Below, one piece after another: positions 1 to 64,000 of a stretch of 64,000 nt of DNA; the stretch's first letter is position 1; each line of letters starts with the position of its first letter. The notes under the pieces are model-generated. The model worked only from the letters and a program-made list of their open reading frames with translations. It had not been told where the DNA came from and ran no database searches. Both the position numbers and the translations under genes were made by a program. The stretch comes from Schaalia georgiae DSM 6843. Lineage in GTDB: Bacteria; Actinomycetota; Actinomycetes; Actinomycetales; Actinomycetaceae. The stretch is taken from contig NZ_KE386870.1 of assembly GCF_000429245.1 (NCBI RefSeq), positions 155,311 through 219,310 of the forward strand, read 5' to 3'.

Positions 1-566
1 GAGGTGTTCATCTGGTCGAGCACGTTCTGGCAGTACTCCTCCCTCTCCCTGTCCCGCTCCTTCTCCAGGGACGACCAGTACAGCTCACTGGCCACCATGG
101 CCACCGCCCCCACCACGGGGACCGCGAAGAAGGCCACGGCCCCCGCCCCGTCTGTGGCGGCCCGCCACCCCCGCTCCGCGCCGGTGAGCAACTCGGGCGA
201 CACGTTCTGGTTGAACAAGTCCCGCGCTTGGCGCATCGTCCCGCGCGCCTGGACCACCACGTCGTGCCCGTCGCGCAACTGGTCCCGCGTCGCCCCCAAG
301 TCCGCCAGGAACGCACCCGCCCACTCGTCGATCGCGCCGCGCACCTGCTCGGAGCGGAACCCATTGGTCTGGGCGTACTTGCGCACCAGTTCCTCGCAAG
401 CGCCGATCCTGTCCAGGACCAACTGGTGGGCGGCGTCGTCGGCGCTGTCGTCGTAGTGCAGATCCGCCACCGCCTGAAGACGCTCAAAACACGTCCCCCG
501 ACCGTCCCCGCCCTTGCCCGCCCCGCCGGCCTGCTTGACCACCTTCTGAACACCCATGGCCAACAC
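1..566 (-). CDS. hypothetical membrane-associated helical protein (3' end cut by window edge)
   Basis: The gene runs off the left edge; about 188 residues are visible. The frame is open from GTG at 566, with GGAGGGAAGG at 572-581 as ribosome binding site; the in-frame ATG at 557 is an alternative start. The protein is mostly helical and rich in Asp, Glu, Arg and Ala, with one hydrophobic segment at about residues 139-157 (core FFAVPVVGAVAMVA). A strongly charged stretch (EKERDREREE) follows, before the cut. I do not recognise a family. The helical build and a single W-A-G near residue 79 only superficially recall WXG100/LXG-type secreted proteins, and no T7SS gene is visible. Codon-position GC is typical of the window, which supports it over the overlapping frames. 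Confidence 0.6.
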   Translation of the reverse strand, partial: MLAMGVQKVVKQAGGAGKGGDGRGTCFERLQAVADLHYDDSADDAAHQLVLDRIGACEELVRKYAQTNGFRSEQVRGAIDEWAGAFLADLGATRDQLRDGHDVVVQARGTMRQARDLFNQNVSPELLTGAERGWRAATDGAGAVAFFAVPVVGAVAMVASELYWSSLEKERDREREEYCQNVLDQMNT

Positions 567-883
567 CCCGACCTTCCCTCCCCCGCACTGGGGAACCATA
601 TGGAACACGCCGATGCCAAACCGCACCGACACCGGTAACCATACCCCGCCCCGCCCCACCTGGAGAACACCCACCGGACTGTGGCATCCACCACCCGCCC
701 GCCCCCCTCACCACCGTCCCGACAACGAGCACCACCCACAACAACGAGATGAACACCGCGCGCACCCGGATCCGCACCACGGACACGCGCTCCTGGGCTG
801 CGGGCGGTGCTCCTGCCGACCCCGTCCCCTGTGCCCAGGGCCCGAAAGGCACCCGCATCAGCGGGGCAAAGGCCCCGCAAAAG
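567..883. other. intergenic region between divergent genes
   Basis: Lies between the divergent truncated gene and mmsA. It contains a perfect 7-bp stem (861-878, arms GCGGGGC/GCCCCGC, loop AAAG) just upstream of the mmsA -10 element. One minus-strand frame with a short hydrophobic stretch (about 740-800) was considered but lacks other support. Nothing else convincing is seen. Confidence 0.5.
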
Positions 884-925
884 TGCTATATTTTGTCATG
901 ACAAACGAATGTTCATGGGTGAACA
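884..925 (+). promoter_or_regulatory. mmsA promoter and tandem palindromic operators
   Basis: An extended -10 element TGCTATATT lies at 884-892. It is followed by a perfect 14-bp palindrome TTTGTCATGACAAA (892-905) at the expected transcription start, and a second inverted repeat TGTTCA-N4-TGAACA (910-925). This placement suggests repression by a dimeric regulator. The ribosome binding site AAAGG (931-935) follows. Confidence 0.6.
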
Positions 926-942
926 CAATGAAAGGTCCCGCA

Positions 943-2445
943 ATGGCAATCGAACTCTGGGTGGACGGCCGCGAGTACCAGGCGTCCTCGACCCGCACAC
1001 TCCCCGTGGAGGATCCCGCGACGGGCGCGGTGGTCGACGAACTGCGCCTGGCGGACTCCGCCGACCTCGACCACGTCGTCGCCGTCGCGCGCGCGGCCCA
1101 GGCCGAGTGGGCGCGCACACCGCTGGCCAAGCGCGTCGACGTCATGTTCAAATTCCGCCAGCTCATCATCGAGCACCAGGACGAGCTGGCAGACATCATC
1201 GTGCGCGAGGGCGGCAAGACCCACGGGGACGCCCTGGGCGAGATCGCCCGGGGGCGTGAGACCGTCGACTTCGCGTGCGGGATCAATACGGCGCTCAAGG
1301 GCGAGTTCACCGACCAGGCCTCCACGGGCGTCGATGTCCACACGCTCCGCCAGCCGGTCGGTGTGGTCGCGGGCATCGCCCCCTTCAACTTCCCCGTCAT
1401 GGTCCCCATGTGGATGCACCCGATCGCGCTGGCCACGGGCAACGCCTTCATCCTCAAAGTCGCCTCCCTGGTGCCCTCCGCCTCGCTCTGCATCGCCCGC
1501 CTGTACAAGGAGGCCGGCCTGCCCGACGGCCTCTTCAACGTCATCGCAGGCGACCGGGCGCTCGTGGGCGGGATCCTCGCCCACGACGGCATCGACGCGA
1601 TCAGCTTCGTCGGCTCCTCGCCGGTGGCGCACGTCGTCCAGGACACGGGCACGTCCCACGGCAAGCGCGTCCAGGCCCTGGGCGGCGCCAACAACCATGC
1701 GATCGTCATGCCGGACGCGGATATCGAATTCGCCGCCCAGCACATCAGCGCCGGAGCCTTCGGCGCCGCGGGGCAGCGCTGTATGGCGCTGCCGGTGATC
1801 GTCGCCGTCGGCGGCGTCGAGGAGAGGCTGGTCCCCGCCATCAAGGCCCGCGCCGAGAAGATCGTCGTGGGCCCGGGGACGGATCCCGGGGCGGAGATGG
1901 GGCCAGTCATCACGCGCTCCTCGCTCCAGCGCATCGAGAAGTGGATCGCGGACGCCGAGGCGGCGGGCGCCCGGGTGGTCCTCGACGGGCGCTGCTACCG
2001 CCCGGCGGGCGAGGAGTTCGCCAACGGCTTCTGGCTGGGCCCGACGATCCTGGACGAAGTGGACCGCGGCCTGCAGGTGTACCGCGAGGAGGTGTTCGGC
2101 CCCGTGCTGGTGGTCGTGCGCGCCGGCACCTACGAGGAGGCCATCGAGATCGTCAACTCCTCCGAGTTCGGCAACGGGTCGGCGATCTTCACCTCGGACG
2201 GCGACACCGCGCGCCACTTCACCGTCGATGTCGAGGCGGGGATGGTCGGGGTCAACGTGCCGATCCCCGTGCCGGTGGCGTACTACTCCTTCGGTGGCTG
2301 GAAGGAGTCGCTGCTGGGCGACACCCACATCCACGGCCCCGAGGGCGTGCGCTTCTACACGCGCGCGAAGGTGGTGACCAGCCGGTGGCCCAAGCGGGGC
2401 GAGAAGGTGGGCTACGTGGGGATGGACTTCCCGACGAACGGCTGA
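943..2445 (+). CDS. mmsA: CoA-acylating methylmalonate/malonate-semialdehyde dehydrogenase
   Basis: 500-residue aldehyde dehydrogenase of the MmsA/IolA type, which oxidises (methyl)malonate semialdehyde to propionyl- or acetyl-CoA with NAD in valine or myo-inositol catabolism. Visible features are the family segment NFPVMVPMWMHPIAL, the cofactor-site region LGGANNHAIVMPDAD and the catalytic cysteine in GQRCMA (about residue 284). The length matches the family. ATG 943 is chosen because AAAGG sits 7 bases upstream; the open frame extends much further 5' but only through low-quality Pro/His-rich sequence. No iol or mms partners are adjacent. The next gene is an inositol-type MFS transporter, which makes a reduced inositol-utilisation role possible. 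Known: the family reaction. Inferred: the substrate here. Confidence 0.93.
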   Translation: MAIELWVDGREYQASSTRTLPVEDPATGAVVDELRLADSADLDHVVAVARAAQAEWARTPLAKRVDVMFKFRQLIIEHQDELADIIVREGGKTHGDALGEIARGRETVDFACGINTALKGEFTDQASTGVDVHTLRQPVGVVAGIAPFNFPVMVPMWMHPIALATGNAFILKVASLVPSASLCIARLYKEAGLPDGLFNVIAGDRALVGGILAHDGIDAISFVGSSPVAHVVQDTGTSHGKRVQALGGANNHAIVMPDADIEFAAQHISAGAFGAAGQRCMALPVIVAVGGVEERLVPAIKARAEKIVVGPGTDPGAEMGPVITRSSLQRIEKWIADAEAAGARVVLDGRCYRPAGEEFANGFWLGPTILDEVDRGLQVYREEVFGPVLVVVRAGTYEEAIEIVNSSEFGNGSAIFTSDGDTARHFTVDVEAGMVGVNVPIPVPVAYYSFGGWKESLLGDTHIHGPEGVRFYTRAKVVTSRWPKRGEKVGYVGMDFPTNG

Positions 2446-2458
2446 CCCCGGCTCCTGC

Positions 2459-2495
2459 GGGGGTGGTGCGGAATATTCCGCACCACCCCCTTTTT
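2459..2495 (+). terminator. rho-independent terminator after mmsA
   Basis: A perfect 16-bp inverted repeat (GGGGGTGGTGCGGAAT at 2459-2474 and its complement at 2475-2490) is followed directly by TTTTT. It starts 13 bases after the mmsA stop codon. Confidence 0.92.
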
Positions 2496-2545
2496 GTCCG
2501 AACAAATAACGGGATCAGTGTCCCAAAATGCTGTGATAGTGTAGG

Positions 2546-2572
2546 TTGCCTCAGTGTTCAGTTCCATATAAT
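2546..2572 (+). promoter_or_regulatory. promoter of the MFS transporter gene
   Basis: Consensus -10 TATAAT at 2567-2572 with TTGCCT at 2546-2551 (15-bp spacer, slightly short). It would give a leader of about 170 bases before the ATG at 2750, in a locally AT-rich stretch. Confidence 0.6.
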
Positions 2573-2749
2573 TTGCCGTATATGAAAGTTTGACAGGTCA
2601 AAGCTATTGATCTGGTGGGAGGGGGCCGTAGGCTAACGGGCATCCGGGGCGCACGGATCAGGCGCAATGGTCAGCCGTCCCCACAGCGACTCCGGCCACG
2701 TGGCCGGGGCCAACTCCTCGCCCCGACGGAGGGGAGGAAAGGAAATGAC

Positions 2750-4366
2750 ATGTCAACCGGAAAGACGATCGACGACTACACGCCCGACACAGTGCGCGGA
2801 CTCGTCGCCTCGACTCCGCCGTCGGGCAAGAAGCGCTCCCTGGGCGCCATAGCCGCGGTCGCCACCCTGGGGTCCCTGCTGTTCGGCTACGACACTGGCG
2901 TTGTGGCCGGAGCGCTGCCGTACATGTACATGCCCGGCGGCGCCGGCGGCCTGGCCATGACGACGTGGGAGGAGGGCTGGGTCGGCGGCCTGCTGTGCAT
3001 CGGAGCCGCGCTGGGCGCCTTCTTCGGCGGAAGCCTCTCCGACCGGTACGGCCGCCGCCACAACATCACCCTGCTCGCCATCATCTTCTTCTTCGGCGCG
3101 CTCGGCTGCGCCATCGCCCCCAGTATCTGGGTCCTGTACCTGGCCCGCGTCGTCCTCGGTTTCGCAGTGGGCGGCGCCTCCGCCACGGTCCCCGTGTTCC
3201 TGGGCGAGACCGCGCCCAAGCGCCTGCGGGGCGTGCTGGTGGCCACCGACCAGATGATGATCGTCTTCGGCCAGTTCCTGGCCTTCTCCATGAACGCGCT
3301 CCTGGCCCGCTGGAACGGCGGTCCGACGCTGCACATCACGGCCGACGCCATCGACGAGAACGGCGCGGTCCTGGCCCACGCGGGCGCCGACGTCGCCTGG
3401 GAGACCGTCAGGCACGCCACCAACCTCGCCCAGATCACCGACACCGGCAACGGCATGACGTGGCGCTACATGCTCGTCCTGTGCTCCCTGCCTGCCATCG
3501 CCCTGTGGGTCGGCATCCGCATGATGCCCGAGTCCTCCCGCTGGTACGCCGCCAACCTGCGCATCGCCGAGTCCATCGGCTCCCTCAAGCGCGTGCGCGA
3601 CGAGAAGCGCGACGACATCGCCGACGAGGTCAACGAGATGCTCGCGGTCCAGCGCTTTGAGGCCGAGCAGGAGAAATGGTCGCTGGTCCAGATCCTCAAG
3701 ATCAAATGGGCGAGGAAACTGCTGTACATCGGCATCGTGCTGGGCCTGGCCGACCAGCTCACGGGCATCAACACGGCCATGTACTACACCCCGAAGATCC
3801 TCTCCGCGGCGGGAGTGCCCATAGAGGACGCCATCTCCCTCAACGTCGTGTCCGGGGCGATCTCCTTCATCGGCTCCGCGTGCGGCCTGTGGCTGGTGGC
3901 CAGGTTCGCCAGGCGCCACGTCGGCATGTACCAAGAGCTCGGCATCACGATCTCCCTGGCCGCCCTGGCATGCGTCTTCGGCTTCTTCATCAGTCCCTAC
4001 ATGACCGCCGACGGCAATATCGAGGGCGCTCCCCACTTCGCGCCGTGGCTGGTCCTGGCGATCATCTGCGTCTTCGTCTTCATCAAGCAGTCGGGCACCG
4101 TCACCTGGGTCCTCGTCTCCGAGATCTACCCGGCGGCCGTGCGCGGCACCGCTCTGGGGATCGCGGTCGGCACCCTGTGGCTGGCCAACGCCCTCGTGGC
4201 CATCGCCTTCCCGCCGCTCATGGCGAACGTCGGCGGCGCGGGCACCTACGCGATCTTCGCGGCCATCAACTTCCTGTCCTTCCTCTTCTACTGGAAGGTC
4301 GTCCCCGAGACGAAACTCCACTCACTGGAGGAACTCGAGCTCAAATTCAAGGAGGACTACTCCTGA
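2750..4366 (+). CDS. MFS sugar (myo-inositol-type) transporter
   Basis: 538-residue major facilitator of the sugar porter family, predicted to import a sugar or polyol by proton symport. Family signatures are visible: GSLLFGYDTGVVAGALP in TM1, DRYGRR after TM2 (about residues 97-102), PESSRW before the central loop, QLTGIN in TM7 and PETK near the C terminus. The periplasmic loop after TM5-6 is unusually long and polar. ATG 2750 is chosen for the strong GGAGGGGAGGAAAGGAA just upstream; the upstream in-frame extension is Arg/Gly-rich and unlikely to be translated. Its neighbour mmsA suggests inositol, but xylose or glucose cannot be excluded. It has its own promoter, and mmsA ends in a strong terminator, so the two are separate transcripts. 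Confidence 0.88.
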   Translation: MSTGKTIDDYTPDTVRGLVASTPPSGKKRSLGAIAAVATLGSLLFGYDTGVVAGALPYMYMPGGAGGLAMTTWEEGWVGGLLCIGAALGAFFGGSLSDRYGRRHNITLLAIIFFFGALGCAIAPSIWVLYLARVVLGFAVGGASATVPVFLGETAPKRLRGVLVATDQMMIVFGQFLAFSMNALLARWNGGPTLHITADAIDENGAVLAHAGADVAWETVRHATNLAQITDTGNGMTWRYMLVLCSLPAIALWVGIRMMPESSRWYAANLRIAESIGSLKRVRDEKRDDIADEVNEMLAVQRFEAEQEKWSLVQILKIKWARKLLYIGIVLGLADQLTGINTAMYYTPKILSAAGVPIEDAISLNVVSGAISFIGSACGLWLVARFARRHVGMYQELGITISLAALACVFGFFISPYMTADGNIEGAPHFAPWLVLAIICVFVFIKQSGTVTWVLVSEIYPAAVRGTALGIAVGTLWLANALVAIAFPPLMANVGGAGTYAIFAAINFLSFLFYWKVVPETKLHSLEELELKFKEDYS

Positions 4367-4502
4367 ACCTGGTCCCCACGTGGGGAGGGACCCGGCGCCG
4401 ATCCTGGTGAGCAATCGGCGGGCTCAGAGCCGCCTCAAGTGGGCGCGGAGGAGGGTCGAGTGACGGCTCCCGGGCGGCTCCAGCTTGACTGATGGGGCGG
4501 GG

Positions 4503-4608
4503 TGCGGGTTCGTTGAAGGGGCGGTCCGCCGTCGGTGCGCCAGGCTGGACTGGCCGTTGAGGTCGATGCGGGTTCGTTGAAAAGGGGCGCGATCGGCGTT
4601 GGTGCGCC
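4503..4608 (+). repeat. 64-bp-spaced direct repeat
   Basis: TGCGGGTTCGTTGAA occurs at 4503-4517 and again at 4567-4581, exactly 64 bp apart. Each copy is followed by a related GGTGCGCC segment (4534-4541 and 4601-4608). Confidence 0.7.
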
Positions 4609-4656
4609 TATCGCGGTGTTGTGCGCGCTGCGCTGTCGGGTCCGAAGGGCTTAGGT

Positions 4657-4733
4657 GTTCCAAAAAGCGTCTGAGTTCGGTGGTTTTGGCCGGAATCGGT
4701 GGAAAACGGGCAGACTCAGACGCATTTTGGAAC
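4657..4733. repeat. inverted pair of 20-bp boxes
   Basis: GTTCCAAAAAGCGTCTGAGT at 4657-4676 is repeated in inverse orientation at 4714-4733 with one mismatch, separated by 37 bp. It could be a hairpin, a protein-binding pair or the ends of a tiny mobile element. Confidence 0.75.
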
Positions 4734-4942
4734 AGCGGCGGGCCGTGGGATCCACAGCGGTTCCTGGCTGTCGCCGCCATCGAGGTCGTGGGGAAATGCC
4801 GCGTCTGCGGCCGCCCTCGGCAGGGGAGCAGGGCCACAGGCGGTCATCGCCGGACGAGTGCCGCAGTTGGGCCCATCCATCGGCTCGGCGCGCAGCGCCT
4901 CCGAGCCGCCGTTACTGGGCGGCGCCGTAGAGTTGGGTTCTG

Positions 4943-6277
4943 TCAGCGGGACACTGCCTCCTCGACGACGGCCGACACCTCGCGCGCCACGGACTGCCAT
5001 GTGAATACCTCGCGGACGCGCCGCTGGACCGCGGCGGCGCAGGCCGCGCGGCGCACGGGATCCTCCACCGCCTCGGTGAGGGCGGTCGTGAGGGCGTCGG
5101 CCAGCTCCGCGCTGGAAGAGCCGTCCACCACCCACCCGTGCTCCGGGTCGATGATGACCTCCTCCGTGCCGCCGCGGGGGGTCGCGATCACGGCGCACCC
5201 CATCAGGCCGGCCTCCAGGATCGAGGTGGGCAGGCCCTCGGGGTACAACGACGGGTAGACGAACACGTCGGTGCGGCGGTACAGGCTCATGACGGCGGGG
5301 AAGTCCAGGGTTCCCAGGAACTCCACGCCCGCGCTGTCCCCGTACTCCGCGCGCAGCTGGTCCCCGATGGGGCCCGAGCCGGCGACTGCGAGGACCAGGT
5401 CGAGGTCCGGGTGGGAGTCCCTGACGCGGGTGAAGGCCTCCAGCAGGGCGACCACGCCCTTCTCCGCGATGAGGCGCCCCGCGTAGGAGATGACGATCGG
5501 CGCGCGCTCCGGGGCGCCGCCGTCCGGGCCATCCGGAGCGGAACCGCCCGACGCTGTTCGGCTTGGCGCTGCGGCGTCCGGCGAGGCGGCGCCGCCCGCC
5601 GGGGCTTCGCGCACAGGGTCCGTCCCGCTTGACGGTTCTTCCGCGCGCGCGCCCTGCGCCCCGCTGCGGGGCCACCGGTCCTCGAAGCGGTCGTCGGCCT
5701 TGGCGGCGTCGTCGGGGTTGACGGCATTGTACCACACGCCCGACGCCTCGATGCGGAAGTGCCGCAGCCACTTGTTGCAGTTCTTGGACACGCCGTAGTA
5801 CGAGGTGACATTGCGCTTCACGAAGCGGGTGAGCCCGTGCTCGTAGATCCCCCCGAAGAAGTCGAGCACCTTCGAGCCCACCGACATGTGCGCCGTTCCG
5901 TGCTCGATGAGGGCGACGGGCCTGCCCTGGCGCTTCGCCAGGCGCGCCCCCAGCAGGGAGGTCAGGTGGAAGCGCGTGTTGACGATGTAGAAGTCCGCGG
6001 CCTCGGCCTCCACGCGCGCCATCGTCTCCTTGAAGCGCGCGTCCCTCTTGAAGAACGGGTAGCGCTGCTTGAACAGGCCCTTCGTGGGGAGCCGGTAGAC
6101 GCGCATCCCGTCGCGCTCCTCGAAACGCGGTAAGGACTCGTCGAACAAGGACGTCACAATGAACACGTCGTAGCCCAAGTGGCGCAACTGGGCGCTCAAC
6201 CGGTCGATGTAGCGCTCGATCCCGCCCAAGTAGGGCAGGTAGAACTCCATGAAGATCCCGATCTTCGTGCGCTCCAT
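4943..6277 (-). CDS. GT4-family glycosyltransferase
   Basis: 444-residue cytoplasmic GT-B glycosyltransferase, probably adding a sugar to a lipid-linked surface glycan. The N-terminal acceptor domain has the YLGGIERY loop (residues 16-23). The C-terminal nucleotide-sugar domain has YAGRLIAEKG and the E-x7-E motif EGLPTSILE (about 347-355). Between the domains, residues about 204-259 form an Ala/Gly/Pro/Ser-rich insert absent from typical family members. A strong ribosome binding site (AAGGAGGTG) precedes ATG 6277. It is the last gene of the lic-type operon, 61 bp after the flippase gene. Sugar donor and acceptor are unknown. Confidence 0.88.
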   Translation of the reverse strand: MERTKIGIFMEFYLPYLGGIERYIDRLSAQLRHLGYDVFIVTSLFDESLPRFEERDGMRVYRLPTKGLFKQRYPFFKRDARFKETMARVEAEAADFYIVNTRFHLTSLLGARLAKRQGRPVALIEHGTAHMSVGSKVLDFFGGIYEHGLTRFVKRNVTSYYGVSKNCNKWLRHFRIEASGVWYNAVNPDDAAKADDRFEDRWPRSGAQGARAEEPSSGTDPVREAPAGGAASPDAAAPSRTASGGSAPDGPDGGAPERAPIVISYAGRLIAEKGVVALLEAFTRVRDSHPDLDLVLAVAGSGPIGDQLRAEYGDSAGVEFLGTLDFPAVMSLYRRTDVFVYPSLYPEGLPTSILEAGLMGCAVIATPRGGTEEVIIDPEHGWVVDGSSSAELADALTTALTEAVEDPVRRAACAAAVQRRVREVFTWQSVAREVSAVVEEAVSR

Positions 6278-6338
6278 CAGCGCACCTCCTTCTCAGGGCT
6301 CGTGCCGTGCCCGCACCAGGGTACGAGGCGGGGGCCGC

Positions 6339-7904
6339 TCATGCCCGCGGCCCTCCCCGCGGGTCACAGGGCCCGTGGTCCTCAGCGGTCCGGGACGGGG
6401 GAGTCCCGGGCCCGTCGGGGGTGGGGGAGGGGGGCCCCTCCACGATGGTATCGGAGGCGGGTGCGTCAGGCGGGGAGGACGGCCCGGACGAGGAGGGGCT
6501 GCCCTGGTCGGAGGAGGGGGCGGACGAGGAGGGGCCGTCCCCGTCGCCCGTCGCCCGGCCGGACAGGACAGCGCGGCGCCCGCCCACCATGAACAGGACG
6601 AAGAGGACCGCCAGGACGCTCATGGCGCCCGAGTAGCTGATCGCCGCGCCCATCATCCCCAGGAGCGGGGTCAGCCACTGGGCCAGCGCCCACGCGCACA
6701 CCGCGGCCAACGCGTAGGCGACCAGCACCAGGTTCTGGCGGCGCATCGTCGCCAGGGCGTAGTAGAGGATCACGCCAGCGGCGTTCATGGCGCCGCCGAA
6801 GACCAGGACCATGAGCTCCATGCGGTAGGCGGACACGTCGATGCCGTAGACGAGGCGCAGCAGCGGGGCGCCCACCAGGAATGTCACGGCCCCCACCACG
6901 ACGAAGGCGAAGGCCGTCGAGGCGAGCCCCCGGCGCACCATGGCCGCGAAACCCGGCCAGTCACCAGCGGCCCACCGCGTCGCGATGCGGGTCAGCAGCG
7001 GGCGGAACACGAACAGGGAGAGCATGTTGATCGCGACGGCCGGCATGTAGATGATCGCGAAGTCGCCCAGCGGGGCGCTGCCCAGGAAGTCGTTGACGGC
7101 GTAGCGCGGGGCATTGGCCAGGTACTGGTTGAGGAAGGCCGCCAGGAACAGGGGCAGGCACTGGACCAGCAGGCCGCGGACGGCCCGCGCCCCCCAGTCC
7201 GGGCGCAGGGGGAACAGGCCCCGGGCAGGCAGCCCGTAGGCCGCCGCCAGCACCACGACCGTTACCCCGAAGGTGACCAGCGTCGCCACCATCAGGCTCT
7301 GGGTGGCCCAGTACAGGCCGCTCCACAGGAAGGTCGTCACGAAGATCCGCAGGAAGCAGGCCCTCCCCGCGATATCGAGGCGTCCGCAGCGCTGGAACTC
7401 CGAGTAGTACACGTCCTCGAAGGCGTCGAAGATCCTCAGCAGCGCCAGGCAGACGACCACCAGCAGGGGGGAGGACTCCGACGCCCTCGTCCACGCGTGC
7501 CCCACGATGAAGGCCACCATGAGGGCGCACGTGATGATCCGGGTCGCCAAGTAGGTGCCGAACGTGAAGCGCCGCCGCACGTCCGTCACGTGGTAGGTGC
7601 GGACCTCGTAAAGGCCGAGCGTCTGGTACTGCTGCCCGATGGCCAGGGCCAGGGTGAAGATCCCGTAGGCATGGCGGGCCGAGTCCTGGTCGGAGCCCGA
7701 GCGCGTGATCGCGATGCCCATGATGACCACCGCGAGGCTCGACATGAGGGAGGCCGCAGTGTTCCACAGGTAGTCGCGGCCCAGTTGCTTCTTCGAGTCG
7801 AGGGCGGCGTCCGAGGTGGTGGCCCGCGCATCGGCGTCCGCGGACCCGGCGCGTTCGGCGGCCCCGCTCCCCTCGGCGCCCCGGGGGGCGGTGGCCTCAC
7901 TCAT
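6339..7904 (-). CDS. Wzx-like oligosaccharide flippase
   Basis: 521-residue polytopic membrane protein of the MATE/polysaccharide-biosynthesis flippase type. About twelve hydrophobic segments lie between residues 40 and 440. The soluble N-terminal 40 residues and the last roughly 70 residues (Ser/Gly/Pro/Asp-rich) look disordered. The conserved opening [12 protein letters not shown] resembles Wzx proteins. It would flip a lipid-linked repeat unit across the membrane. ATG 7904 overlaps the end of licD by 8 bp, implying translational coupling; GTG 7907 is an alternative. No Wzy polymerase is recognised nearby, so the polymerisation step is unassigned. Confidence 0.82.
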
Positions 7905-8826
7905 CACTGCCCCCGTTCCCGTCCGGGGCCTCGCCGTACTCGTCGGCGTGGGGGCCCAGGACGATGTGGAAGGGCTTGTGGTTGACGCGCTCGGACTCCT
8001 CGGGAACCCGCATGTAGTCCCCGTAGCCGCGGGTCAGGACCGCGTCGTGGTCGCGCGGGACCCGGATGGTGATGTCCTCGAAGGGGACCTCGCGCGCGGG
8101 GAAGAGCTCGTCGGTGGTGGCGCTCCACCGCATCGGGTCGCGCGTGGAGAAATCGCCGAGCAGGACGGGGCGGTCCGCAGGGGCTGCGCCGGAGGCGGCC
8201 GAGGCGTTCTTCTTCGCACCCAGCATGGCCGCGCGCAGCCACCGGCGGTACAGGCCCCGTTCGGTGATCCGCAGGGCGCGGAGCGCGAAGTGGACGCCCA
8301 GCATGACCGCGGAGGCCGCCTGGCGGGCCGGGGTGGGCAGGCCCGTGGGTGGATTGCCCACGCCCCGCAGGAACATGAGCCTGGCCCACAGCCACGTGCC
8401 CCGGGACTGGCGGGCGAAGACCCGCTTGTTCTCTGCGATCTCGTCCAGCACGAACAGGTCCACGCCGATGGGCATGCGGAACGACCTGCCCTTGGCGACC
8501 TCGGACACGAACTCGCTGCCCCGCAGGCCGATGACGCCGAAACTGATCGGGTAGTCGGCGTCGCTGAGCGGGGAGGCGATGAAGAACTCCGGGCGCAGCA
8601 CTGCGGGCGCCTCACGGATGAAACGCTCGTAGTCCTCGCGGGGCATGCACACGTCGCCGTCGTCGTCCCAGGGGATGAAGCCCTGGTGGCGCACCGCGCC
8701 GATGGCTGTGCCGCCGTAGGCGGTGTAACGGACGCCCAGGATCGCGCACACGCGGTCGATCTCGGCGAGCACGCGCTTCGTCACCGTCTGGACCGCCGCC
8801 AGGGCCGGCGGGTCGTAGGAGTGCAT
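7897..8826 (-). CDS. licD: LicD-family phosphotransferase (second copy)
   Basis: 309-residue LicD protein. LicD enzymes transfer phosphocholine from CDP-choline (some relatives transfer other phospho-groups) to a glycan. The hallmark is present: GGTAIGAVRHQGFIPWDDD at about residues 38-56. The residue after the DDD triplet is Gly (DDDGDV), where the neighbouring copy and most family members have Ile. C-terminal family segments FSTRD and YGDYMRVPEESER are also visible. AGAGGACACC precedes ATG 8826. It lies 13 bp after the first licD and overlaps the flippase gene. The two copies differ substantially and probably modify different residues, as proposed for pneumococcal LicD1/LicD2; that parallel is inferred. 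Confidence 0.87.
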   Translation of the reverse strand: MHSYDPPALAAVQTVTKRVLAEIDRVCAILGVRYTAYGGTAIGAVRHQGFIPWDDDGDVCMPREDYERFIREAPAVLRPEFFIASPLSDADYPISFGVIGLRGSEFVSEVAKGRSFRMPIGVDLFVLDEIAENKRVFARQSRGTWLWARLMFLRGVGNPPTGLPTPARQAASAVMLGVHFALRALRITERGLYRRWLRAAMLGAKKNASAASGAAPADRPVLLGDFSTRDPMRWSATTDELFPAREVPFEDITIRVPRDHDAVLTRGYGDYMRVPEESERVNHKPFHIVLGPHADEYGEAPDGNGGSDE

Positions 8827-8839
8827 GGTGTCCTCTCGG

Positions 8840-9706
8840 TCAACGGGGCGGGAAACCGTCCGCGTAGGGGCCGAAGTCGATCTCCGCCGCCTCGTGGTTG
8901 TAGCGCTCGGACTCGGGGGGGATCCGCATGTAGTCGCCGTAGCCGCGGCGCAGCAGGTCGTCGTAACGGTTCTGGATCTTCACAGTGATGTCCTCGAAGG
9001 CGATGTCCCGGGTGGGGAAGAACTCCTCGTGGCGCACGATCCAGTTCTCCGGGTCGCGCATGGTGAAATCGGCCATCGCTCCGCCCCCGTCCGCCTCGTG
9101 GGAGCGCACCGCGCGCTCCCACCGGGCCTGCAGGCGCCTCGGAGTCGCCCCCACGAGGCGCAGGGCGTAGTGCGCCAGCGTCGTCGCCGTGAAGATCAGC
9201 GCCCGCTTCGCGCCGGACACCCCCACCAGGTGCGGGCGGGGGGTCCCGCGCACGAACAGCAGCCTGCCCCACCACCACGAGCGCCGAGACATGGCCTTGA
9301 AGGCCGCCCCGTCGTCCGGGATCGCGTCCAAAGGCAGGATGTCCAGGAAGAACGGCATGCGGTACACCGCGTCCTTGTCCGCCTCGGGGACCAGCAGTGT
9401 GCCCGGGACCACCATTTTCGTGAACATGAAGGGGAAGTCGTCACGGGTGCGCGTGTTGTCCAAACGGAAGCGCGGATCCATGACGGCGGGCGCCTCGGCG
9501 AGGAAGCGCTCGTAGTGCTCCCGCGTCATCATCACGTCGATGTCGTCGTCCCACGGGATGAACCCCCCGTGGCGGACCGCGCCGATCGCCGTCCCCCCGT
9601 ACACCGCGTACTCAACGCCGATGGCGCGGCACACGCGGTCCAGCTCCTCCAAGATCCGGGTCAGCAACCACTGGACCTTCTTCAAGTCCTGGGTTTCATC
9701 GGCCAT
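8840..9706 (-). CDS. licD: LicD-family phosphotransferase (first copy)
   Basis: 288-residue LicD protein with the canonical metal-binding motif GGTAIGAVRHGGFIPWDDDID at about residues 39-59. The C-terminal block contains DFTMRDPENW and RGYGDYMRIPPESERYNH. It is predicted to transfer phosphocholine from CDP-choline to a sugar of the surface glycan at the cytoplasmic face. AGGAGG sits 5 bases before ATG 9706, a better initiation site than most in the operon. It is 41 bp downstream of the licB-like gene and immediately upstream of the second licD. Its paralogue here keeps the same architecture but has a Gly in the DDDxD motif. Confidence 0.9.
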   Translation of the reverse strand: MADETQDLKKVQWLLTRILEELDRVCRAIGVEYAVYGGTAIGAVRHGGFIPWDDDIDVMMTREHYERFLAEAPAVMDPRFRLDNTRTRDDFPFMFTKMVVPGTLLVPEADKDAVYRMPFFLDILPLDAIPDDGAAFKAMSRRSWWWGRLLFVRGTPRPHLVGVSGAKRALIFTATTLAHYALRLVGATPRRLQARWERAVRSHEADGGGAMADFTMRDPENWIVRHEEFFPTRDIAFEDITVKIQNRYDDLLRRGYGDYMRIPPESERYNHEAAEIDFGPYADGFPPR

Positions 9707-9747
9707 GGGGCCTCCTGGGTCGGGCGATCGGCGGCTCCGCTATCTTC

Positions 9748-10749
9748 TCACACCTGCCCGGCTCCGGGGACCGTGGCCAGGTCCGCCTTGCGGCCCTTGC
9801 GCGGCAGCAGCTCTCCCCAGTCCGGGGTCGCCGCCAGCACAGTGCCGACCAGGATCACCGCGCAGCACACGATCTGAACGGGCGAGGGCACGGTCTTCTG
9901 CAGCAGCAGGGCGAAGATGATCGCCCACGCCGAGTACGAGATGTTGAGCGCCATGCCCCGCGACGCCCCGATCGCCGAGATCGCCTTGTAGTAGAACAGG
10001 TACGAGGCCGTGCCCGCCAGGGCGGCCAGGGCCACCACGCCCGTACCCAGCGTCGGGACCGCATGGAGAGTGAAACCGAACACTCCGGCGATCGGGGCGA
10101 CCACCAGCAGGTAGACCAGGCCCGACGTGGTCTCGCGGATCTGCAGCGCCGTCTCGTTGTCCACGAGGTCGTCGCGCATGCCCCACGCCAGGATCACCGC
10201 CTCGGAGCCCCAGCCGACCACGCACGCCAGGGCTGCCACGACGCCCAGGACGGCGTTGCCGCCCTCCACGGGATCCGAGGTGGCCGACCAGCCGGTGATG
10301 ACGATCGCGCCCAGGGCCACCAGCAGCGCCAGGATCTGCCGGGGCCGCATCCGCTCCTTGAGCAGCAAGAACGCCAGGAAGGTGCCCACCGCCGGGTAGA
10401 ACGTCGAGATGATCGCCGTCAGCCCCGGGCCGATGTTGTCGATGGCGATCAGGTAGCCGCTCATCCCGATGGGGCCGCCCAGCAGGGCGGCGAGGACGAC
10501 AGAGCGGCCCGAGCGCGTGCCCAGCGCCCGCCACGTGTCCGCCAGGCGCCCTCGGACACCCATGTACACCAGCAGGACCAGGGCGCACCCCACGTCGTGG
10601 AGCACTGCGCCGGCCAGCGCGGACTGCCCGAAGTCCAGGAACGGGGCCATCGTCAGCGCGATCGCCAGAACAACCGTGTCCAGGCCCCACAGGGCCCCGG
10701 AGAATATGCCGTAGCGGCGCCCTCCTCGTGAGCAGTTCATCGTGATCAT
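9748..10749 (-). CDS. licB: LicB-like DMT-family choline permease
   Basis: 333-residue membrane protein of the drug/metabolite (EamA-type) transporter superfamily with about ten transmembrane helices in two repeats. It matches LicB-type choline uptake proteins in size, and conserved segments include GALWGLDTVVL near the N terminus, STFYPAVGTF and a C-terminal ISYSAWAIIFALLL. Its start overlaps the stop of the choline kinase fusion by 4 bp (ATGA). A second ATG at 10740 is possible, since GAAGGA is very close to the first. Context strongly supports choline import; in isolation it could be any DMT exporter. Confidence 0.85.
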   Translation of the reverse strand: MITMNCSRGGRRYGIFSGALWGLDTVVLAIALTMAPFLDFGQSALAGAVLHDVGCALVLLVYMGVRGRLADTWRALGTRSGRSVVLAALLGGPIGMSGYLIAIDNIGPGLTAIISTFYPAVGTFLAFLLLKERMRPRQILALLVALGAIVITGWSATSDPVEGGNAVLGVVAALACVVGWGSEAVILAWGMRDDLVDNETALQIRETTSGLVYLLVVAPIAGVFGFTLHAVPTLGTGVVALAALAGTASYLFYYKAISAIGASRGMALNISYSAWAIIFALLLQKTVPSPVQIVCCAVILVGTVLAATPDWGELLPRKGRKADLATVPGAGQV

Positions 10750-12557
10750 CGTCCTTCCTGGGAACGGGCCGCCTCGTACTGGGCGAGCAGGGAATCAGTA
10801 TTGCGCACCGCGTGGGAGTAGTAGATGAAGAGCCATTCACCGACGTCGTCGCCCTCGGCCTCCTTCACCAGCGCCCACACGTACCAGCACCAGCCGGCGA
10901 ACACCTCATAGGCGCGGAAGTGGCGGTGCTCCGCCTCCGTGGGCGTGCGCCCGAAGTAGTACTCGAGGGCGCGGCCGACCCGCGCCTCGTCCATCTCCGC
11001 CGTGCACACCGTCATCGTCCCGAAGTCGGCGGCGACATCGCTCATCCCCGCGTACTCCCAGTCGATGAGGTCGATGTGGCCGTCGGAGTCGACCAGGAAG
11101 TTGGGCGGGAAGAAATCGTTGTGCGAGGGGGCGCGGTCGAAACCGTCCTCGTCCGCGAACGCCTTCAGGCGCATGACCTTCTCACGGAGCTCGCCGTAGC
11201 CGGGCACGTCGATGGGGCCGAAGTCCTCCAGGAGGCGCTCGTAGGCCAGTGCTTCGGAGATGAAATCGAAGGAGCGTTCGAGCACCATCCCCGAGTTGTG
11301 CAGGTTCCGGTCCATCTCCATGGCGCGGCGAAGCTCCTCGTCGTTCGTCACGTCCAGGTTGCGCACGCCGGGGATGAAGCGCGAGATCTTCCACCCGGCC
11401 TCGGGGTCGCCCGTGATGAACGTGCGGTCGATCCCCAGGTCGCGGGCCAGGCGGAGTGCGGCGAACTCGGCGTCGCGGTTCACGATCTTGTTCGTGCCGA
11501 TCCCCGGGTGGCGGTACACGTACTCGCCGTCGTTGACCGAGAAATGGCACGAGAGGTTCGTGATCCCCTGCTTGAGCGGGTAGAAGTCGTGGATCTCGGA
11601 CTTCATCACCCCGAGCGCCTGCGTGATGTGGTCGAAGACCTCGGAGTCGACGTTCTCCATGAAAAGCGGGTCGAAGGAGCGCAGCTCGTCCACGGAGTCG
11701 AACTCGTGGATCACCCCGTCCGGGTAGCGGCGGATGACCATGTCCAGTTCCTTGACGTGGTCCAGGTAGATCGACTCCCACAGTTTCGCCGCCGTCTCCG
11801 GCTGGGAGTACACCTCCTCCAGGATGGCGCGGAAGCGCTGGGAGAACGCCCTGTCGAAGTACACGTGGCCGAGCATCACCCACGCGTCGGCGCCGCCGAC
11901 CGTCGCCCCCGTGATCCGGTCGCCCGTGCCCACCTTGATGCACCACTCGGGGGTGGGGCCCGCCGCGTAGTTCGCGGAGTAGTAGGACTGGAAGACGTGC
12001 GACTCGAAGGGGTTCTCAGTGAAGTAGTCGTCGGAGGAGCACACGTAGGTGTTGTCGAGGCGCTTGCGGACGCTCCACAGGGAGCCGTTGTTGTTGCGCG
12101 TCGCGTACTCCTCGTTGACGACGATGTCGACGCCGAACTTCTCCGCGAGGTAGAAGAAGTACTCCTTCTTGTAGCCCACGACCACTGCGATGTCTGTGAT
12201 GCCCGCCTCGCGGAGTTGGCGGATCTGGCGCTCGACCAGGACATCGCCGCGCACTTTCAGGGTGCCCTTGGGGCGCTCGTAGGAGATGGGGGCGAAACGC
12301 GAGGACAGTCCGGCGGCCATGATCACGGCGCTCTTGACGCGGTAGGGCTCCAGGGCCCGCTCCCCGGCGGGGGTGAGGGTGCGCTCGGAGATGAGCCCCG
12401 CGGCCTCGCACTCGCGGATCGCGGTGTTCACGCGGCCGAGGCTCATGCCTGTGGCCTCGCGGATCGCGCGTTGGGTGAGGGGCGCGCCCGCGCGGAGCAG
12501 GGTGTAGAGGACATTGAATTGCGAGGCGGTGAGCTCGCCGACTCCTGTCAGGGACAT
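10746..12557 (-). CDS. licCA: HTH / phosphocholine cytidylyltransferase / choline kinase fusion (LicC-LicA)
   Basis: 603-residue three-domain protein. Residues about 8-65 form a winged helix-turn-helix (TQRAIREATGMSLGRVNTAI). Residues about 77-300 form a nucleotidyltransferase with MAAGLSSRFAP and the following Lys in ERPKGTLKV, as in LicC. Residues about 320-603 form an APH/choline kinase domain with the catalytic HNDFFPPNFL (from 479) and the metal-binding DWEYAG (from 499), as in LicA. Together these would phosphorylate choline and convert it to CDP-choline. ATG 12557 fits the promoter at 12599-12627 (leader about 35 bases). Further in-frame ATGs (12593, 12608) would lie at or upstream of the transcription start. 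It is the first gene of the operon. The HTH suggests autoregulation or choline sensing; this is inferred. Confidence 0.9.
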   Translation of the reverse strand: MSLTGVGELTASQFNVLYTLLRAGAPLTQRAIREATGMSLGRVNTAIRECEAAGLISERTLTPAGERALEPYRVKSAVIMAAGLSSRFAPISYERPKGTLKVRGDVLVERQIRQLREAGITDIAVVVGYKKEYFFYLAEKFGVDIVVNEEYATRNNNGSLWSVRKRLDNTYVCSSDDYFTENPFESHVFQSYYSANYAAGPTPEWCIKVGTGDRITGATVGGADAWVMLGHVYFDRAFSQRFRAILEEVYSQPETAAKLWESIYLDHVKELDMVIRRYPDGVIHEFDSVDELRSFDPLFMENVDSEVFDHITQALGVMKSEIHDFYPLKQGITNLSCHFSVNDGEYVYRHPGIGTNKIVNRDAEFAALRLARDLGIDRTFITGDPEAGWKISRFIPGVRNLDVTNDEELRRAMEMDRNLHNSGMVLERSFDFISEALAYERLLEDFGPIDVPGYGELREKVMRLKAFADEDGFDRAPSHNDFFPPNFLVDSDGHIDLIDWEYAGMSDVAADFGTMTVCTAEMDEARVGRALEYYFGRTPTEAEHRHFRAYEVFAGWCWYVWALVKEAEGDDVGEWLFIYYSHAVRNTDSLLAQYEAARSQEGR

Positions 12558-12562
12558 AAGCA

Positions 12563-12627
12563 ATCCGTTCAGTAGTGGATTCGATTGCAGCATGTTCGAT
12601 CGTAGCATGGGTGGAACAAAAAGTGAA
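12563..12627 (-). promoter_or_regulatory. lic operon promoter with tandem 15-bp boxes
   Basis: On the minus strand, -35 TTCACT (12627-12622), a 17-bp spacer and -10 TACGAT (12604-12599). Overlapping and following the -10 are two 15-bp near-repeats of the form GCTRCRATCGAAY (12606-12577), a possible operator for the HTH domain of the encoded fusion protein. Confidence 0.55.
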
Positions 12628-12767
12628 CACGGCTGTGTGTGATACGTTCGTGCGGGGTCCCGGGCGGTGCTCTGCGGTGCTGGGACCGACCCGGTGGGGC
12701 GGGGATGCGGTCGTGGGCTGTTGGGAGCCACTTCGTAGTGCGGGCCCGATCCGAAGGGAGCACACAA

Positions 12768-13071
12768 CCGCTTCCCCGCACCAGAGGATCTGACCGGCAC
12801 GGGATACGCGGTGTCCCCATGGCCCTCGGCGAGGAGGAGCCGGGTCCGCCTTGGACGGGAGGGCTGTGCGGGTGCGGTGCCGGGCGTGGGCCCGAACGCC
12901 CGCTGGGGTTCCGGCGGGGGCGCCATGCAGAGGCCGCAGCTGCCTCGGCCCGGGCGTCCTCATTGAATCGTGTCTCGACCCCAGTCTCCGCAGGACGCCA
13001 TGCTCGCGCCCGTCGCATGGCCGCGCTCGAAGGAACCACTCGGCCGCTTCCCCGCACCAAAGGATCTGACC
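12768..13071 (+). repeat. dispersed direct repeat, two 28-bp copies
   Basis: A 28-bp segment beginning CCGCTTCCCCGCACCA and ending AGGATCTGACC occurs at 12768-12795 and 13044-13071 with one mismatch, 276 bp apart. Confidence 0.75.
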
Positions 13072-13088
13072 CAAGGGGCGCGGGCCAG

Positions 13089-13228
13089 CATTGGGGTGGG
13101 CAACGGGGTTACGTGCTGGACCCGATGTGTGCCGCTGAGGGGTGCGGGCGAGCATTGGGGTGGGCAACGGGGTTACGTGCTGGACCCGATGTGTGCCGCT
13201 GAGGGGTGCGGGCCAGCATTGGGGTAGG
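13089..13228 (+). repeat. 64-bp tandem repeat (two full copies and the start of a third)
   Basis: Units begin CATTGGGGTGGGCAACGG at 13089 and 13153 and differ at one base. A third start (CATTGGGGTAGG) at 13217 diverges into the phased box array. Confidence 0.9.
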
Positions 13229-13307
13229 TAAAGGGTCATTGGGGCAGGTTAATAACCTGCCCCAATGTGGGTTAACCTGCCCCAATGCGGACTAACCTGC
13301 CCCAATG
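13209..13307. repeat. phased inverted box array, CATTGGGGYAGG type (copy 1)
   Basis: Direct boxes CATTGGGG start at 13217 and 13237. Inverted boxes TAACCTGCCCCAATG-type begin at 13253, 13273 and 13293, so pitch is 20 bp on both sides. The central pair forms a perfect 15-bp-arm palindrome (13237-13267). Confidence 0.85.
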
Positions 13308-13420
13308 TTGCGGCCGGGCTCGGAAGTGCCCGTGGTGGAGGCGCTGGCGGCGGCTGGTGGGCCATTAGTACTGGTCCGCGCCCCGGGTACTGTCACGGGC
13401 ACTCCGCGTATCGGCCCCGT

Positions 13421-13589
13421 TTTCACAGCGATACCTCCGCTTTCACAGGGATACAACACTTTGCAAGCGTTATAACACTTGCAAAGTGACGATATCCCTT
13501 TGAAAACTCCGCTTCGCTTGCAAAACTGCTTGCCGTGCCCGCGCTGCGGGCGAAGTTTCCCTTTGAGAACTCGGTAACGCTTGCAAAAC
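13421..13589. repeat. phased boxes and TTGCAA palindromes
   Basis: TTTCACAGSGATAC boxes start at 13421 and 13441 (20-bp pitch). Related inverse boxes TATCCCTTTGAAA (13493-13505) and TTCCCTTTGAGAA follow. A perfect 11-bp-arm inverted repeat CACTTTGCAAG-N10-CTTGCAAAGTG lies at 13457-13488. A segment of about 31 bp ending GCTTGCAAAAC occurs at 13496-13526 and again at 13559-13589 (63-bp period). Confidence 0.7.
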
Positions 13590-13603
13590 GGACTACTCAG
13601 ACG

Positions 13604-13810
13604 CGCCTCGACCCCGCAGAACCGTCTGCCGGTTGCTGAGCTGCCCGATAGGTCCTGTCGTGCGCGCCTCGAATCCGCGGAACCGATTTGAGCTCGGAAC
13701 CGGCTCGAATCCGCGCAACGGCCTCGAACGCGCGGGAGCGCCCCTGGCGGGCGGCCGGCCGACCCGCCCTCCGCGGAACCGGCTCGAATGCGCGCAGCCG
13801 CCTCGAAAGC
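13604..13810 (+). repeat. degenerate CTCGAA-type repeats
   Basis: CTCGAA followed by a CG-rich segment recurs at 13668, 13704, 13723, 13783 and 13802, with a related CTCGAC at 13607. Neighbouring copies are 19 bp apart. This creates repetitive peptide in all frames and explains the spurious open frames here. Confidence 0.65.
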
Positions 13811-13821
13811 GCGGAAGCATC

Positions 13822-15753
13822 TCAAGCACGAGCGCCGCGTGAGCGCCGCAGCGCCTCCCACACCGCGCACGCCAGGGCGCCCGTGAAGGCGAGGGCGCCT
13901 ATAGCCCACATCGTCATCGGGCCGATGGGGGCCGAGGGCCACCACCACTCGTGCACCGCGTTCAAGTTCTGCATTCCCAGGTCGAAGGGCATGGCGTGCG
14001 GTGTCCGACCCATCGTGTAGCGCTCGAGGACCAGGTAAAGGGCGTAGGAGTGCATGAGCGCGACCACCGCCGCGGCCGCCGGGGCGCCGAAGCGGACAAC
14101 GTGGGCGAACCAGTCGTCGAGGCGTCCGCCGAACCGGGTGCGCCGGGACACCCCACCACCGGCGGTTCCCGCGAGGGGCGGGGAGCTGGCAGTGGCGGCC
14201 CCCGCCTCGTCGGCGCCGTGCGCTCCTCCCAAGGGCGCGCGGCCGCTCTCCGTGCTCCGGGGCGATCCCGACGCGGCCTTGGCGTCGGTGGGGTCCTGGC
14301 CACGCGCCCCGGCAGTGGGGGCGGTCGGGTCGCAGTGGGGGTGGTCGGGTCGCAGTTCCGCACGCGCCCCCGCAGCGGGGACGCGGCCGCCGTCAGCGCG
14401 AGCGGGGGTGATCCACAGCAGCACGGCGACGGCGAAAAGCGGCAGCATGTACCGGGGCTGGTAGAACTCGACGTTGGAGAAGTGCCCCCGGATGCCGATG
14501 ACCACGGGGACGCCGCAGATCGCGCCCATGACGGCCCCGGTGCTGAGGAAGCGCCGCCATGACATGCGCCACGCCCCCACGACCAGCACCACCACGACGA
14601 CCAGGCCCGCGAGGCGCTCGACGGTGCCCCCGTAGGACACGTCGTTCCAGCCCGGGCCGATGCCGTGCCCTGTGAACCCCTTCAAGTAGTCGGGCAGGGC
14701 CTTGATGTTCATCCACGCGATCGACAGCGTCGACAGGCCGTTGTTCTCGACCTCGCCCGCCAGGTTGAGGCCCGCGACCCTCGTGTGCGCCATGATCCAC
14801 GTGCCCGCGCCGCTTGCCACCACGGCGAGCGCCGCCTCGCGGACCAGGGAGCGGCTCCATGGGACTGCGAAAGCGAGGGCCACGGTGCACACGAGCATGT
14901 AGAAGGCGCTGTCCCCGCGCGACGTGCACGCCAGGACCGCGCCCGCGGCCGCGCAGGCGTCCAGCCCCCAACGGCGCCATCCGCTGGAGCGGGACGCCCC
15001 CAGCAGTCCGGCGGTGAAGGCGAGCGTCCCCGTCATCGCCCACGACGACGGGTTCAGGGAGGTGACGAAGTACAGGCCCATCGGCACCCAGCCCGTGACC
15101 AGGGCCACCCCCAGGCTGAGGCGCAGCGCCGTGTCGGCGAGCAACACGATCGCGCCCATGAGCGCCAAAGCGATCATCGTGTTTACGAGGCGCATCGCCA
15201 GCACGGACCGCGCCGTGTCAGAGCCGACCAGCAGGTGCTGGAACTGGTAGTAGCCCCACGGGTAGTTCCCGTCGTCCCACCGCAAGGTGGCCCCGGGCGC
15301 CTCGTCCGAGAACGCCAGAGCGCACGCCGCCGAATTGTCGTGGTCGAAGGCGTAGCAGGTGACGTTCTTCTTCTCGAGGCTCTGGGGCACGCCGACGGCT
15401 TTCTTCCCGTCGATGGTCGTGATGCGGCACCCGGTGGAGTCGACGGGCGGGGGGCACCAGATCGCGCCCAAGTGGTAGTCGTCGTCGGGGGAGGCGCCCA
15501 CAGGCGAGGAGACCGCCCATGCGATCCCCGTCATGGCGACCAGAAGGGCGATGATCCCGGGCAGGATCCACGCGCGTCGCACAGGCGGTGTGGCGTCGGG
15601 GCACGAGGCGGGCTCTGCGCTCCGGTCCGTCACGGGCGCTGCCCCGTGATCCGCTGTTGCCGGTGCGCCGATACCCCCGCCGCAGTCGTCCGAGGCGGGG
15701 GCTGCGGGGCAGGCGCCTGTTTCACGCGGTGTTTCACGTGCTCCGCCGCTCAT
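13822..15753 (-). CDS. DUF2142-family polytopic membrane protein (copy 1)
   Basis: 643-residue membrane protein resembling DUF2142 proteins, which occur in actinobacterial and streptococcal glycan loci and have a GT-C-like layout. After a disordered Pro/Ala N terminus there is one TM helix, then an extracytoplasmic loop beginning ASPDDDYHLGAIWC and containing several cysteines. Many TM helices follow, and a Pro/Ala/Gly-rich insert of about 90 residues interrupts the helices in the C-terminal half. ATG 15753 overlaps the stop of the upstream GT4 gene by 4 bp. The DDDYH...WC motif is shared with the second copy at 32059-33855. Likely role: glycosyl transfer or polymer handling at the outer membrane face; the exact reaction is unknown. 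Confidence 0.8.
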   Translation of the reverse strand: MSGGARETPRETGACPAAPASDDCGGGIGAPATADHGAAPVTDRSAEPASCPDATPPVRRAWILPGIIALLVAMTGIAWAVSSPVGASPDDDYHLGAIWCPPPVDSTGCRITTIDGKKAVGVPQSLEKKNVTCYAFDHDNSAACALAFSDEAPGATLRWDDGNYPWGYYQFQHLLVGSDTARSVLAMRLVNTMIALALMGAIVLLADTALRLSLGVALVTGWVPMGLYFVTSLNPSSWAMTGTLAFTAGLLGASRSSGWRRWGLDACAAAGAVLACTSRGDSAFYMLVCTVALAFAVPWSRSLVREAALAVVASGAGTWIMAHTRVAGLNLAGEVENNGLSTLSIAWMNIKALPDYLKGFTGHGIGPGWNDVSYGGTVERLAGLVVVVVLVVGAWRMSWRRFLSTGAVMGAICGVPVVIGIRGHFSNVEFYQPRYMLPLFAVAVLLWITPARADGGRVPAAGARAELRPDHPHCDPTAPTAGARGQDPTDAKAASGSPRSTESGRAPLGGAHGADEAGAATASSPPLAGTAGGGVSRRTRFGGRLDDWFAHVVRFGAPAAAAVVALMHSYALYLVLERYTMGRTPHAMPFDLGMQNLNAVHEWWWPSAPIGPMTMWAIGALAFTGALACAVWEALRRSRGARA

Positions 15754-16910
15754 CGCATGGCCGCCTTGTAGGCCTCGATGTGCACTTGTGCGGCGCGCTT
15801 CCATGTGAACTCGCCCGAGCGCTCGATGGCCGCCGCGCCCAGGGCGGCGCGCCGACCGGGGTCGTCGAGGAGCTGGCGCAGCTCCCGGGCGATCGAAGCG
15901 GGTTCGGTTCCGCAATAGGCGACCGCGTCCCCTCCCACCTCGGGCAGGGAGGTCAGGCGCGTGGTCAGGGTGGCGGCGCCGCAGCTCATGGCCTCCAGGA
16001 CGGGCAGGCCGAAGCCCTCCGCGATCGAAGGGTAGGCCAGCACGTCGCAGCCGGAGAGGAAACCGGGCAGATCCTCCAGGGGCAGGTACCCGGGGCGCAG
16101 CACCGTGAGGGCGCTGGGGACCTGGGCCAGAGCGGGATCGATGTCCTCGTCCCAGCCCTTCCCGCCGGCGAGCACGAGGGCGGGCGCGTCGTCCATGTCC
16201 CTCACGGCCTCCACCCAGCCGCGCACCAGATTCGGCACGTTCTTCCGGGGTTCGAGCGTGCCCAGGAACCCCACGTAGCGCCTCCCGGACAGCCCCAGGG
16301 AGGCGGCGACGCGCTCGCGCTCCGCGTCATCGACGGGGTGGAAGACCGTCCGGTCGACCCCGTGGTAGGCGACGTAGAACTGGTCGGCGCTCCCGCCCGC
16401 GTACTTGATGGTCTCGTCCCGGGTCGCCTCGGAGGGGACCACCAGCGCGTCCGCACGCCGGATCGCCCGCTTGATGGCGCGGGTGAAGAACCTGCGCTTG
16501 AGCCGCGAGTGGGCCTGCGGGTGCGAGAAGAACGTCGCGTCGTGCAATGTGATGACCACAGGGGCGCCGGGGAACTGCGGGCACGTGTAATGGGGGGAGT
16601 GCAGCACGTCGGGGCGGACTTTGCGCACCAGGGACGCCAGTCCCGTCTGCTCCCAGGCCATGCGCGCGGGCCGCGACTCGAAACGCCGGGGGACCGCGAT
16701 GACCCGGGCGCTCGGGACCCTCTTCGAGAAGTGCTCGGCGTCGCGGGCCTGCACGACCATCGTCAGGTCGGCGCCCTCGGCGACCAGTTCTGGGACCAGG
16801 TCGTCCACGTACCTGCCGACGCCGCCCAGGTCCGCGGGGATCGCGGTCCCGTCCATGAGGACGCGGACGGGTCGGGAGGGGGAGACCGAGAAGTCGGCGG
16901 AGGGGGCCAC
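15750..16910 (-). CDS. GT4-family glycosyltransferase
   Basis: 386-residue GT-B enzyme of the type often annotated as mannosyl- or rhamnosyltransferase in O-antigen loci. N-terminal VLMDGTAIPADLGGVGRYVD fits the acceptor domain. FLGTLEPRKNVPNLVRG and the E-x7-E segment EGFGLPVLE identify the donor domain. GTG 16910 is chosen because AGGTAGGA lies 5-6 bases upstream; the much longer in-frame extension covers the promoter of the divergent gene and has no GT homology. It is coupled to the DUF2142 gene (4-bp overlap). It is a paralogue of the divergently transcribed GT4 at 17098. Confidence 0.88.
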   Translation of the reverse strand: MAPSADFSVSPSRPVRVLMDGTAIPADLGGVGRYVDDLVPELVAEGADLTMVVQARDAEHFSKRVPSARVIAVPRRFESRPARMAWEQTGLASLVRKVRPDVLHSPHYTCPQFPGAPVVITLHDATFFSHPQAHSRLKRRFFTRAIKRAIRRADALVVPSEATRDETIKYAGGSADQFYVAYHGVDRTVFHPVDDAERERVAASLGLSGRRYVGFLGTLEPRKNVPNLVRGWVEAVRDMDDAPALVLAGGKGWDEDIDPALAQVPSALTVLRPGYLPLEDLPGFLSGCDVLAYPSIAEGFGLPVLEAMSCGAATLTTRLTSLPEVGGDAVAYCGTEPASIARELRQLLDDPGRRAALGAAAIERSGEFTWKRAAQVHIEAYKAAMR

Positions 16911-17085
16911 GGCAGTCCTACCTAACTGTGGGGCGATCGGTTGGAACCATGCTACTAGGTGAGCCACCGGTCCCGTGCCCCGCGCCTTGCCTTTTCCGCG
17001 TGGATGACCGCGACGAGGCCGCCCGCGCGCAAGGGCGGGGCCTAGCCGGTCGCGGGTGCCCTGCCCGCGCGGCCGCCCCATTCGA

Positions 17086-17091
17086 TACCCT
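17086..17091 (+). promoter_or_regulatory. -10 element for apparently leaderless GT4 gene
   Basis: TACCCT ends six bases before ATG 17098 and no Shine-Dalgarno is properly spaced, so the mRNA may start at the ATG. Confidence 0.5.
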
Positions 17092-17097
17092 TGGGGC

Positions 17098-18219
17098 ATG
17101 AGCGTCAGAGTCGCCCTGGTGGTCGAACAAATGTGGCAGCCCGTGCCCGGGGGATCGGGCAGGTACATCGTCGAGGTCGCCTCCCGCCTGGGCGCAGCGG
17201 GCGCGCACGCCCTCGGGATCGCGGCAGCCCACGGGAGGGGCGGGCCGGCCCCCGCCTCGGTCGGCCTCACCATCCCCGTCGTCAACTCCCGCCTGCCCAG
17301 GCGCCTGCTCTACGCGGCGTGGGACCGCGCGGGCGCGCCGGGAGTGGACCGCATGGTGGCAGGGCCCTCCGGTGAGGCGGACGCCGTTCACGCGACCACG
17401 TGGGCGATCCCCCCCACGTCCAAGCCCCTGGCGGTCACCGTCCACGACGTCGCCTTCGTGCGCGACCCCGCGCACTTCACCCGCCACGGCAACGCCTACT
17501 TCCGCCGCGCCCTGGACAAGACACGGCGGCGCGCTGGCGCCATCATCGTCCCCAGCAGGGCCACCGCGGACGACTGCGTCGCGGCAGGCCTCGACGCGGC
17601 GAGGATCACGGTGATCCCCCACGGTCTCACCCACACCCCGGCCAGTGCGGACCAGGTCCGGGCGTTCCAGGAGGCCCACTCCCTCACGCGCCCCTACATC
17701 CTGTGGGTCGGCACCCGCGAGCCCCGCAAGAACCTGCCCACCCTGCTGCGCGCCTTCGCGCGCCTGGCCCCCGCCTCGGACCTCGACCTGGTCCTGGTGG
17801 GCCCAGCCGGATGGGGCGAGGACGCCACCGAGGAGGCCTCCCTGGCCGAGGAGATCCCCGCCGGGCGCCTCCACGTCCTGGGGCGCTTGGGCGACGCCGA
17901 CCTGGCCGCCGCCTACGCGGGCGCGCGCGCATTCACATTCCCCTCCATCTGGGAGGGCTTCGGCCTGCCCGTTCTGGAGGCAATGGCGCACGGCGCCCCC
18001 GTGGTCACCTCGGCGGGCACGTGCATGGAGGAGGTCGCCGGCGACGCGGGACTGCTCGTCGACCCGGTGGACGCCGGTGCCCTCGCCGAGGCGCTCGCGG
18101 CGGCGGCGGGCGCGGACCACGACCGCCTCGCCGCGGCCGGGCGCGAGCGGGCGTCGCTGTTCACATGGGAGGAATCGGCCCGCGCCCACGCCGCCGTCTA
18201 CCAGGACTTGGTGCGATGA
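17098..18219 (+). CDS. GT4-family glycosyltransferase
   Basis: 373-residue GT-B enzyme. PGGSGRYIVEVASRL (about residues 17-31) is the acceptor-domain loop. VGTREPRKNLPTLLRAF starts the donor domain, and EGFGLPVLE carries E-x7-E. It is similar in layout to the divergent enzyme at 15750-16910, suggesting an old duplication. It overlaps the following GT2 gene by 4 bp (ATGA), so the two are translated together. Start choice is supported by the TACCCT element six bases upstream. The sugar donor cannot be read from sequence. Confidence 0.88.
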   Translation: MSVRVALVVEQMWQPVPGGSGRYIVEVASRLGAAGAHALGIAAAHGRGGPAPASVGLTIPVVNSRLPRRLLYAAWDRAGAPGVDRMVAGPSGEADAVHATTWAIPPTSKPLAVTVHDVAFVRDPAHFTRHGNAYFRRALDKTRRRAGAIIVPSRATADDCVAAGLDAARITVIPHGLTHTPASADQVRAFQEAHSLTRPYILWVGTREPRKNLPTLLRAFARLAPASDLDLVLVGPAGWGEDATEEASLAEEIPAGRLHVLGRLGDADLAAAYAGARAFTFPSIWEGFGLPVLEAMAHGAPVVTSAGTCMEEVAGDAGLLVDPVDAGALAEALAAAAGADHDRLAAAGRERASLFTWEESARAHAAVYQDLVR

Positions 18220-19229
18220 GCGCGCGCCCCACCGTCCGCGTCATCATCGTGAACTGGCGCAACCCCGCCCTCACCCTGCGGGCCGCCCGGTCCATCGCGC
18301 CCCAACTGGGCAGCGGCGACCACCTGGTCCTCGTGGACAACGGGTCGGGCGACGACTCCGCCGCCGTCATCAGCGGGGGACTGGACGCTCTGCGCGGAGC
18401 CGCCGCCGGGGCGCGCGTGAGCCTCGTCGAGAACCCCGTCAACGCCGGTTTCGGCGCGGGCGTCGCAGCGGGGGCCGGAGGGGCCGACGAGGACGCCATC
18501 GCCCTGCTCAACAACGACGCCACCGTGGACGACGGGTACTTGGACGCGCTGCTGGCCCCCCTGGGCACCACCCGCGGGGGGGCCGAGGTGGGGGCCACCA
18601 CAGCCCTCATCCTGCTCAGCGGCACGTGGAGGCCGCTGGCCGACGGCGAGGACCGCCCCCACCTGGTGGCCCGCGACGGCGCCCGGTGGACGCGCCTGGA
18701 CGACGACGAGGCGGGGGAGGGGGCCGTCCTGGTCAACTCCACCGGAAACCTCGTCGATGCCTCCGGCAACGGCTACGACCGGGACTGGCTCTCCCCCGCG
18801 CGCGGCCTGGACGCCCCCGTCGGCGTCTTCGGCGTGTGCGGCGGGGCCTGCGCCGTCTCCCGCCGGGCGTGGGAGGCAGTCGGGGGGATCCGCACCGACC
18901 TGTTCATGTACTACGAGGACACGGACCTGTCCTGGAGGCTGCGCGAGGCGGGCTACGCGGCCGCCTACGTGAGCGGAGCCGTCGCGCGCCACGACCACGC
19001 GGCCTCGTCGGGCACCGGCTCGCCGATGTTCATCCGCGTCAACGCCCGCAACCGCCTGGTCGTGGCCGCCGAGCACGCCCCAGCGCGCGTGGTGGTCTCG
19101 GCCCTGGCGCGCTCCCTCGTCCGCGCCGCCCGGGCGGGGTTCCGGGGCCCCGGCGCCCGGGGGGTCCGCGAGGGGCTGGCGGGGATGCCGAGGGCGCTGC
19201 GGGCGCGCCGGCGCAGGCGCCGCGGGTAG
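18216..19229 (+). CDS. GT2-family glycosyltransferase
   Basis: 337-residue GT-A enzyme. VIIVNWRNPALTLRAARS opens the nucleotide-binding fold, LLNNDA is the DxD-equivalent region, and CGGACAVSRRAWEAVGG with YYEDTDLSWRLREAGY are typical of rhamnosyltransferase/WbbL-type enzymes. The C-terminal tail is Arg-rich. It is translationally coupled to the preceding GT4. A WbbL-like rhamnosyltransferase would fit with RmlB further along, but specificity is inferred only. Confidence 0.87.
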   Translation: MSARPTVRVIIVNWRNPALTLRAARSIAPQLGSGDHLVLVDNGSGDDSAAVISGGLDALRGAAAGARVSLVENPVNAGFGAGVAAGAGGADEDAIALLNNDATVDDGYLDALLAPLGTTRGGAEVGATTALILLSGTWRPLADGEDRPHLVARDGARWTRLDDDEAGEGAVLVNSTGNLVDASGNGYDRDWLSPARGLDAPVGVFGVCGGACAVSRRAWEAVGGIRTDLFMYYEDTDLSWRLREAGYAAAYVSGAVARHDHAASSGTGSPMFIRVNARNRLVVAAEHAPARVVVSALARSLVRAARAGFRGPGARGVREGLAGMPRALRARRRRRRG

Positions 19230-19288
19230 TGGCGCCCGCGCGGTCACAGGCCGGCCTCGGGCGGGTGCGGGACGGCCTCGGACGGTCG

Positions 19289-19366
19289 CGGGCCAGCATT
19301 GGGGTAGGCAACGGGTCATTGGGGTAGGCGATTTGCCTACCCCAATCGGTGGTTTCCTACCCCAAT
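19289..19366. repeat. phased inverted box array, CATTGGGGYAGG type (copy 2)
   Basis: Direct boxes CATTGGGGTAGG start at 19297 and 19317. Inverted boxes CCTACCCCAAT start at 19336 and 19356, so pitch is 20 bp. The central pair forms 12-bp arms around GATTT. The layout is the same as at 13209-13307. The arm bases that differ (TAGGC versus CAGGTTA) change together on both sides. Confidence 0.85.
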
Positions 19367-19416
19367 ACCGCTCGCCACGCGCGGAAGGGCGCCGCGGCCC
19401 CGGGTGACGAGTGCCT

Positions 19417-19547
19417 GGGCGTGTCTATGAAGGGGTGTGTGGAGGGAGGAGGGCGGCGTGTCTCGGTTGTGGTTGATCAATGACGGGCAGTGGGAGCTTC
19501 TGGAGGGCCTGCTGCCGTTTCAAAGGCCGGTGCGGGCCGTGCCGTGA
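19417..19547 (+). pseudogene. IS5-type transposase remnant (5' end only)
   Basis: From GTG 19458, after GGAGGGAGGAGG, 29 codons encode a peptide containing LINDGQWELLEGLLPF. This is the conserved N terminus of IS5-family DDE transposases (compare DAQWALLEPLLP). TGA at 19545 ends it. The preceding GGGCGTGTCTATGAAG (about 19418) resembles an IS5-group terminal repeat. No matching right end is found, so this is a decayed fragment. Confidence 0.7.
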
Positions 19548-19760
19548 TCACGGCCGGGTTCGGGACGGATCGTCTACCGGCAGCACGTCGGCGCCCCGGC
19601 GCGCCGGGGCGAACACGTACTCCTCGCACGAGGCGCGGTCGCCGTGCGGTCTGATTCCGGTGCTTGTGCGCGTGGTTGTGGGGGCTGTGTGTGGTCCGTT
19701 GGCGGTGCTCCGGGCGGCTTCGTGTGCTGTGCTGCGGGATCCTCGCGCCGTTGCGCCACT

Positions 19761-19920
19761 GCGCCACTTAGTGCGCGGCCGCGTCGCGTAGTGCTCTGCT
19801 GCACCGCCTAGAGCGTCGCTGCACCACTTAGCGCGCTGGTGCGCCACTTGGGCCGACGTGGGTCCTGGTTCTCCCGGCGTGTCGGGGGCCTAAGTGGTGC
19901 GGGCAGTGCCTTAGTGGTGC
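19761..19920. repeat. phased inverted box array, GCRCCACTTAG type
   Basis: Direct boxes start at 19761, 19781 (degenerate), 19801, 19821 and 19841, exactly 20 bp apart. Inverted boxes CCTAAGTGGTGC and CCTTAGTGGTGC end at 19900 and 19920, again 20 bp apart. Confidence 0.8.
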
Positions 19921-19949
19921 AGGTGCGGGCTCGTGCGGGGGCCTGTTCT

Positions 19950-20350
19950 GCGGTTGGAGGGGGCGTGGCTTTGGCGTGGGGGGCGGTGCGTTTGCTGGCG
20001 GGCTTGCCCTGGTCCATGTCTCACTCTTGGGCGCGTTCGCAGCTGTTGCGGCTCTGGTGGCCACGGGAGTCCGACCGCGGCCTCGTCGGAGGAGGGGGAG
20101 TGGCCGCGGTTCTTGGTCGCCCTGCGCAGTTGGTCGCTCGCGGACTCAATAGCGTTGGTGAAGGGGTGCCTCCTGCGCCAGTGGGGGAGGCACGATGCGG
20201 CGCCCCGCGGGCGGGAAGCTCCGGGAATGGCGCGAACCGGCCTGGGCTTTCCTCCCAAGTCGCCACCGTCTGGGGGTAGCGGGCCCGGGGTCGGACTCGG
20301 CGAAGCCCTCCAAGGCCCCAAGGGCCGTCACCGCGTCTGGCGGGCGTGGA
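19950..20350 (-). pseudogene. IS256/Mutator-family transposase remnant, frameshifted
   Basis: In successive minus-strand frames one reads RYPQTVATWEESPGRFAPF (about 20275), FTNAIES with QLRRATKNRGH (about 20165), and GKPASKRTAP (about 20005). These correspond in order to the conserved C-terminal part of Mutator-type transposases (TTNAIES, RGHFP, GKPANKR). At least two frame changes are needed, and the catalytic N-terminal part is not recognisable upstream. Confidence 0.8.
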
Positions 20351-20616
20351 CTCCCCGGTGCTGCCCCAGCTGTGGGGCTCCGATGCCGCCTCCCGGTCTG
20401 GCGCGGCGTGGACGAGTCGCGGGCGGCCGGGCCACGACGACAAGGGCGCCGCGGCCCCGCCAACAGGGGCCAGGGCTCGGGCGTGGATTCCTTGCGCCGC
20501 TCGCCCCCGGGGATGGAGGATAGCGGTGGAAGGACCTGGCCGCCAGGCCGGGCGAAGGCGGGGGAAGCCCAGCGGAGGGCGGCCGCTGAAGAACACGATC
20601 CGCCAGGGAGGCGCTT

Positions 20617-20889
20617 ATGAGCAGTCAACAACTCCGGGCAACGGGCAAATGGGCGCTCGTGTACACCCTGGGGGCGCTGGTCCTCAACCTCGTCTGCCAG
20701 ACGCTGGGCACGTACCTGCTGTGGTGGGCGGACCTGCAGAAGGGGTCCTCGCGGCCCCTCGGCTTTGTCGTCCAATTCGTGGTGAACGTCCTCCAGGGCG
20801 CCAGTGACTTCACTGTGATCGGGCTGTGCGCCGCCGCGGCGTTCATCACGTGGCGGGTCGCGGGAACCGTGGAGGGCGGCTCCGAGTAG
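20617..20889 (+). CDS. small two-helix membrane protein
   Basis: 90-residue protein with GGGAGG five bases before ATG 20617. Two hydrophobic stretches (about residues 13-37 and 62-80) are joined by a polar loop, and the C terminus (EGGSE) is acidic. Composition and the ribosome binding site support a real gene. No family is recognised. It ends 8 bp before the CRISPR array and follows the transposase graveyard, so it may be an isolated survivor or part of the adjacent glycan cluster. Confidence 0.6.
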   Translation: MSSQQLRATGKWALVYTLGALVLNLVCQTLGTYLLWWADLQKGSSRPLGFVVQFVVNVLQGASDFTVIGLCAAAAFITWRVAGTVEGGSE

Positions 20890-20897
20890 CCCTGCGC

Positions 20898-21109
20898 CGC
20901 CCGGCCCTCGCGCGCGGGGACGCGTGGTGTAGAGGAGGCCGCCGAGGATGCCGGCGACCACCCGGCCCTCGCGCGCGGGGGCGCGTGGACAGGACAGCCA
21001 TGCGAACTCTGCGCACCATCACCCGGCCCTCGCGCGCGGGGGCGCGTGTGCCCTGCTGCCCATTGCCGTCGCGGTCGGCGCACCCGGCCCTCGCGCGCGG
21101 GGGCGCGTG
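20898..21109 (-). CRISPR. short CRISPR array, four repeats, type I-E-like geometry
   Basis: 29-bp repeats at 20898-20926, 20959-20987, 21020-21048 and 21081-21109, with an exact 61-bp period. The three 32-bp spacers (20927-20958, 20988-21019, 21049-21080) are unrelated to each other. The + strand repeat core is CGGCCCTCGCGCGCGGGGG; on the minus strand the CCCCCGCGCGCG...GGG layout resembles actinobacterial I-E repeats. Three repeats are identical and the leftmost has two changes, marking the leader-distal end, so the leader should lie to the right (21110-21179). No cas gene is in the window. Confidence 0.88.
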
Positions 21110-21166
21110 TGCCAGAACACGCCTGCCCCACGCGGAACGGGACCCAGCGCCGACCGCGCGCGTTGG

Positions 21167-21172
21167 TAGACT
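21167..21172 (+). promoter_or_regulatory. -10 element for apparently leaderless epimerase gene
   Basis: TAGACT ends seven bases before ATG 21180. It sits inside a GTTGG-N7-CCAAC inverted repeat (21162-21178), and there is no Shine-Dalgarno. Confidence 0.5.
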
Positions 21173-21179
21173 TCCAACC

Positions 21180-22070
21180 ATGGTGAAGACTGTCCTCGTA
21201 ACCGGTGCCGGTGGCTACATCGGCCGTCACGTCGTCCGAGCGCTGCTGGAACGGGGCCTCGACGTCAGCGTCGTCGACCCGCGCCTCGACGGCGTCGACG
21301 AGCGGGCGCGGCGCCTCGACATCAACATCTTCGACGGGAGCGCCGACATCTACGACCGGATGGGACGGCCCGACGCCGTCCTCCACCTGGCCTGGCGCGA
21401 CGGCTTCGTCCACAACTCGCCCGCTCATATCGAGGACCTGCCCGCCCACTACCGCCTGATCGACGCCCTCTACAAGGGCGGCCTCGAACGCCTCGCCGTT
21501 ATGGGCTCCATGCACGAGGTCGGCTACTGGGAGGGCGCGATCACCGCCGACACGCCCTGCGCCCCCGCCTCCTTGTACGGCATTGCGAAGAACGCCCTGC
21601 GCCAGACCGCCCAGCTGCTCGCCTCGGCCAACGGCGCCTCCCTGCAATGGCTGCGCGGGTACTACATCGTCGGGGACGACAAGTACGGGTCCTCGATCTT
21701 CGCCAAACTGCTCGCCGCCGCCGAGGAGGGGAAGAAGACCTTCCCCTTCACCAGCGGGAAGAACCTCTACGACTTCATCTCCGTGCAGGGCCTGGCCCAC
21801 CAGATCGCCGCCGCCGTCAGCCAGGACGCCGTCACCGGCACGATCAACATCTGCACGGGCAAGCCCATCAGCCTCGCCGAGCGCGTCGAGGCGTACATCC
21901 GCGAGAACGGCCTGGACATCTCCCTCGAGTACGGCGCCTTCCCCGACCGCCCCTACGACTCGCCCGGCGTGTGGGGGGACGCGACCCGGATCACCGAGAT
22001 CCTCGAGGCGCTCGACGGGCCCGGCGCCCGCATCGACGTGGGCGCGGCCCCCGGCGGACAGGGGGCCTGA
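21180..22070 (+). CDS. NAD-dependent epimerase/dehydratase (extended SDR)
   Basis: 296-residue Rossmann protein. GAGGYIG at residues 8-14 binds NAD(P), and YGIAKN provides the active-site Tyr-x3-Lys (about residues 133-137), preceded by the Ser-containing GSMHEVG. It probably makes or modifies a nucleotide sugar for the adjacent glycan cluster. It ends 3 bp before the rhamnan-synthesis-F-like gene, starting a run of six tightly packed genes. Initiation appears leaderless. It is about 30 residues shorter than most GalE/RmlB proteins. The substrate is unknown. Confidence 0.85.
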   Translation: MVKTVLVTGAGGYIGRHVVRALLERGLDVSVVDPRLDGVDERARRLDINIFDGSADIYDRMGRPDAVLHLAWRDGFVHNSPAHIEDLPAHYRLIDALYKGGLERLAVMGSMHEVGYWEGAITADTPCAPASLYGIAKNALRQTAQLLASANGASLQWLRGYYIVGDDKYGSSIFAKLLAAAEEGKKTFPFTSGKNLYDFISVQGLAHQIAAAVSQDAVTGTINICTGKPISLAERVEAYIRENGLDISLEYGAFPDRPYDSPGVWGDATRITEILEALDGPGARIDVGAAPGGQGA

Positions 22071-22073
22071 GGG

Positions 22074-23936
22074 ATGCGACGCGGAGGAATCTTCCTGTTC
22101 TTCGACCCCCAGGGCAAGGTCGACGACTACATCCTCAAGTGCCTGGGCACCCTGCGAGAGCACATCGACGAGATCCTCGTGGTGTCGAACTCCCCCTTGG
22201 ACGGGACCGCCAGGGCGCGCCTGGAGGGCGTCGCCACAACCGTGATCGAGCGCGAGAACGTCGGATTCGACGTCGGCGGCTACCAGGACGGGCTCGACGC
22301 CTTCGGGTGGGACAGGCTGGGCTCCTTCGACGAGCTCGTCCTCTTCAACTACACCTTCTTCGCCCCCGTCAACCCCTGGAAGAACCTCTTCGACCGTGTC
22401 GACGAGTGGGGCGACGTGGACTTCTGGGGCATCACCGAGCACGACGAGGTCCGCCCCCATCCCTTCCTGGCCAAGACCGTCATGCCGCGCCACATCCAAT
22501 CCCACTGGATCGCTGTGCGCAACCCCCTGCTCACCAGCGCCGACTTCCGCGACTACTGGAGCTCCATGCCCCAGATCTCCTCGTACAACGACTCGATCCA
22601 ATGGCACGAGACGCGTTTCACCGAGCACTTCACGGAGCTCGGCTACACGCACAAGGTCGCTTACCCCAGGGAGGACTACCCCTCGCGCAACCCCGTCTTC
22701 GACAACGCCGCGCAACTGCTGGCCGACGGGTGCCCCATCCTCAAGAGGCGCAACCTCTTCCACGACCCCCTCTACCTGGACCGCCACGCCATCGTCGGGG
22801 CGGACATGCTGGAGCTGGCGGCCCGGTCCGGCTACGACACGGACCTCATCCTCACCAACCTGGCCCGCACCTCCAAGCCCCGCGACCTCGTCACCAACGC
22901 CGGCCTGACCACAGTCGTGCCCCCCTTCGCCGCGCCGCAGGCCCGCGAGAAGGCCGCCTCGCTGCGTGTCGCCGCCATCGCGCACATCTTCTACGCGGAC
23001 ATGGCCGACGAGATCATCGACCGGCTCTCGGCGCTGCCCGACGGCTGGCGCCTGGTCGCCACCACGGCCGACGAGGAGCGCAAGGCCGCCATCGAGGAGA
23101 CCATGGCGCGCAGGGGCGTCGCCGGGGAGGTGCGCGTCGTCGCCTCGAACCGCGGGCGCGACATCTCCGCGTTCCTGGTGGACTGCGCCGACGTGCTGGC
23201 GGGCGACGACTACGACATCGTCGTGAAGATCCACTCGAAGAAATCCGTGCAGGACGAGGCCAACGCCGCCCACCTCTTCAAGGACCACCTCTACGAGAAC
23301 CTCCTGGACTCCAAGGACCACGTGGCCAACATCCTCGCCGAGTTCGCCGACCACCCCGGGCTGGGTATGGCACTGGCGCCCATGCCGCACATGGGCTACC
23401 CCACGATGGGCCACGCCTGGTTCGCCAACCGCCGTCCCGCGCGCGAACTGGCGAAGCGGATCGGCATCACCGTCCCCTTCGACGACCACCAGCCCCTGGC
23501 GCCCTACGGGTCCATGTTCATCGCCCGGCCCCGCGCGCTGCGCCCCCTGGTCGAGGCGGGACTCACCCACGACGACTTCCCGCCCGAGGGCGGCTACCAG
23601 GACGGCTCCCTGGCCCACGTCATCGAGCGCCTGCTCGCGTACGCGGTCCTGTCCGAGGGCTACTTCGCCCGTCCCGTCATGACCCCCAAGTGGGCCGGCG
23701 TCTACTACGGGTACCTCGAGTACAAGCTCGCGGCGACCTCCTCCATGCTGCCCGCCTTCTCCATCGACCAGGTCCCCTACCTCAAGGCGCGCGTCGGGCA
23801 GGTCCCCAACGTGCTCGGAGCGGTCAAGACGAACATCATGCTGCGCAGCCCCGGAATCGGCAACGCCCTCAAGCCCGCCTACCGGGCGGGCCGCAAGGCC
23901 GTCGCCGCCCTCCGCTCGCTCAGGGGCCGCCGATGA
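22074..23936 (+). CDS. rhamnan synthesis F-family protein
   Basis: 620-residue protein resembling RgpF-type enzymes of rhamnose-containing polysaccharide synthesis. Two halves are visible: an N-terminal GT-like part with ENVGFDVGGYQDGLD and LFNYTFFAPV (about residues 60-110), and a C-terminal part with SNRGRDISAFL and DIVVKIHSKKS, ending in RPVMTPKWAGVYY. Such two-domain proteins extend polyrhamnose backbones or side chains in the cytoplasm. It overlaps the acyltransferase gene by 4 bp. Together with RmlB at 34 kb it supports a rhamnose-containing polymer, although RmlA, RmlC and RmlD are not in the window. Confidence 0.87.
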   Translation: MRRGGIFLFFDPQGKVDDYILKCLGTLREHIDEILVVSNSPLDGTARARLEGVATTVIERENVGFDVGGYQDGLDAFGWDRLGSFDELVLFNYTFFAPVNPWKNLFDRVDEWGDVDFWGITEHDEVRPHPFLAKTVMPRHIQSHWIAVRNPLLTSADFRDYWSSMPQISSYNDSIQWHETRFTEHFTELGYTHKVAYPREDYPSRNPVFDNAAQLLADGCPILKRRNLFHDPLYLDRHAIVGADMLELAARSGYDTDLILTNLARTSKPRDLVTNAGLTTVVPPFAAPQAREKAASLRVAAIAHIFYADMADEIIDRLSALPDGWRLVATTADEERKAAIEETMARRGVAGEVRVVASNRGRDISAFLVDCADVLAGDDYDIVVKIHSKKSVQDEANAAHLFKDHLYENLLDSKDHVANILAEFADHPGLGMALAPMPHMGYPTMGHAWFANRRPARELAKRIGITVPFDDHQPLAPYGSMFIARPRALRPLVEAGLTHDDFPPEGGYQDGSLAHVIERLLAYAVLSEGYFARPVMTPKWAGVYYGYLEYKLAATSSMLPAFSIDQVPYLKARVGQVPNVLGAVKTNIMLRSPGIGNALKPAYRAGRKAVAALRSLRGRR

Positions 23937-25276
23937 GCCGTCCCCTGGGGAAGGCGTCCGCGTACCGGCCCCACACACCGCTGTCGGTCGCCGAGGCGTT
24001 CGACTCGCGCAACAACTCCATCGGCTTCCTCCGGTGGCTGATGGCCTTCATGGTGATCTTCTCCCACGCGGGCCCCATCGCGGGCTTCTACGGCGGCGAG
24101 GACCTGGGCGTCCAGGTCTCACGGGAGCAGTCGATCGGCGGCGTCGCCGTGGCGGGATTCTTCTTCTTCTCGGGATTCCTCATCACCCGCTCGCGGATGG
24201 GCCGCGCCACGATCTGGCGCTACATGTGGCGCAGGTGCCTTCGGATCTTCCCCGCGTTCTGGGCGGCGATGCTCTTCACCGTGGTGGTCCTGGCGCCCAT
24301 CGCCTACTGGCACATGCACGGGTCCATCAGCGGCTACCTGCACCCCCAGACCGAGTCGCCCCTGACGTACTTCGCGAACAACATGTGGCTCAACCTGAGC
24401 CAGCGCAATATCGCGGGAATGGGCGAGACACTGCCCTACTACGTCCTCCACGGCGCCCGCGACTGGAACGGCTCCGCGTGGACGCTGATCTACGAGTTCA
24501 AGGCCTACATCCTGGTCGCCGTCCTGGGACTCTTCGGGGCGCTGGCCAACAAGAAGGTCGGCGGGGCCTTCGCGATCGTCCTCATCGCGCTCAACGGGCT
24601 CCAGTGGATGGGCGCGGGGCAGCTGGCCAACGTCAACATCCTCTTCCGCGACCCGTACATGCTGATGTTCCTGGCGCCCTTCGCCTTCGGCATGCTCTTC
24701 ACGCTCTACGGCGACAAGATCCCCATGGACTCGCGCCTGGCCTACGGGGCGCTGGTGTTCGGCGCCCTGTCCTACGCCTCTGGCGGGTGGAACATCGTCG
24801 GGCAGTACGGTTTCCTCTACTTCCTCATGTACCTGGCGGTGCGCCTGCCCCTGCAGAACTGGGAGAAGAACGGGGACCTGTCCTACGGGATCTACATCTA
24901 CGCATGGCCGCTCATGGCCTTCGGCGCGTACTTCCACCTGCAGGACCGGGGCTGGTGGGCCTACCACCTCACGGTCGTGATCGGCTGCCACATCCTGGCC
25001 TACCTGTCGTGGCACCTCATTGAGAAGCCGGCGATGAGCCTGAAGAACTACCTGCCCGGCTGGTTGGACTCCCTCATCGAGAGGTTCCGTCCCTCCTACG
25101 AGGCGCTCGTGCGCCGCACGGTCGTCCCCGCCTACTCCTCGACCCGCCTCGCAACCGCCCTGGCCGCCGAGGAGACGGGCGAGGGCCCCGGGGCCGGCGA
25201 CCACGACGGCGCGGGCAGCCCCGGCCCCCGCGCCAAGGGCGCCGCGCCGACGCCCGCTGAGGAGGGAAGCCGATGA
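23933..25276 (+). CDS. acyltransferase 3 family membrane O-acyltransferase
   Basis: 447-residue polytopic protein with the acyltransferase 3 fold and about ten TM helices. The N-terminal RWLMAFMVIFSHAGPI contains the conserved catalytic-type His, and GVAVAGFFFFSGFLITRS with RRCLRIFPAFW follow as in OafA-like enzymes. The last roughly 60 residues are Gly/Ala/Glu-rich and likely disordered. It should move acetyl groups across the membrane and O-acetylate a sugar. ATG 23933 overlaps the preceding stop by 4 bp. The next gene encodes an SGNH/AlgX-like protein, giving a two-part O-acetylation unit (inferred). Confidence 0.87.
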   Translation: MSRPLGKASAYRPHTPLSVAEAFDSRNNSIGFLRWLMAFMVIFSHAGPIAGFYGGEDLGVQVSREQSIGGVAVAGFFFFSGFLITRSRMGRATIWRYMWRRCLRIFPAFWAAMLFTVVVLAPIAYWHMHGSISGYLHPQTESPLTYFANNMWLNLSQRNIAGMGETLPYYVLHGARDWNGSAWTLIYEFKAYILVAVLGLFGALANKKVGGAFAIVLIALNGLQWMGAGQLANVNILFRDPYMLMFLAPFAFGMLFTLYGDKIPMDSRLAYGALVFGALSYASGGWNIVGQYGFLYFLMYLAVRLPLQNWEKNGDLSYGIYIYAWPLMAFGAYFHLQDRGWWAYHLTVVIGCHILAYLSWHLIEKPAMSLKNYLPGWLDSLIERFRPSYEALVRRTVVPAYSSTRLATALAAEETGEGPGAGDHDGAGSPGPRAKGAAPTPAEEGSR

Positions 25277-26586
25277 ACGCCAAAGCCAACTCCACGTTCA
25301 AAGAATCCGAATCCGGGCTCCGCGACGTGGTCTTCGACGAGGACGCGCCCAAGCAGTCGTGGAAGCACCGCATCCGCTTCGCGCCCCTCGCACTGCTGGC
25401 AGCCGCCTCATTGGCGGCCGCCACCGTCGGCGTGTGGTACGCGCACACCCACCCCTCCCCGGGAGGGGCCGCGGGGGCGGCCGGATCCGTCCCCGTCGAT
25501 TTCAACCAGGTCACCGCCCCCACGATGCCCGAGTCCTGCGGCGCCACGCCGAAGGCCGACGTGGGCCCGTGGACGCCGGGGGTGGCGGGCACCGGGGGGA
25601 TCGCCTCCACGGAAGCGGCCCAGGCCTCGTACAGCGCGGGCATCGGATCGGGCGCCCCGGGCTACGTCGAGGGCCGTGACGGCTACCTGTTCCTCTCGGA
25701 CGTGTTCAACGACAACTTCTCCCAGGCGGTGGGCCGCACGCGCCCCACGCCCGAGGGCGTGGCCGCGTGGGACCGCTACATGAGCGACATCGAGCAGGCC
25801 GCCGCCGACGCGGGCGCCACGCCGTTGTTCCTGGTCGCGCCCGCCACGTGGGAGGTCTATTCCGACAAGCTCCCCCAGTGGAGCGACCGGCTCACCGGCA
25901 CGACCTCCCTCGACCTGATGCGCACCGCCCTGTGGAACCACTCGTGGGTGGATGTGCGCCCCGCCCTGGCCGCTGCCCGGCAAAAGGACCCCGCCACGCC
26001 CCTGTACTCGCGGGTCAACCCGCACTGGTCCCCCTACGCCGCCGTCGTGGCGTGGGACGCCGCCCTCGACTGCCTGGGCGACGTCGACCCCGCCCTGGCA
26101 GGACTGCCGCGCCTGAGCCCCACCGGGGCGAGCGCCGGGGCGGCCCCCAACGAGTACGAGGAGCTCGGCTGGGGCGGCGGGGCGCCCGACGACTGGGCCT
26201 CGCCGGTCTACGAGACGGACCCCGGAGCCGTCCGGCTCGCCCAGTTCGAATCCGCCGACCAACTGCCCGGGGCGGATCAGCTGGACGAGGCGCTGCGCGG
26301 TGCGCCCGAGGTGCCGCTGGCCGCCCCCGTCGACTTCCGCAACAAGCCCGCCCTCACCCACAACCCCAATGGGCGCGGCACAGCCCTGGTGGTGCGCGAC
26401 TCGCAGGGCAACAACCTGGGGCCCGCCCTGGAGGCGAGCTTCGAGTACACGATCCAGGTCGGGCACGCGCTCGACGCCTCCGCCCCCACGGACGTGGCCG
26501 CGCTCATCGCCGCGTACAGGCCGTCGGTGGTGGTCGTGGAATTCACCCAGCGTTATCTCGCACTCACGCCCTCCACAGCGCAGTGA
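25273..26586 (+). CDS. membrane-anchored SGNH/AlgX-like protein (putative O-acetylation partner)
   Basis: 437 residues with one N-terminal TM helix (about residues 37-57) and an extracytoplasmic domain resembling AlgX/AlgJ SGNH-hydrolase-like proteins. EGRDGYLFLSD (about 135-145) is the typical opening. VNPHWSPYAAV (about 247-257) corresponds to the D-x-H-W motif of the family, with Asn in place of Asp, and VVRDSQGNNLGPAL resembles the Ser-containing block. It overlaps the acyltransferase gene by 4 bp. In alginate and peptidoglycan systems such proteins complete O-acetylation together with a membrane acyltransferase; that role here is inferred. The Asn substitution could change or abolish catalysis. 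Confidence 0.7.
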   Translation: MNAKANSTFKESESGLRDVVFDEDAPKQSWKHRIRFAPLALLAAASLAAATVGVWYAHTHPSPGGAAGAAGSVPVDFNQVTAPTMPESCGATPKADVGPWTPGVAGTGGIASTEAAQASYSAGIGSGAPGYVEGRDGYLFLSDVFNDNFSQAVGRTRPTPEGVAAWDRYMSDIEQAAADAGATPLFLVAPATWEVYSDKLPQWSDRLTGTTSLDLMRTALWNHSWVDVRPALAAARQKDPATPLYSRVNPHWSPYAAVVAWDAALDCLGDVDPALAGLPRLSPTGASAGAAPNEYEELGWGGGAPDDWASPVYETDPGAVRLAQFESADQLPGADQLDEALRGAPEVPLAAPVDFRNKPALTHNPNGRGTALVVRDSQGNNLGPALEASFEYTIQVGHALDASAPTDVAALIAAYRPSVVVVEFTQRYLALTPSTAQ

Positions 26587-26652
26587 CCGCCGCGCTATCC
26601 TTGACGAGCGGTCACGCCGTGCCACTCCAGCCGACCACGAAGCGAGAACCAG

Positions 26653-27495
26653 GTGAGTGATTACAAGCGGGTCATAGATCTCACGCTGCGCATGGCCCAG
26701 CGCTCCATCTCCTCGGAGTTCAAGGGAACCGCGCTGGGGCGCGTCTGGTCCTTCATCAACCCCCTGGCCACCATCGCCGTGTACGCGCTCATCTTCGGCG
26801 TCGTGTTCCGGGGCAAGGCCGACCCGGGGGTGAACTCGGGGCTGACCTCCTTCGCGCTGTGGATCGGGGTGGGCGTCATCGCCTGGAACTTCATCTCCAG
26901 CGGAATCCAGAGGGGCATGGACTCCCTGGTGGGGAACGCGGGACTGCTCACCAAGGTGTACTTCCCCCGCCAGGTGCTCGTATACTCCACGGTGCTCGCC
27001 CTGGCCTACGACTTCGCCTTCGAGTTGGTCGTCATCGGAATCGTCATGCTGGTCGCCGGCGGTCCCGGCGTCCTCCTCATGATCCCATTCGTGATCGCGG
27101 TCACCGTCCTCGCCTGCCTGTTCGTCACCGGCATGGGCATGGTCCTGGCCATCGCGTCCGTGTACTTCCGCGACATTTCGCACCTGTGGAAGATCTTCAA
27201 CCAGATCTGGATGTACGCCTCGGGCGTCGTCTTCTCACTGTCGATGCTCAACGACGTCCAGAACGAGCTGTACGAGCAGGGGTGGAGGATCGGCGGCGAG
27301 CCCCTGCCGATCGTCACCCTCTTCCGCCTCAACCCCGCCGAGCTCTTCCTCGAGGCCTACCGCTCGTGCCTCTACGGCTTCGCCAACCCCTCGTGGAAGG
27401 TGTGGCTGGGGTGCGCCGGCTGGGCGCTGGGCGTCTACGCCCTGGGGGTCCTCGTCTTCAAGCGCTTCTCGGCGCGGATCGTGGAGGAACTGTGA
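26653..27495 (+). CDS. ABC-2 type polysaccharide export permease (Wzm/TagG-like)
   Basis: 280-residue inner-membrane permease with about six TM helices and the ABC-2 features LGRVWSFINPLATIAVYALI and FRDISHLWKIFNQIWMY. It pairs with the ATPase encoded immediately downstream (1-bp overlap of TGA/ATG) to export a lipid-linked polymer. It starts with GTG 26653. The O-antigen/teichoic acid exporter subgroup is supported by the ATPase partner's C-terminal domain. Confidence 0.9.
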   Translation: MSDYKRVIDLTLRMAQRSISSEFKGTALGRVWSFINPLATIAVYALIFGVVFRGKADPGVNSGLTSFALWIGVGVIAWNFISSGIQRGMDSLVGNAGLLTKVYFPRQVLVYSTVLALAYDFAFELVVIGIVMLVAGGPGVLLMIPFVIAVTVLACLFVTGMGMVLAIASVYFRDISHLWKIFNQIWMYASGVVFSLSMLNDVQNELYEQGWRIGGEPLPIVTLFRLNPAELFLEAYRSCLYGFANPSWKVWLGCAGWALGVYALGVLVFKRFSARIVEEL

Positions 27496-28811
27496 TGACG
27501 AACGCCATTTCCATCTCGGAGGTCTCCAAGCGCTTCCGCATCTACAAGAACCGCAACCAGTCCCTCAAGGGCGCGTTCCTGCAGCGCTCCCGCGCCCAGT
27601 TCGAGGAGTTCTGGGCGCTGTCGGACGTGTCCTTCGACATTCCGCAGGGCAAGACCTTCGGCCTACTGGGGCACAACGGCTCCGGCAAATCCACCCTGCT
27701 CAAGTGCATCGCGCGTATCCTGGCCCCCGACAAGGGCTCCATCGCCACGACCGGCCGCATGGCCGCCATGCTGGAGGTCGGCTCCGGGTTCCATCCGGAG
27801 TTGTCGGGCCGTGAGAACATCTACCTCAACGGCGCCATCCTGGGGATGAGCCGCAGGGAGATCGACTCGAAACTGGATGCGATCATCGACTTCTCCGGCG
27901 TCGAGCGCTTCATCGACCAACCAGTGAAGAACTACTCCTCGGGCATGTACGTGCGCCTGGGGTTCTCCGTGTCCATCCACGTCGAGCCCGACATCCTGCT
28001 GGTGGACGAGGTCCTGGCCGTGGGCGACATGGAGTTCCAGAACAAGTGCATGGACAAGTTCGCCCAGCTCAAGGACCAGGGGCGCACGGTCGTCGTCGTC
28101 TCCCACGGCCTTGAGCAGATGCGGACCTTCTGCGATCAGGCCGCGTGGCTCGACCACGGGAGAATGGTCGCAGTGGGGACCGCGGCAGAGGTCATCGACA
28201 CCTACTCCGATGTCGCCCACCACGCGGTCGAAGTGCCCGGCGGTGGCACGCGCTTCGGCAGTGGCGAGGCCCAGATCACCCGCATCGACATCCTCGACGA
28301 GGCGGGGGAGAGCGTTTCCCTGGTCTACCCGGGCCAGCGCCTGCGCCTGCGCCTGCACTACAGGGCGCAGGAGCGCGTCGAGGGCCCGGTCTTCGGCGCG
28401 TCCGTCGACACCCGGGAGGGCACGTGGGTGTGGGGCCTGCACGGGGTGGACGCCACCTACGTGCCCAGCGCCATCGAGCCGGGGGAGGGGCATCTCGACA
28501 TCGTGATCCCCCACCTGGCGCTCAACCCCGGGTCCTACACGTTGTCCGCGGCGATCCAGAACCGGGACATGACCGCCGTCATCGACGCCCTGCAGAAGGC
28601 GAGGCGCTTCGACGTGCTGCCCGGCCCCGGCATGGAGTCGGGGGGCCTGGTCATTCTGGGCGCCTCCTTCGAGGGCCTCACGCCCTCCGCTCCGATGCTC
28701 GACATCCCCAAGCGCGGGAAGGCGGACTTCGACCGCCTCGCGCGACAGCAGGTGCAGCAGGCGGACTCGCTGGCGCAACAGGAGGACCCGCAGGCGAATC
28801 CGGACGAATAG
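27495..28811 (+). CDS. ABC exporter ATPase with substrate-binding C-terminal domain (Wzt/TagH-like)
   Basis: 438-residue protein. Residues 1-250 are an ABC ATPase with Walker A GHNGSGKS, a signature-type NYSSGMYVRL and Walker B ILLVDEVLAVGD. The Wzt-type hallmark GSGFHPELSGRENIYLNG is present. Residues about 255-400 form a beta-rich domain like the Wzt carbohydrate-binding region that recognises the polymer end group in E. coli O8/O9. The tail is Gln-rich. With the permease it would export the completed glycan. GTG 27492 is an alternative start. A separate Wzx-like flippase lies at 6.3 kb, so two export routes coexist. Confidence 0.9.
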   Translation: MTNAISISEVSKRFRIYKNRNQSLKGAFLQRSRAQFEEFWALSDVSFDIPQGKTFGLLGHNGSGKSTLLKCIARILAPDKGSIATTGRMAAMLEVGSGFHPELSGRENIYLNGAILGMSRREIDSKLDAIIDFSGVERFIDQPVKNYSSGMYVRLGFSVSIHVEPDILLVDEVLAVGDMEFQNKCMDKFAQLKDQGRTVVVVSHGLEQMRTFCDQAAWLDHGRMVAVGTAAEVIDTYSDVAHHAVEVPGGGTRFGSGEAQITRIDILDEAGESVSLVYPGQRLRLRLHYRAQERVEGPVFGASVDTREGTWVWGLHGVDATYVPSAIEPGEGHLDIVIPHLALNPGSYTLSAAIQNRDMTAVIDALQKARRFDVLPGPGMESGGLVILGASFEGLTPSAPMLDIPKRGKADFDRLARQQVQQADSLAQQEDPQANPDE

Positions 28812-28885
28812 CCGTGCAACGGGGTGCGCGGCGGGGGCTGGGGGCGTAGAGTTCGTCTCAGAGCACCCCACAACGGAGACGACCA

Positions 28886-30343
28886 ATGACTTCCCTGCGC
28901 CCAAGAGGCATCCTGGCCGCCCTCTGCCTCGTCCTCGCCGTCGGCGTCCTGCCCGTCTCGGCTGCCAGCGCGGATGATTCCGGCTCCCAATCGGGGACCG
29001 CGGGATCCTCCGGACCCTCCCCCCGGGCGGGGGAGGGCGGCGGGCAGTCCGGCGCTCCTACCGCCGACCCTGCCCCCGCGAGCGGCCCTGCGGCAGCGCC
29101 CGACCTCACCGGACGAGGGGCGTGGGTGAACGAAGGGGCGCGCTGGTGGTGGCGCAGCTCCGACGGGGGCTACCCCGCCTCGCAGTGGGCGCGCATCAAG
29201 GGCTCGGTCTATTCCTTCGACGCCTCCGGCTACATGCGCACCGGCTGGTACCGCGAGGACGGCGCCTGGTACTTCCTGACCCCGTCGGGTGCGATGGCGA
29301 CCGGTTGGGTGCAGGACGCGGGCGACTGGTACTACCTGGATCCGGCGACCGGGGCCATGGCTGTGGGGGACCTGCAGGTGGGTGGGTCCCGGTACCACAT
29401 GGACGCCTCGGGGGCGATGCGCACCGGGTGGGTGAGCAGTGGGGACGGGTGGCGTTTCTACGCGCCGTCGGGCGCGATGGCGACCGGTTGGGTGCAGGAC
29501 GCGGGCGACTGGTACTACCTGGATCCGGCGACCGGGGTCATGCGCACCGAAACCCTCGTACTCAACGGGCGCACCTACGAGTTCACCCCCTCCGGCGCCT
29601 GGATGGGGTACGAGGCACCCGCCGGCTACCTGCAGCCGACCGACCACATCACCGGTCTGGGAGGGAGCACGAACACCCTCACCTGGGGCATGAACGGCAT
29701 CAAAGTGATGATCGTCCAGCGGCGGTTGGGCATCTGGCACACCATGAAGCTCGCCAGCGTCGACGCCTCCTTCGTCACGGCGGTGAAGAACTTCCAGTGG
29801 CGCGCGGGCCTGTCCCAGACGGGCGTCGTCGATGAGGAGACGTGGAACGCGATGGGAACGGGCTGGCCGTGGACGGTCGACCAGTACCAGGCCCAGCCGG
29901 TGCCGCTGACGGCCCGGCGTTCCGAGCGCGTCGAGGCGATGATCGGGTACGCGTGGAACCAGACCGGCACCCCGTACACGTGGGGTGGAGCCGGGCCGGC
30001 GGGCCTGGGCTACGACTGCTCCGGACTGGTCCTGCAGTCCCTGTACGCGGGCGGCATGGACCCCCAGCCCATCGACGTCATCAAGCACGGGTGGCCCGAC
30101 TACCGCACTTCCCAGGAGCTGTACGACTACTCGGGCTTCCAGCACGTCCCGCTGTCGCAGCGCCAGCGCGGGGACCTCGTCTTCTACACGACCGGCGGGT
30201 CGGTCACCCATGTCGCCATCTACCTGGGCGACGACATGGTGGTGCACACGGACTGGATGGGGCGCCCGGCCCGGATGCAGTACATCACCGTCGGATACGG
30301 GTGGGACCGTATGACGTGGGACGTGGTTCGTCCGTTCCCGTGA
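28886..30343 (+). CDS. secreted choline-binding-repeat NlpC/P60 peptidase
   Basis: 485 residues. The signal peptide ends near VSAASA (residue 29), and a disordered linker runs to about 75. At least five choline/glucan-binding-type repeats lie at about 79-253 (e.g. GAMATGWVQDAGDWYYLD, twice almost identical). A peptidoglycan-binding domain-like region follows at about 268-332 (QRRLG...FVTAVKNFQ). The NlpC/P60 domain spans about 350-485 with Cys378 (YDCSG), His442 and His454. It probably cleaves peptidoglycan stem peptides at the surface while held by choline-substituted polymer; related repeats can instead bind glucan. ACAACGGAGACGACC precedes the ATG. It is downstream of the ABC exporter with its own 74-bp gap. 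Confidence 0.88.
   Translation: MTSLRPRGILAALCLVLAVGVLPVSAASADDSGSQSGTAGSSGPSPRAGEGGGQSGAPTADPAPASGPAAAPDLTGRGAWVNEGARWWWRSSDGGYPASQWARIKGSVYSFDASGYMRTGWYREDGAWYFLTPSGAMATGWVQDAGDWYYLDPATGAMAVGDLQVGGSRYHMDASGAMRTGWVSSGDGWRFYAPSGAMATGWVQDAGDWYYLDPATGVMRTETLVLNGRTYEFTPSGAWMGYEAPAGYLQPTDHITGLGGSTNTLTWGMNGIKVMIVQRRLGIWHTMKLASVDASFVTAVKNFQWRAGLSQTGVVDEETWNAMGTGWPWTVDQYQAQPVPLTARRSERVEAMIGYAWNQTGTPYTWGGAGPAGLGYDCSGLVLQSLYAGGMDPQPIDVIKHGWPDYRTSQELYDYSGFQHVPLSQRQRGDLVFYTTGGSVTHVAIYLGDDMVVHTDWMGRPARMQYITVGYGWDRMTWDVVRPFP
29291..29542 (+). repeat. 69-bp direct repeat inside the choline-binding-repeat gene
   Basis: The segment at 29291-29359 recurs at 29474-29542 with a single base difference, encoding the same GAMATGWVQDAGDWYYLD unit. 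Near identity at third positions implies recent duplication or gene conversion. Confidence 0.9.
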
Positions 30344-30432
30344 CCGGGCGCCTTCCGCCGCGGGCGATGGCGCCCGGGCGCGCGCTCTCGGCGGCCCGGG
30401 CTCCAAGCGCTTGCGGCCCGCGGGGCCGACGG

Positions 30433-31017
30433 CTAGAACAGCACGGGCCAGTGCGGCATGCACTGGGTGAGGGCCGTGTGCGCGTCGGCGACATCGGCCA
30501 CGGCCTGCTCGTACTCGGGGTTCGGTGCGGGGACGCGCCCGGCTTTGAGGTCGTCCTGGGCCTGCTGCTCATCGGCGTACTCGGGGACTGCGCCCGAGGA
30601 GAGCCGCTGGCCCACCTGGACGTAGGTGTGCAGGGCCTCGACGGCGTGGCGCGAGGCGTCGTCCGTGGCGGCCGCCTTGAACTCCGACTTCCACGGGTCC
30701 GAATCGAGGAGCGCGGTGAACGCCTGCCACACCTGCTGCGGGTCCGCGTCGGCGCTGGCCCCTAAGGCGGGCCCCTGCCGGGTGAGCGCCGCGAAGGCCT
30801 GTCCTTGGGACGTGGTCTGGACGGCCCGTGTGAAGACCTCGTCCATCGCGGCGCAACCGCCGGAGGCGGGCTCGGCCTGGGGCAGCTGGCCAGTCGACTG
30901 GGGGACGGGGGAGGCCGCGGTGCCGGACTGGACGGCCGGGTCCGGGGAGGAGCAGGCGGGGGCGAGGGCGGCGCAGCCGACGGCCAGCGCGGCGCAGAAG
31001 CGGGCGGACGCGCGCAC
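30433..31017 (-). CDS. putative lipoprotein
   Basis: 194-residue exported protein. A short basic start, a hydrophobic stretch and a lipobox ending LAPAC place the acylated Cys at residue 22. A Pro/Gln/Ser linker follows, then a mainly helical domain with QVWQAFTALLDSDPW. Cysteines near residue 55 and near the C terminus could form a disulfide. No family is recognised. GTG 31017 follows GAGG at 9 bases. It starts 5 bp after the GT2 stop, so it is the third gene of the DUF2142-GT2-lipoprotein operon and probably acts at the cell envelope. Confidence 0.75.
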   Translation of the reverse strand: MRASARFCAALAVGCAALAPACSSPDPAVQSGTAASPVPQSTGQLPQAEPASGGCAAMDEVFTRAVQTTSQGQAFAALTRQGPALGASADADPQQVWQAFTALLDSDPWKSEFKAAATDDASRHAVEALHTYVQVGQRLSSGAVPEYADEQQAQDDLKAGRVPAPNPEYEQAVADVADAHTALTQCMPHWPVLF

Positions 31018-31022
31018 GGCCG

Positions 31023-32066
31023 CTACCTCTGCCGTATCCTGCGGATGGCGCGAACGGGCAATCCTACGGTCCTCTTCACGGCGTTCCGCAATGCGTTCTG
31101 GGACTCCACCTGGGCGCGCAGCGCGGCGACCTCCTGGCGCAGCGCGTGCACTTCGTCGTGCAGGGACGCCAGCGTCTTCGCCATATCGGCGTGGATCAAG
31201 TCGAGCGCGGAGTGGACGCTCCCGTCCGCGCGGCGCAGCTCAGCGCGGGTCCGCCGGTACAGCTCAGCGCTCAGCAGCGCTTGGCCGAGGTCGGGGCTGG
31301 CGGGGTCCTGTGAGGCGAGGGCGGAGCGGAGGTAGCGGTCCCGGATGCGCAGGTTGTCCCACGCGTGGGCCTTCGCGTCGGTGACGATGGAGTTGCCCAG
31401 GTCCTCGTCCGCGGTGTCGCGGTGGTGCCACTCGGCCAGGGGCGGCCCGTCGATGAAACCGACGGGGGTGGTCGCCAGGAGTCGCAGGTTGAACTCCCAG
31501 TCCGCCTGGGTCGCCAAGGTGCCGTCCCAGTGCCCGATTCGGTCGGCGACGCACCTGCGGATGAGCTGGGAGATGGGCGGGGCGTAGTTCTCGACGAGGG
31601 TGTCCACCAGGGACAGCCCGGAGCTGTCGGCGGACAGGGGCTCCCTTTCGATCTCAGTGCACTCGCCGTCTGCGCGAACGCGTTCGCGCACGATCTCGCA
31701 GCGCGTCGTCACGCCCCCCATCTCGGGGTGGGCGTCGAGGTGGGCGACCGTCTCCTCCAAGAACCGCGGGTGCCACGCGTCATCGTCGTCATGGACGGCG
31801 AAGTACTCCAGCGCGGAGGCGGCGAGCCCCGACTCGAGCGCCGCCTCGCGCCCTTCGGAGGTCTCGTTGGTCACCAGTTCGACGCGCTCGCGCAGCCCAG
31901 GATCCTGGGCGTCGATGACTGCCTGGACCTGCTGCTCGTCGCCCGCGTCGTTGACGACGACGACCCGGTAGCCGGTGAAGGTCTGCGCGCCGATGGAGGC
32001 GAGGGCACGGGCGAGCATCTTCGGGCGGTTGCGCGTGCGGAGGACGATTGTGACTTTGTCACTCAT
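31023..32066 (-). CDS. GT2-family glycosyltransferase with C-terminal coiled coil
   Basis: 347-residue protein. The GT-A domain opens with VTIVLRTRNRPKMLARALAS and contains FAVHDDDDAWHP (acidic DxD region, about residue 95). The substrate region has TQADWEFNLRLLA. Residues about 280-325 (LHDEVHALRQEVAALRAQVE) form a coiled coil, followed by a basic tail that may touch the membrane. ATG 32066 is chosen for its GT start; the open frame upstream encodes the disordered tail of the DUF2142 protein in another frame. It overlaps that gene by 8 bp. Confidence 0.85.
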   Translation of the reverse strand: MSDKVTIVLRTRNRPKMLARALASIGAQTFTGYRVVVVNDAGDEQQVQAVIDAQDPGLRERVELVTNETSEGREAALESGLAASALEYFAVHDDDDAWHPRFLEETVAHLDAHPEMGGVTTRCEIVRERVRADGECTEIEREPLSADSSGLSLVDTLVENYAPPISQLIRRCVADRIGHWDGTLATQADWEFNLRLLATTPVGFIDGPPLAEWHHRDTADEDLGNSIVTDAKAHAWDNLRIRDRYLRSALASQDPASPDLGQALLSAELYRRTRAELRRADGSVHSALDLIHADMAKTLASLHDEVHALRQEVAALRAQVESQNALRNAVKRTVGLPVRAIRRIRQR

Positions 32067-33855
32067 GGGTGGGCTCCTGCGTCGGGGAGGGGGCTGAGGA
32101 GGGGGCGTCGGAGGCGGGGGAGGGGGGTGCGGTCCCGGCGTCCGTCCCGGCTGCTGGTTCGGGGCACCTGGTCCCGGGGCCGGCGGTCCCGGCTGTGCCT
32201 TCCACGCCCCCGGTCCCGGAGCCGGGGGAGTCGGCCCCTGTGGGCTGGGCGCCTGGGGCGGGGGAGGGAGCTGCGGGGCTGGTCCCATCCCTGGTGGCGG
32301 CTCCCTCGGCCCCGGTTCCGTCCCCGGACCCGGTGGGCTGGGCGGCGGACACGGCGGACGGCGCCGGTGCCGGCCCGGCGGCCAGCAGGCGCAACGCGAT
32401 CACGACGGCGGCGACGTAGGCCGCCGAGGCCAGGGCCCACAGGGCCATCGGCGACAGGGGCATGCCCGCCCACCACCACTCCACCTTGCGGTTGAGGTTC
32501 GCGGGTGCCAGCCACCCCGTGAGCGCGTCGTGGATGAGGCCGTTGGTGTAGCGCGCGATCGTGGTGTGCAACGCGGACGCGTTGACGACACCGGTGGCGA
32601 CGACGAAGAGGACCAGGTGGGTGCGCGAGAAGCGCTGCTGCCCGCGCCCGATGGCCAGCCAGAGCAGCAGCCACACCCCCAGCAGGGGCAGGGCGTAGCG
32701 GGAGTGGTAGCCGCCCAGGTTCGGGAAGGTGGGCGGAGTGGCGATGAGGATCGGGATGCCCGCCATGGCGCCGAGGACCACGACGACGGACGCGGCCTTG
32801 CGCCACGTCATGGCGTGCCCGCCGATGAGGACGCCGACGCCCAGCAGCATGAGCCCCAGGACGACGCACGCCCCGGGCAGAGGGGTGTCGCGCCAACCGG
32901 GCCCCGAGTACAAGCCCGCGAACCCGGCGAAGTACTCCGGCAGGTAGCGGATGTTGCTGATGGCCACCGCGAGGCGCTCCGACAGCGACACGGTGGCGCT
33001 GGACGAGGCGATGGTGCTGGCCTGGCCGCCGCCCGCCATCAGCCACACGCCGATGGCGCTGAGCACCGACGCTCCCGCGATCTCGACGATCCTGTCGCGG
33101 CGCCCGACCGCGATGAGGACCCCCAGGGAGACGACGAACACGTAGAAGGCGGCGTCCCCGCGCGACCCGAAGCACAGGAGGGCGCCGACGAGGGCGATCC
33201 CCAGTAGCGCCCACCGCCGCCGCCCGTCGGAGCGCAGCGCGCCGAAGAGCCCCGACCCGTAGGCGAAAACGCCCGTGATCGCCCATGACGACGGGTTGTT
33301 CGAGGCGATGAAGTAGGCGCCCATGGGGATCCACGCCAGAGTGATCGCCAGGAAGAGCCCCTGGCGCATCGAGGCGGGGGCGAGCGCGCACACCCCGCCC
33401 AGCAGCGCCAGCGCGATGAGCACGTTGACCACCCGCATGTGCCACGCGGACGCCTCCACGGAGTCCCCGGCGAGGAGGTGGTGGAACTGGTAGAAGCCGT
33501 AGGGGTACGCCCCGTCGTTGTACCTGTACGACGGGAACATCATGGAGTCCGAGTAGTCGTCGATGCACGCGTGGGACTTGTCCGGGCTGAACGCCTCGCA
33601 CTGGGCGTGCGAGGTCGTGACCGGCGCCATCACGTACACGTCGCCGTCGATGGTGGTGGTCTCGCAGCCCGAGGAGGCGATGGGCCGGGGGCACCATGTG
33701 GACACGAGGTGGTAGTCGTCGTCGGGGGCGGATCCCGGTGAGGAGGCGAAGACCCATCCGAGCCCGGCGATCAGGGCGCTCACTGCGAGCGCGGCGACCA
33801 GCAGGGCGCGCGCGGGGCGGGAGGGCGCCCGCGGAACCGGGGGGTGGTCGGACAT
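32059..33855 (-). CDS. DUF2142-family polytopic membrane protein (copy 2)
   Basis: 598 residues. An N-terminal TM helix (about 17-38) is followed by an extracytoplasmic loop starting APDDDYHLVSTWC, the same motif as copy 1. About ten further TM helices run to residue 490, and a Pro/Ala/Gly/Thr-rich tail of about 100 residues ends the protein. GAGG lies 6 bases before ATG 33855. It is the first gene of a three-gene operon with GT2 and the lipoprotein, divergent from rmlB. The paralogous pair in one island suggests two related polymers or two steps of one pathway. The function is inferred from context. Confidence 0.8.
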   Translation of the reverse strand: MSDHPPVPRAPSRPARALLVAALAVSALIAGLGWVFASSPGSAPDDDYHLVSTWCPRPIASSGCETTTIDGDVYVMAPVTTSHAQCEAFSPDKSHACIDDYSDSMMFPSYRYNDGAYPYGFYQFHHLLAGDSVEASAWHMRVVNVLIALALLGGVCALAPASMRQGLFLAITLAWIPMGAYFIASNNPSSWAITGVFAYGSGLFGALRSDGRRRWALLGIALVGALLCFGSRGDAAFYVFVVSLGVLIAVGRRDRIVEIAGASVLSAIGVWLMAGGGQASTIASSSATVSLSERLAVAISNIRYLPEYFAGFAGLYSGPGWRDTPLPGACVVLGLMLLGVGVLIGGHAMTWRKAASVVVVLGAMAGIPILIATPPTFPNLGGYHSRYALPLLGVWLLLWLAIGRGQQRFSRTHLVLFVVATGVVNASALHTTIARYTNGLIHDALTGWLAPANLNRKVEWWWAGMPLSPMALWALASAAYVAAVVIALRLLAAGPAPAPSAVSAAQPTGSGDGTGAEGAATRDGTSPAAPSPAPGAQPTGADSPGSGTGGVEGTAGTAGPGTRCPEPAAGTDAGTAPPSPASDAPSSAPSPTQEPTHE

Positions 33856-33894
33856 GGGGACCTCGCAGATTCGTCAGTGGGTGGGTATGCGACA

Positions 33895-35051
<1,157 letters not shown>

Positions 35052-35184
35052 GGCGTTGGCAGCGAACGCCGGCCCCGGGTCCCGCGGGCCCGAGGGCGAC
35101 GGCTGCGCAGCCCGCCACGTGCAAGGCGGCGGCCCGCAGGGCGCCGCCCCCGGTTCCCGTCGCCCCGAGGGGGGCCTCCCCCGC

Positions 35185-36117
35185 GTGAGCGTCCTCATGG
35201 CGACCTACAACGGCGCCTCCCACGAGGGCCGTTGGCTGCGCGAGCAGGTCGATTCCATCCTGGGCCAGCAGGGCGTCGATGTGCGCCTGGTCGTCTCCGA
35301 CGACGGGTCCACGGATTCCACGGTGGATCTGCTCACCCGCTGGTCGGCCTCGGATCCGCGGATCCGGGTCCTGCCACGGCGGCAGGGGGAGCCGGGGGTC
35401 GCGGGCAACTTCCTGCACCTGTTCACCACCCACGACCCCGACGGATCCTTCGTCGCCTTCACCGACCAGGACGACGTGTGGCACCCGGACAAACTGTCCA
35501 GCCAACTGGAGCTGATGAGGAGCCGGGGCGCGGACGCGGTCTCCTCCAACGTCATGGCCTTCCGGTGCGACGAGGACGGTTCCGTGCGCGACCGGCACCT
35601 GATCCGCAAGTCCGGCCCCCAGCGCCGGTGGGACTACATCTTCGAGGCCGCTGGGCCGGGCTCGACCTACGTTTTCTCCCCCGATGCGCACCGCCGCCTC
35701 GTCGGCGCTCTGGCGCGCTTGGACTCGACGGGGATCGACGTGCACGACTGGTACCTCTATGCCCTGGCGCGCGCTCTGGGCGCCACGTGGGTGATCGGCG
35801 AGGAGCCGACCCTGGAGTACCGTCAGCACGACTCGAACGTCCAGGGCGCCAACTCGGGGGCGGGAGCGACCAGGGCCCGCATGGAGAAGCTGCGCTCGGG
35901 TTTCTACCGGCGCCAGTTCATCCTGGTCGCCCAGGCGTGCCTGAGCGTCGGCTCCTACGACCCCAGGGAGCGCCGCGCCCTGGAGTCGTTGGCGGCCAAC
36001 CTCCGCTCGACCTCGGTGTGGTCCCGCTTCGCCTTCGCGCTGCGCTTCGCGCGGATCAGGCGCCAACTGACCGAGGGGATCAAGCTGGCGGGGGCCCGCG
36101 TGCTGGGCGTGTGGTAG
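35185..36117 (+). CDS. GT2-family glycosyltransferase
   Basis: 310 residues from GTG 35185. VSVLMATYNGASHEGRWL and VSDDGSTDSTVDLL form the nucleotide-binding core, FTDQDDVWHPDKL is the DxD region, and DVHDWYLYALARALG and QHDSNVQG are typical of rhamnosyltransferase-like GT2 enzymes. The start is uncertain. The frame is open back to TTG 35056, just after rmlB, through a Gly/Pro/Arg-rich stretch that could be a disordered N terminus. Adjacency to rmlB suggests a rhamnosyl or 6-deoxysugar transfer, as inferred function. Confidence 0.82.
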   Translation: MSVLMATYNGASHEGRWLREQVDSILGQQGVDVRLVVSDDGSTDSTVDLLTRWSASDPRIRVLPRRQGEPGVAGNFLHLFTTHDPDGSFVAFTDQDDVWHPDKLSSQLELMRSRGADAVSSNVMAFRCDEDGSVRDRHLIRKSGPQRRWDYIFEAAGPGSTYVFSPDAHRRLVGALARLDSTGIDVHDWYLYALARALGATWVIGEEPTLEYRQHDSNVQGANSGAGATRARMEKLRSGFYRRQFILVAQACLSVGSYDPRERRALESLAANLRSTSVWSRFAFALRFARIRRQLTEGIKLAGARVLGVW

Positions 36118-36381
36118 CCCCTGGGGAACCACGGCTCCCGGAATCTTCCACCCGAGTCAGACGTTTACGACTCTCACCAGCGGATTTATGCTTTGCGTCT
36201 CTATTGAGGTCCGAATGCGCCCACAATTGGCGAGTGATCCTGCTCGCTATGGTTGCTGAATATTGAAAACTGTCCACCAATGCGCTGCTTCGTCGGACCC
36301 GCCGAGGGGGCCCAGAACTCCGTCAACAGGCCTGTGGGTAAAACTGACCGCCCGAATCCCGACAGGTCGGTCAAACAAATA

Positions 36382-37125
36382 TCAATGGTTACTGGGCATG
36401 TAAATTGTGATCGGCCCCTCCATCCCCTCCGCCGCCAGGAGGGCCTGGGCGTCGATGGGCCCGTGGTGTGTGGGGTTGATGACGACGACGGACCGCCCGC
36501 GGGCCCATTGGTCGAGGACCTGCCCGGGGCAGTGTCGGGCGCTCCATAGCAGCGCGACGCGGTCCCCGGCCGGTTCAGGGTGCGGGTGGGAGCCTGCCAG
36601 GGCCTCGTCCAGAACCGCTTCGACCAGGTCGGGGGCGGGGTGGTCGGGCGCGTCGGACTGTGCGCCGATCTCCTGGAGGGCGTCGAGTACGCCCTGGGGG
36701 AGTGGTCCGTCCCAGGCGAAGGCGAGGTGGGCGGCGGGCTGGGCGAGGGCGTGGGCGCCGGCCGCGGCGGCCCGTGCGAGCAGGCCGTCGACGTCCGCGC
36801 CCACGACGACGTCGCCGGGCAGGAGGCGGGGGGTGTCCAGGATCTCCCAGCCCAGGCACCTGGCCGTGACCTCCCACAGGATCTGCTGCCACGGCTCGAT
36901 CCTCGTGTGGAGGCGGGCGGGGTGGGGCTCCTCGTCGCCGAAGAGGGGCGCGCCCGCCTCGTTCTGGAGGTAGTTCGCGATCTTGGTGATCCAGCGGGCG
37001 GTGACGGGGCCGCCGAGCTCGACGCGCTCGGCCGAGTAGACGGTGAGGGCCGGGCCTGACCGTGCGTTCAAGCATGAAGCCAGTTTTGTGACACTAGACA
37101 CGATAATAGTATTATTTAAGGGCAT
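36382..37125 (-). CDS. TIGR03089 family protein
   Basis: 247-residue cytoplasmic protein matching the actinobacterial TIGR03089 family, a degenerate relative of the N-terminal part of AMP-binding enzymes of unknown function. Family segments include ALTVYSAERVELGGPVTARWITKIANYL (here residues 26-53) and the C-terminal INPTHHGPIDAQALLAAEG. The first 20 codons are AT-rich and unlike the rest. TATAGT lies exactly six bases before ATG 37125 with no Shine-Dalgarno, arguing for a leaderless mRNA. It sits next to whiB2 as in many actinobacteria and marks the start of the conserved core. Confidence 0.85.
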   Translation of the reverse strand: MPLNNTIIVSSVTKLASCLNARSGPALTVYSAERVELGGPVTARWITKIANYLQNEAGAPLFGDEEPHPARLHTRIEPWQQILWEVTARCLGWEILDTPRLLPGDVVVGADVDGLLARAAAAGAHALAQPAAHLAFAWDGPLPQGVLDALQEIGAQSDAPDHPAPDLVEAVLDEALAGSHPHPEPAGDRVALLWSARHCPGQVLDQWARGRSVVVINPTHHGPIDAQALLAAEGMEGPITIYMPSNH

Positions 37126-37131
37126 GAACTA

Positions 37132-37137
37132 ACTATA
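37132..37137 (-). promoter_or_regulatory. -10 element of leaderless TIGR03089 gene
   Basis: TATAGT on the minus strand, six bases before ATG 37125. Confidence 0.6.
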
Positions 37138-37249
37138 ACCAAGGTCCCACCCTTTCTGAGTATCTAGTAACTTGATAACTGTTACCCCTATACGCAATTT
37201 TACCAGAAGGTCAAGTCGAACGATGAAAGTCTCAATATCGTCTAACAAC

Positions 37250-37279
37250 TTGACGAAGGGGCAATGACACGCGTGTAAT
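37250..37279 (+). promoter_or_regulatory. whiB2 promoter
   Basis: TTGACG (37250-37255), an 18-bp spacer and TGTAAT (37274-37279), about 40 bases before the GTG start, in an AT-rich stretch. Confidence 0.65.
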
Positions 37280-37317
37280 TCTCTTGTATATCGATTCGTT
37301 ATGAAGGAGACGCGCCA

Positions 37318-37614
37318 GTGTGGAACATCTTCGGTGACGGGCCCATCGATTGGTCTGATCCAGCTGATGACGAGCTCTACGCTCGCGTCGATGGACCCCT
37401 CGCTTGGCAGGCCCACGCCCTCTGCGCCCAGACCGACCCCGAGGCGTTCTTCCCGGAGAAGGGTGGATCGACGCGGGAGGCCAAGGCTGTGTGCCAGTCC
37501 TGCGACGTGCGCGAGGAGTGCCTGGAGTACGCCCTCGCCAACGATGAGCGCTTCGGGATCTGGGGCGGTCTGTCAGAGCGTGAGCGGCGGCGCCTGCGCC
37601 GCATGGCGGGGTGA
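37318..37614 (+). CDS. whiB2: WhiB-family iron-sulfur transcriptional regulator (WhiB2/WhmD-like)
   Basis: 98-residue Wbl protein that binds a [4Fe-4S] cluster through four Cys (residue 36 in ALCAQ, then CQSCDVREEC). The GIWGG turn (GIWGGLSERERRRLRR) ends in a basic DNA-binding tail. GTG 37318 follows GAAGGAGA by 9 bases. WhiB2/WhmD proteins act in septation and cell division in mycobacteria and streptomycetes. Placement beside TIGR03089 and the Rv3259-like and DUF3499 genes matches the WhiB2 neighbourhood of other actinobacteria. It overlaps the following GT2 gene by 4 bp (GTGA). Confidence 0.93.
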   Translation: MWNIFGDGPIDWSDPADDELYARVDGPLAWQAHALCAQTDPEAFFPEKGGSTREAKAVCQSCDVREECLEYALANDERFGIWGGLSERERRRLRRMAG

Positions 37615-40600
37615 GTAGCCAAGTCCTCGGCCATGTGGCCGCGCTAGTGGTCTCGCGCGGGCGCAGTGCCGATTGCTCCGAGGTTCTGCGGGCCATCGTC
37701 GAGCAGACGGTGGCCCCCGCCTCGGTCACCGTCATCGATGTCGCGGGCAGGGGGACAGTGCCCTGGGATGCCACTGTGCTGCCCGAGGGTGTGCGCCTGG
37801 TCCGCGTCGGCCGGGCCAAGAACCTTGGCGACGCCGTCCGCAGGGCCGTGGACGAGGTTGCGGGGTCGTCCGGGGCCTTCGTCGAGAGCCGCTGGTGGTG
37901 GGTCCTCCATGACGATTCTGCCCCTGAGAACACCTGTCTCGCCCGTTTGTGGCGTGTTGCACAGAGCGGTCGTACGATCGGCGCAGTCGGCCCCAAACAA
38001 CTCTCCTGGGACGGCTCCCACCTGCTCGAAGTCGGCGTATTCGCGACCCGCAGTGCCCGCCGCCTCGAGCGCGTCCGCCCCGACGAGATCGACCAGGGCC
38101 AGTACGACGGGACCACAGACGTCCTCGGCGTCGGCACTGCGGGTATGCTCATCGACTCGCGCGCGTGGGACGCCGTCGGCGGCACCGACCCCGCCCTCGG
38201 TCCCTTCGGCGACGGCCTCGACCTCGGGCGCCGCCTCCACCTGGCCGGGTACCGCGTCGTCGTCGCCCCCGGCGCCCGGCTCCGCCACAGGAGGCGGTCC
38301 CTGGCTCCCGCCGCCGACGCCGACTCGGGAAGGGGCGGGCCGCTCCAGGACCCCGATGACCTGCCGGGCCGCCAGGACGAGGACGCCTCCTTCCGCAGGC
38401 GCCGGCGCGCCCAGCTCTACAACTGGATGAAAGCCGTTCCCGCATGGCAGGTCCCCCTGCTCATGGCGTGGCTCCTCATATGGTCCCCGGCGCGCGCCCT
38501 CGGGCGCGTCGTCACGGGCGCCGGGCACCTCGCCCTCGCGGAAGTCGGCGCGTGGCTCTCCGTCGTCCTCGCCACGGGGCAGCTCCTCGTCGGCCGGTTC
38601 CGCGCCTCGCGGACCCGGACGGTGCCGCGCTCAGCGCTGCGCGCCCTCGAAACGCGCCCCCGTGCCCTGGCCCGCGAGCCCGACGCGGCCCCCGACAACG
38701 ACCCCGAGGAGCGCATCGACCCGTTGGTCGAGTCCTCCCAGCGCCGCTACCGGCTCTCCGCGATGGCGGCCCTCCTGAGCGCCCTCGCCGTCGCCTCCAT
38801 CGGCGCGGCGCTCACCTGGTGGGGGTCCGGCCAGGGCTTCGCCGGCGGCGCCTGGGCGAGCCTGCCCAGCCGCTGGCCGGACCTGTGGGAGGCCGCCTGG
38901 GCGTCATGGATCCCCGGCGGGGACGGCTACCCGGCGGCGCCCGACCCGCTGCTGGTTCCGCTGGCCGTCCTGAGCTGGCCGCTCTCCCTCATCGGCGCGA
39001 CCCCCGGTTCCCTCGCCGCGTTCGTCCTCGTCGCGGCCGCGCCCCTGGCCGTCCTCGCCGCGTGGCCGGCCACCAGGCTCATGACGGCCCCGCCGTCCCG
39101 ACGCGCCCTGCTCAGCCTCCTGTGGGCCTGCCTGCCGCCCCTCGTCCTCAGCCAGTTCCACGGGCAACTCGCCGCAGTCGCCGTCCACCTGGCCGTCCCC
39201 GTGCTGGCCTGCTCGTGGGCGCGCCTGGCGGGCGCCGACCCCCAGCTGGTCGTCGACGGAGCCGACGGGCCCACTCCTGTGCCCGGGATCCGCCTGCGCG
39301 GCGCGCACGGAAGGGCGGCGCTGGCGGCGGTCGTCATCGCGGCCGCGGCGCCGTGGGCGCTGATCGCCACCACTGCCGCAGGAATCGCCGTCTCCAGGCT
39401 CCGCGGCGCCGGGGGGAGCCGGCCGGGCGTCCCCCTGCTGGCCACCCTGGTGCCCGCCTGGGCGCTGCTCGCGCCCACCCTGGGCTCCATCGCCGCACAC
39501 CCCTCCGCGTGGCGCGCCCTCGCCGCCACCAGCGGCGGCGCCCACGACCACACCCCGGCCCAGGGGTGGCAGGCCGCCCTCGGGCTCGCCGCCGCGCCCG
39601 CCTCCCAGGTGGAGACGTGGGCACTGGCCCTCCCCTTCGCCCTCCTCGCCCTGTGGGCCATCGGCGCCGCACTCGGCGCGCTCAGGCGGGGCGACACCGC
39701 CCCCAGCGGCCTCGTGGGCCTCGCGCTGATGTGCGTGGCAGGCGCCCACGCCCTCTCCCTGCTCTCCGTCGGCCAAGACGGCGGTGCCGTCGTCCACGCC
39801 TGGTCCGCCCCCGCCCTCACCCTCGCCTGCGCCCTGTTCGCCCTGGCCCTGGCGCGCTCGGCGCGCCCCTCGGAGGAGCCGTGGGACTCCGCTGCCCTCA
39901 AACGCACCGGGCGCCTGGCACTGGCGGCCTGCCTGGTCCCGCTGCTGGCCATCGCGTGCGGCGCGTGGGAGCGCTCGGCCCAGGAGAGCGCCTTCGCCGG
40001 TGCCTCCACCTACACGATGTCCCTCGACGAGCACGTCCACGCCGTGCGCTCGCCGCTGGTGCCCGCTGTGAGCGCGCAGGCCGCCCTGTCGTCCCGCGCC
40101 GGGCGGATCCTCGTCCTCACCGGTAGCCCGTCGGACACCCTGACCGCCCAGATCTGGCGGGGCAACGGCAGGGCGATGACCGAGGGCAGTCCCCTCACCC
40201 GTGCCCTCGCCCTCGCGCGCTCGCGCGCCGCCGCCCAGCGGGGGGAGATCGACGACCCGGCGACCGCCTCGCTGGCCGGCCTGGCACTCACCCTGGTCGT
40301 CTACCCCGACGAGGCCACCGCCACCGCCCTGGCCGACCACGGGATCGACACGATCCTGGTGCCCCTGGGCGCGCCCGGGGGCGACGACATCGCCCAAGGC
40401 CTCGCGCGCGCGCCGGGGCTGGAGAAAGTGGGCGACACCGACGCCGGGGCCGTGTGGCGCCTGCGTCCGGACGGCGCGCAGAGCGCGCGGGTACGGATTC
40501 TGGCCACCGGCGGTGGATGGGCGAACGTTGGTTCCACCAACCTGACGACCGACGGAGCGGTCGAGGCGAGCGGCCCCACCGTGACATTGGCCGAACGCGC

Positions 40601-40808
40601 CGATAGCGGATGGCGGGCCACCCTGGACGGGCGCTCCCTGGATCCCGTGGCCAGTGCCGACGGCTGGAGCCAGAGCTTCGCCCTGGTCGGCGCGGGGCGC
40701 CTCACCATCGTGCACCGCGCGTGGTGGACCTACCCGTGGTGGGCCGTCAGCGGCCTCGCGCTGGTGGTCGCCGCAGCCGGATCCGTGCCGTTGAGGAGGC
40801 GGTCATGA
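37611..40808 (+). CDS. large GT2-family glycosyltransferase/membrane protein
   Basis: 1065 residues from GTG 37611. Residues about 5-235 form a GT2 domain (WWWVLHDDSAP, GVGTAGMLIDSRAWDAVGG, FGDGLDLGRRLHLAGYRVV). The remainder has more than ten TM helices interspersed with disordered linkers, and an extracytoplasmic C-terminal part (about 800-1040) before a last helix. This fusion is characteristic of the actinobacterial locus next to whiB2 and DUF5719. It is presumably a cell-wall glycan glycosyltransferase with GT-C-like membrane domain; the substrate is unknown. It is coupled on both sides by 4-bp overlaps. Confidence 0.85.
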   Translation: MSSQVLGHVAALVVSRGRSADCSEVLRAIVEQTVAPASVTVIDVAGRGTVPWDATVLPEGVRLVRVGRAKNLGDAVRRAVDEVAGSSGAFVESRWWWVLHDDSAPENTCLARLWRVAQSGRTIGAVGPKQLSWDGSHLLEVGVFATRSARRLERVRPDEIDQGQYDGTTDVLGVGTAGMLIDSRAWDAVGGTDPALGPFGDGLDLGRRLHLAGYRVVVAPGARLRHRRRSLAPAADADSGRGGPLQDPDDLPGRQDEDASFRRRRRAQLYNWMKAVPAWQVPLLMAWLLIWSPARALGRVVTGAGHLALAEVGAWLSVVLATGQLLVGRFRASRTRTVPRSALRALETRPRALAREPDAAPDNDPEERIDPLVESSQRRYRLSAMAALLSALAVASIGAALTWWGSGQGFAGGAWASLPSRWPDLWEAAWASWIPGGDGYPAAPDPLLVPLAVLSWPLSLIGATPGSLAAFVLVAAAPLAVLAAWPATRLMTAPPSRRALLSLLWACLPPLVLSQFHGQLAAVAVHLAVPVLACSWARLAGADPQLVVDGADGPTPVPGIRLRGAHGRAALAAVVIAAAAPWALIATTAAGIAVSRLRGAGGSRPGVPLLATLVPAWALLAPTLGSIAAHPSAWRALAATSGGAHDHTPAQGWQAALGLAAAPASQVETWALALPFALLALWAIGAALGALRRGDTAPSGLVGLALMCVAGAHALSLLSVGQDGGAVVHAWSAPALTLACALFALALARSARPSEEPWDSAALKRTGRLALAACLVPLLAIACGAWERSAQESAFAGASTYTMSLDEHVHAVRSPLVPAVSAQAALSSRAGRILVLTGSPSDTLTAQIWRGNGRAMTEGSPLTRALALARSRAAAQRGEIDDPATASLAGLALTLVVYPDEATATALADHGIDTILVPLGAPGGDDIAQGLARAPGLEKVGDTDAGAVWRLRPDGAQSARVRILATGGGWANVGSTNLTTDGAVEASGPTVTLAERADSGWRATLDGRSLDPVASADGWSQSFALVGAGRLTIVHRAWWTYPWWAVSGLALVVAAAGSVPLRRRS

Positions 40809-42196
40809 GAAGACCACCCGCTCCGCTCGCCGCCCTGGTGGCCGGTGCCGCATGCGTCGGCCTGGTGGCCTCGGCGCAGGCGTGGGCGCCCGCCCCGCGG
40901 GCCGAGTCCGCACCCACGGCCTCCCTGGACGTGGCGCCCAGCTCCGTCACCCTGGCCTGCCCTCCCGGCGTCACCAACCCCTTCAAGACCGATCAGAGCG
41001 CTCCCGGGGGCGCCTGGTCCACCACCAGCGCCGTGCCCCTGACGCCCGCGCCCGCCACGGTCACCGAGTCGGGGACCGGTGCCGGGACGCCGATCCCGTC
41101 GGCCTTCGTCGTCGCCGGGCAGGGAGGGGGCGAGCTCGCAGGCCTGTCGGTGACGGGCTGCTCGACCCCGATGTCCGAGCAGTGGCTCGCCGCCGGGGCC
41201 ACGACCTCCGGCTCCGACGTCGTCCTCACACTGGCCAATCCCTCGGCCACAGCGTCCTTGGCCTCCATTGAGGGCTACGGCGGATCCGGGAAGATCGGCG
41301 AAGGAGCCCAACAGGTGCGCGTGCCAGCGGGGAAGTCCGTGTCCGTGCTGCTGGCGGGGTGGTTCCCGGACGAGACGAACCTGGCCGTGCGTGTGAGCGC
41401 GGACGCGGGAGGAGTCGCGGCGTGGGCCCAGACGTCCGTCATGGACGGGGAGATCCCGCAGGGGGCCTCGTGGGGCCCGTCCGTGCGCCCCTCCACGACC
41501 ACCGTGATCCCGGGGATCGAGGCGGGCGCAGGGTCCTCCCTGCGCATCGCCGTGCCGTCGGCCGAGGCCGCCTCGGTGTCCGTCACCGTCCACGACGACT
41601 CCGGGTCGGCGCCACTGCCCGCTGGGGACGTCACCGTCGACGGACGCACCGCCATCGACATCCCCCTCGACGGGATGACGCGCTCCAAGGAGCCCGTCGC
41701 GCTCTCCATCGCCTCCGACCACCCCGTCGTCGCTCAGGTGACCTCCGCCCGCATCGGGGCGCCGTGGACGGATCCCGCACAGGCATGGGTGTCGCGCTCC
41801 GTCGTCTCGCCAGCGTCCCCGGTGGCGCGCGCCTCCCTGCCCGGGGCGAAGGACGTGACCGCGCTGGTCAAAGCGCAACTCGCGGCCGATCCCCTGCGCG
41901 CCACATCGGTTGACACGCCCTCCGGTGTCGATGCCGTCCGCGTCCGGATCACCCTGCTGGCCAACGGGGCGGACCAGGTCGACGCCAGCGTCGGCGGGCA
42001 GGCGGTCCAGCTCAGCCCCGGAACCCCCCAGACGATCGACCTGCCCGCTTCAGGTGGGACCCTCACCGCGACCGCGCCGATAACGGCGGCGCTCGTCGTC
42101 GAGGCCGACACCCCCGTCGGCACCCTCCACGCGGCGTGGAGCATCGGGACCCTGGGCATCACCGCGACGACGGCCCGCGTGGCCGCCGAGGACTAG
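40805..42196 (+). CDS. DUF5719 family secreted protein
   Basis: 463-residue exported protein with a signal peptide (residues about 1-27, LVASAQAWA) and an all-beta, Ser/Thr/Ala-rich body consistent with DUF5719. Two Cys (about residues 58 and 120) could form a disulfide in the first beta domain. ATG 40805 overlaps the stop of the large GT2 gene. The pairing GT2-membrane protein plus DUF5719 is recurrent in actinobacteria, suggesting joint work on a cell-surface polymer. The molecular role is unknown. Confidence 0.82.
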   Translation: MRRPPAPLAALVAGAACVGLVASAQAWAPAPRAESAPTASLDVAPSSVTLACPPGVTNPFKTDQSAPGGAWSTTSAVPLTPAPATVTESGTGAGTPIPSAFVVAGQGGGELAGLSVTGCSTPMSEQWLAAGATTSGSDVVLTLANPSATASLASIEGYGGSGKIGEGAQQVRVPAGKSVSVLLAGWFPDETNLAVRVSADAGGVAAWAQTSVMDGEIPQGASWGPSVRPSTTTVIPGIEAGAGSSLRIAVPSAEAASVSVTVHDDSGSAPLPAGDVTVDGRTAIDIPLDGMTRSKEPVALSIASDHPVVAQVTSARIGAPWTDPAQAWVSRSVVSPASPVARASLPGAKDVTALVKAQLAADPLRATSVDTPSGVDAVRVRITLLANGADQVDASVGGQAVQLSPGTPQTIDLPASGGTLTATAPITAALVVEADTPVGTLHAAWSIGTLGITATTARVAAED

Positions 42197-42241
42197 GGCG
42201 CGCCCGCGGGAGAGCCCCGCACGAGCGCACCGGCGCGCGTT

Positions 42242-42310
42242 GTCGACACCGTGAGGGGGTCGTCGACACCGCGAGGGGGATATAACGCGCGCTGGTGTCG
42301 ATAACTCGCG
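42242..42310. repeat. 69-bp structured repeat between convergent genes (copy A)
   Basis: Two GTCGACACC boxes 20 bp apart (42242, 42262), each followed by a GAGGGGG segment, then ATAACGCGCG and inverse GGTGTCGATAAC (42294-42305). The second box can pair with the inverse box. About 90 percent identical to 59758-59826. Confidence 0.88.
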
Positions 42311-42407
42311 CTCACGCAGTAGTGCTCGTCGCCGTTGGCAACGGTCGTCGTCGCGGATCGTGCGCGCCGACGCGGCCGCCCCCGTCAGCGCGCCCGAACG
42401 GCCGCCG

Positions 42408-42830
42408 CTACCGCAGCAGGTCGTCGATCTCGTCGGGCGGCAGTGCTAGGACGTGCGAGATGCGCTCGACGAGCAGGCGCCTCGTGACGCCCTCGACCTC
42501 CGCCGGCGCGCAGCGCAGCGCCAGGGGAAGCCTGTACACCACGATCCGGTCGCGCAGGCCCCTGCGTCGGTCGGCCGGGAAGATCCGCGCCAGGACCACT
42601 GAATGCGACTCCCACGGGGCCGGGTCCGAGGGCGGTACGTCCTCGGTGGCGAACTCGATCGAGGAGACGGCCGGCCACCGGTCGGCCAGTTCGGCGACCA
42701 GGGACGACACGAGCAGATCGAAGTCCTCGCGGCGGGTCCGCCAGGCGGGGGTCCCGGGGAAGAACAGGGGACTGCGGGAACCGCGGCCATGGCGGTCGCG
42801 GGCGGATCTGCGGCGGACGGAGGGGCGCAC
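42408..42830 (-). CDS. Rv3259-like (metallopeptidase-family) protein
   Basis: 140-residue protein resembling Rv3259-type proteins often labelled metallopeptidase family. RDRHGRGSRSPLFFPGTPAWR near the N terminus and the central RIVVYRLPLALR are recognisable. A canonical HExxH zinc motif is not seen; the equivalent region reads LLVERISHVLAL, so enzymatic activity is doubtful. GTG 42830 is supported by TAGGCT six bases upstream (leaderless). It is divergent from DUF3499 with only 67 bp between, an arrangement conserved near whiB2 in actinobacteria. Confidence 0.75.
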   Translation of the reverse strand: MRPSVRRRSARDRHGRGSRSPLFFPGTPAWRTRREDFDLLVSSLVAELADRWPAVSSIEFATEDVPPSDPAPWESHSVVLARIFPADRRRGLRDRIVVYRLPLALRCAPAEVEGVTRRLLVERISHVLALPPDEIDDLLR

Positions 42831-42836
42831 CCACCC

Positions 42837-42891
42837 AGCCTACGGGCCGTGCCCCACGGGCGCCCCCAACGCGGCCCAGGTGTCGTACCCT
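42837..42891. promoter_or_regulatory. paired -10 elements of two divergent leaderless genes
   Basis: TAGGCT (42842-42837, minus) and TACCCT (42886-42891, plus) each end six bases before a GTG start (42830 and 42898). Confidence 0.55.
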
Positions 42892-42897
42892 TGTGGG

Positions 42898-43338
42898 GTG
42901 ATTGCGGCCAGACATTGTTCGAAACCCGGGTGCTCGCGCGGCGCGGTGGCGACCCTCACCTACGATTACAAGGACTCCACGGTCGTGCTCGGCCCCCTGG
43001 CGACGGCCGCAGATCCCAACTCCTACGACCTTTGCGACGAGCACGCCGAGCACCTCACCGCCCCCCGCGGGTGGCAGGTGGTGCGCCTCGCGACCAACTT
43101 CGAGCCCGCGCCGCCCTCGGGCGACGACCTTCTGGCACTGGTGGACGCGGTGCGCAGGGCCGCCGAGGCGGGGCGCGACGCGCAGGCGGGCCCGCCCGAG
43201 GCCGGACCCGCCAAGCCCGGGCCCTACGCGGCGCGCTCGGTGGGCGCCCCCGACACCTCCAGCCCCCTCGACCCCTCGTCCCCCTACGCCAAACGCCGCG
43301 CCCAGTTCCGCGTCGTGGCCGCCGACGACGGCGAATGA
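42898..43338 (+). CDS. DUF3499 family protein
   Basis: 146-residue protein with an N-terminal zinc-ribbon-like part: CSKPGC (residues 7-12) and CDEH...H (about 43-48). ATLTYDYKDSTVVLGPLA matches the DUF3499 core. The C-terminal half is Pro/Ala-rich and ends SPYAKRRAQFRVV. GTG 42898 lies six bases after TACCCT with no Shine-Dalgarno. It is part of the conserved actinobacterial whiB2 neighbourhood. Function unknown; metal binding is inferred from the Cys/His spacing. Confidence 0.83.
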   Translation: MIAARHCSKPGCSRGAVATLTYDYKDSTVVLGPLATAADPNSYDLCDEHAEHLTAPRGWQVVRLATNFEPAPPSGDDLLALVDAVRRAAEAGRDAQAGPPEAGPAKPGPYAARSVGAPDTSSPLDPSSPYAKRRAQFRVVAADDGE

Positions 43339-43357
43339 GCCCGCCCGGGACGGCGCG

Positions 43358-44200
43358 CTAAGCGGTTGGGGGGATCCCGAACTGCCCGGCGGTCGCCCGG
43401 TCGAGGCGCTCCTGGGCCGCCGCCACCCGCGTCCTCTCCCTGCGCCAGTCCTTGTCCCTCCCGACGACCAGGATGGCCGCGATCACCTGCTCGGGGTGGG
43501 CGCCCGCCGGGATCGGGGTCTCCGCGTAGGCGCGCAGGCGCATCGCCAGGTCGGCGCCCCCGGCAGCGCGCACAGCGGGCGCCAGCTCGGCGTTGACCCT
43601 CAAGAAGGCGAGGGCCTCGCGGCGCAGGGCCCCGTCCACAGGGAGGACGACGGCGGTCGACGCCCAGGCCGCCAACGCGGGCGGCATGAGCAGGGGCGGG
43701 TGGATGGCGCCCGTCGGCTGGCGCACCACGATCGTGCCGGCCGCGAGGTCGCCCAAGCGCTTCCCCCGCGTCGTGAGGAACATCGACACGAGGGTGGGCA
43801 GGGCGAAGAGCGCGAGTTCGATGACGCCGACGAGCCGGCGGACGAAGATGTGCCGCAGGGACACCGGACCGCCGTCGTCGCGGACGACCCTCAAGGAGAA
43901 TGCCCACTTCCCCAGGGAGGAGCCGCGCGTGAGGGCCTCGACGGCCAAGGGCACCAGCAGCGTCGCCGACGCGATGAGGCAGATCCAGAAGATCTTCTCC
44001 TGCTGGGCGGTCGGGTGCCTCCACGAGCGCATCACTATGTAGAGGACGGTCACGGCCGTCGCCCCGTAGGCCGCGAAGTCCACGAAAGCCGACGCGAAAC
44101 GGTAGGGCGGTTCCGCGGGAATGATATCGAGCTCCACCGCCTCGCCGGTGCGGACCGATTCGGCCGAGAGGTCGATCGTTGCTACACGTGAAGCGCTCAT
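43358..44200 (-). CDS. RDD family membrane protein
   Basis: 280-residue protein with an N-terminal RDD domain (residues about 25-170). The canonical Arg and Asp of the first helix are visible in YRFASAFVDFAAYG, with GSSLGKWAFSLRVV and RRLVGVIELALF following. The cytoplasmic C-terminal half is helical and charged. ATG 44200 is supported by TAGCGT seven bases upstream. It is divergent from the SpoIIM-like gene with only 18 bp between the start codons. RDD next to SpoIIM/DUF58/MoxR is a conserved actinobacterial gene set of unclear function. Confidence 0.87.
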   Translation of the reverse strand: MSASRVATIDLSAESVRTGEAVELDIIPAEPPYRFASAFVDFAAYGATAVTVLYIVMRSWRHPTAQQEKIFWICLIASATLLVPLAVEALTRGSSLGKWAFSLRVVRDDGGPVSLRHIFVRRLVGVIELALFALPTLVSMFLTTRGKRLGDLAAGTIVVRQPTGAIHPPLLMPPALAAWASTAVVLPVDGALRREALAFLRVNAELAPAVRAAGGADLAMRLRAYAETPIPAGAHPEQVIAAILVVGRDKDWRRERTRVAAAQERLDRATAGQFGIPPTA

Positions 44201-44207
44201 ATGTGAC

Positions 44208-44217
44208 ACGCTAGCGT
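44208..44217. promoter_or_regulatory. ACGCTAGCGT palindrome between divergent starts
   Basis: A perfect 10-bp palindrome in the 18-bp gap. Its TAGCGT (minus strand) is the -10 candidate of the RDD gene. Confidence 0.5.
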
Positions 44218-44218
44218 A

Positions 44219-45208
44219 ATGGACATCGACGCGTTGCGGGTTTCCCACGAGCGGACGTGGAACCGCCTCCACGACCTGGCCGCCCGGCGGAGGCTCTCCG
44301 GGGCGGACATCGACGAACTCGACCGCCTGTACCGGCTGACCACCTCCGACCTGGCCCGCATCCGCACCACGGATCCCACCTCGGAGCTCATTGGACCGCT
44401 GTCGAGGGACCTCGCCTCGGCGAGGGGCCGCCTCACCGGCACCCCGGGAGTGGGTCTGGCCACCATTTCACGGTACTTCTCCGTGGCGCTGCCGCGCGCC
44501 CTCTACAGCATCCGGTGGGTCGCCGTGGGCGTCGCCCTGGTCTTCAGCGCGATCGTCGCCCTCTACGTCGTCCATATGGAGACCCGCCCCGACCTCTACG
44601 CCGCCCTGGGGAGCCCGTCGCGCTTGCGGGCCATCGCGATGACCGACTTCGTCCAGTACTACTCGCAGGGGACGGAATCGGAGTTCGCCTCGTCCGTGTG
44701 GGCGAACAACGCGTGGATCAGCGCCCTGGCGGTGGCGGGGGGCATCACCGGGGCCTTCCCCCTCTACCTGCTGTGGTCCAACGCGCTGAACATGGCGCTG
44801 ACCGCGTCCATCGTCATCCACTTCGGGGGGATGTGGCACTTCTTCCGGTACATCCTGCCCCACGGCCTGCCGGAGCTGACGGCCGTCTTCCTGGCCATCG
44901 CGGCGGGACTACGGATCTTCTGGGTGATGCTGGTACCAGGGCCGCGCACGCGTGTCGAAGCGCTGGGGCGCTGCGCGCGGCAGACGGCCACCGTCGTCGG
45001 GGGAGTGACGATCCTGCTCGCCGTCTCGGGGGTCCTCGAGGGCTACGTGACCCCCTCGGACCTGCCCGACGCGATCCGCGTCGGCCTGGGCGCGCTGACC
45101 GTCATCGCCGTGTGGGTGTACGTCTTCGTCGTCGGCCGCCGCGCCCACAGGGGAGTCGACGACGGTGACGTGGAGGACCCGGGGTACTACCAGCCGGTCG
45201 CCGGGTAG
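44219..45208 (+). CDS. stage II sporulation protein M (SpoIIM/DUF95) family membrane protein
   Basis: 329 residues. The opening MDIDALRVSHERTWNRLHDL and DELDRLYRLTTSDLARI match the actinobacterial SpoIIM-like family. Five to six TM helices follow (from residue about 100), with NNAWISALAVAGGITGAFP and LPHGLPELTAVFLA as conserved segments. Non-sporulating actinobacteria carry it beside RDD and DUF58; its role is unknown, possibly envelope homeostasis. The start agrees with the family; no Shine-Dalgarno is visible because the divergent RDD start is 18 bp away. Confidence 0.88.
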   Translation: MDIDALRVSHERTWNRLHDLAARRRLSGADIDELDRLYRLTTSDLARIRTTDPTSELIGPLSRDLASARGRLTGTPGVGLATISRYFSVALPRALYSIRWVAVGVALVFSAIVALYVVHMETRPDLYAALGSPSRLRAIAMTDFVQYYSQGTESEFASSVWANNAWISALAVAGGITGAFPLYLLWSNALNMALTASIVIHFGGMWHFFRYILPHGLPELTAVFLAIAAGLRIFWVMLVPGPRTRVEALGRCARQTATVVGGVTILLAVSGVLEGYVTPSDLPDAIRVGLGALTVIAVWVYVFVVGRRAHRGVDDGDVEDPGYYQPVAG

Positions 45209-45267
45209 GGGCCGGGCCGTCGGCGGGCGGGGGAGCACCCGGCCGCCCGCGGAGGCGGAGGCGCGTC

Positions 45268-46587
45268 CTACAGGCGGCCCGCCTTCTTCAGCTCGATGTA
45301 GGTGTCCGCAGTGCGCGCTGGGAGGGCGCCGGACGGCGCCGAGACCACCACCGCCCCCGCCGAGCGCGCGTCGGCGACCCCGGCCTGGTCGGTCCGCTCC
45401 TCCAAGGCGGCGGCGGCCGATATGAGCACATCCCCGTCGTCGGCGCGGGCGCGGTCCTGGTCGGGGTCCGTCGCCGACGCGACGAGGACGGTGTGGCGGT
45501 CCGCCAGGGCGCGCACCGCCTCGAGGAAGTCCACGTCCATGCCCGCAGGGGGGACCCTGGTGACCAGGACGACCAGGGCCGGGTGGTGGACTGTAGCCCG
45601 GACCTGCGAGACCGCCAGCTGCCAGTCCGTGACGTCCAGGGAGGGGGCCACTTCCTGGAACGCCGTCGCGGCCGCTCCCAGGAAGGCTCCGCCCCTGACG
45701 CCCGAGACACGGGCGCGCACCCGCTGGTCGAGCGCCAGCAGGTGGACCTGGTCGCCGGCGCGCGTGGCCAGGGCCCCCAGCAGCAGCGCCGTCTCGATGC
45801 CGGAGTCGAGGCGCGGGGCCACTCCGATCTCGATGGTGTCCGCGGCGTCGTCGGGGGCTCCTAGCAGTGCCGCCGATGCCCGTCCGCAGTCGACGACGAC
45901 CACGACGTGGCGGTCGCGCTCGGGCCTCCACGTGCGCACCATGAGTTCCTTCGAACGGGCGGAGGCGCGCCAATCGATGTCGCGGGGGTCGTCTCCGCGC
46001 ACGTACTCGCGCAGCGAGTCGAACTCGGTTCCTGCCCCCCGCAGGGTTGTCGGAGTGGTCCCCTCCAGCTCGTGCAGGCGCGCCAGGCGCGACGGCAGGA
46101 GCACGCGCGCGCGGAACGCGGGAAGGACGGACAGGGTGAGGGGCGCGTCGATGCTGATCTGGCGCCCCCCGAGCCCCAGGGCGCCCCAGACCCTCAGCGT
46201 CGCGTAGTCGGCTTCCCGCGTCCCCCGGCGCGTGGGGGCCAGCCGCGTCCGCAGGACCACCGACGAGCCCGCCTCGACGCGCACCGTGTGGTGGGCGGGG
46301 GTGGGGCGGAGCGAGGGGGGCCATCCGTCGCGGACCACGAGGCGCAGCCTCCGCCTCGTCGGATTAGTGATGGTGAGGACGGACATGCTCGTCTCGTCGG
46401 CCCTGATCGGGCCGTCCACCTCCCGGCGGACGCTGAGCTCCCGCGGGGAGACGGCGGTGAGGGCGTCGAGCGCGCTGAGCGCGAGGCAGCCGCCCGCCCA
46501 GCACCATACGAAGCCAATGCTGGGAGCGGCGATCAGGGGGATCGCCCCGAGCAGCACCAGGGCGCTGACGCGCCAGGAGACAACCAT
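45268..46587 (-). CDS. DUF58 domain-containing protein
   Basis: 439 residues. Two N-terminal TM helices (about 5-45), a beta-sandwich region, then the DUF58 motif EFDSLREYVRGDDPRDIDWRASAR (about 188-211) and a von Willebrand A-like fold (HVVVVVDCGRAS). DUF58 proteins work with MoxR ATPases, encoded 9 bp upstream, in poorly defined protein assembly or envelope stress functions. The gene order MoxR-DUF58-SpoIIM-RDD is as in other actinobacteria. Confidence 0.9.
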   Translation of the reverse strand: MVVSWRVSALVLLGAIPLIAAPSIGFVWCWAGGCLALSALDALTAVSPRELSVRREVDGPIRADETSMSVLTITNPTRRRLRLVVRDGWPPSLRPTPAHHTVRVEAGSSVVLRTRLAPTRRGTREADYATLRVWGALGLGGRQISIDAPLTLSVLPAFRARVLLPSRLARLHELEGTTPTTLRGAGTEFDSLREYVRGDDPRDIDWRASARSKELMVRTWRPERDRHVVVVVDCGRASAALLGAPDDAADTIEIGVAPRLDSGIETALLLGALATRAGDQVHLLALDQRVRARVSGVRGGAFLGAAATAFQEVAPSLDVTDWQLAVSQVRATVHHPALVVLVTRVPPAGMDVDFLEAVRALADRHTVLVASATDPDQDRARADDGDVLISAAAALEERTDQAGVADARSAGAVVVSAPSGALPARTADTYIELKKAGRL

Positions 46588-46596
46588 GGGAGCCCC

Positions 46597-47734
<1,138 letters not shown>

Positions 47735-47742
<8 letters not shown>

Positions 47743-48901
47743 TGCGGATCTCCTTTTCGAGGGCGTCGAGCTGTTCGGCGAGGACGGTGAGGGCGGAGTG
47801 GGACGCAGGGGCGGGGCCCCACAGGAGGGCGCGCGAGCGCGCCGGATCCACGCCCCGCTTCTCCAGCGCGCCGACCAACTGCTCCGCCGGGGCGGAGGCG
47901 GGGAGGCCGAGGCGCTGGGCGATCCTGCGGGCGCTCGCCGAGCGCAGGGCCTGGGCGGCGTGCCCGAAAGCGCGGTTCGTGCGCATGAGGCGGGCCTTTC
48001 CGATCAGGATCTCCGAGGCGGGGACCTCGACCGGGAGCTTCTCGGAGGCGAGGCGCCCCATGCGCCTGCCCCGCGCCAGCGCGAGGACCAGGGCGGCCGC
48101 GACCAGCAGCAGGAACAGCGGGCGCAGGTGGGCGGGGGCCAGGTCGGAGGGGCTGGTGGCCGACTCCTCGCCTGTGGGCATGTACCACAGGAGGTTGCGG
48201 GTGCGGCCCATGGCGCCGAGCGCGAGGGAGGCGTTGCCGTCCTGGAGGACCGCGCTGTTCGTCAGACGCGCGGGATCGGTGATGACCGCGCGGAAGCGCC
48301 CGTCCGACTCCTTCTCGGCGTACTGGAAGCCCTTGCCGTCGGAGGTGAAGCACAGGGTCCACTCCTGCGCCGCGTCCTGGTCCGGATCCTCGGCGACCCT
48401 GTAGGCGGAGGAGGTGAGGGTCCGCGCCCGCGCGGCCGTGGGGGAGGAGCAGCCGGGGTTGACGGTCTTCGCCGAGGTGGCGGAGAAGGGGGGCATGACG
48501 CGCAGGCCCTCCAAGTAGGGCGGCAGGGCGTCCGCAGTACTGTAGAGAGTGCCCACGAACACGACGCTCGGCGCGGCCCGGACGGCTTCGGCGGTGCGGG
48601 AGGGCATCTTCTCGGGATCGATGACGACGACTGTGGTGTCGGCGCCGGCGGCTGCGATGTCCGCCTCCGCGGCCTCCTTGACTGTGACCCCGTGGTCCCC
48701 GAGCACCCGGACCAGGGCCTGCGCCCCGTCTTCCCCGTGGTTCGTGGTCGACAGTGGCGTGGTGGAATGGGAGGGGTCGGGAACGAGCACCAGGAGGGCG
48801 GTGGCAATGACGGCGATGCCGATCAGTAGGACCAGGGCCCGCGCCCGCGCGAGGACCGATCGCCCGGTGGGCGTCACGACTGCGGTGGAGCGCGCCCTCA
48901 T
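47735..48901 (-). CDS. DUF4350 domain-containing membrane protein
   Basis: 388 residues. TM helix at about 19-40, then an extracytoplasmic DUF4350 domain (TTNHGEDGAQALVRVLGDHGV, TTVVVIDPEKM), a second TM helix (LFLLLVAAALVLALARG, about 265-281) and a cytoplasmic helical C terminus. Two Cys in the outer domain may pair. Four-base overlap with the DUF4129 gene upstream. Function unknown; the fixed association with MoxR suggests a client or partner. Confidence 0.87.
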
Positions 48902-49539
48902 CGTGCCCCCGCTCCCGCTCTGGCAGGGCGCCGCAGGGCGTCGAGCGCCCGTTCCGTCAGTGCCCCCAGGCGCTCGACATCGGCGGATCTGGCGTGGCCC
49001 TCGCCGTAGCGGACGGTGTCGAAGAGGCCGGCTTCGGCCATGAGCTCCGGCGCGAGCGCGGGCGCGCTGCGCGAGGTCTGGGAGGCGGCCTCGTGCGCGG
49101 TCAGGCCCGGCGTGTCAGCCAGGACGCCCAGGGCCCCCGCCTCCAGGACCAGGATGCGGTAGCGCCACACGAACGCCTGGTCCCAGTCGCCCTCGGCCAG
49201 CGCGCGCTTGAGGGCCGCGCGCACCTCCTGCGCGCTCCGGCCGTCCTCGTCGAACACGGAGGCCGAGGCGAGCCGGCGCGCGCGCACCGGGTTGAGGATC
49301 AGTGCGATCAACGCGACGGCGACCAGGATGATGACCATGACCAGGACGATCAGCTGGACGGGCGGGACACCGTGGCCGTCCCAGTTGAAGGACTCCGCCA
49401 GGGACCGGTAGATCCTGGCGAAGAACTTCGACACCGGATCCAGGTCGCGGTGGTACTCGCCGCGCGAGAGCTCCTCGCTCAGCCAGGACTGGGCCTCGTC
49501 CTGGTCCGGTGTCAAAGGGGGTTGCTCGATTGGCCTCAC
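48898..49539 (-). CDS. DUF4129 domain-containing protein
   Basis: 213 residues with a single TM helix (about 63-83, LIVLVMVIILVAVALIALIL). The cytoplasmic C-terminal DUF4129 domain has DWDQAFVWRYRILVLEAGALG and the TPGLTAHEAA segment that resembles transglutaminase-associated regions. GTG 49539 overlaps the preceding gene's stop. Encoded between the glycerophosphodiesterase-membrane-domain gene and DUF4350 as in related actinobacteria. Function unknown. Confidence 0.86.
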   Translation of the reverse strand: MRPIEQPPLTPDQDEAQSWLSEELSRGEYHRDLDPVSKFFARIYRSLAESFNWDGHGVPPVQLIVLVMVIILVAVALIALILNPVRARRLASASVFDEDGRSAQEVRAALKRALAEGDWDQAFVWRYRILVLEAGALGVLADTPGLTAHEAASQTSRSAPALAPELMAEAGLFDTVRYGEGHARSADVERLGALTERALDALRRPARAGAGAR

Positions 49540-50715
49540 TGATTCCCCGCTGCCGCAGCCGCCAGCGTGGCCGCGAAGTTCTCACGGCGGATCCGCTCGT
49601 CGAGGTACATCAGGAGGGCGTACGACGTGACGAGGGGCGTGACCAGCGACTGGAGCACGGTTATGACGGCCGTCAAGACCGCCTGCTTGACCACCGCTGC
49701 GCTGACGGTGCCGTCGACCGCGGTCGCGAACACGGACATGTCCAGGACCGACGACACTCCGAGGGAGACGACCCACATGGCCGCCATCGCCAGGAGGACG
49801 ATGAGCAGGTAGCGCCCGACGGAGCGCATCCACCTGCCCCGCGTGAGCTCCCACGCGCGCCCGATCGCTCCGAAGCCGCTCTTGCCCTCGATGACGGTCG
49901 CCGCGGGGGCGTAGAGGAAGCGGACCACGAAGCAGAACTGCACGAAGACGAGCGCAGCGATGAGCACCAAGGAGATCAGCCCCAAGGCGGCGACGGCCCC
50001 TACTCCGCCCCTGGTGGGGGAGATAACGACGGTGAGCGCCACGAGCGCGACCACGCCCACCAGGATCAGCACGAACGCGATGAGGACGAGCAGGATGCCC
50101 GTCAGTAGCGTCGTCGCGATGAGTGGCCAGAAACGGGGGGGCGAAGCGCCGCCACGTCTGACCCAGAGTGGGCTTGCGCCCGGCCGCGGCCTCGAGCACG
50201 GCGACGCACAGCATGCCCGACACGAGAGTCGACCCGACGAAGGAGACCGCCACCGCCAGGCCCCACGAGGTGATGAACTGGGTGGTGAGGCCGCCCAGCA
50301 TCCCGAAGAAGTCGTTGGCTGAGCGGTAGTCGGTCCTGGAGACCGCGTCGAAGACGCTGTATATCAGGAACCAGGTGACCAGCGCGTTGACCACCGCGAG
50401 GACGGCGTTGACGGCGAGCGCGAACCCGAAGAACACCTTCGGGTTGGTGCGCACGGCCTTGAAGGACCCGTCGAAGAGGTCGGATATGGTCAGGGGCCGC
50501 AGGGCGATAATGCCGGGCCGGGGCGGCGGGGCCCACGCCGGGCCCTGACCGTAGTTGGCCCCGGGGCCGCCCATGGGGGCACCGGGCTGGGGGACAGGGG
50601 TCCCGGGGCCGGGGGGCAGGGGCGCCTGGCCCCAGGGGCCGGGGGCGCCGGCCGGTCCTTGCGCTTGGGGGTTCTGCGGCTCTCTATCACCGGGCGCGGT
50701 CCATTGATTGCTCAT
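49536..50715 (-). pseudogene. membrane protein of the glycerophosphodiester phosphodiesterase membrane-domain type, frameshifted at a C7 tract
   Basis: ATG 50715 opens a frame with a Pro/Gly-rich N terminus and TM helices (LRPLTISDLFDGSFKAVRTNP, FFGFALAVNAVLAVVNALV) up to GQTWRRFAP. The rest (LIATTLLTGILLVLIAFVL to the C terminus ERIRRENFAATL) continues in another frame. The switch is at a run of seven C (seven G on the + strand, 50135-50141). With six C the two halves join seamlessly as one polytopic protein of about 392 residues. Either a sequencing error, a decayed gene or a slippage/phase-variable site. All downstream operon genes are intact and coupled by overlaps. Confidence 0.82.
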
Positions 50716-50877
50716 GATCCTTCTTTCCGCACGACTATGCCGTTCAGGACCTATGGTTCCACATTTGCGCGGCGGTGGGCAGTGCGTTCGCCGAACAGTC
50801 CGCATTCCGGCGCCCGAATCGTGGGCATTCCCCGCGAGTCGGAGGCGCACGGGCGCCAGACGTGACACTATCGTTAC

Positions 50878-51558
50878 ATGAGCTCGCGGATCCTCGTTGT
50901 TGATGACGACGTCGCCCTGGCGGAAATGATCGGTATCGTCCTGGAAGGGGAGGGGTACACGGTCTCCACCTGCCCCGACGGCGCGAAGGCCGTCGCCGCC
51001 TTCCAGGAGAACCACCCCGACCTCGTCCTGCTCGACGTCATGCTGCCGGGCATGGACGGGTTCGAGGTGTGCGCCGCCTTGCGGGCCGAGTCGAACGTCC
51101 CCATTGTCATGCTGACCGCGCGCTCGGACACCGCGGACGTCGTGACGGGCCTGGAGGCCGGCGCGGACGACTACGTCCCCAAGCCGTTCAAGCCCAGGGA
51201 ACTGGTCGCGCGGGTGCGCGCCCGCCTGCGCGGGCGGGAGGACGCGGGCGAGGAGAGGATCGCGCTGGCCGACCTCGAGATCGACGTGCCCGGGCACGCG
51301 GTGCGCCGGGGCGACCGCCTCATCGCGCTCACCCCCCTCGAGTTCGACCTGCTCGCCACGCTGGCGCGCACGCCCTCGAAGGTGTTCTCCCGCGAGGAAC
51401 TGCTCGAACAGGTGTGGGGCTACCGCCACGCCGCCGACACGCGCCTGGTCAATGTCCATGTGCAGCGCCTGCGCTCCAAGATCGAGCGCGACCCGGAAAA
51501 ACCTGAGATTGTCGTCACAGTCCGCGGGGTGGGATACCGTGCCGGAACAGGGGCCTGA
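50878..51558 (+). CDS. mtrA: response regulator MtrA
   Basis: 226-residue OmpR/PhoB-type regulator. The receiver domain has acidic DDD (residues 9-11), the phospho-acceptor Asp in LLLDVMLPGMDGFEV (about 53), the Thr in MLTARSD and the Lys in VPKPFKPRELVARVRARLR. The winged helix has LTPLEFDLLATLARTPSKVFSREELLEQVWGYRHAADTRLVNVHVQRLRSKIE, almost identical to mycobacterial MtrA. It controls cell-wall and division genes. CACTAT six bases before the ATG may make it leaderless. It overlaps mtrB by 20 bp. Confidence 0.96.
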   Translation: MSSRILVVDDDVALAEMIGIVLEGEGYTVSTCPDGAKAVAAFQENHPDLVLLDVMLPGMDGFEVCAALRAESNVPIVMLTARSDTADVVTGLEAGADDYVPKPFKPRELVARVRARLRGREDAGEERIALADLEIDVPGHAVRRGDRLIALTPLEFDLLATLARTPSKVFSREELLEQVWGYRHAADTRLVNVHVQRLRSKIERDPEKPEIVVTVRGVGYRAGTGA

Positions 51559-53350
51559 GCCGGGCGGCGCCAGTGACGCGGGCGCGCCCGTCCGGGGCGC
51601 CCCAGGCGCCCGGGGCCCCTCCTCCGCGCGCCTGAGGCGCCTGATGCTGACATCGGCGGGCCGGGCGCGCAAGAAGCCGAGCCGAAGCAGCGCAGCCCTG
51701 TCCCGCCTCGGCGCCGTCGCACGCGCGGTCATACTCGCCACCCCCCTGGGCGGATTCGCGCGCTCGTGCGCCAGGGCGTGGAGGCGGAGCCGGTTGTGGC
51801 GCTTCATCTCCAGCACCCACCCCGCGGCCGTGATCCGCCAGACCCTCTCCTTGCGCCTCGCCCTGGTCATCACCGCGACCACGCTGGGAATGGTCCTGGT
51901 CTTCGGCTTCGTCGTCTCCGCGCAGATGCGGTCCTCGGTCTTCGACTCGAGGCGCGCCCAGATCCTCGGCGACGCCTCCCTGCGCTTCTCGTCGGTGCAG
52001 TCGGTGCTCGGCCAATCCACGGCGAGCACCTCCGACCAGATCCAGGAGATGGTGCGCTCGACCCTTTCCTCCCTGCGGGCCTCGGCGGCCGGGGCGGGGG
52101 CCATCAACGTCGCCCTCCTGCGCTCGCCCAGTGCCCCCGAGTCCTTCCGCATCAACCAGATCGGCGACCAGCAGATGGAGGCCGTCATAGGCGCGCCCAT
52201 CCGGCATGCCGTGCGGGGCGGGGGAGCCGCCCAATGGCAGTCCGTCGCCATCGCCTCCGCCGACGGCGACGCGCCGGGCATCCTGGTCGGCATGAGCGTC
52301 CAGGTGCCCAAAGCGGGAAGCCACGAGCTCTACATCCTCTACTCACTGGAGTCCGACCAGCGGCAGATCACCATGGTGACCCGCACCCTCTTCGTCACTG
52401 CTCTGCCGATCCTGGTCCTCATGCCGGTGGGGGTCTTCTGGGTGCTCCACCGCATGCTCGCGCCCGTCCGGAAGACAGCGCAGGCCGCCACCGACGCGGC
52501 ACTGGGGGATTTGAGCGTGCGGGTCGAGGTCGTCGGGGACGACGAGATGGCGGACCTCGGCTACGCCTTCAACGACATGACGGCCTCCCTGCAGCACACG
52601 ATCGACGAGTACGACGAGCTCTCCCGGCTCCAGCAGCGCTTCGTCTCCGATGTCTCCCACGAGCTGCGCACCCCGTTGACCACGATCCGCATGGCCGAGG
52701 ACATCATCTGGAACAACCGGGCCGCCCTGCCCTCGGGCGCCAAGCGCAGCGCGGAGCTGCTGCACGAGCAGACCGAGCGCATGGACTCGATGCTGGCGGA
52801 CCTGCTCGAGATCTCCCGCTACGACGCGCAGTCGGCCCTGCTGGACCCGGAAGTCCGCGACCTGCGCCCCCTGGTGGACAAAGTCGTCGACGCCAACAGG
52901 GACCTTGCGGAGCGCCAGGGCGTGCGCGTCGTGGTGGACGCCCCCGCCACCAGGTGCGCGGCGGAGATCGACGAGCGGCGCATCGAGCGGGTGCTGCGCA
53001 ACCTGGTCGTCAACGCCATCGAGCACGCGGACGGCTCCGACGTGGTGATCACCATCGCCCAGAGCGGCACCGAGGTGGCCGTGCGCGTGCGCGACGGGGG
53101 CGTGGGCATGGACGAGGAGACGGCCGCCCACGTCTTCGACAGGTTCTACCGGGCCGACACGGCGCGCGCCCGCACCACGGGGGGCACTGGCCTGGGCCTT
53201 GCCATCGCGACCGAGGACACGCAGATCCACGGCGGGGAGCTGGAAGCGCACGGGGTCCCCGGCGAGGGGGCGTCCTTCCTGCTCACACTGCCCAAAACCG
53301 CGGGGGACCCCCTCGTGACCAGGCCGCTCGAGTTGTGGGAGGACGCATGA
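51539..53350 (+). CDS. mtrB: sensor histidine kinase MtrB
   Basis: 603 residues from GTG 51539. A long disordered Arg/Pro N terminus (about 1-95), then TM1 (LALVITATTLGMVLVFGFVV), an extracytoplasmic sensor, TM2 (LFVTALPILVLMPVGVFWVL), HAMP, and the kinase core with SDVSHELRTPLTTIRMA (phospho-accepting His), NLVVNAIEHA and DRFYRAD plus GTGLGLAIA. It phosphorylates MtrA. GTG 51539 follows GGTGGGA; the N-terminal extension is longer than in mycobacterial MtrB, so an internal start such as ATG 51644 remains possible. Confidence 0.93.
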   Translation: MPEQGPEPGGASDAGAPVRGAPGARGPSSARLRRLMLTSAGRARKKPSRSSAALSRLGAVARAVILATPLGGFARSCARAWRRSRLWRFISSTHPAAVIRQTLSLRLALVITATTLGMVLVFGFVVSAQMRSSVFDSRRAQILGDASLRFSSVQSVLGQSTASTSDQIQEMVRSTLSSLRASAAGAGAINVALLRSPSAPESFRINQIGDQQMEAVIGAPIRHAVRGGGAAQWQSVAIASADGDAPGILVGMSVQVPKAGSHELYILYSLESDQRQITMVTRTLFVTALPILVLMPVGVFWVLHRMLAPVRKTAQAATDAALGDLSVRVEVVGDDEMADLGYAFNDMTASLQHTIDEYDELSRLQQRFVSDVSHELRTPLTTIRMAEDIIWNNRAALPSGAKRSAELLHEQTERMDSMLADLLEISRYDAQSALLDPEVRDLRPLVDKVVDANRDLAERQGVRVVVDAPATRCAAEIDERRIERVLRNLVVNAIEHADGSDVVITIAQSGTEVAVRVRDGGVGMDEETAAHVFDRFYRADTARARTTGGTGLGLAIATEDTQIHGGELEAHGVPGEGASFLLTLPKTAGDPLVTRPLELWEDA

Positions 53351-55041
53351 GAGCCGTCCGGGCCGTCCTGGCCGCCTTCTGCGCCGCCGCACTGGCGGGG
53401 TGCTCCTCGTTCCCCATGTCCTCCGCCCCCGAGCCCTTCGACGTGTCCAACAGGGACAACGGGATCGTGCAGTTCGCCGCCGACGGGCCCAGCGACGGCG
53501 CGGACCCGGTGTCGCTGGTCAAAGACTTCCTGCGCGCCTGCGCGGCGGGCACGAACGACGACTACGCGACGGCGAGACTGTTCCTCACGGATGCCTCCGC
53601 GTCCAACTGGAAACCGGAGGAGGAGGTCCTCGTCCACGAGTCGGACACGGAGAACACGCCGACGATCGCCCCGCGCGACGGGGACGACGACTCGGACTCC
53701 GCGGTCACGGTCACGGTCTCCTTCACTGCGATCGCCAGCGTGGACTCCGTCGGGATCCTCACGCACTCGCCCCATACGACGATCGACCACGAGTACGCGC
53801 TGGTCCGCGAGAAGGGGCAGTGGAGGATCGAATCGCCCGCGGATGTCGTGGTGATGTCGCGGTCCGCCTTCACCGCCTCCTACCAACTCGCCAACCTCTA
53901 TTTCCCCGCGGCAACGCAGGACGCCCTGGTCGCCGACCCGCGCTGGCTGCCCTCGCGGCGCCTGGCCGGGCACCTCCTCGACGGGCTCGCGAAGGGCCCG
54001 AGGCCCTCCCTGTCCGCAGCGGTCGTCAACGCGATCGCCGCGGGGGGCCCCATGCCCTCGCGGGGGGTCGAGACGACCGAGCGCACCGCCAAGGTCGACC
54101 TCAGCGGGCCCGAGCCCGCTTCCGAGCAGGCCGCCGGCCTTCTCGTGTGGGAGATCCGCGAGACCCTCACCCAGGTCCCCGACGTCTCCTCCGTGGAGGT
54201 CACGATCTCCGGCCAGCCCCTCAGCACCGGGACCCCCCCGACGGGCCCCTCCTACTCACTGGACACGCTGGTGGGCCTTTCCGAGATGGGGATGGTGTAC
54301 GTGTCGGGAGCGACCGTGTCAGCGGTGCCCATCTCCGAGGCCCCCTCCTCGACGGCCAGCAGGCCGACGGCCTCGCCCGTCAGCGCCTCCCTGGTGGCGT
54401 GGAACGACGGGGACACCACCCGCATCGCCCGCGTCGGGGCCGACGTCGTGACGGCTGCCGGCTCCTTGGAGCTCGGTCCGTCCATCGACCGTTTCGGGTG
54501 GGTGTGGACTGGGGGCTCCGACGAGAACGGGCCGCTCGCGGTCGCCAACGAGGCGCTTGCGCCCTCCGCTGTCGCCATCGAGTCGGACCCGGACGGGGAG
54601 GTGCGGGGAGTGCGCCTGTCCGCCGACGGCGCCAGGGCGCTCGTGGTCCGCGGACAGTCGTCGCTGTGGACCGCCACCGTCGAGCGCGACGCCGCGGGCG
54701 CACCCGTCCGCCTGTCCCACTTCGACGAGGTGCCCACCGGGGGGGTGGGCCTTGTGGACGCGTCGTGGGCGGGGGCCGGGACCATCATGTACGTCACCGA
54801 CGCGGACGGCCCCGAGGGAGAACAACAGCTGGTGACGCTGCCGCTGGGCGGGCTGCCGACGAGCACCCCCCTGTCCGCGCGCGCCACCGCAATGAGCGCC
54901 GGCGGCTCCCCGGCGGCGGTCGCCCTGGCCGTGCAGGACGCCCAGGGGCAGTCGGGCACGGCGCCCCAGGCGCTCACCCGCTCCGGCGCCCTGTGGCAGC
55001 CCTTCCCCGCGGGTGTGCGCGAGGCCCGCTACGCGGGGTAG
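53347..55041 (+). CDS. lpqB: lipoprotein LpqB
   Basis: 564-residue lipoprotein with lipobox LAGC (Cys19). It contains an N-terminal GerMN-like region (VSLVKDFLRACAAGTNDDYATARLFL) and a C-terminal beta-propeller-like part (WVWTGG, VRLSADGARALVVRG), as in actinobacterial LpqB. LpqB modulates MtrB signalling in mycobacteria. ATG 53347 overlaps the mtrB stop by 4 bp, and the mtrA-mtrB-lpqB order is conserved. Acidic DGDDDSDS at about residues 115-122 is an unusual surface loop. Confidence 0.93.
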   Translation: MRAVRAVLAAFCAAALAGCSSFPMSSAPEPFDVSNRDNGIVQFAADGPSDGADPVSLVKDFLRACAAGTNDDYATARLFLTDASASNWKPEEEVLVHESDTENTPTIAPRDGDDDSDSAVTVTVSFTAIASVDSVGILTHSPHTTIDHEYALVREKGQWRIESPADVVVMSRSAFTASYQLANLYFPAATQDALVADPRWLPSRRLAGHLLDGLAKGPRPSLSAAVVNAIAAGGPMPSRGVETTERTAKVDLSGPEPASEQAAGLLVWEIRETLTQVPDVSSVEVTISGQPLSTGTPPTGPSYSLDTLVGLSEMGMVYVSGATVSAVPISEAPSSTASRPTASPVSASLVAWNDGDTTRIARVGADVVTAAGSLELGPSIDRFGWVWTGGSDENGPLAVANEALAPSAVAIESDPDGEVRGVRLSADGARALVVRGQSSLWTATVERDAAGAPVRLSHFDEVPTGGVGLVDASWAGAGTIMYVTDADGPEGEQQLVTLPLGGLPTSTPLSARATAMSAGGSPAAVALAVQDAQGQSGTAPQALTRSGALWQPFPAGVREARYAG

Positions 55042-55043
55042 CC

Positions 55044-55754
55044 GTGGTGGCGCTCGGCAGGCTCCTGGGCGCGCTCGCCCGTGGCGGTGCCGACATCGCG
55101 CTGCCCACTTCGTGCCCGGGCTGCGGGGCGTGGGACGTGGGCATGTGCCCGCAGTGCCGGTCGCTGGCCCGGCGGGAGTGCGTCTGGAGCGTCCTGGAGG
55201 CCCCGGGCGCGCCGGAAGGCGTCGACCTGTGCGCGCTCGGCGCCTACGAGGGTGCGCTGCGCCGCTTGGTCCTGGCGGCGAAGCACTCGCCGAGGCGCGA
55301 TCTGGGCCCCTTCCTGGCCGAATGCGGCGAGGGCCTGGGCGCCGCGCTGGCCGGGCGCTTCCACAGAGAGGGGGAGCCCCCCGCCTGGGACGAGATCTGG
55401 GTGGTCCCGGCGCCGTCGTCGTGGAGGAGGAGACTGCGCTCCCGTCCCGTGACCGCGCCCCTGGCGGCGGGGGTCGCTTCTGCGCTGGCCTCCCGGGGGG
55501 CGTGCCGGCGCGCCAGCGCGGTGGACTGCGTGCGCCTGGCGCTGGGCGCGCGCTCCCAGTCGGGTAAATCCGGTGCGGCGCGCCGCGCGGGCCGGGCCGG
55601 GTCCATGCGGACGGTCGCAGGAGTGCCCCCGGGAGCGGGCGTGGTGGTCGTGGACGACGTGGTCACCACGGGCGCCACGATGAGGGAGGCCATCCGCGTC
55701 CTGGGCGGTTGTGACGCCGCCGCGGCCATGTGCGCGCCGGGGCGCGTTCCATGA
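55044..55754 (+). CDS. comF: ComF family phosphoribosyltransferase-like protein
   Basis: 236 residues from GTG 55044, two bases after the lpqB stop. The N-terminal zinc ribbon SCPGCGAWDVGMCPQC (about residues 23-38) and the C-terminal PRPP-loop VVVVDDVVTTGATM (about 201-214) are the ComF/Fnt hallmarks. In competent bacteria ComF helps DNA uptake; in actinobacteria its role is uncharacterised. Its position between lpqB and hpf matches Rv3242c in mycobacteria. GTG 55047 is an alternative start. Confidence 0.9.
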   Translation: MVALGRLLGALARGGADIALPTSCPGCGAWDVGMCPQCRSLARRECVWSVLEAPGAPEGVDLCALGAYEGALRRLVLAAKHSPRRDLGPFLAECGEGLGAALAGRFHREGEPPAWDEIWVVPAPSSWRRRLRSRPVTAPLAAGVASALASRGACRRASAVDCVRLALGARSQSGKSGAARRAGRAGSMRTVAGVPPGAGVVVVDDVVTTGATMREAIRVLGGCDAAAAMCAPGRVP

Positions 55755-55913
55755 CGAACGTCACTCAATCGGGTACAATAAGCCCACGGACCACACACCC
55801 GCGGGGTCTCCCGCGAACGGGCGGGAGGTGATCAACGACTACCACGGTCCGGGCGACCACGTCCGGACAGCCCGCGCGGGCAGTGTTGCCCGCTCATCAC
55901 CATGGAGGAAAAC
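55751..55913 (+). promoter_or_regulatory. hpf promoter and structured leader
   Basis: ATGACG (55751-55756), a 17-bp spacer and TACAAT (55774-55779). The roughly 130-base leader contains GC hairpins, e.g. GTCCGG/CCGGAC-type arms around 55845-55868 and GCGGGC...GCCCGC around 55876-55892, before GGAGGAA (55905-55911). Confidence 0.6.
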
Positions 55914-56567
55914 ATGGACATCACCGTCGTCGCACGTAATGCCGAAATCCATCCGAACTTCCGGCAGTACGTGGAGGAAAAGGTATCCAAGGTCACTCAG
56001 TTCTACCCCCGCGCCCAGCGCATCGACGTCGAACTGACCCACGAGCGCAACCCCCGGCAGGCCGACACAGCCGAGCGCATCGAGCTCACCGTCTACGGCA
56101 AGGGCCCGATCATCCGCGCCGAGGCCAAATCGGCCGACCGCTACGCCGCCGTCGACATCGCCGCCGGGAAGCTCTACGAGCGCCTGCGCCGCCTTCGTGA
56201 CCGCGCGAAGGACCACCGGCGCGGATACGCGCGCGACCTGACGGATACCGAAGTCCTCGAGGCGCCCGTGCTGCCGAAGCAGGAGGAGTCCCCCGCCGAG
56301 GAGGCGGCCCCCAAGCCCCTGCGCAGCGCCGAGGACCTCAAAGTCGGGGAGGCGCGCGAGGAGCAGTGGGGCGATTCCCCGATCATCGTCCGTCAGAAGG
56401 TGCACGAGGCCCCGCCCATGACCGTGGACGAGGCGCTCGACCAGATGATGATGGTCGGACACCCCTTCTTCCTCTTCGTCGACAAGGAGACCCGCCAGCC
56501 GTGCGTGGTCTACCACCGCCATGGATGGACCTACGGCGTCCTCCGCCTCAACACGACGATCGACTGA
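55914..56567 (+). CDS. hpf: long-form ribosome hibernation promoting factor
   Basis: 217 residues. The N-terminal HPF/YfiA domain (MDITVVARNAEIHPNFRQYVE, about 1-105) binds the 30S decoding region. After an Ala/Pro/Glu linker, the C-terminal dimerisation domain (MTVDEALDQMMMVGHPFFLFVD, RHGWTYGVLRLN) forms 100S ribosomes. ATG 55914 follows GGAGGAA by a few bases; the upstream ATG 55902 has no ribosome binding site. Its place before secA is as in mycobacteria (Rv3241c). It has its own promoter, so it can respond to stress independently of lpqB-comF. Confidence 0.95.
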   Translation: MDITVVARNAEIHPNFRQYVEEKVSKVTQFYPRAQRIDVELTHERNPRQADTAERIELTVYGKGPIIRAEAKSADRYAAVDIAAGKLYERLRRLRDRAKDHRRGYARDLTDTEVLEAPVLPKQEESPAEEAAPKPLRSAEDLKVGEAREEQWGDSPIIVRQKVHEAPPMTVDEALDQMMMVGHPFFLFVDKETRQPCVVYHRHGWTYGVLRLNTTID

Positions 56568-56574
56568 CACGCCC

Positions 56575-56607
56575 GCGGCGGCCCCGGCACTGCGCCGGGG
56601 CCGCCGC
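56575..56607 (+). terminator. hairpin after hpf
   Basis: 14-bp perfect arms GCGGCGGCCCCGGC and complement around ACTGC, starting 8 bases after the stop. There is no U tract, so it may be a GC-type terminator or stabiliser. Confidence 0.6.
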
Positions 56608-56712
56608 GCTGCGCCCAGGGGGCGACGCTTCCAGGGCCGGCCAGCCCCGCGCGGGCGGACATGAAAAATCACGAATAGCGGCCAGGAGTCGAGATTTGTG
56701 CCGCTGAGTTCG

Positions 56713-56718
56713 TACACT
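56713..56718 (+). promoter_or_regulatory. probable secA -10 element
   Basis: TACACT about 60 bases upstream of the secA GTG. No clear -35 is visible. Confidence 0.35.
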
Positions 56719-56777
56719 TGCAGGTGGATTGGACCACGACCGCCCCCCAGGGCGGAGCCACAACGTCAGGAGCCCCT

Positions 56778-59642
56778 GTGTCACTGATCGACAAGATCCT
56801 TCGCGCTGGCGAAGGACGAACGCTCAAGAAGCTCGACCGCCTCGCGTCCCAGGTCGACGCCCTGGCCGAGGACTTCGAAGAGCTCACGGACGAAGAGCTG
56901 CAGGCCAAGACCCAGGAGTTCAAGGACCGCCTCGCCGAGGGGGAGACCCTTGACGACATCCTGGTCGAGGCGTTCGCCACCGTCCGCGAGGCGTCGTGGC
57001 GCATCCTGCGCCTGCGCCCCTTCCACGTGCAGGTCATGGGCGGCATCGCCCTCCACCAGGGCAGGATCGCCGAGATGAAGACCGGCGAGGGCAAGACCCT
57101 GGTGGCCACGATGCCCGCGTACCTGCGGTCCCTGACCGGCGAGGGCGTCCACGTGGTCACCGTCAACGACTACCTGGCGAAGTACCAGTCGGACCTGATG
57201 AGCCGCGTCTACTCCTTCCTGGGCGTTAGCTGCGGGTGCGTCCTGGTGGGCCAGACCCCCGCCCAGCGGCGCGAGATGTACGCGATGGACATCACCTACG
57301 GCACGAACAACGAGTTCGGCTTCGACTACTTGCGCGACAACATGGCGCAGGTCCCCGAGGACCTGGTCCAGCGCGGGCACGCCTACGTGATCGTCGACGA
57401 GGTCGACTCCATCCTCATCGACGAGGCGCGCACGCCCCTGATCATCTCCGGCCCCGCCGACGGTGACCTCAACCGCTGGTACGTGGAGTTCGCGCGCATC
57501 GCCCGTCTGCTCAAGCGGGACGAGGACTACGAGGTCGACGAGAAGAAGAAGACCGTCGGCATCCTGGAGACCGGCATCGACAAGGTCGAGGACCAGTTGG
57601 GCGTCGAGAACCTGTACGAGGCGGCGAACACCCCCCTCATCGGCTTCCTCAACAACGCGATCCGGGCCAAGGAACTGTTCTTCCTCGACAAGGACTACAT
57701 CGTCGACGGCGGCGAGGTCCTCATCGTCGACGAGCACACGGGCCGCGTGCTGCCCGGGCGCCGCTACAACGACGGCATGCACCAGGCCATCGAGGCCAAG
57801 GAGGGCGTGGAGATCAAGGCGGAGAACCAGACCCTGGCGACCATCACCCTGCAGAACTACTTCCGCCTCTACCCGGAGGGCTCGCGGGCCGGCATGACCG
57901 GCACCGCCGAGACCGAGGCGGCCGAGTTCGCGAACACGTACAAGATCTCCGTCGTGCCGATCCCCACGAACAAGCCGATGATCCGCGAGGACAAGTCCGA
58001 CCTCGTCTACCCCACGGAGGAGGGCAAGCTGGGGGCGATCGTCGACGACATCGAGGAGCGCCACAAGAAGGGGCAGCCGGTCCTGGTCGGCACCGCCTCG
58101 GTAGAGAAGTCCGAGCTCCTGTCGAAGATGCTGCGGGCGCGCCACATCCCCCACCAGGTGCTCAACGCCAAGCAGCACGCCCGCGAGGCCGCGATCGTCG
58201 CGATGGCGGGACGCAAGGGCGCCGTCACGGTGGCCACGAACATGGCCGGCCGTGGAACGGACATCATGCTGGGCGGCAACTCGGAGTTCCTGGCGCAGGC
58301 GAATCTGGAGGCCGAGGGCCTGGACCCGAAGGAGAACCCCGAGGAGTACCGGACCGCGTGGCCCAAGGCGCTGGAAGCCGCGGAGGAGGCCGTCGAGGCC
58401 GAGCGCGAGGAGGTGCGCGAGCTCGGCGGGCTGTACGTGCTGGGTTCGGAGCGCCACGAGTCGAGGCGAATCGACAACCAGCTGCGCGGTCGTAGCGGAC
58501 GCCAGGGGGATCCGGGTGAGTCCCGCTTCTACCTGTCCATGGAGGACGACCTGATGCGCCTGTTCAACTCGGGCATGGCCCAGCGCATTATGGCATCGGG
58601 CGCCTACCCCGAGGACATGCCGCTGGAGAACCGCCTCGTGTCCCGTTCCATCGCCTCCGCCCAGCACCAGGTGGAGGCCCGCAACGCGGAGATCCGCAAG
58701 AACGTCCTCAAGTACGACGACGTCATGACGGGCCAGCGCGAGACGATTTACGGCGAGCGCCGCAAGGTCCTGGAGGGCGAGGACATGGCCCCCCAGCTGC
58801 GCCTGTTCATGGAGTCGCTCGTCACCGGCCTGGTCGACGAGGCGATCGCCGACAAGCCGGTCGACGAGTGGGACTTGCCTGCCCTGTGGGAGAACCTGCG
58901 CGGGTACTACCCGCCGTCGGTGTCGATCGAGGAGGTCGAGGAGGAGCACGGCGGGGCGTCCTCGCTGGTGCGCGATGACCTGGTGAACGAGTTGGTCGGA
59001 GACATCCACGCGGTGTACGCCGACACCGAGGACCGCCTGAACGCCAATCCCTTGGCGCAGGCCCAGCTGGGCGAGGAGCCGATGCGCTCCCTCGAGCGCC
59101 GCGTCGTCATCGCTACCGTGGACCGCCTGTGGCGCGAGCACCTTTACGAGATGGACTACCTGAAGGAAGGCATCGGCCTGCGCGCGATGGGCCAGCGCGA
59201 CCCGCTCGTCGAGTACAAGGACGAGGGCGCGCAGATGTTCCAGGCGATGGTTGAGCGGATCCGCGAGGAGTCGGTCCAGCAGGTCTTCTCCTTCGCGAAG
59301 CAGTTCGAGCGGGCCCTGGCGGACGCGGAGGAGCAGGCCGGCGGGGCGATCGCCTCCGCCCGCGTCGCCTCCTCCGAGGACAAGGACGAGGAGGCGTCCC
59401 CCAGCGTCGAGGAGATCGCCGCCGCGGACGCGGCTGCCTCCCGGGAGGCGCGCGAGGCGGTGGCCCGTGCCCGTTCCGTCATGGGGTCGGTGGGCCGCGA
59501 GCACGCGCCGACGCGCGTGAGCTACTCCTCTTCCCAGGGACAGGGGCAACAGGGCCAGGGCGGCAAGGGCTCAGCGGCGCCCGGCGGCGGAAACCGCGCC
59601 GCGCGCCGCGCCGCCGCCAAGAAGTCGCGCCGCCGCCGCTGA
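56778..59642 (+). CDS. secA: preprotein translocase ATPase SecA
   Basis: 954 residues. The motor drives Sec-dependent export. Walker A is in [15 protein letters not shown] (about 100-114), [20 protein letters not shown] is the DEAD-like Walker [24 protein letters not shown] and [14 protein letters not shown] are SecA signatures, and [28 protein letters not shown] completes NBD2. GTG 56778 ([14 protein letters not shown]) follows AGGAG by 5-6 bases. The C terminus is basic ([15 protein letters not shown]) and lacks the CxCx8CH zinc motif, as is usual for actinobacterial SecA1. It is essential housekeeping, in the conserved hpf-secA order. Confidence 0.97.
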
Positions 59643-59655
59643 AGACCGGGACGAA

Positions 59656-59686
59656 GGGGCGGGCACCTGTGCGGTGCCCGCCCCTT
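59656..59686 (+). terminator. terminator hairpin after secA
   Basis: 12-bp perfect arms GGGGCGGGCACC (59656-59667) and complement (59673-59684) around TGTGC, followed by TT, 14 bases after the stop. Confidence 0.75.
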
Positions 59687-59757
59687 GCGCGCGCGTTGTC
59701 GTCCACCGGCCCTCCGTGCATCTCCACGCCCAGGCCCGCCCCTGGCGGGCACGAGCC

Positions 59758-59826
59758 GTCGACGCCGTGAGGGGGTTGTCGACGCCGTGAGGGGGATATA
59801 ACGCGCGTCGGTGTCGATAACGCGCG
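59758..59826. repeat. 69-bp structured repeat between convergent genes (copy B)
   Basis: GTCGACGCC boxes at 59758 and 59778 (20 bp apart) with GAGGGGG, then ATAACGCGCG at 59798 and 59817 (19 bp apart). 62 of 69 bases match 42242-42310. Confidence 0.88.
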
Positions 59827-59855
59827 TCGGCGTGGCAACGTCCGTCGGATGCGGG

Positions 59856-60365
59856 TCAGGCGAGTTCGAGGGCGGTCGCCATCCACCGCCCCCTGTACTC
59901 CTCGAGCCGCAGGGCCACGGCGTAGTTCCTCGTGGGCGCGGCGATGGTGACGGCCACCTCGGACACCCTGGAACTGGGACTGCACACCCTCCAGTGCAGG
60001 GGGCGGCACGGCAGGGGGCCGACGGGCGCCACGACCCGCAGGGACTCGATGGCCGAGTAGAGCTCGGGGAGGAACCAGCGCCGCAGTTGCGCGCGGGGGC
60101 GGTGCCCCAGGAGCGCCTCGATGAGGGCCCTGGCGAGGGAGGCGGCCCATTCGCCGGGTTCCGGGGGGTCCCCGAGGCGCAGCCCCGGCACGACGACGGG
60201 CGTGAAACGCGACATCGCCTGCTCGGCCTGCCCCCGGGTGAGGCTGGTGGACACGTCCCAGCGGAAGGCGGGCCGCGAAGGGGCGGGGCGCGTCGAGCGA
60301 TGGGGCGCGCGCGGGGGCCTCCTGGTCGCGCGGGTGACGGGGCGGGGAGAGATGCCTGCGCTCAT
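59856..60365 (-). CDS. Rv3235 family protein
   Basis: 169 residues. A basic, Pro/Arg-rich N terminus (about 1-40) is followed by a compact alpha/beta domain with ALIEALLGHRPRAQLRRWF and YRGRWMATALELA, matching actinobacterial Rv3235-type proteins encoded near secA. ATG 60365 overlaps the stop of the LysM gene by 4 bp. The longer open frame upstream is antisense overlap with that gene. Function unknown; family members are thought to be SecA/envelope-linked only because of gene position. Confidence 0.85.
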   Translation of the reverse strand: MSAGISPRPVTRATRRPPRAPHRSTRPAPSRPAFRWDVSTSLTRGQAEQAMSRFTPVVVPGLRLGDPPEPGEWAASLARALIEALLGHRPRAQLRRWFLPELYSAIESLRVVAPVGPLPCRPLHWRVCSPSSRVSEVAVTIAAPTRNYAVALRLEEYRGRWMATALELA

Positions 60366-61300
60366 GACAGGTCCTCGGGGATGGCGAGGACCTGTCCGGG
60401 GAGCAACAGGGACGGGTCGGGCCCGATGGTGTCGGCGTTCGCCTCGTACAGGCGGGGCCAGGCATCGGCGATCTGGGCGTCGTCCGCTGAGGGAAGGGCC
60501 GCCGCGGTGATCGACCACAGGGTATCACCCGGTCGCACCGTCACCGTCGCGCGCCCGTCGGGCGCGGTGCCCGGATCGGGCGCCAGCGGGGCGGGGGAGT
60601 CCGGCCGCGCAGCGCTGCGAGGTCCGGGAGCTGGGCGGGAAGGCTGGGACGCGGGCGTGGGGGTTGCCGCCCTCGGAGCCGCCGACGGGGCGGTGGGGGA
60701 TGCGCCCGGTGCCGTCGCCGGGCCCTCAGACGCAGGAGCGCTCGGAGCGGGCGGTGTGGCGGAGGGGGCGCCGGCTGTGGAGGGGGAGCGTCCAGCCTCT
60801 GCGGCGCCGGCCGGTCCCGCCCATGTGAGGTCGAGTCCCGAGGCGGACTCCGCCACGGCCCGGGCGGCCTCTTCGGCGGCGGGCGTGGGGAGCGCAGCGG
60901 GGGCTGCGGGCTCCGCCGCAGCGGCGACGGCTCCGGTGAGCGGGATGCCCGCCAGGGTGATCCCCCCGATCACGGCGCTCGCCCCGGCCCGGGCGAGGAT
61001 CGCGCGCGAGTGGCGGGTCCCGGCGCGCGCGACGGCCCGGGCGAGAGCCCGGCGCAGGGCGCCCGGCGCACGGCCTGCGGCCGCTGCGTGGGCAATGGCG
61101 GACCACAGGAGGTTCCACGCGATCAGGGCGCCGAGGGCGCAGGCGAGGACCACGGCGATGATCTGGTCCGGAGCGTCAGCGCTCAGGGCCGGCGCCGTCG
61201 CCCAGGCGTAGGCCGCGAGGAGGGCGGCGGCGGGGGCTCCGATCAGCCACAGCGCCGCGTCGTGGAGCGGCGGGGCGGGAATAGGGGTGCGCATTGTCAT
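60362..61300 (-). CDS. LysM domain-containing membrane protein
   Basis: 312 residues. Two TM helices (about 14-35 and 46-70) and a third near 105-130 (GGITLAGIPLTGAVAAAA) precede a Pro/Ala/Ser-rich linker (about 135-245) and a C-terminal LysM module (VTVRPGDTLWSITAAALPS to LLLPGQVLAIP). LysM binds peptidoglycan, so the protein probably spans from membrane to wall. ATG 61300 is followed by a second ATG at 61294. The promoter at 61342-61371 gives a leader of about 35 bases. Couples to the Rv3235-like gene. Confidence 0.88.
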   Translation of the reverse strand: MTMRTPIPAPPLHDAALWLIGAPAAALLAAYAWATAPALSADAPDQIIAVVLACALGALIAWNLLWSAIAHAAAAGRAPGALRRALARAVARAGTRHSRAILARAGASAVIGGITLAGIPLTGAVAAAAEPAAPAALPTPAAEEAARAVAESASGLDLTWAGPAGAAEAGRSPSTAGAPSATPPAPSAPASEGPATAPGASPTAPSAAPRAATPTPASQPSRPAPGPRSAARPDSPAPLAPDPGTAPDGRATVTVRPGDTLWSITAAALPSADDAQIADAWPRLYEANADTIGPDPSLLLPGQVLAIPEDLS

Positions 61301-61341
61301 GGCTGACTCTTCTTCGAGTGTGCGGAACGGGGTACGCGCCT

Positions 61342-61371
61342 AGTATGACAACAATATGTAATCCATGTCAA
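61342..61371 (-). promoter_or_regulatory. LysM operon promoter
   Basis: On the minus strand, TTGACA (61371-61366), an 18-bp spacer and CATACT (61347-61342). The region is unusually AT-rich. Confidence 0.7.
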
Positions 61372-61445
61372 GTGTTTTCAGTTCGTTGATTTTCGTCTCA
61401 ATTTATGTTCTGGTTCTGCGCTCCGTCGTGTGGCACAGTGGGCGC

Positions 61446-61997
61446 ATGGACATCGAACTCTTCCTCGCGGACCTCGAAGGGCGCTTCGCCGAGCAGTGCC
61501 GAAGGGGCATCGACCTCCTCGTCGAGGACCTCACTGACGCCGAGCGTGCGGGCGTGACACTGGCGGCGCGCCTCCTCGCCGTCGATGGCCCAGTGACCCT
61601 GGTCCTGCGCGGCGGGCGGCGCCTGGACGGGATCGTCCGCGACTGCACGCGCACATGGGCGCTGGTGCGCGGGGGCGGCGGCGACAGCCTCGTGCCCCTG
61701 GGGGCGGTCGTGGGGGCGTGGCCGCTGGGCCGGGTCGCCGCGGGCGAAGCAGGGGTGAAGCGGGGGGTTGGCATCGGGCACGTCCTGCGGGAGTTCGCCG
61801 CGCGCGGGATTCCTCTGGCGATCGACCATGACGCGGGCGCTCACCGGGGCCGCATCGTGGCGGTCTACGCCGATCATGTCGATGTCGAGGCGGGGGAGGG
61901 GCCGGTGGGCGACAGTCGCGACTGGGGCATCGGCGCGCGGGTGTCGCTCGCCCTGTCGGGCCTGCGCGAGCTCCGCGTCGCCGATGGGCAGTGGTGA
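61446..61997 (+). CDS. hypothetical protein with Sm-like beta segments
   Basis: 183-residue cytoplasmic protein of unknown family. Two stretches (about residues 49-90, VTLVLRGGRRLDGIVRDC; and about 120-150, AIDHDAGAHRGRIVAVYADH) read like repeated small beta-barrels of Sm/SH3-like pattern. The N terminus is helical (FLADLEGRFAEQCRRGIDLL). ATG 61446 is chosen because the upstream extension is AT-rich and lies over the divergent promoter. Its stop abuts the stop of the convergent HTH gene with no intervening base. The barrel reading is my inference from pattern only. Confidence 0.7.
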   Translation: MDIELFLADLEGRFAEQCRRGIDLLVEDLTDAERAGVTLAARLLAVDGPVTLVLRGGRRLDGIVRDCTRTWALVRGGGGDSLVPLGAVVGAWPLGRVAAGEAGVKRGVGIGHVLREFAARGIPLAIDHDAGAHRGRIVAVYADHVDVEAGEGPVGDSRDWGIGARVSLALSGLRELRVADGQW

Positions 61998-62207
61998 CTA
62001 TTGGGTGTTGGCGTGCTGGCGCTGGCGGGTGAGGGCGTACTGCTGCTGGATGTAGTGCTCCAGCGCGGACTCCTCGACCCGCCAGACCTTCTTGCCGCCC
62101 ACTTGGATGGCCGGGAGGTCCCCGGATGTGACGAGCGCGCGGGTGGCGGACATGGTGAGGTTTAGTGTTTCGGCCACGTCGGCGAGGGTGAGAAAGCGTG
62201 TATCCAT
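61998..62207 (-). CDS. helix-turn-helix DNA-binding protein (BldC/excisionase-like)
   Basis: 69-residue MerR-like/excisionase-type wHTH protein: FLTLADVAETLNLTMSATRALV is the helix-turn-helix, and DLPAIQVGGKKVWRVEESALEHYI the wing, closely resembling BldC-type regulators. ATG 62207 is chosen because TATAGT ends six bases upstream (leaderless); GTG 62213 would add two residues. The conserved secA-to-Tad context and size argue for a chromosomal developmental or envelope regulator rather than a prophage excisionase. Confidence 0.88.
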   Translation of the reverse strand: MDTRFLTLADVAETLNLTMSATRALVTSGDLPAIQVGGKKVWRVEESALEHYIQQQYALTRQRQHANTQ

Positions 62208-62370
62208 AACCACACTATATCAGTTCGTCCGCTTCGCGGCGATTTGGTATGAGTCTATTGTTTTGTTGTAACAAAGAGGGGGTGTGTCGGTCGTGCCATA
62301 GATAGTCCGTAATCTTTTATTCCCGGGCATTTCGGTGCATCATGTGGGAGTGAAACAGGTCTCAGCATCA

Positions 62371-62976
62371 ATGGAGATACCCGCACGGCGGCCCGCCTGG
62401 CGCGACCCGCGCCTGATCGTCGGCCTCGCCCTCATCGCCGTGTCGATCATCCTCACCACGTCCATCGTGTCCGCCGCGCGGGGCGGCGCCACCGTCTACC
62501 GCGCGACGCAGGCGATCCTGCCCGGGGACGTGCTCGGCCCCCACAACATCGCGCCCACGCGGCTCGACGTCGACACCTCCGTCTACGCCACCGCCGACGC
62601 GCTCGCACCAGGGGCGACGGTGAGCGAGGAAGTCGCAGTGGGCGAGATCCTGCGTGTTTCCGCCATAGCCGACACATCGGTGGAAACGGCGCGCAGACTC
62701 GTCATCACAGTCTCGGACTCGCTGCCCTCGTCGGTCCAGGCGGGCGACCAACTGGATCTGTGGCGCGTCCAGCAGGCCAGCGGCGGCCAGTCCGGCCAGG
62801 GCGCCGCCCACCTCGGCGTGCGCGCCACCCTGGTACGGGTCCTCGAGCAGACCACCTCCATCGCCGCCAAGGGCACGCGCATCGAGATCCTCGTCGACGA
62901 GGCCTCCGTCGGGACCGTCCTCGAAGCGACGGCCGGCAAGAACTCCCTCGCGGCGCTCCCAGTGGGGCAACGGTGA
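62371..62976 (+). CDS. SAF domain protein (CpaB/RcpC-like, Flp pilus)
   Basis: 201 residues from ATG 62371: one TM helix (about 17-37, VGLALIAVSIILTTSIVSA) and a SAF domain (VYRATQAILPGDVLGPHNIAPTRLDV, about 45-105), then a beta-rich region. CpaB/RcpC proteins line the secretin-side channel in Flp/Tad pili; in monoderms they are thought to act in pilus assembly. Start codons GTG 62344 and 62350 are also possible; no ideal Shine-Dalgarno is visible, with TAATCT at 62310-62315 as -10. GTGA overlap with the next gene. Confidence 0.8.
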   Translation: MEIPARRPAWRDPRLIVGLALIAVSIILTTSIVSAARGGATVYRATQAILPGDVLGPHNIAPTRLDVDTSVYATADALAPGATVSEEVAVGEILRVSAIADTSVETARRLVITVSDSLPSSVQAGDQLDLWRVQQASGGQSGQGAAHLGVRATLVRVLEQTTSIAAKGTRIEILVDEASVGTVLEATAGKNSLAALPVGQR

Positions 62977-64000
62977 GCGCCCCGCACGGCGTTGTCATCC
63001 GCGCCCACCCCCGCCACGAGGGCGCCCTCGTGGAGGCGATACGCGCCAGCGACGAGGACCTCGAAGTCGTGAGGCGGTGCGCGGACATGGCGGAGGTGAG
63101 CGCGGCCGCCCGCTCCGGCGTCGCCGACCTCGCCGTCCTCGACGCCGCCGACCCCGACGTGGACCGCCCGCTGCTCGCCGAGCTCTCCCGAGCGGGCATG
63201 CGCGCCGTCCTCATCGCAGCCCCCGACGACGAGGCCCGCGCCCGCTCCCTCGGCGGGGCCGGAACCGCCCTGGCCGGCGATCCCGAACAGGCCGTGCGCG
63301 CACTGATCGCCGCGCTCGTGGACGCGCCTCCCGCGCCCGATCCGTGCGACGACCCGCCGACCCCTCCCGCACCCCCCACCGACTCCTCCCTCATCGCGGT
63401 GTGGGGGACCAGCGGGGCGCCCGGCCGCTCCAGCGTCGCAGTCTCCGTGGCCCACGCGCTCGCCAAGTCCGCGCCGACACTGCTCATCGACGCCGACACG
63501 GCGAATCCGTCGGTCGCCCACTTGCTGGGGCTCCCCGTGGACGTCTCGGGCCTGTCCGCCCTCAGCCGCCAAGCCGTCCGCGCCCCGATCGGCCCCTTGG
63601 ACCTGCACCGCCTCGCCTCCCCCAGGTCCCCCGGGCTCGACGTCCTCACCGGCCTCACCAGCCCCCACCGCTGGCGCGAGGCCGCGCCCAGCTCGCTCGA
63701 GCGCATCCTGGAGGCCGCGCGCGGCGCCTACCGCTTCGTCGTCGTGGACGTGTCCGCCACAAGCCTCGACCCCCTCCCCTCCCTGCGGCGCCCGGGCGGC
63801 GGCCGCGACGACGCCGCCCTGGCGGTCCTGGCCGCCGCCGACAGGGTCCTCGTGGTCGCCCGAGGGGACACCGTGGGGATCAACCGGCTCGACCACCTCG
63901 CGAAATGGTGGGAGGACAGCGGTTTGGAGGCTCCCCTCGACCTCGTCGTCTCCAGGGTGTCCGCCTCGAGCGTCGGCGGGCGGCCCGCAGCGGTCCTCAT
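62973..64000 (+). CDS. CpaE-like ATPase (3' end cut by window edge)
   Basis: About 342 residues are visible before the window ends. An N-terminal receiver-like domain (residues about 1-110) is followed by a ParA/MinD-type ATPase (about 135 onward). The P-loop reads WGTSGAPGRSSVAVSVAHAL: the deviant Walker A lysine and the usual GKT are absent (GRSS). LLIDADTANPSVAHLLGL and FVVVDVSA are Walker B-like segments. CpaE proteins localise Tad pilus machinery. The substituted P-loop is also seen in some actinobacterial homologues, so it need not be decay. Coupled to the SAF gene by 4 bp. Confidence 0.82.
   Translation, partial: MSAPHGVVIRAHPRHEGALVEAIRASDEDLEVVRRCADMAEVSAAARSGVADLAVLDAADPDVDRPLLAELSRAGMRAVLIAAPDDEARARSLGGAGTALAGDPEQAVRALIAALVDAPPAPDPCDDPPTPPAPPTDSSLIAVWGTSGAPGRSSVAVSVAHALAKSAPTLLIDADTANPSVAHLLGLPVDVSGLSALSRQAVRAPIGPLDLHRLASPRSPGLDVLTGLTSPHRWREAAPSSLERILEAARGAYRFVVVDVSATSLDPLPSLRRPGGGRDDAALAVLAAADRVLVVARGDTVGINRLDHLAKWWEDSGLEAPLDLVVSRVSASSVGGRPAAVL

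Follow-up and report, generated by a model that had tools for sequence, protein, structure and literature searches.

The genome of Schaalia georgiae DSM 6843 very probably decorates a surface glycan with choline and holds at least 15 secreted repeat proteins on that choline, in a manner resembling the pneumococcus. The DNA analysed here, referred to as the window, is a stretch of 64,000 nucleotides from this 2.5 Mb genome, and it contains both a lic cluster, the predicted maker of the ligand, and the gene of a secreted NlpC/P60 enzyme with choline-binding repeats. A pneumococcus-like scheme had been predicted in a preliminary description of the window, and it is now backed by co-occurrence, physical linkage, fold, cage residues and the exchange of anchors among orthologues. 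The same description regarded the arrangement as an undescribed system, which is not borne out by the literature, since Lic-1 enzymes and phosphorylcholine have been reported in Actinomyces (PMC10434233) and choline-binding proteins in A. odontolyticus XH001 (PMC6166536).

The NlpC/P60 enzyme and its repeats

The open reading frame of the enzyme was found exactly as it had been claimed, on the plus strand and with 485 aa from an ATG start. Its domain bounds are approximate:

28886..30343, plus strand: secreted protein with choline repeats (aa 78-241), a PG_binding_1 domain (aa 260-325) and an NlpC/P60 domain (aa 345-485), assigned by open reading frame, Pfam and structure model

Pfam matched the protein with Choline_bind_3 (E 7e-29; five stretches at E 0.01, four at E 0.001), Choline_bind_1 (E 1.6e-21), PG_binding_1 (E 1.1e-8) and NLPC_P60 (E 8.6e-16), and the N-terminus, judged by eye, resembles a signal peptide. 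Choline_bind_3, PG_binding_1 and NLPC_P60 were matched in all 18 aligned orthologues of the enzyme, among which C378 and H442 never vary and conservation of H454 reaches at least 90%. We take these three to be the catalytic C-H-H residues, as established knowledge of the NlpC/P60 family would have it, and the peptidoglycan-binding domain and intact Cys-His-His NlpC/P60 domain read from the sequence earlier are upheld by the Pfam matches and this conservation. Structural alignment with CwlO and RipA-type structures gave Z 12-13. By its fold and its C-H-H residues the enzyme is an NlpC/P60 peptidase, with a predicted activity.

Five or so repeats had been counted in the protein. The repeats are real according to Pfam, but the number is a slight undercount, as the structure model contains eight beta-hairpins between residues 78 and 231, with a pLDDT mostly above 90 in the repeat region. 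By motif, three repeats are of the strict form, and four carry both cage tryptophans. Of the window's 325 stop-to-stop segments with a length of 100 aa or more, one contains the strict motif, so the repeat match is not due to chance.

The lic cluster and the genes next to the enzyme

A lic operon had been reported about 16 kb from the enzyme, and the cluster indeed occupies 4943-12590 on the minus strand, with the gene of its fused LicC-LicA protein (LicCA) 16.3 kb from the enzyme gene. It consists of the following genes:

4943..6277, minus strand: GT4 glycosyltransferase at the end of the cluster (Pfam)
6339..7907, minus strand: Wzx-type (MOP superfamily) flippase adjoining the LicD genes (AlphaFold model and structural match)
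7897..8826, minus strand: LicD-family phosphocholine transferase 2 (PF04991, 8.9e-31)
8840..9706, minus strand: LicD-family phosphocholine transferase 1 (PF04991, 6e-35)
9748..10749, minus strand: EamA-family transporter, LicB-like, putatively for choline uptake (Pfam EamA, 1.9e-17)
10746..12590, minus strand: fusion of a MarR-like HTH, LicC (CTP:phosphocholine cytidylyltransferase) and LicA (choline kinase), assigned by Pfam, PDB and alignment; its longest open reading frame extends to 12926

The best PDB match of the LicC half is the cytidylyltransferase 1jyk (2e-40) and that of the LicA half is the choline kinase 4r77 (1.8e-29), while both LicD proteins exceed the Pfam cut-off. Homologues of LicA, LicB, LicC and LicD therefore stand together in one locus, the LicB call being made from the broad EamA family alone. 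The LicD and EamA families also include other activities. At the N-terminus of LicCA, positions 12357-12533 of the minus strand encode the MarR-like HTH (MarR_2 1.9e-9, Pfam), and several columns of the HTH region are nearly invariant in an alignment of ten sequences; the HTH-LicC-LicA fusion may be an enzyme that also regulates. Among the matches listed, the closest named LicCA proteins belong to Actinomyces bouchesdurhonensis and to records titled Xylanimonas and Sanguibacter (77-78% identity). The latter two records, titled Xylanimonas cellulosilytica and Sanguibacter keddieii (L121, L122), have the lic gene order of the window along with their 77-78% identical LicCA, and they look mislabelled.

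The flippase gave no Pfam or NCBIfam match and no match to PDB sequences at E 0.01. Its AlphaFold model (mean pLDDT 82.8) has WzxE (9g9n) as the best structural match, with Z 30.6 and rmsd 3.4 over 393 residues. It stands beside the LicD genes, as TacF does in the pneumococcus; no TacF row stands among the 50 structural matches listed, and a kinship with TacF is possible all the same. The word Actinomyces is absent from the accessible part of the TacF paper (PMC13385700).

Between the lic cluster and the enzyme gene lies a rhamnan-type glycan cluster with glycosyltransferases, an RgpF protein and a Wzm/Wzt exporter, and a small gene follows the enzyme:

22074..23936, plus strand: RgpF-like rhamnan synthesis protein (PF05045, 1.7e-143)
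26653..27495, plus strand: Wzm-type glycan ABC transporter permease, named by its position before Wzt and by eye
27498..28811, plus strand: Wzt-type ATPase with a Wzt_C glycan-binding domain (Pfam)
30433..31017, minus strand: small putative lipoprotein that accompanies the NlpC enzyme (unmatched in Pfam)

The Wzt gene ends 74 bp before the NlpC gene starts, and Wzt adjoins the NlpC orthologue in six of eight other same-genus loci (L063, L064, L065, L068, L069 and L070, not L067 and L086). Judged from these neighbouring genes, the decorated polymer is probably a non-teichoic, rhamnan-type glycan. Of 12 LicCA genomes at a greater distance, 11 have the small lipoprotein beside their NlpC enzyme, but none of the seven nearest same-genus loci does; among 17 genomes whose orthologue has another anchor, it was matched in five at E <1e-20 and more weakly in five more.

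Choline as the probable ligand of the repeats

Choline-binding repeats are tandem units of about 20 aa with the consensus TGW-b-(K,Q)DNGSWYYLN-x-SG-z-M, and the choline is contacted by the two leading aromatic residues of each repeat, as a rule tryptophans, which form its cage, as described in a published account (PMC4929436). The cage tryptophans of the repeats in this genome sit at the pneumococcal positions given there. According to the same account, the Pfam family PF01473 also takes in glucan-binding proteins and clostridial toxins, and this breadth speaks for an alternative in which the ligand of the repeats is alpha-glucan or some other carbohydrate, as with glucan-binding or toxin repeats, and surface mimicry is the sole role of the lic cluster. 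That alternative also draws on a phage endolysin with similar repeats, published as dextran sucrase-like (PMC9394477), and on the sequence-only PDB list, where full-length toxin chains rank above the pneumococcal choline-binding proteins because they have many repeats each. A query of 63 aa matched nothing among the PDB sequences at E 1e-6.

Profile scores, fold and cage residues run against a glucan ligand. The NCBIfam models of pneumococcal PspA and choline-binding PspC scored 135 and 125.7 bits, compared with 26.5 bits for the glucan-binding repeat, all below their own cut-offs, the latter being meant for entire proteins or arrays. The repeat model is a beta-hairpin solenoid like CbpF and LytA, and pneumococcal choline-binding modules fill the 12 highest places by Z in its structural alignment (Z 14.1-16.2); one of them, 2v05, shares 39% identity and superposes over 142 residues at Z 16.1 and rmsd 1.3. 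No clostridial toxin repeat exceeded Z 13.8, and as rows within Z 1 count as tied, the choline modules with the lowest Z are level with the toxins. Before YY, the toxin repeats among the PDB sequence matches mostly have lysine or arginine, whereas the repeats of the enzyme have W. Repeats of the glucan-binding or toxin-like kind were rejected on these three grounds, and the tracking of LicCA by the repeats in the genome samples (see below) also counts against a glucan ligand, to which we would give a small chance. Predicted fold, profile scores and cage residues favour choline over glucan.

Further choline-repeat proteins of the genome

The genome encodes at least 15 choline-repeat proteins, namely the enzyme and 14 found by script; a weak sixteenth candidate (G000:C1:112113), with one Choline_bind_1 match, was left out of the count. 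A lone, isolated choline-repeat gene was thereby ruled out. By motif, the 15 proteins contain 86 repeats with both cage tryptophans, and a Choline_bind_1 profile search gave 70 matches in this genome and none in 14 control genomes. Choline_bind_3 was present in one of the 14 controls, Lactococcus lactis, which is also one of the two with LicD. The domains beside the repeats are amidase plus glucosaminidase, GH16, cadherin-like, L,D-transpeptidase, BspA-type LRR, pullulanase and fucosidase. Three of the repeat proteins are subtilases, one of them with LRR, three short ones contain nothing but repeats, and in a single long one Pfam matched no further domain. The match of ligand maker and ligand reader within one window, which the preliminary description had emphasized, understates the case, as the enzyme is one of at least 15 such repeat proteins in the genome.

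Co-occurrence of the repeats and LicCA

Phylogenetic co-occurrence, set beforehand as a refutation test, was examined in samples drawn evenly from larger groups, and an association was found, though it is confounded by kinship. In the family sample of 200 genomes, LicCA was counted as present at 330 bits or more, so that 23 partial or weak ones among 87 matches at E 0.001 went uncounted, and one genome (G034) with a LicA-like match only (199 bits) was scored as lacking it. Choline_bind_3 occurs in 54 of these genomes and LicCA in 64, with both in 49, repeats only in five, LicCA only in 15 and neither in 131 (Fisher 2e-27, relatedness ignored). In the phylum sample (396 genomes), repeats occur in 17 (E 1e-5) and LicCA in 18 (E 1e-60): both in 13, LicCA only in five, repeats only in four and neither in 374. 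Ten of the 11 genera with repeats in the phylum sample also have LicCA, one of them (g108) by another species.

Nine genomes carry repeats without LicCA, five in the family sample, one of which is 70% complete, and four in the phylum sample. A search for LicD was negative in all nine, and for LicCA five gave no match and four a weak partial one of at most 20.7 bits. Two of the sequences without LicCA or LicD (L205 and L206, from G298 and G427) have Choline_bind_3 repeats that look degenerate by eye, and their ligand may differ. The other four of the five in the family sample are same-genus genomes (L201, L202, L203 and L204), which share a near-identical choline-repeat protein that is sialidase-like (Pfam on L201). 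The retention of this protein would fit a reading in which the repeats bind choline made mainly by others, such as host cells or neighbouring bacteria, and the protein, secreted as an adhesin or weapon, does not stay on the wall of its producer. The repeats of the present genome, however, ride on wall enzymes (amidase plus glucosaminidase, L,D-transpeptidase, NlpC/P60), and the enzyme gene is often near lic, and we consider a mainly foreign source of choline quite improbable.

Physical linkage to licCA

Of the 22 genomes with a choline-anchored NlpC gene, 14 have it at a distance of 2.6-34.1 kb from licCA. The distance is 179 and 1785 kb in two of the remaining eight, and in six the two genes are on different contigs, with the gene itself broken over two contigs in one. 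A wider view was taken from the best 80 of at least 571 confirmed named LicCA loci, with flanks of up to 10 kb, in which a choline-repeat ORF was defined by an E 1e-8 match to the repeats of this genome plus two WYY-like motifs, a definition that may miss divergent ones. Such ORFs, 44 in all, are present in the flanks of 16 of these 80 loci (11 of 45 among loci of at least 21 kb), and none was found in the flanks of the other 64. LicD accompanies 43 of the 80, a LicB-like ORF 61 and a flippase 33.

In several Coriobacteriia, choline-repeat genes adjoin licCA. Counting the matches listed, the repeats within 15 kb of licCA are 13 of 13 in Collinsella, 20 of 20 and 30 of 37 in two Adlercreutzia, 4/4, 9/21, 4/8, 5/34 and 1/1 in five more genomes, and 0/8 and 0/4 in Atopobium minutum and Lancefieldella rimae. 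These ten tabulated genomes were partly picked for known repeats near lic and are thus biased, and the table omits G600 (one weak match) and G601 (none), so the 16 of 80 loci is the less biased figure. In G595, one of the tabulated genomes, one of 15 repeat clusters is within 15 kb of licCA, and in an Eggerthella MAG all 19 repeat matches fall at C14:41.2-45.2 kb, the site of the ORFs beside licCA. Two further arrangements were seen: an Actinomycetaceae MAG (L170:9245-20996) in which four choline-repeat ORFs come after two licCA-licB pairs in tandem, and a record titled Streptococcus sp. 263_SSPC (L190), where two LicCA fusions occur along with LicD-like ORFs and a choline-repeat ORF of 861 aa.

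Exchange of the anchor on a common catalytic core

Orthologues of the catalytic core (aa 239-485) occur in 39 of the 200 family genomes. Their anchors were labelled first by eye, and Pfam agreed for all 39: choline repeats in 22, CWB2 in seven, FG-GAP in five, several PG_binding in two and no further domain in three, G159 being assigned to the last group. The choline anchor is present in 22 of 23 LicCA genomes and in none of the 16 others (Fisher 4.5e-10, relatedness ignored); one genome (G095) combines a divergent LicCA (37% identity) with a PG_binding anchor. The best enzyme tree requires eight anchor changes. Independent pairs that differ in LicCA number three on well-supported branches (four on all branches), two of which agree and one of which shows no difference (sign test p 0.5), and with so few pairs the association by which anchor type follows LicCA across the orthologues is suggestive only.

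The small number of independent pairs, together with the clustering of both traits on the tree, is also what a chance neighbourhood would predict, in which repeats and lic are both ancestral genes of the lineage and have no working link. Such an origin is hard to reconcile with the recurrence of co-occurrence in three families of at least two classes and with the choline-repeat genes that adjoin licCA in several Coriobacteriia, and we regard it as very improbable indeed.

Proposed scheme

In the pneumococcus-like scheme that we prefer, choline would be taken up by the LicB-like transporter, and then phosphorylated and activated to CDP-choline by the fused LicA and LicC behind the HTH. The two LicD transferases would place phosphocholine on a lipid-linked glycan, which the Wzx-type flippase would take outward to the wall. 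There, the hairpin repeats of the enzyme would hold the wall cholines via their tryptophan cages, a grip by which we propose that the NlpC/P60 peptidase is kept at the wall non-covalently, and the enzyme so held would cleave the stem peptides of peptidoglycan. The choline anchor would serve 14 or more further secreted proteins of this genome as well. This mechanism is very likely right: domains, fold, cage residues, linkage and co-occurrence were computed, and from them we infer that choline is taken up and bound, what the glycan is, and that the enzyme is retained at the wall and cleaves it.

Phages may make use of the same choline. The endolysin of the Eggerthella phage PMBT5 (L214:2000-2977) combines Amidase_2 with canonical choline-binding repeats (Pfam); it has been described with dextran sucrase matches and an unclear function (PMC9394477), and its repeats suggest that it targets choline. 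Among 181 phage records that match a short choline-repeat protein of the genome, 159 are streptococcal by name, two are from Eggerthella and none from Actinomyces. A search of viral contigs with the whole enzyme gave nine pattern matches and no confirmed relative.

Implications and comparison with known systems

Choline anchoring is chiefly regarded as a streptococcal trait. A broader idea, which we offer tentatively and hold to be less than probable, is that human- and animal-associated Actinomycetota share a choline address system, in which anchors (choline repeats, CWB2, FG-GAP, PG_binding) are swapped to match the polymer, HTH-LicC-LicA makes CDP-choline and regulates by it, and phages like PMBT5 exploit the choline. 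If true, makers, binders and a phage exploiter would exist in Schaalia, Actinomyces, Collinsella, Adlercreutzia, Slackia and Eggerthella relatives, and wall retention, autolysis and adhesion of common oral and gut bacteria would become testable by giving or withholding choline. It would also assign a function to the repeats in the endolysin of the Eggerthella phage, so far unexplained (PMC9394477), and bear on the choline-binding proteins of XH001 that rise with TM7x (PMC6166536).

Several elements of this picture have been reported in Actinomycetota. A. viscosus and A. gerencseriae, which are related organisms with the same Lic-1 enzymes as in the window, are phosphorylcholine-positive by antibody (PMC10434233); the term choline-binding occurs 0 times in the main text of that paper, which thus links no binders to Lic-1 there. 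Choline-binding proteins rise in A. odontolyticus XH001 carrying TM7x (PMC6166536), and Bifidobacterium dentium has five adjacent genes with predicted choline-binding domains (PMC2788695), actinobacterial domains as here, for which the available text draws no link to choline decoration. A non-exhaustive literature search found no work that joins lic and choline-binding proteins in Actinomycetota, and none on choline-binding in Schaalia.

Among NlpC/P60 peptidases, those of the RipA/CwlO kind have the same catalytic fold and C-H-H residues as the enzyme. Unlike them, the enzyme has a choline-repeat anchor, and among its orthologues the anchor may instead be CWB2, FG-GAP or additional PG_binding domains, or Pfam finds nothing further.

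Also close in kind is the known system of Streptococcus pneumoniae and the mitis group, with its choline-binding proteins, lic1/lic2 and TacF. The window shares with it LicA, LicC, LicD, a LicB-like transporter and a MOP flippase beside LicD, and further points in common are the TGW...WYY repeat, wall hydrolases as anchored cargo and repeat-bearing phage endolysins. In contrast to the pneumococcus, the window comes from the Actinomycetota, its LicC and LicA are fused behind an HTH, and its neighbouring genes suggest a rhamnan-type glycan and a Wzm/Wzt exporter instead of teichoic acid, while the cargo of the genome includes pullulanase, fucosidase, subtilases, GH16 and L,D-transpeptidase. What is new here is the fused LicC-LicA behind an HTH, the probable non-teichoic glycan, as judged from its neighbours, and an anchor exchanged between lineages, all within the known choline scheme of the pneumococcus.
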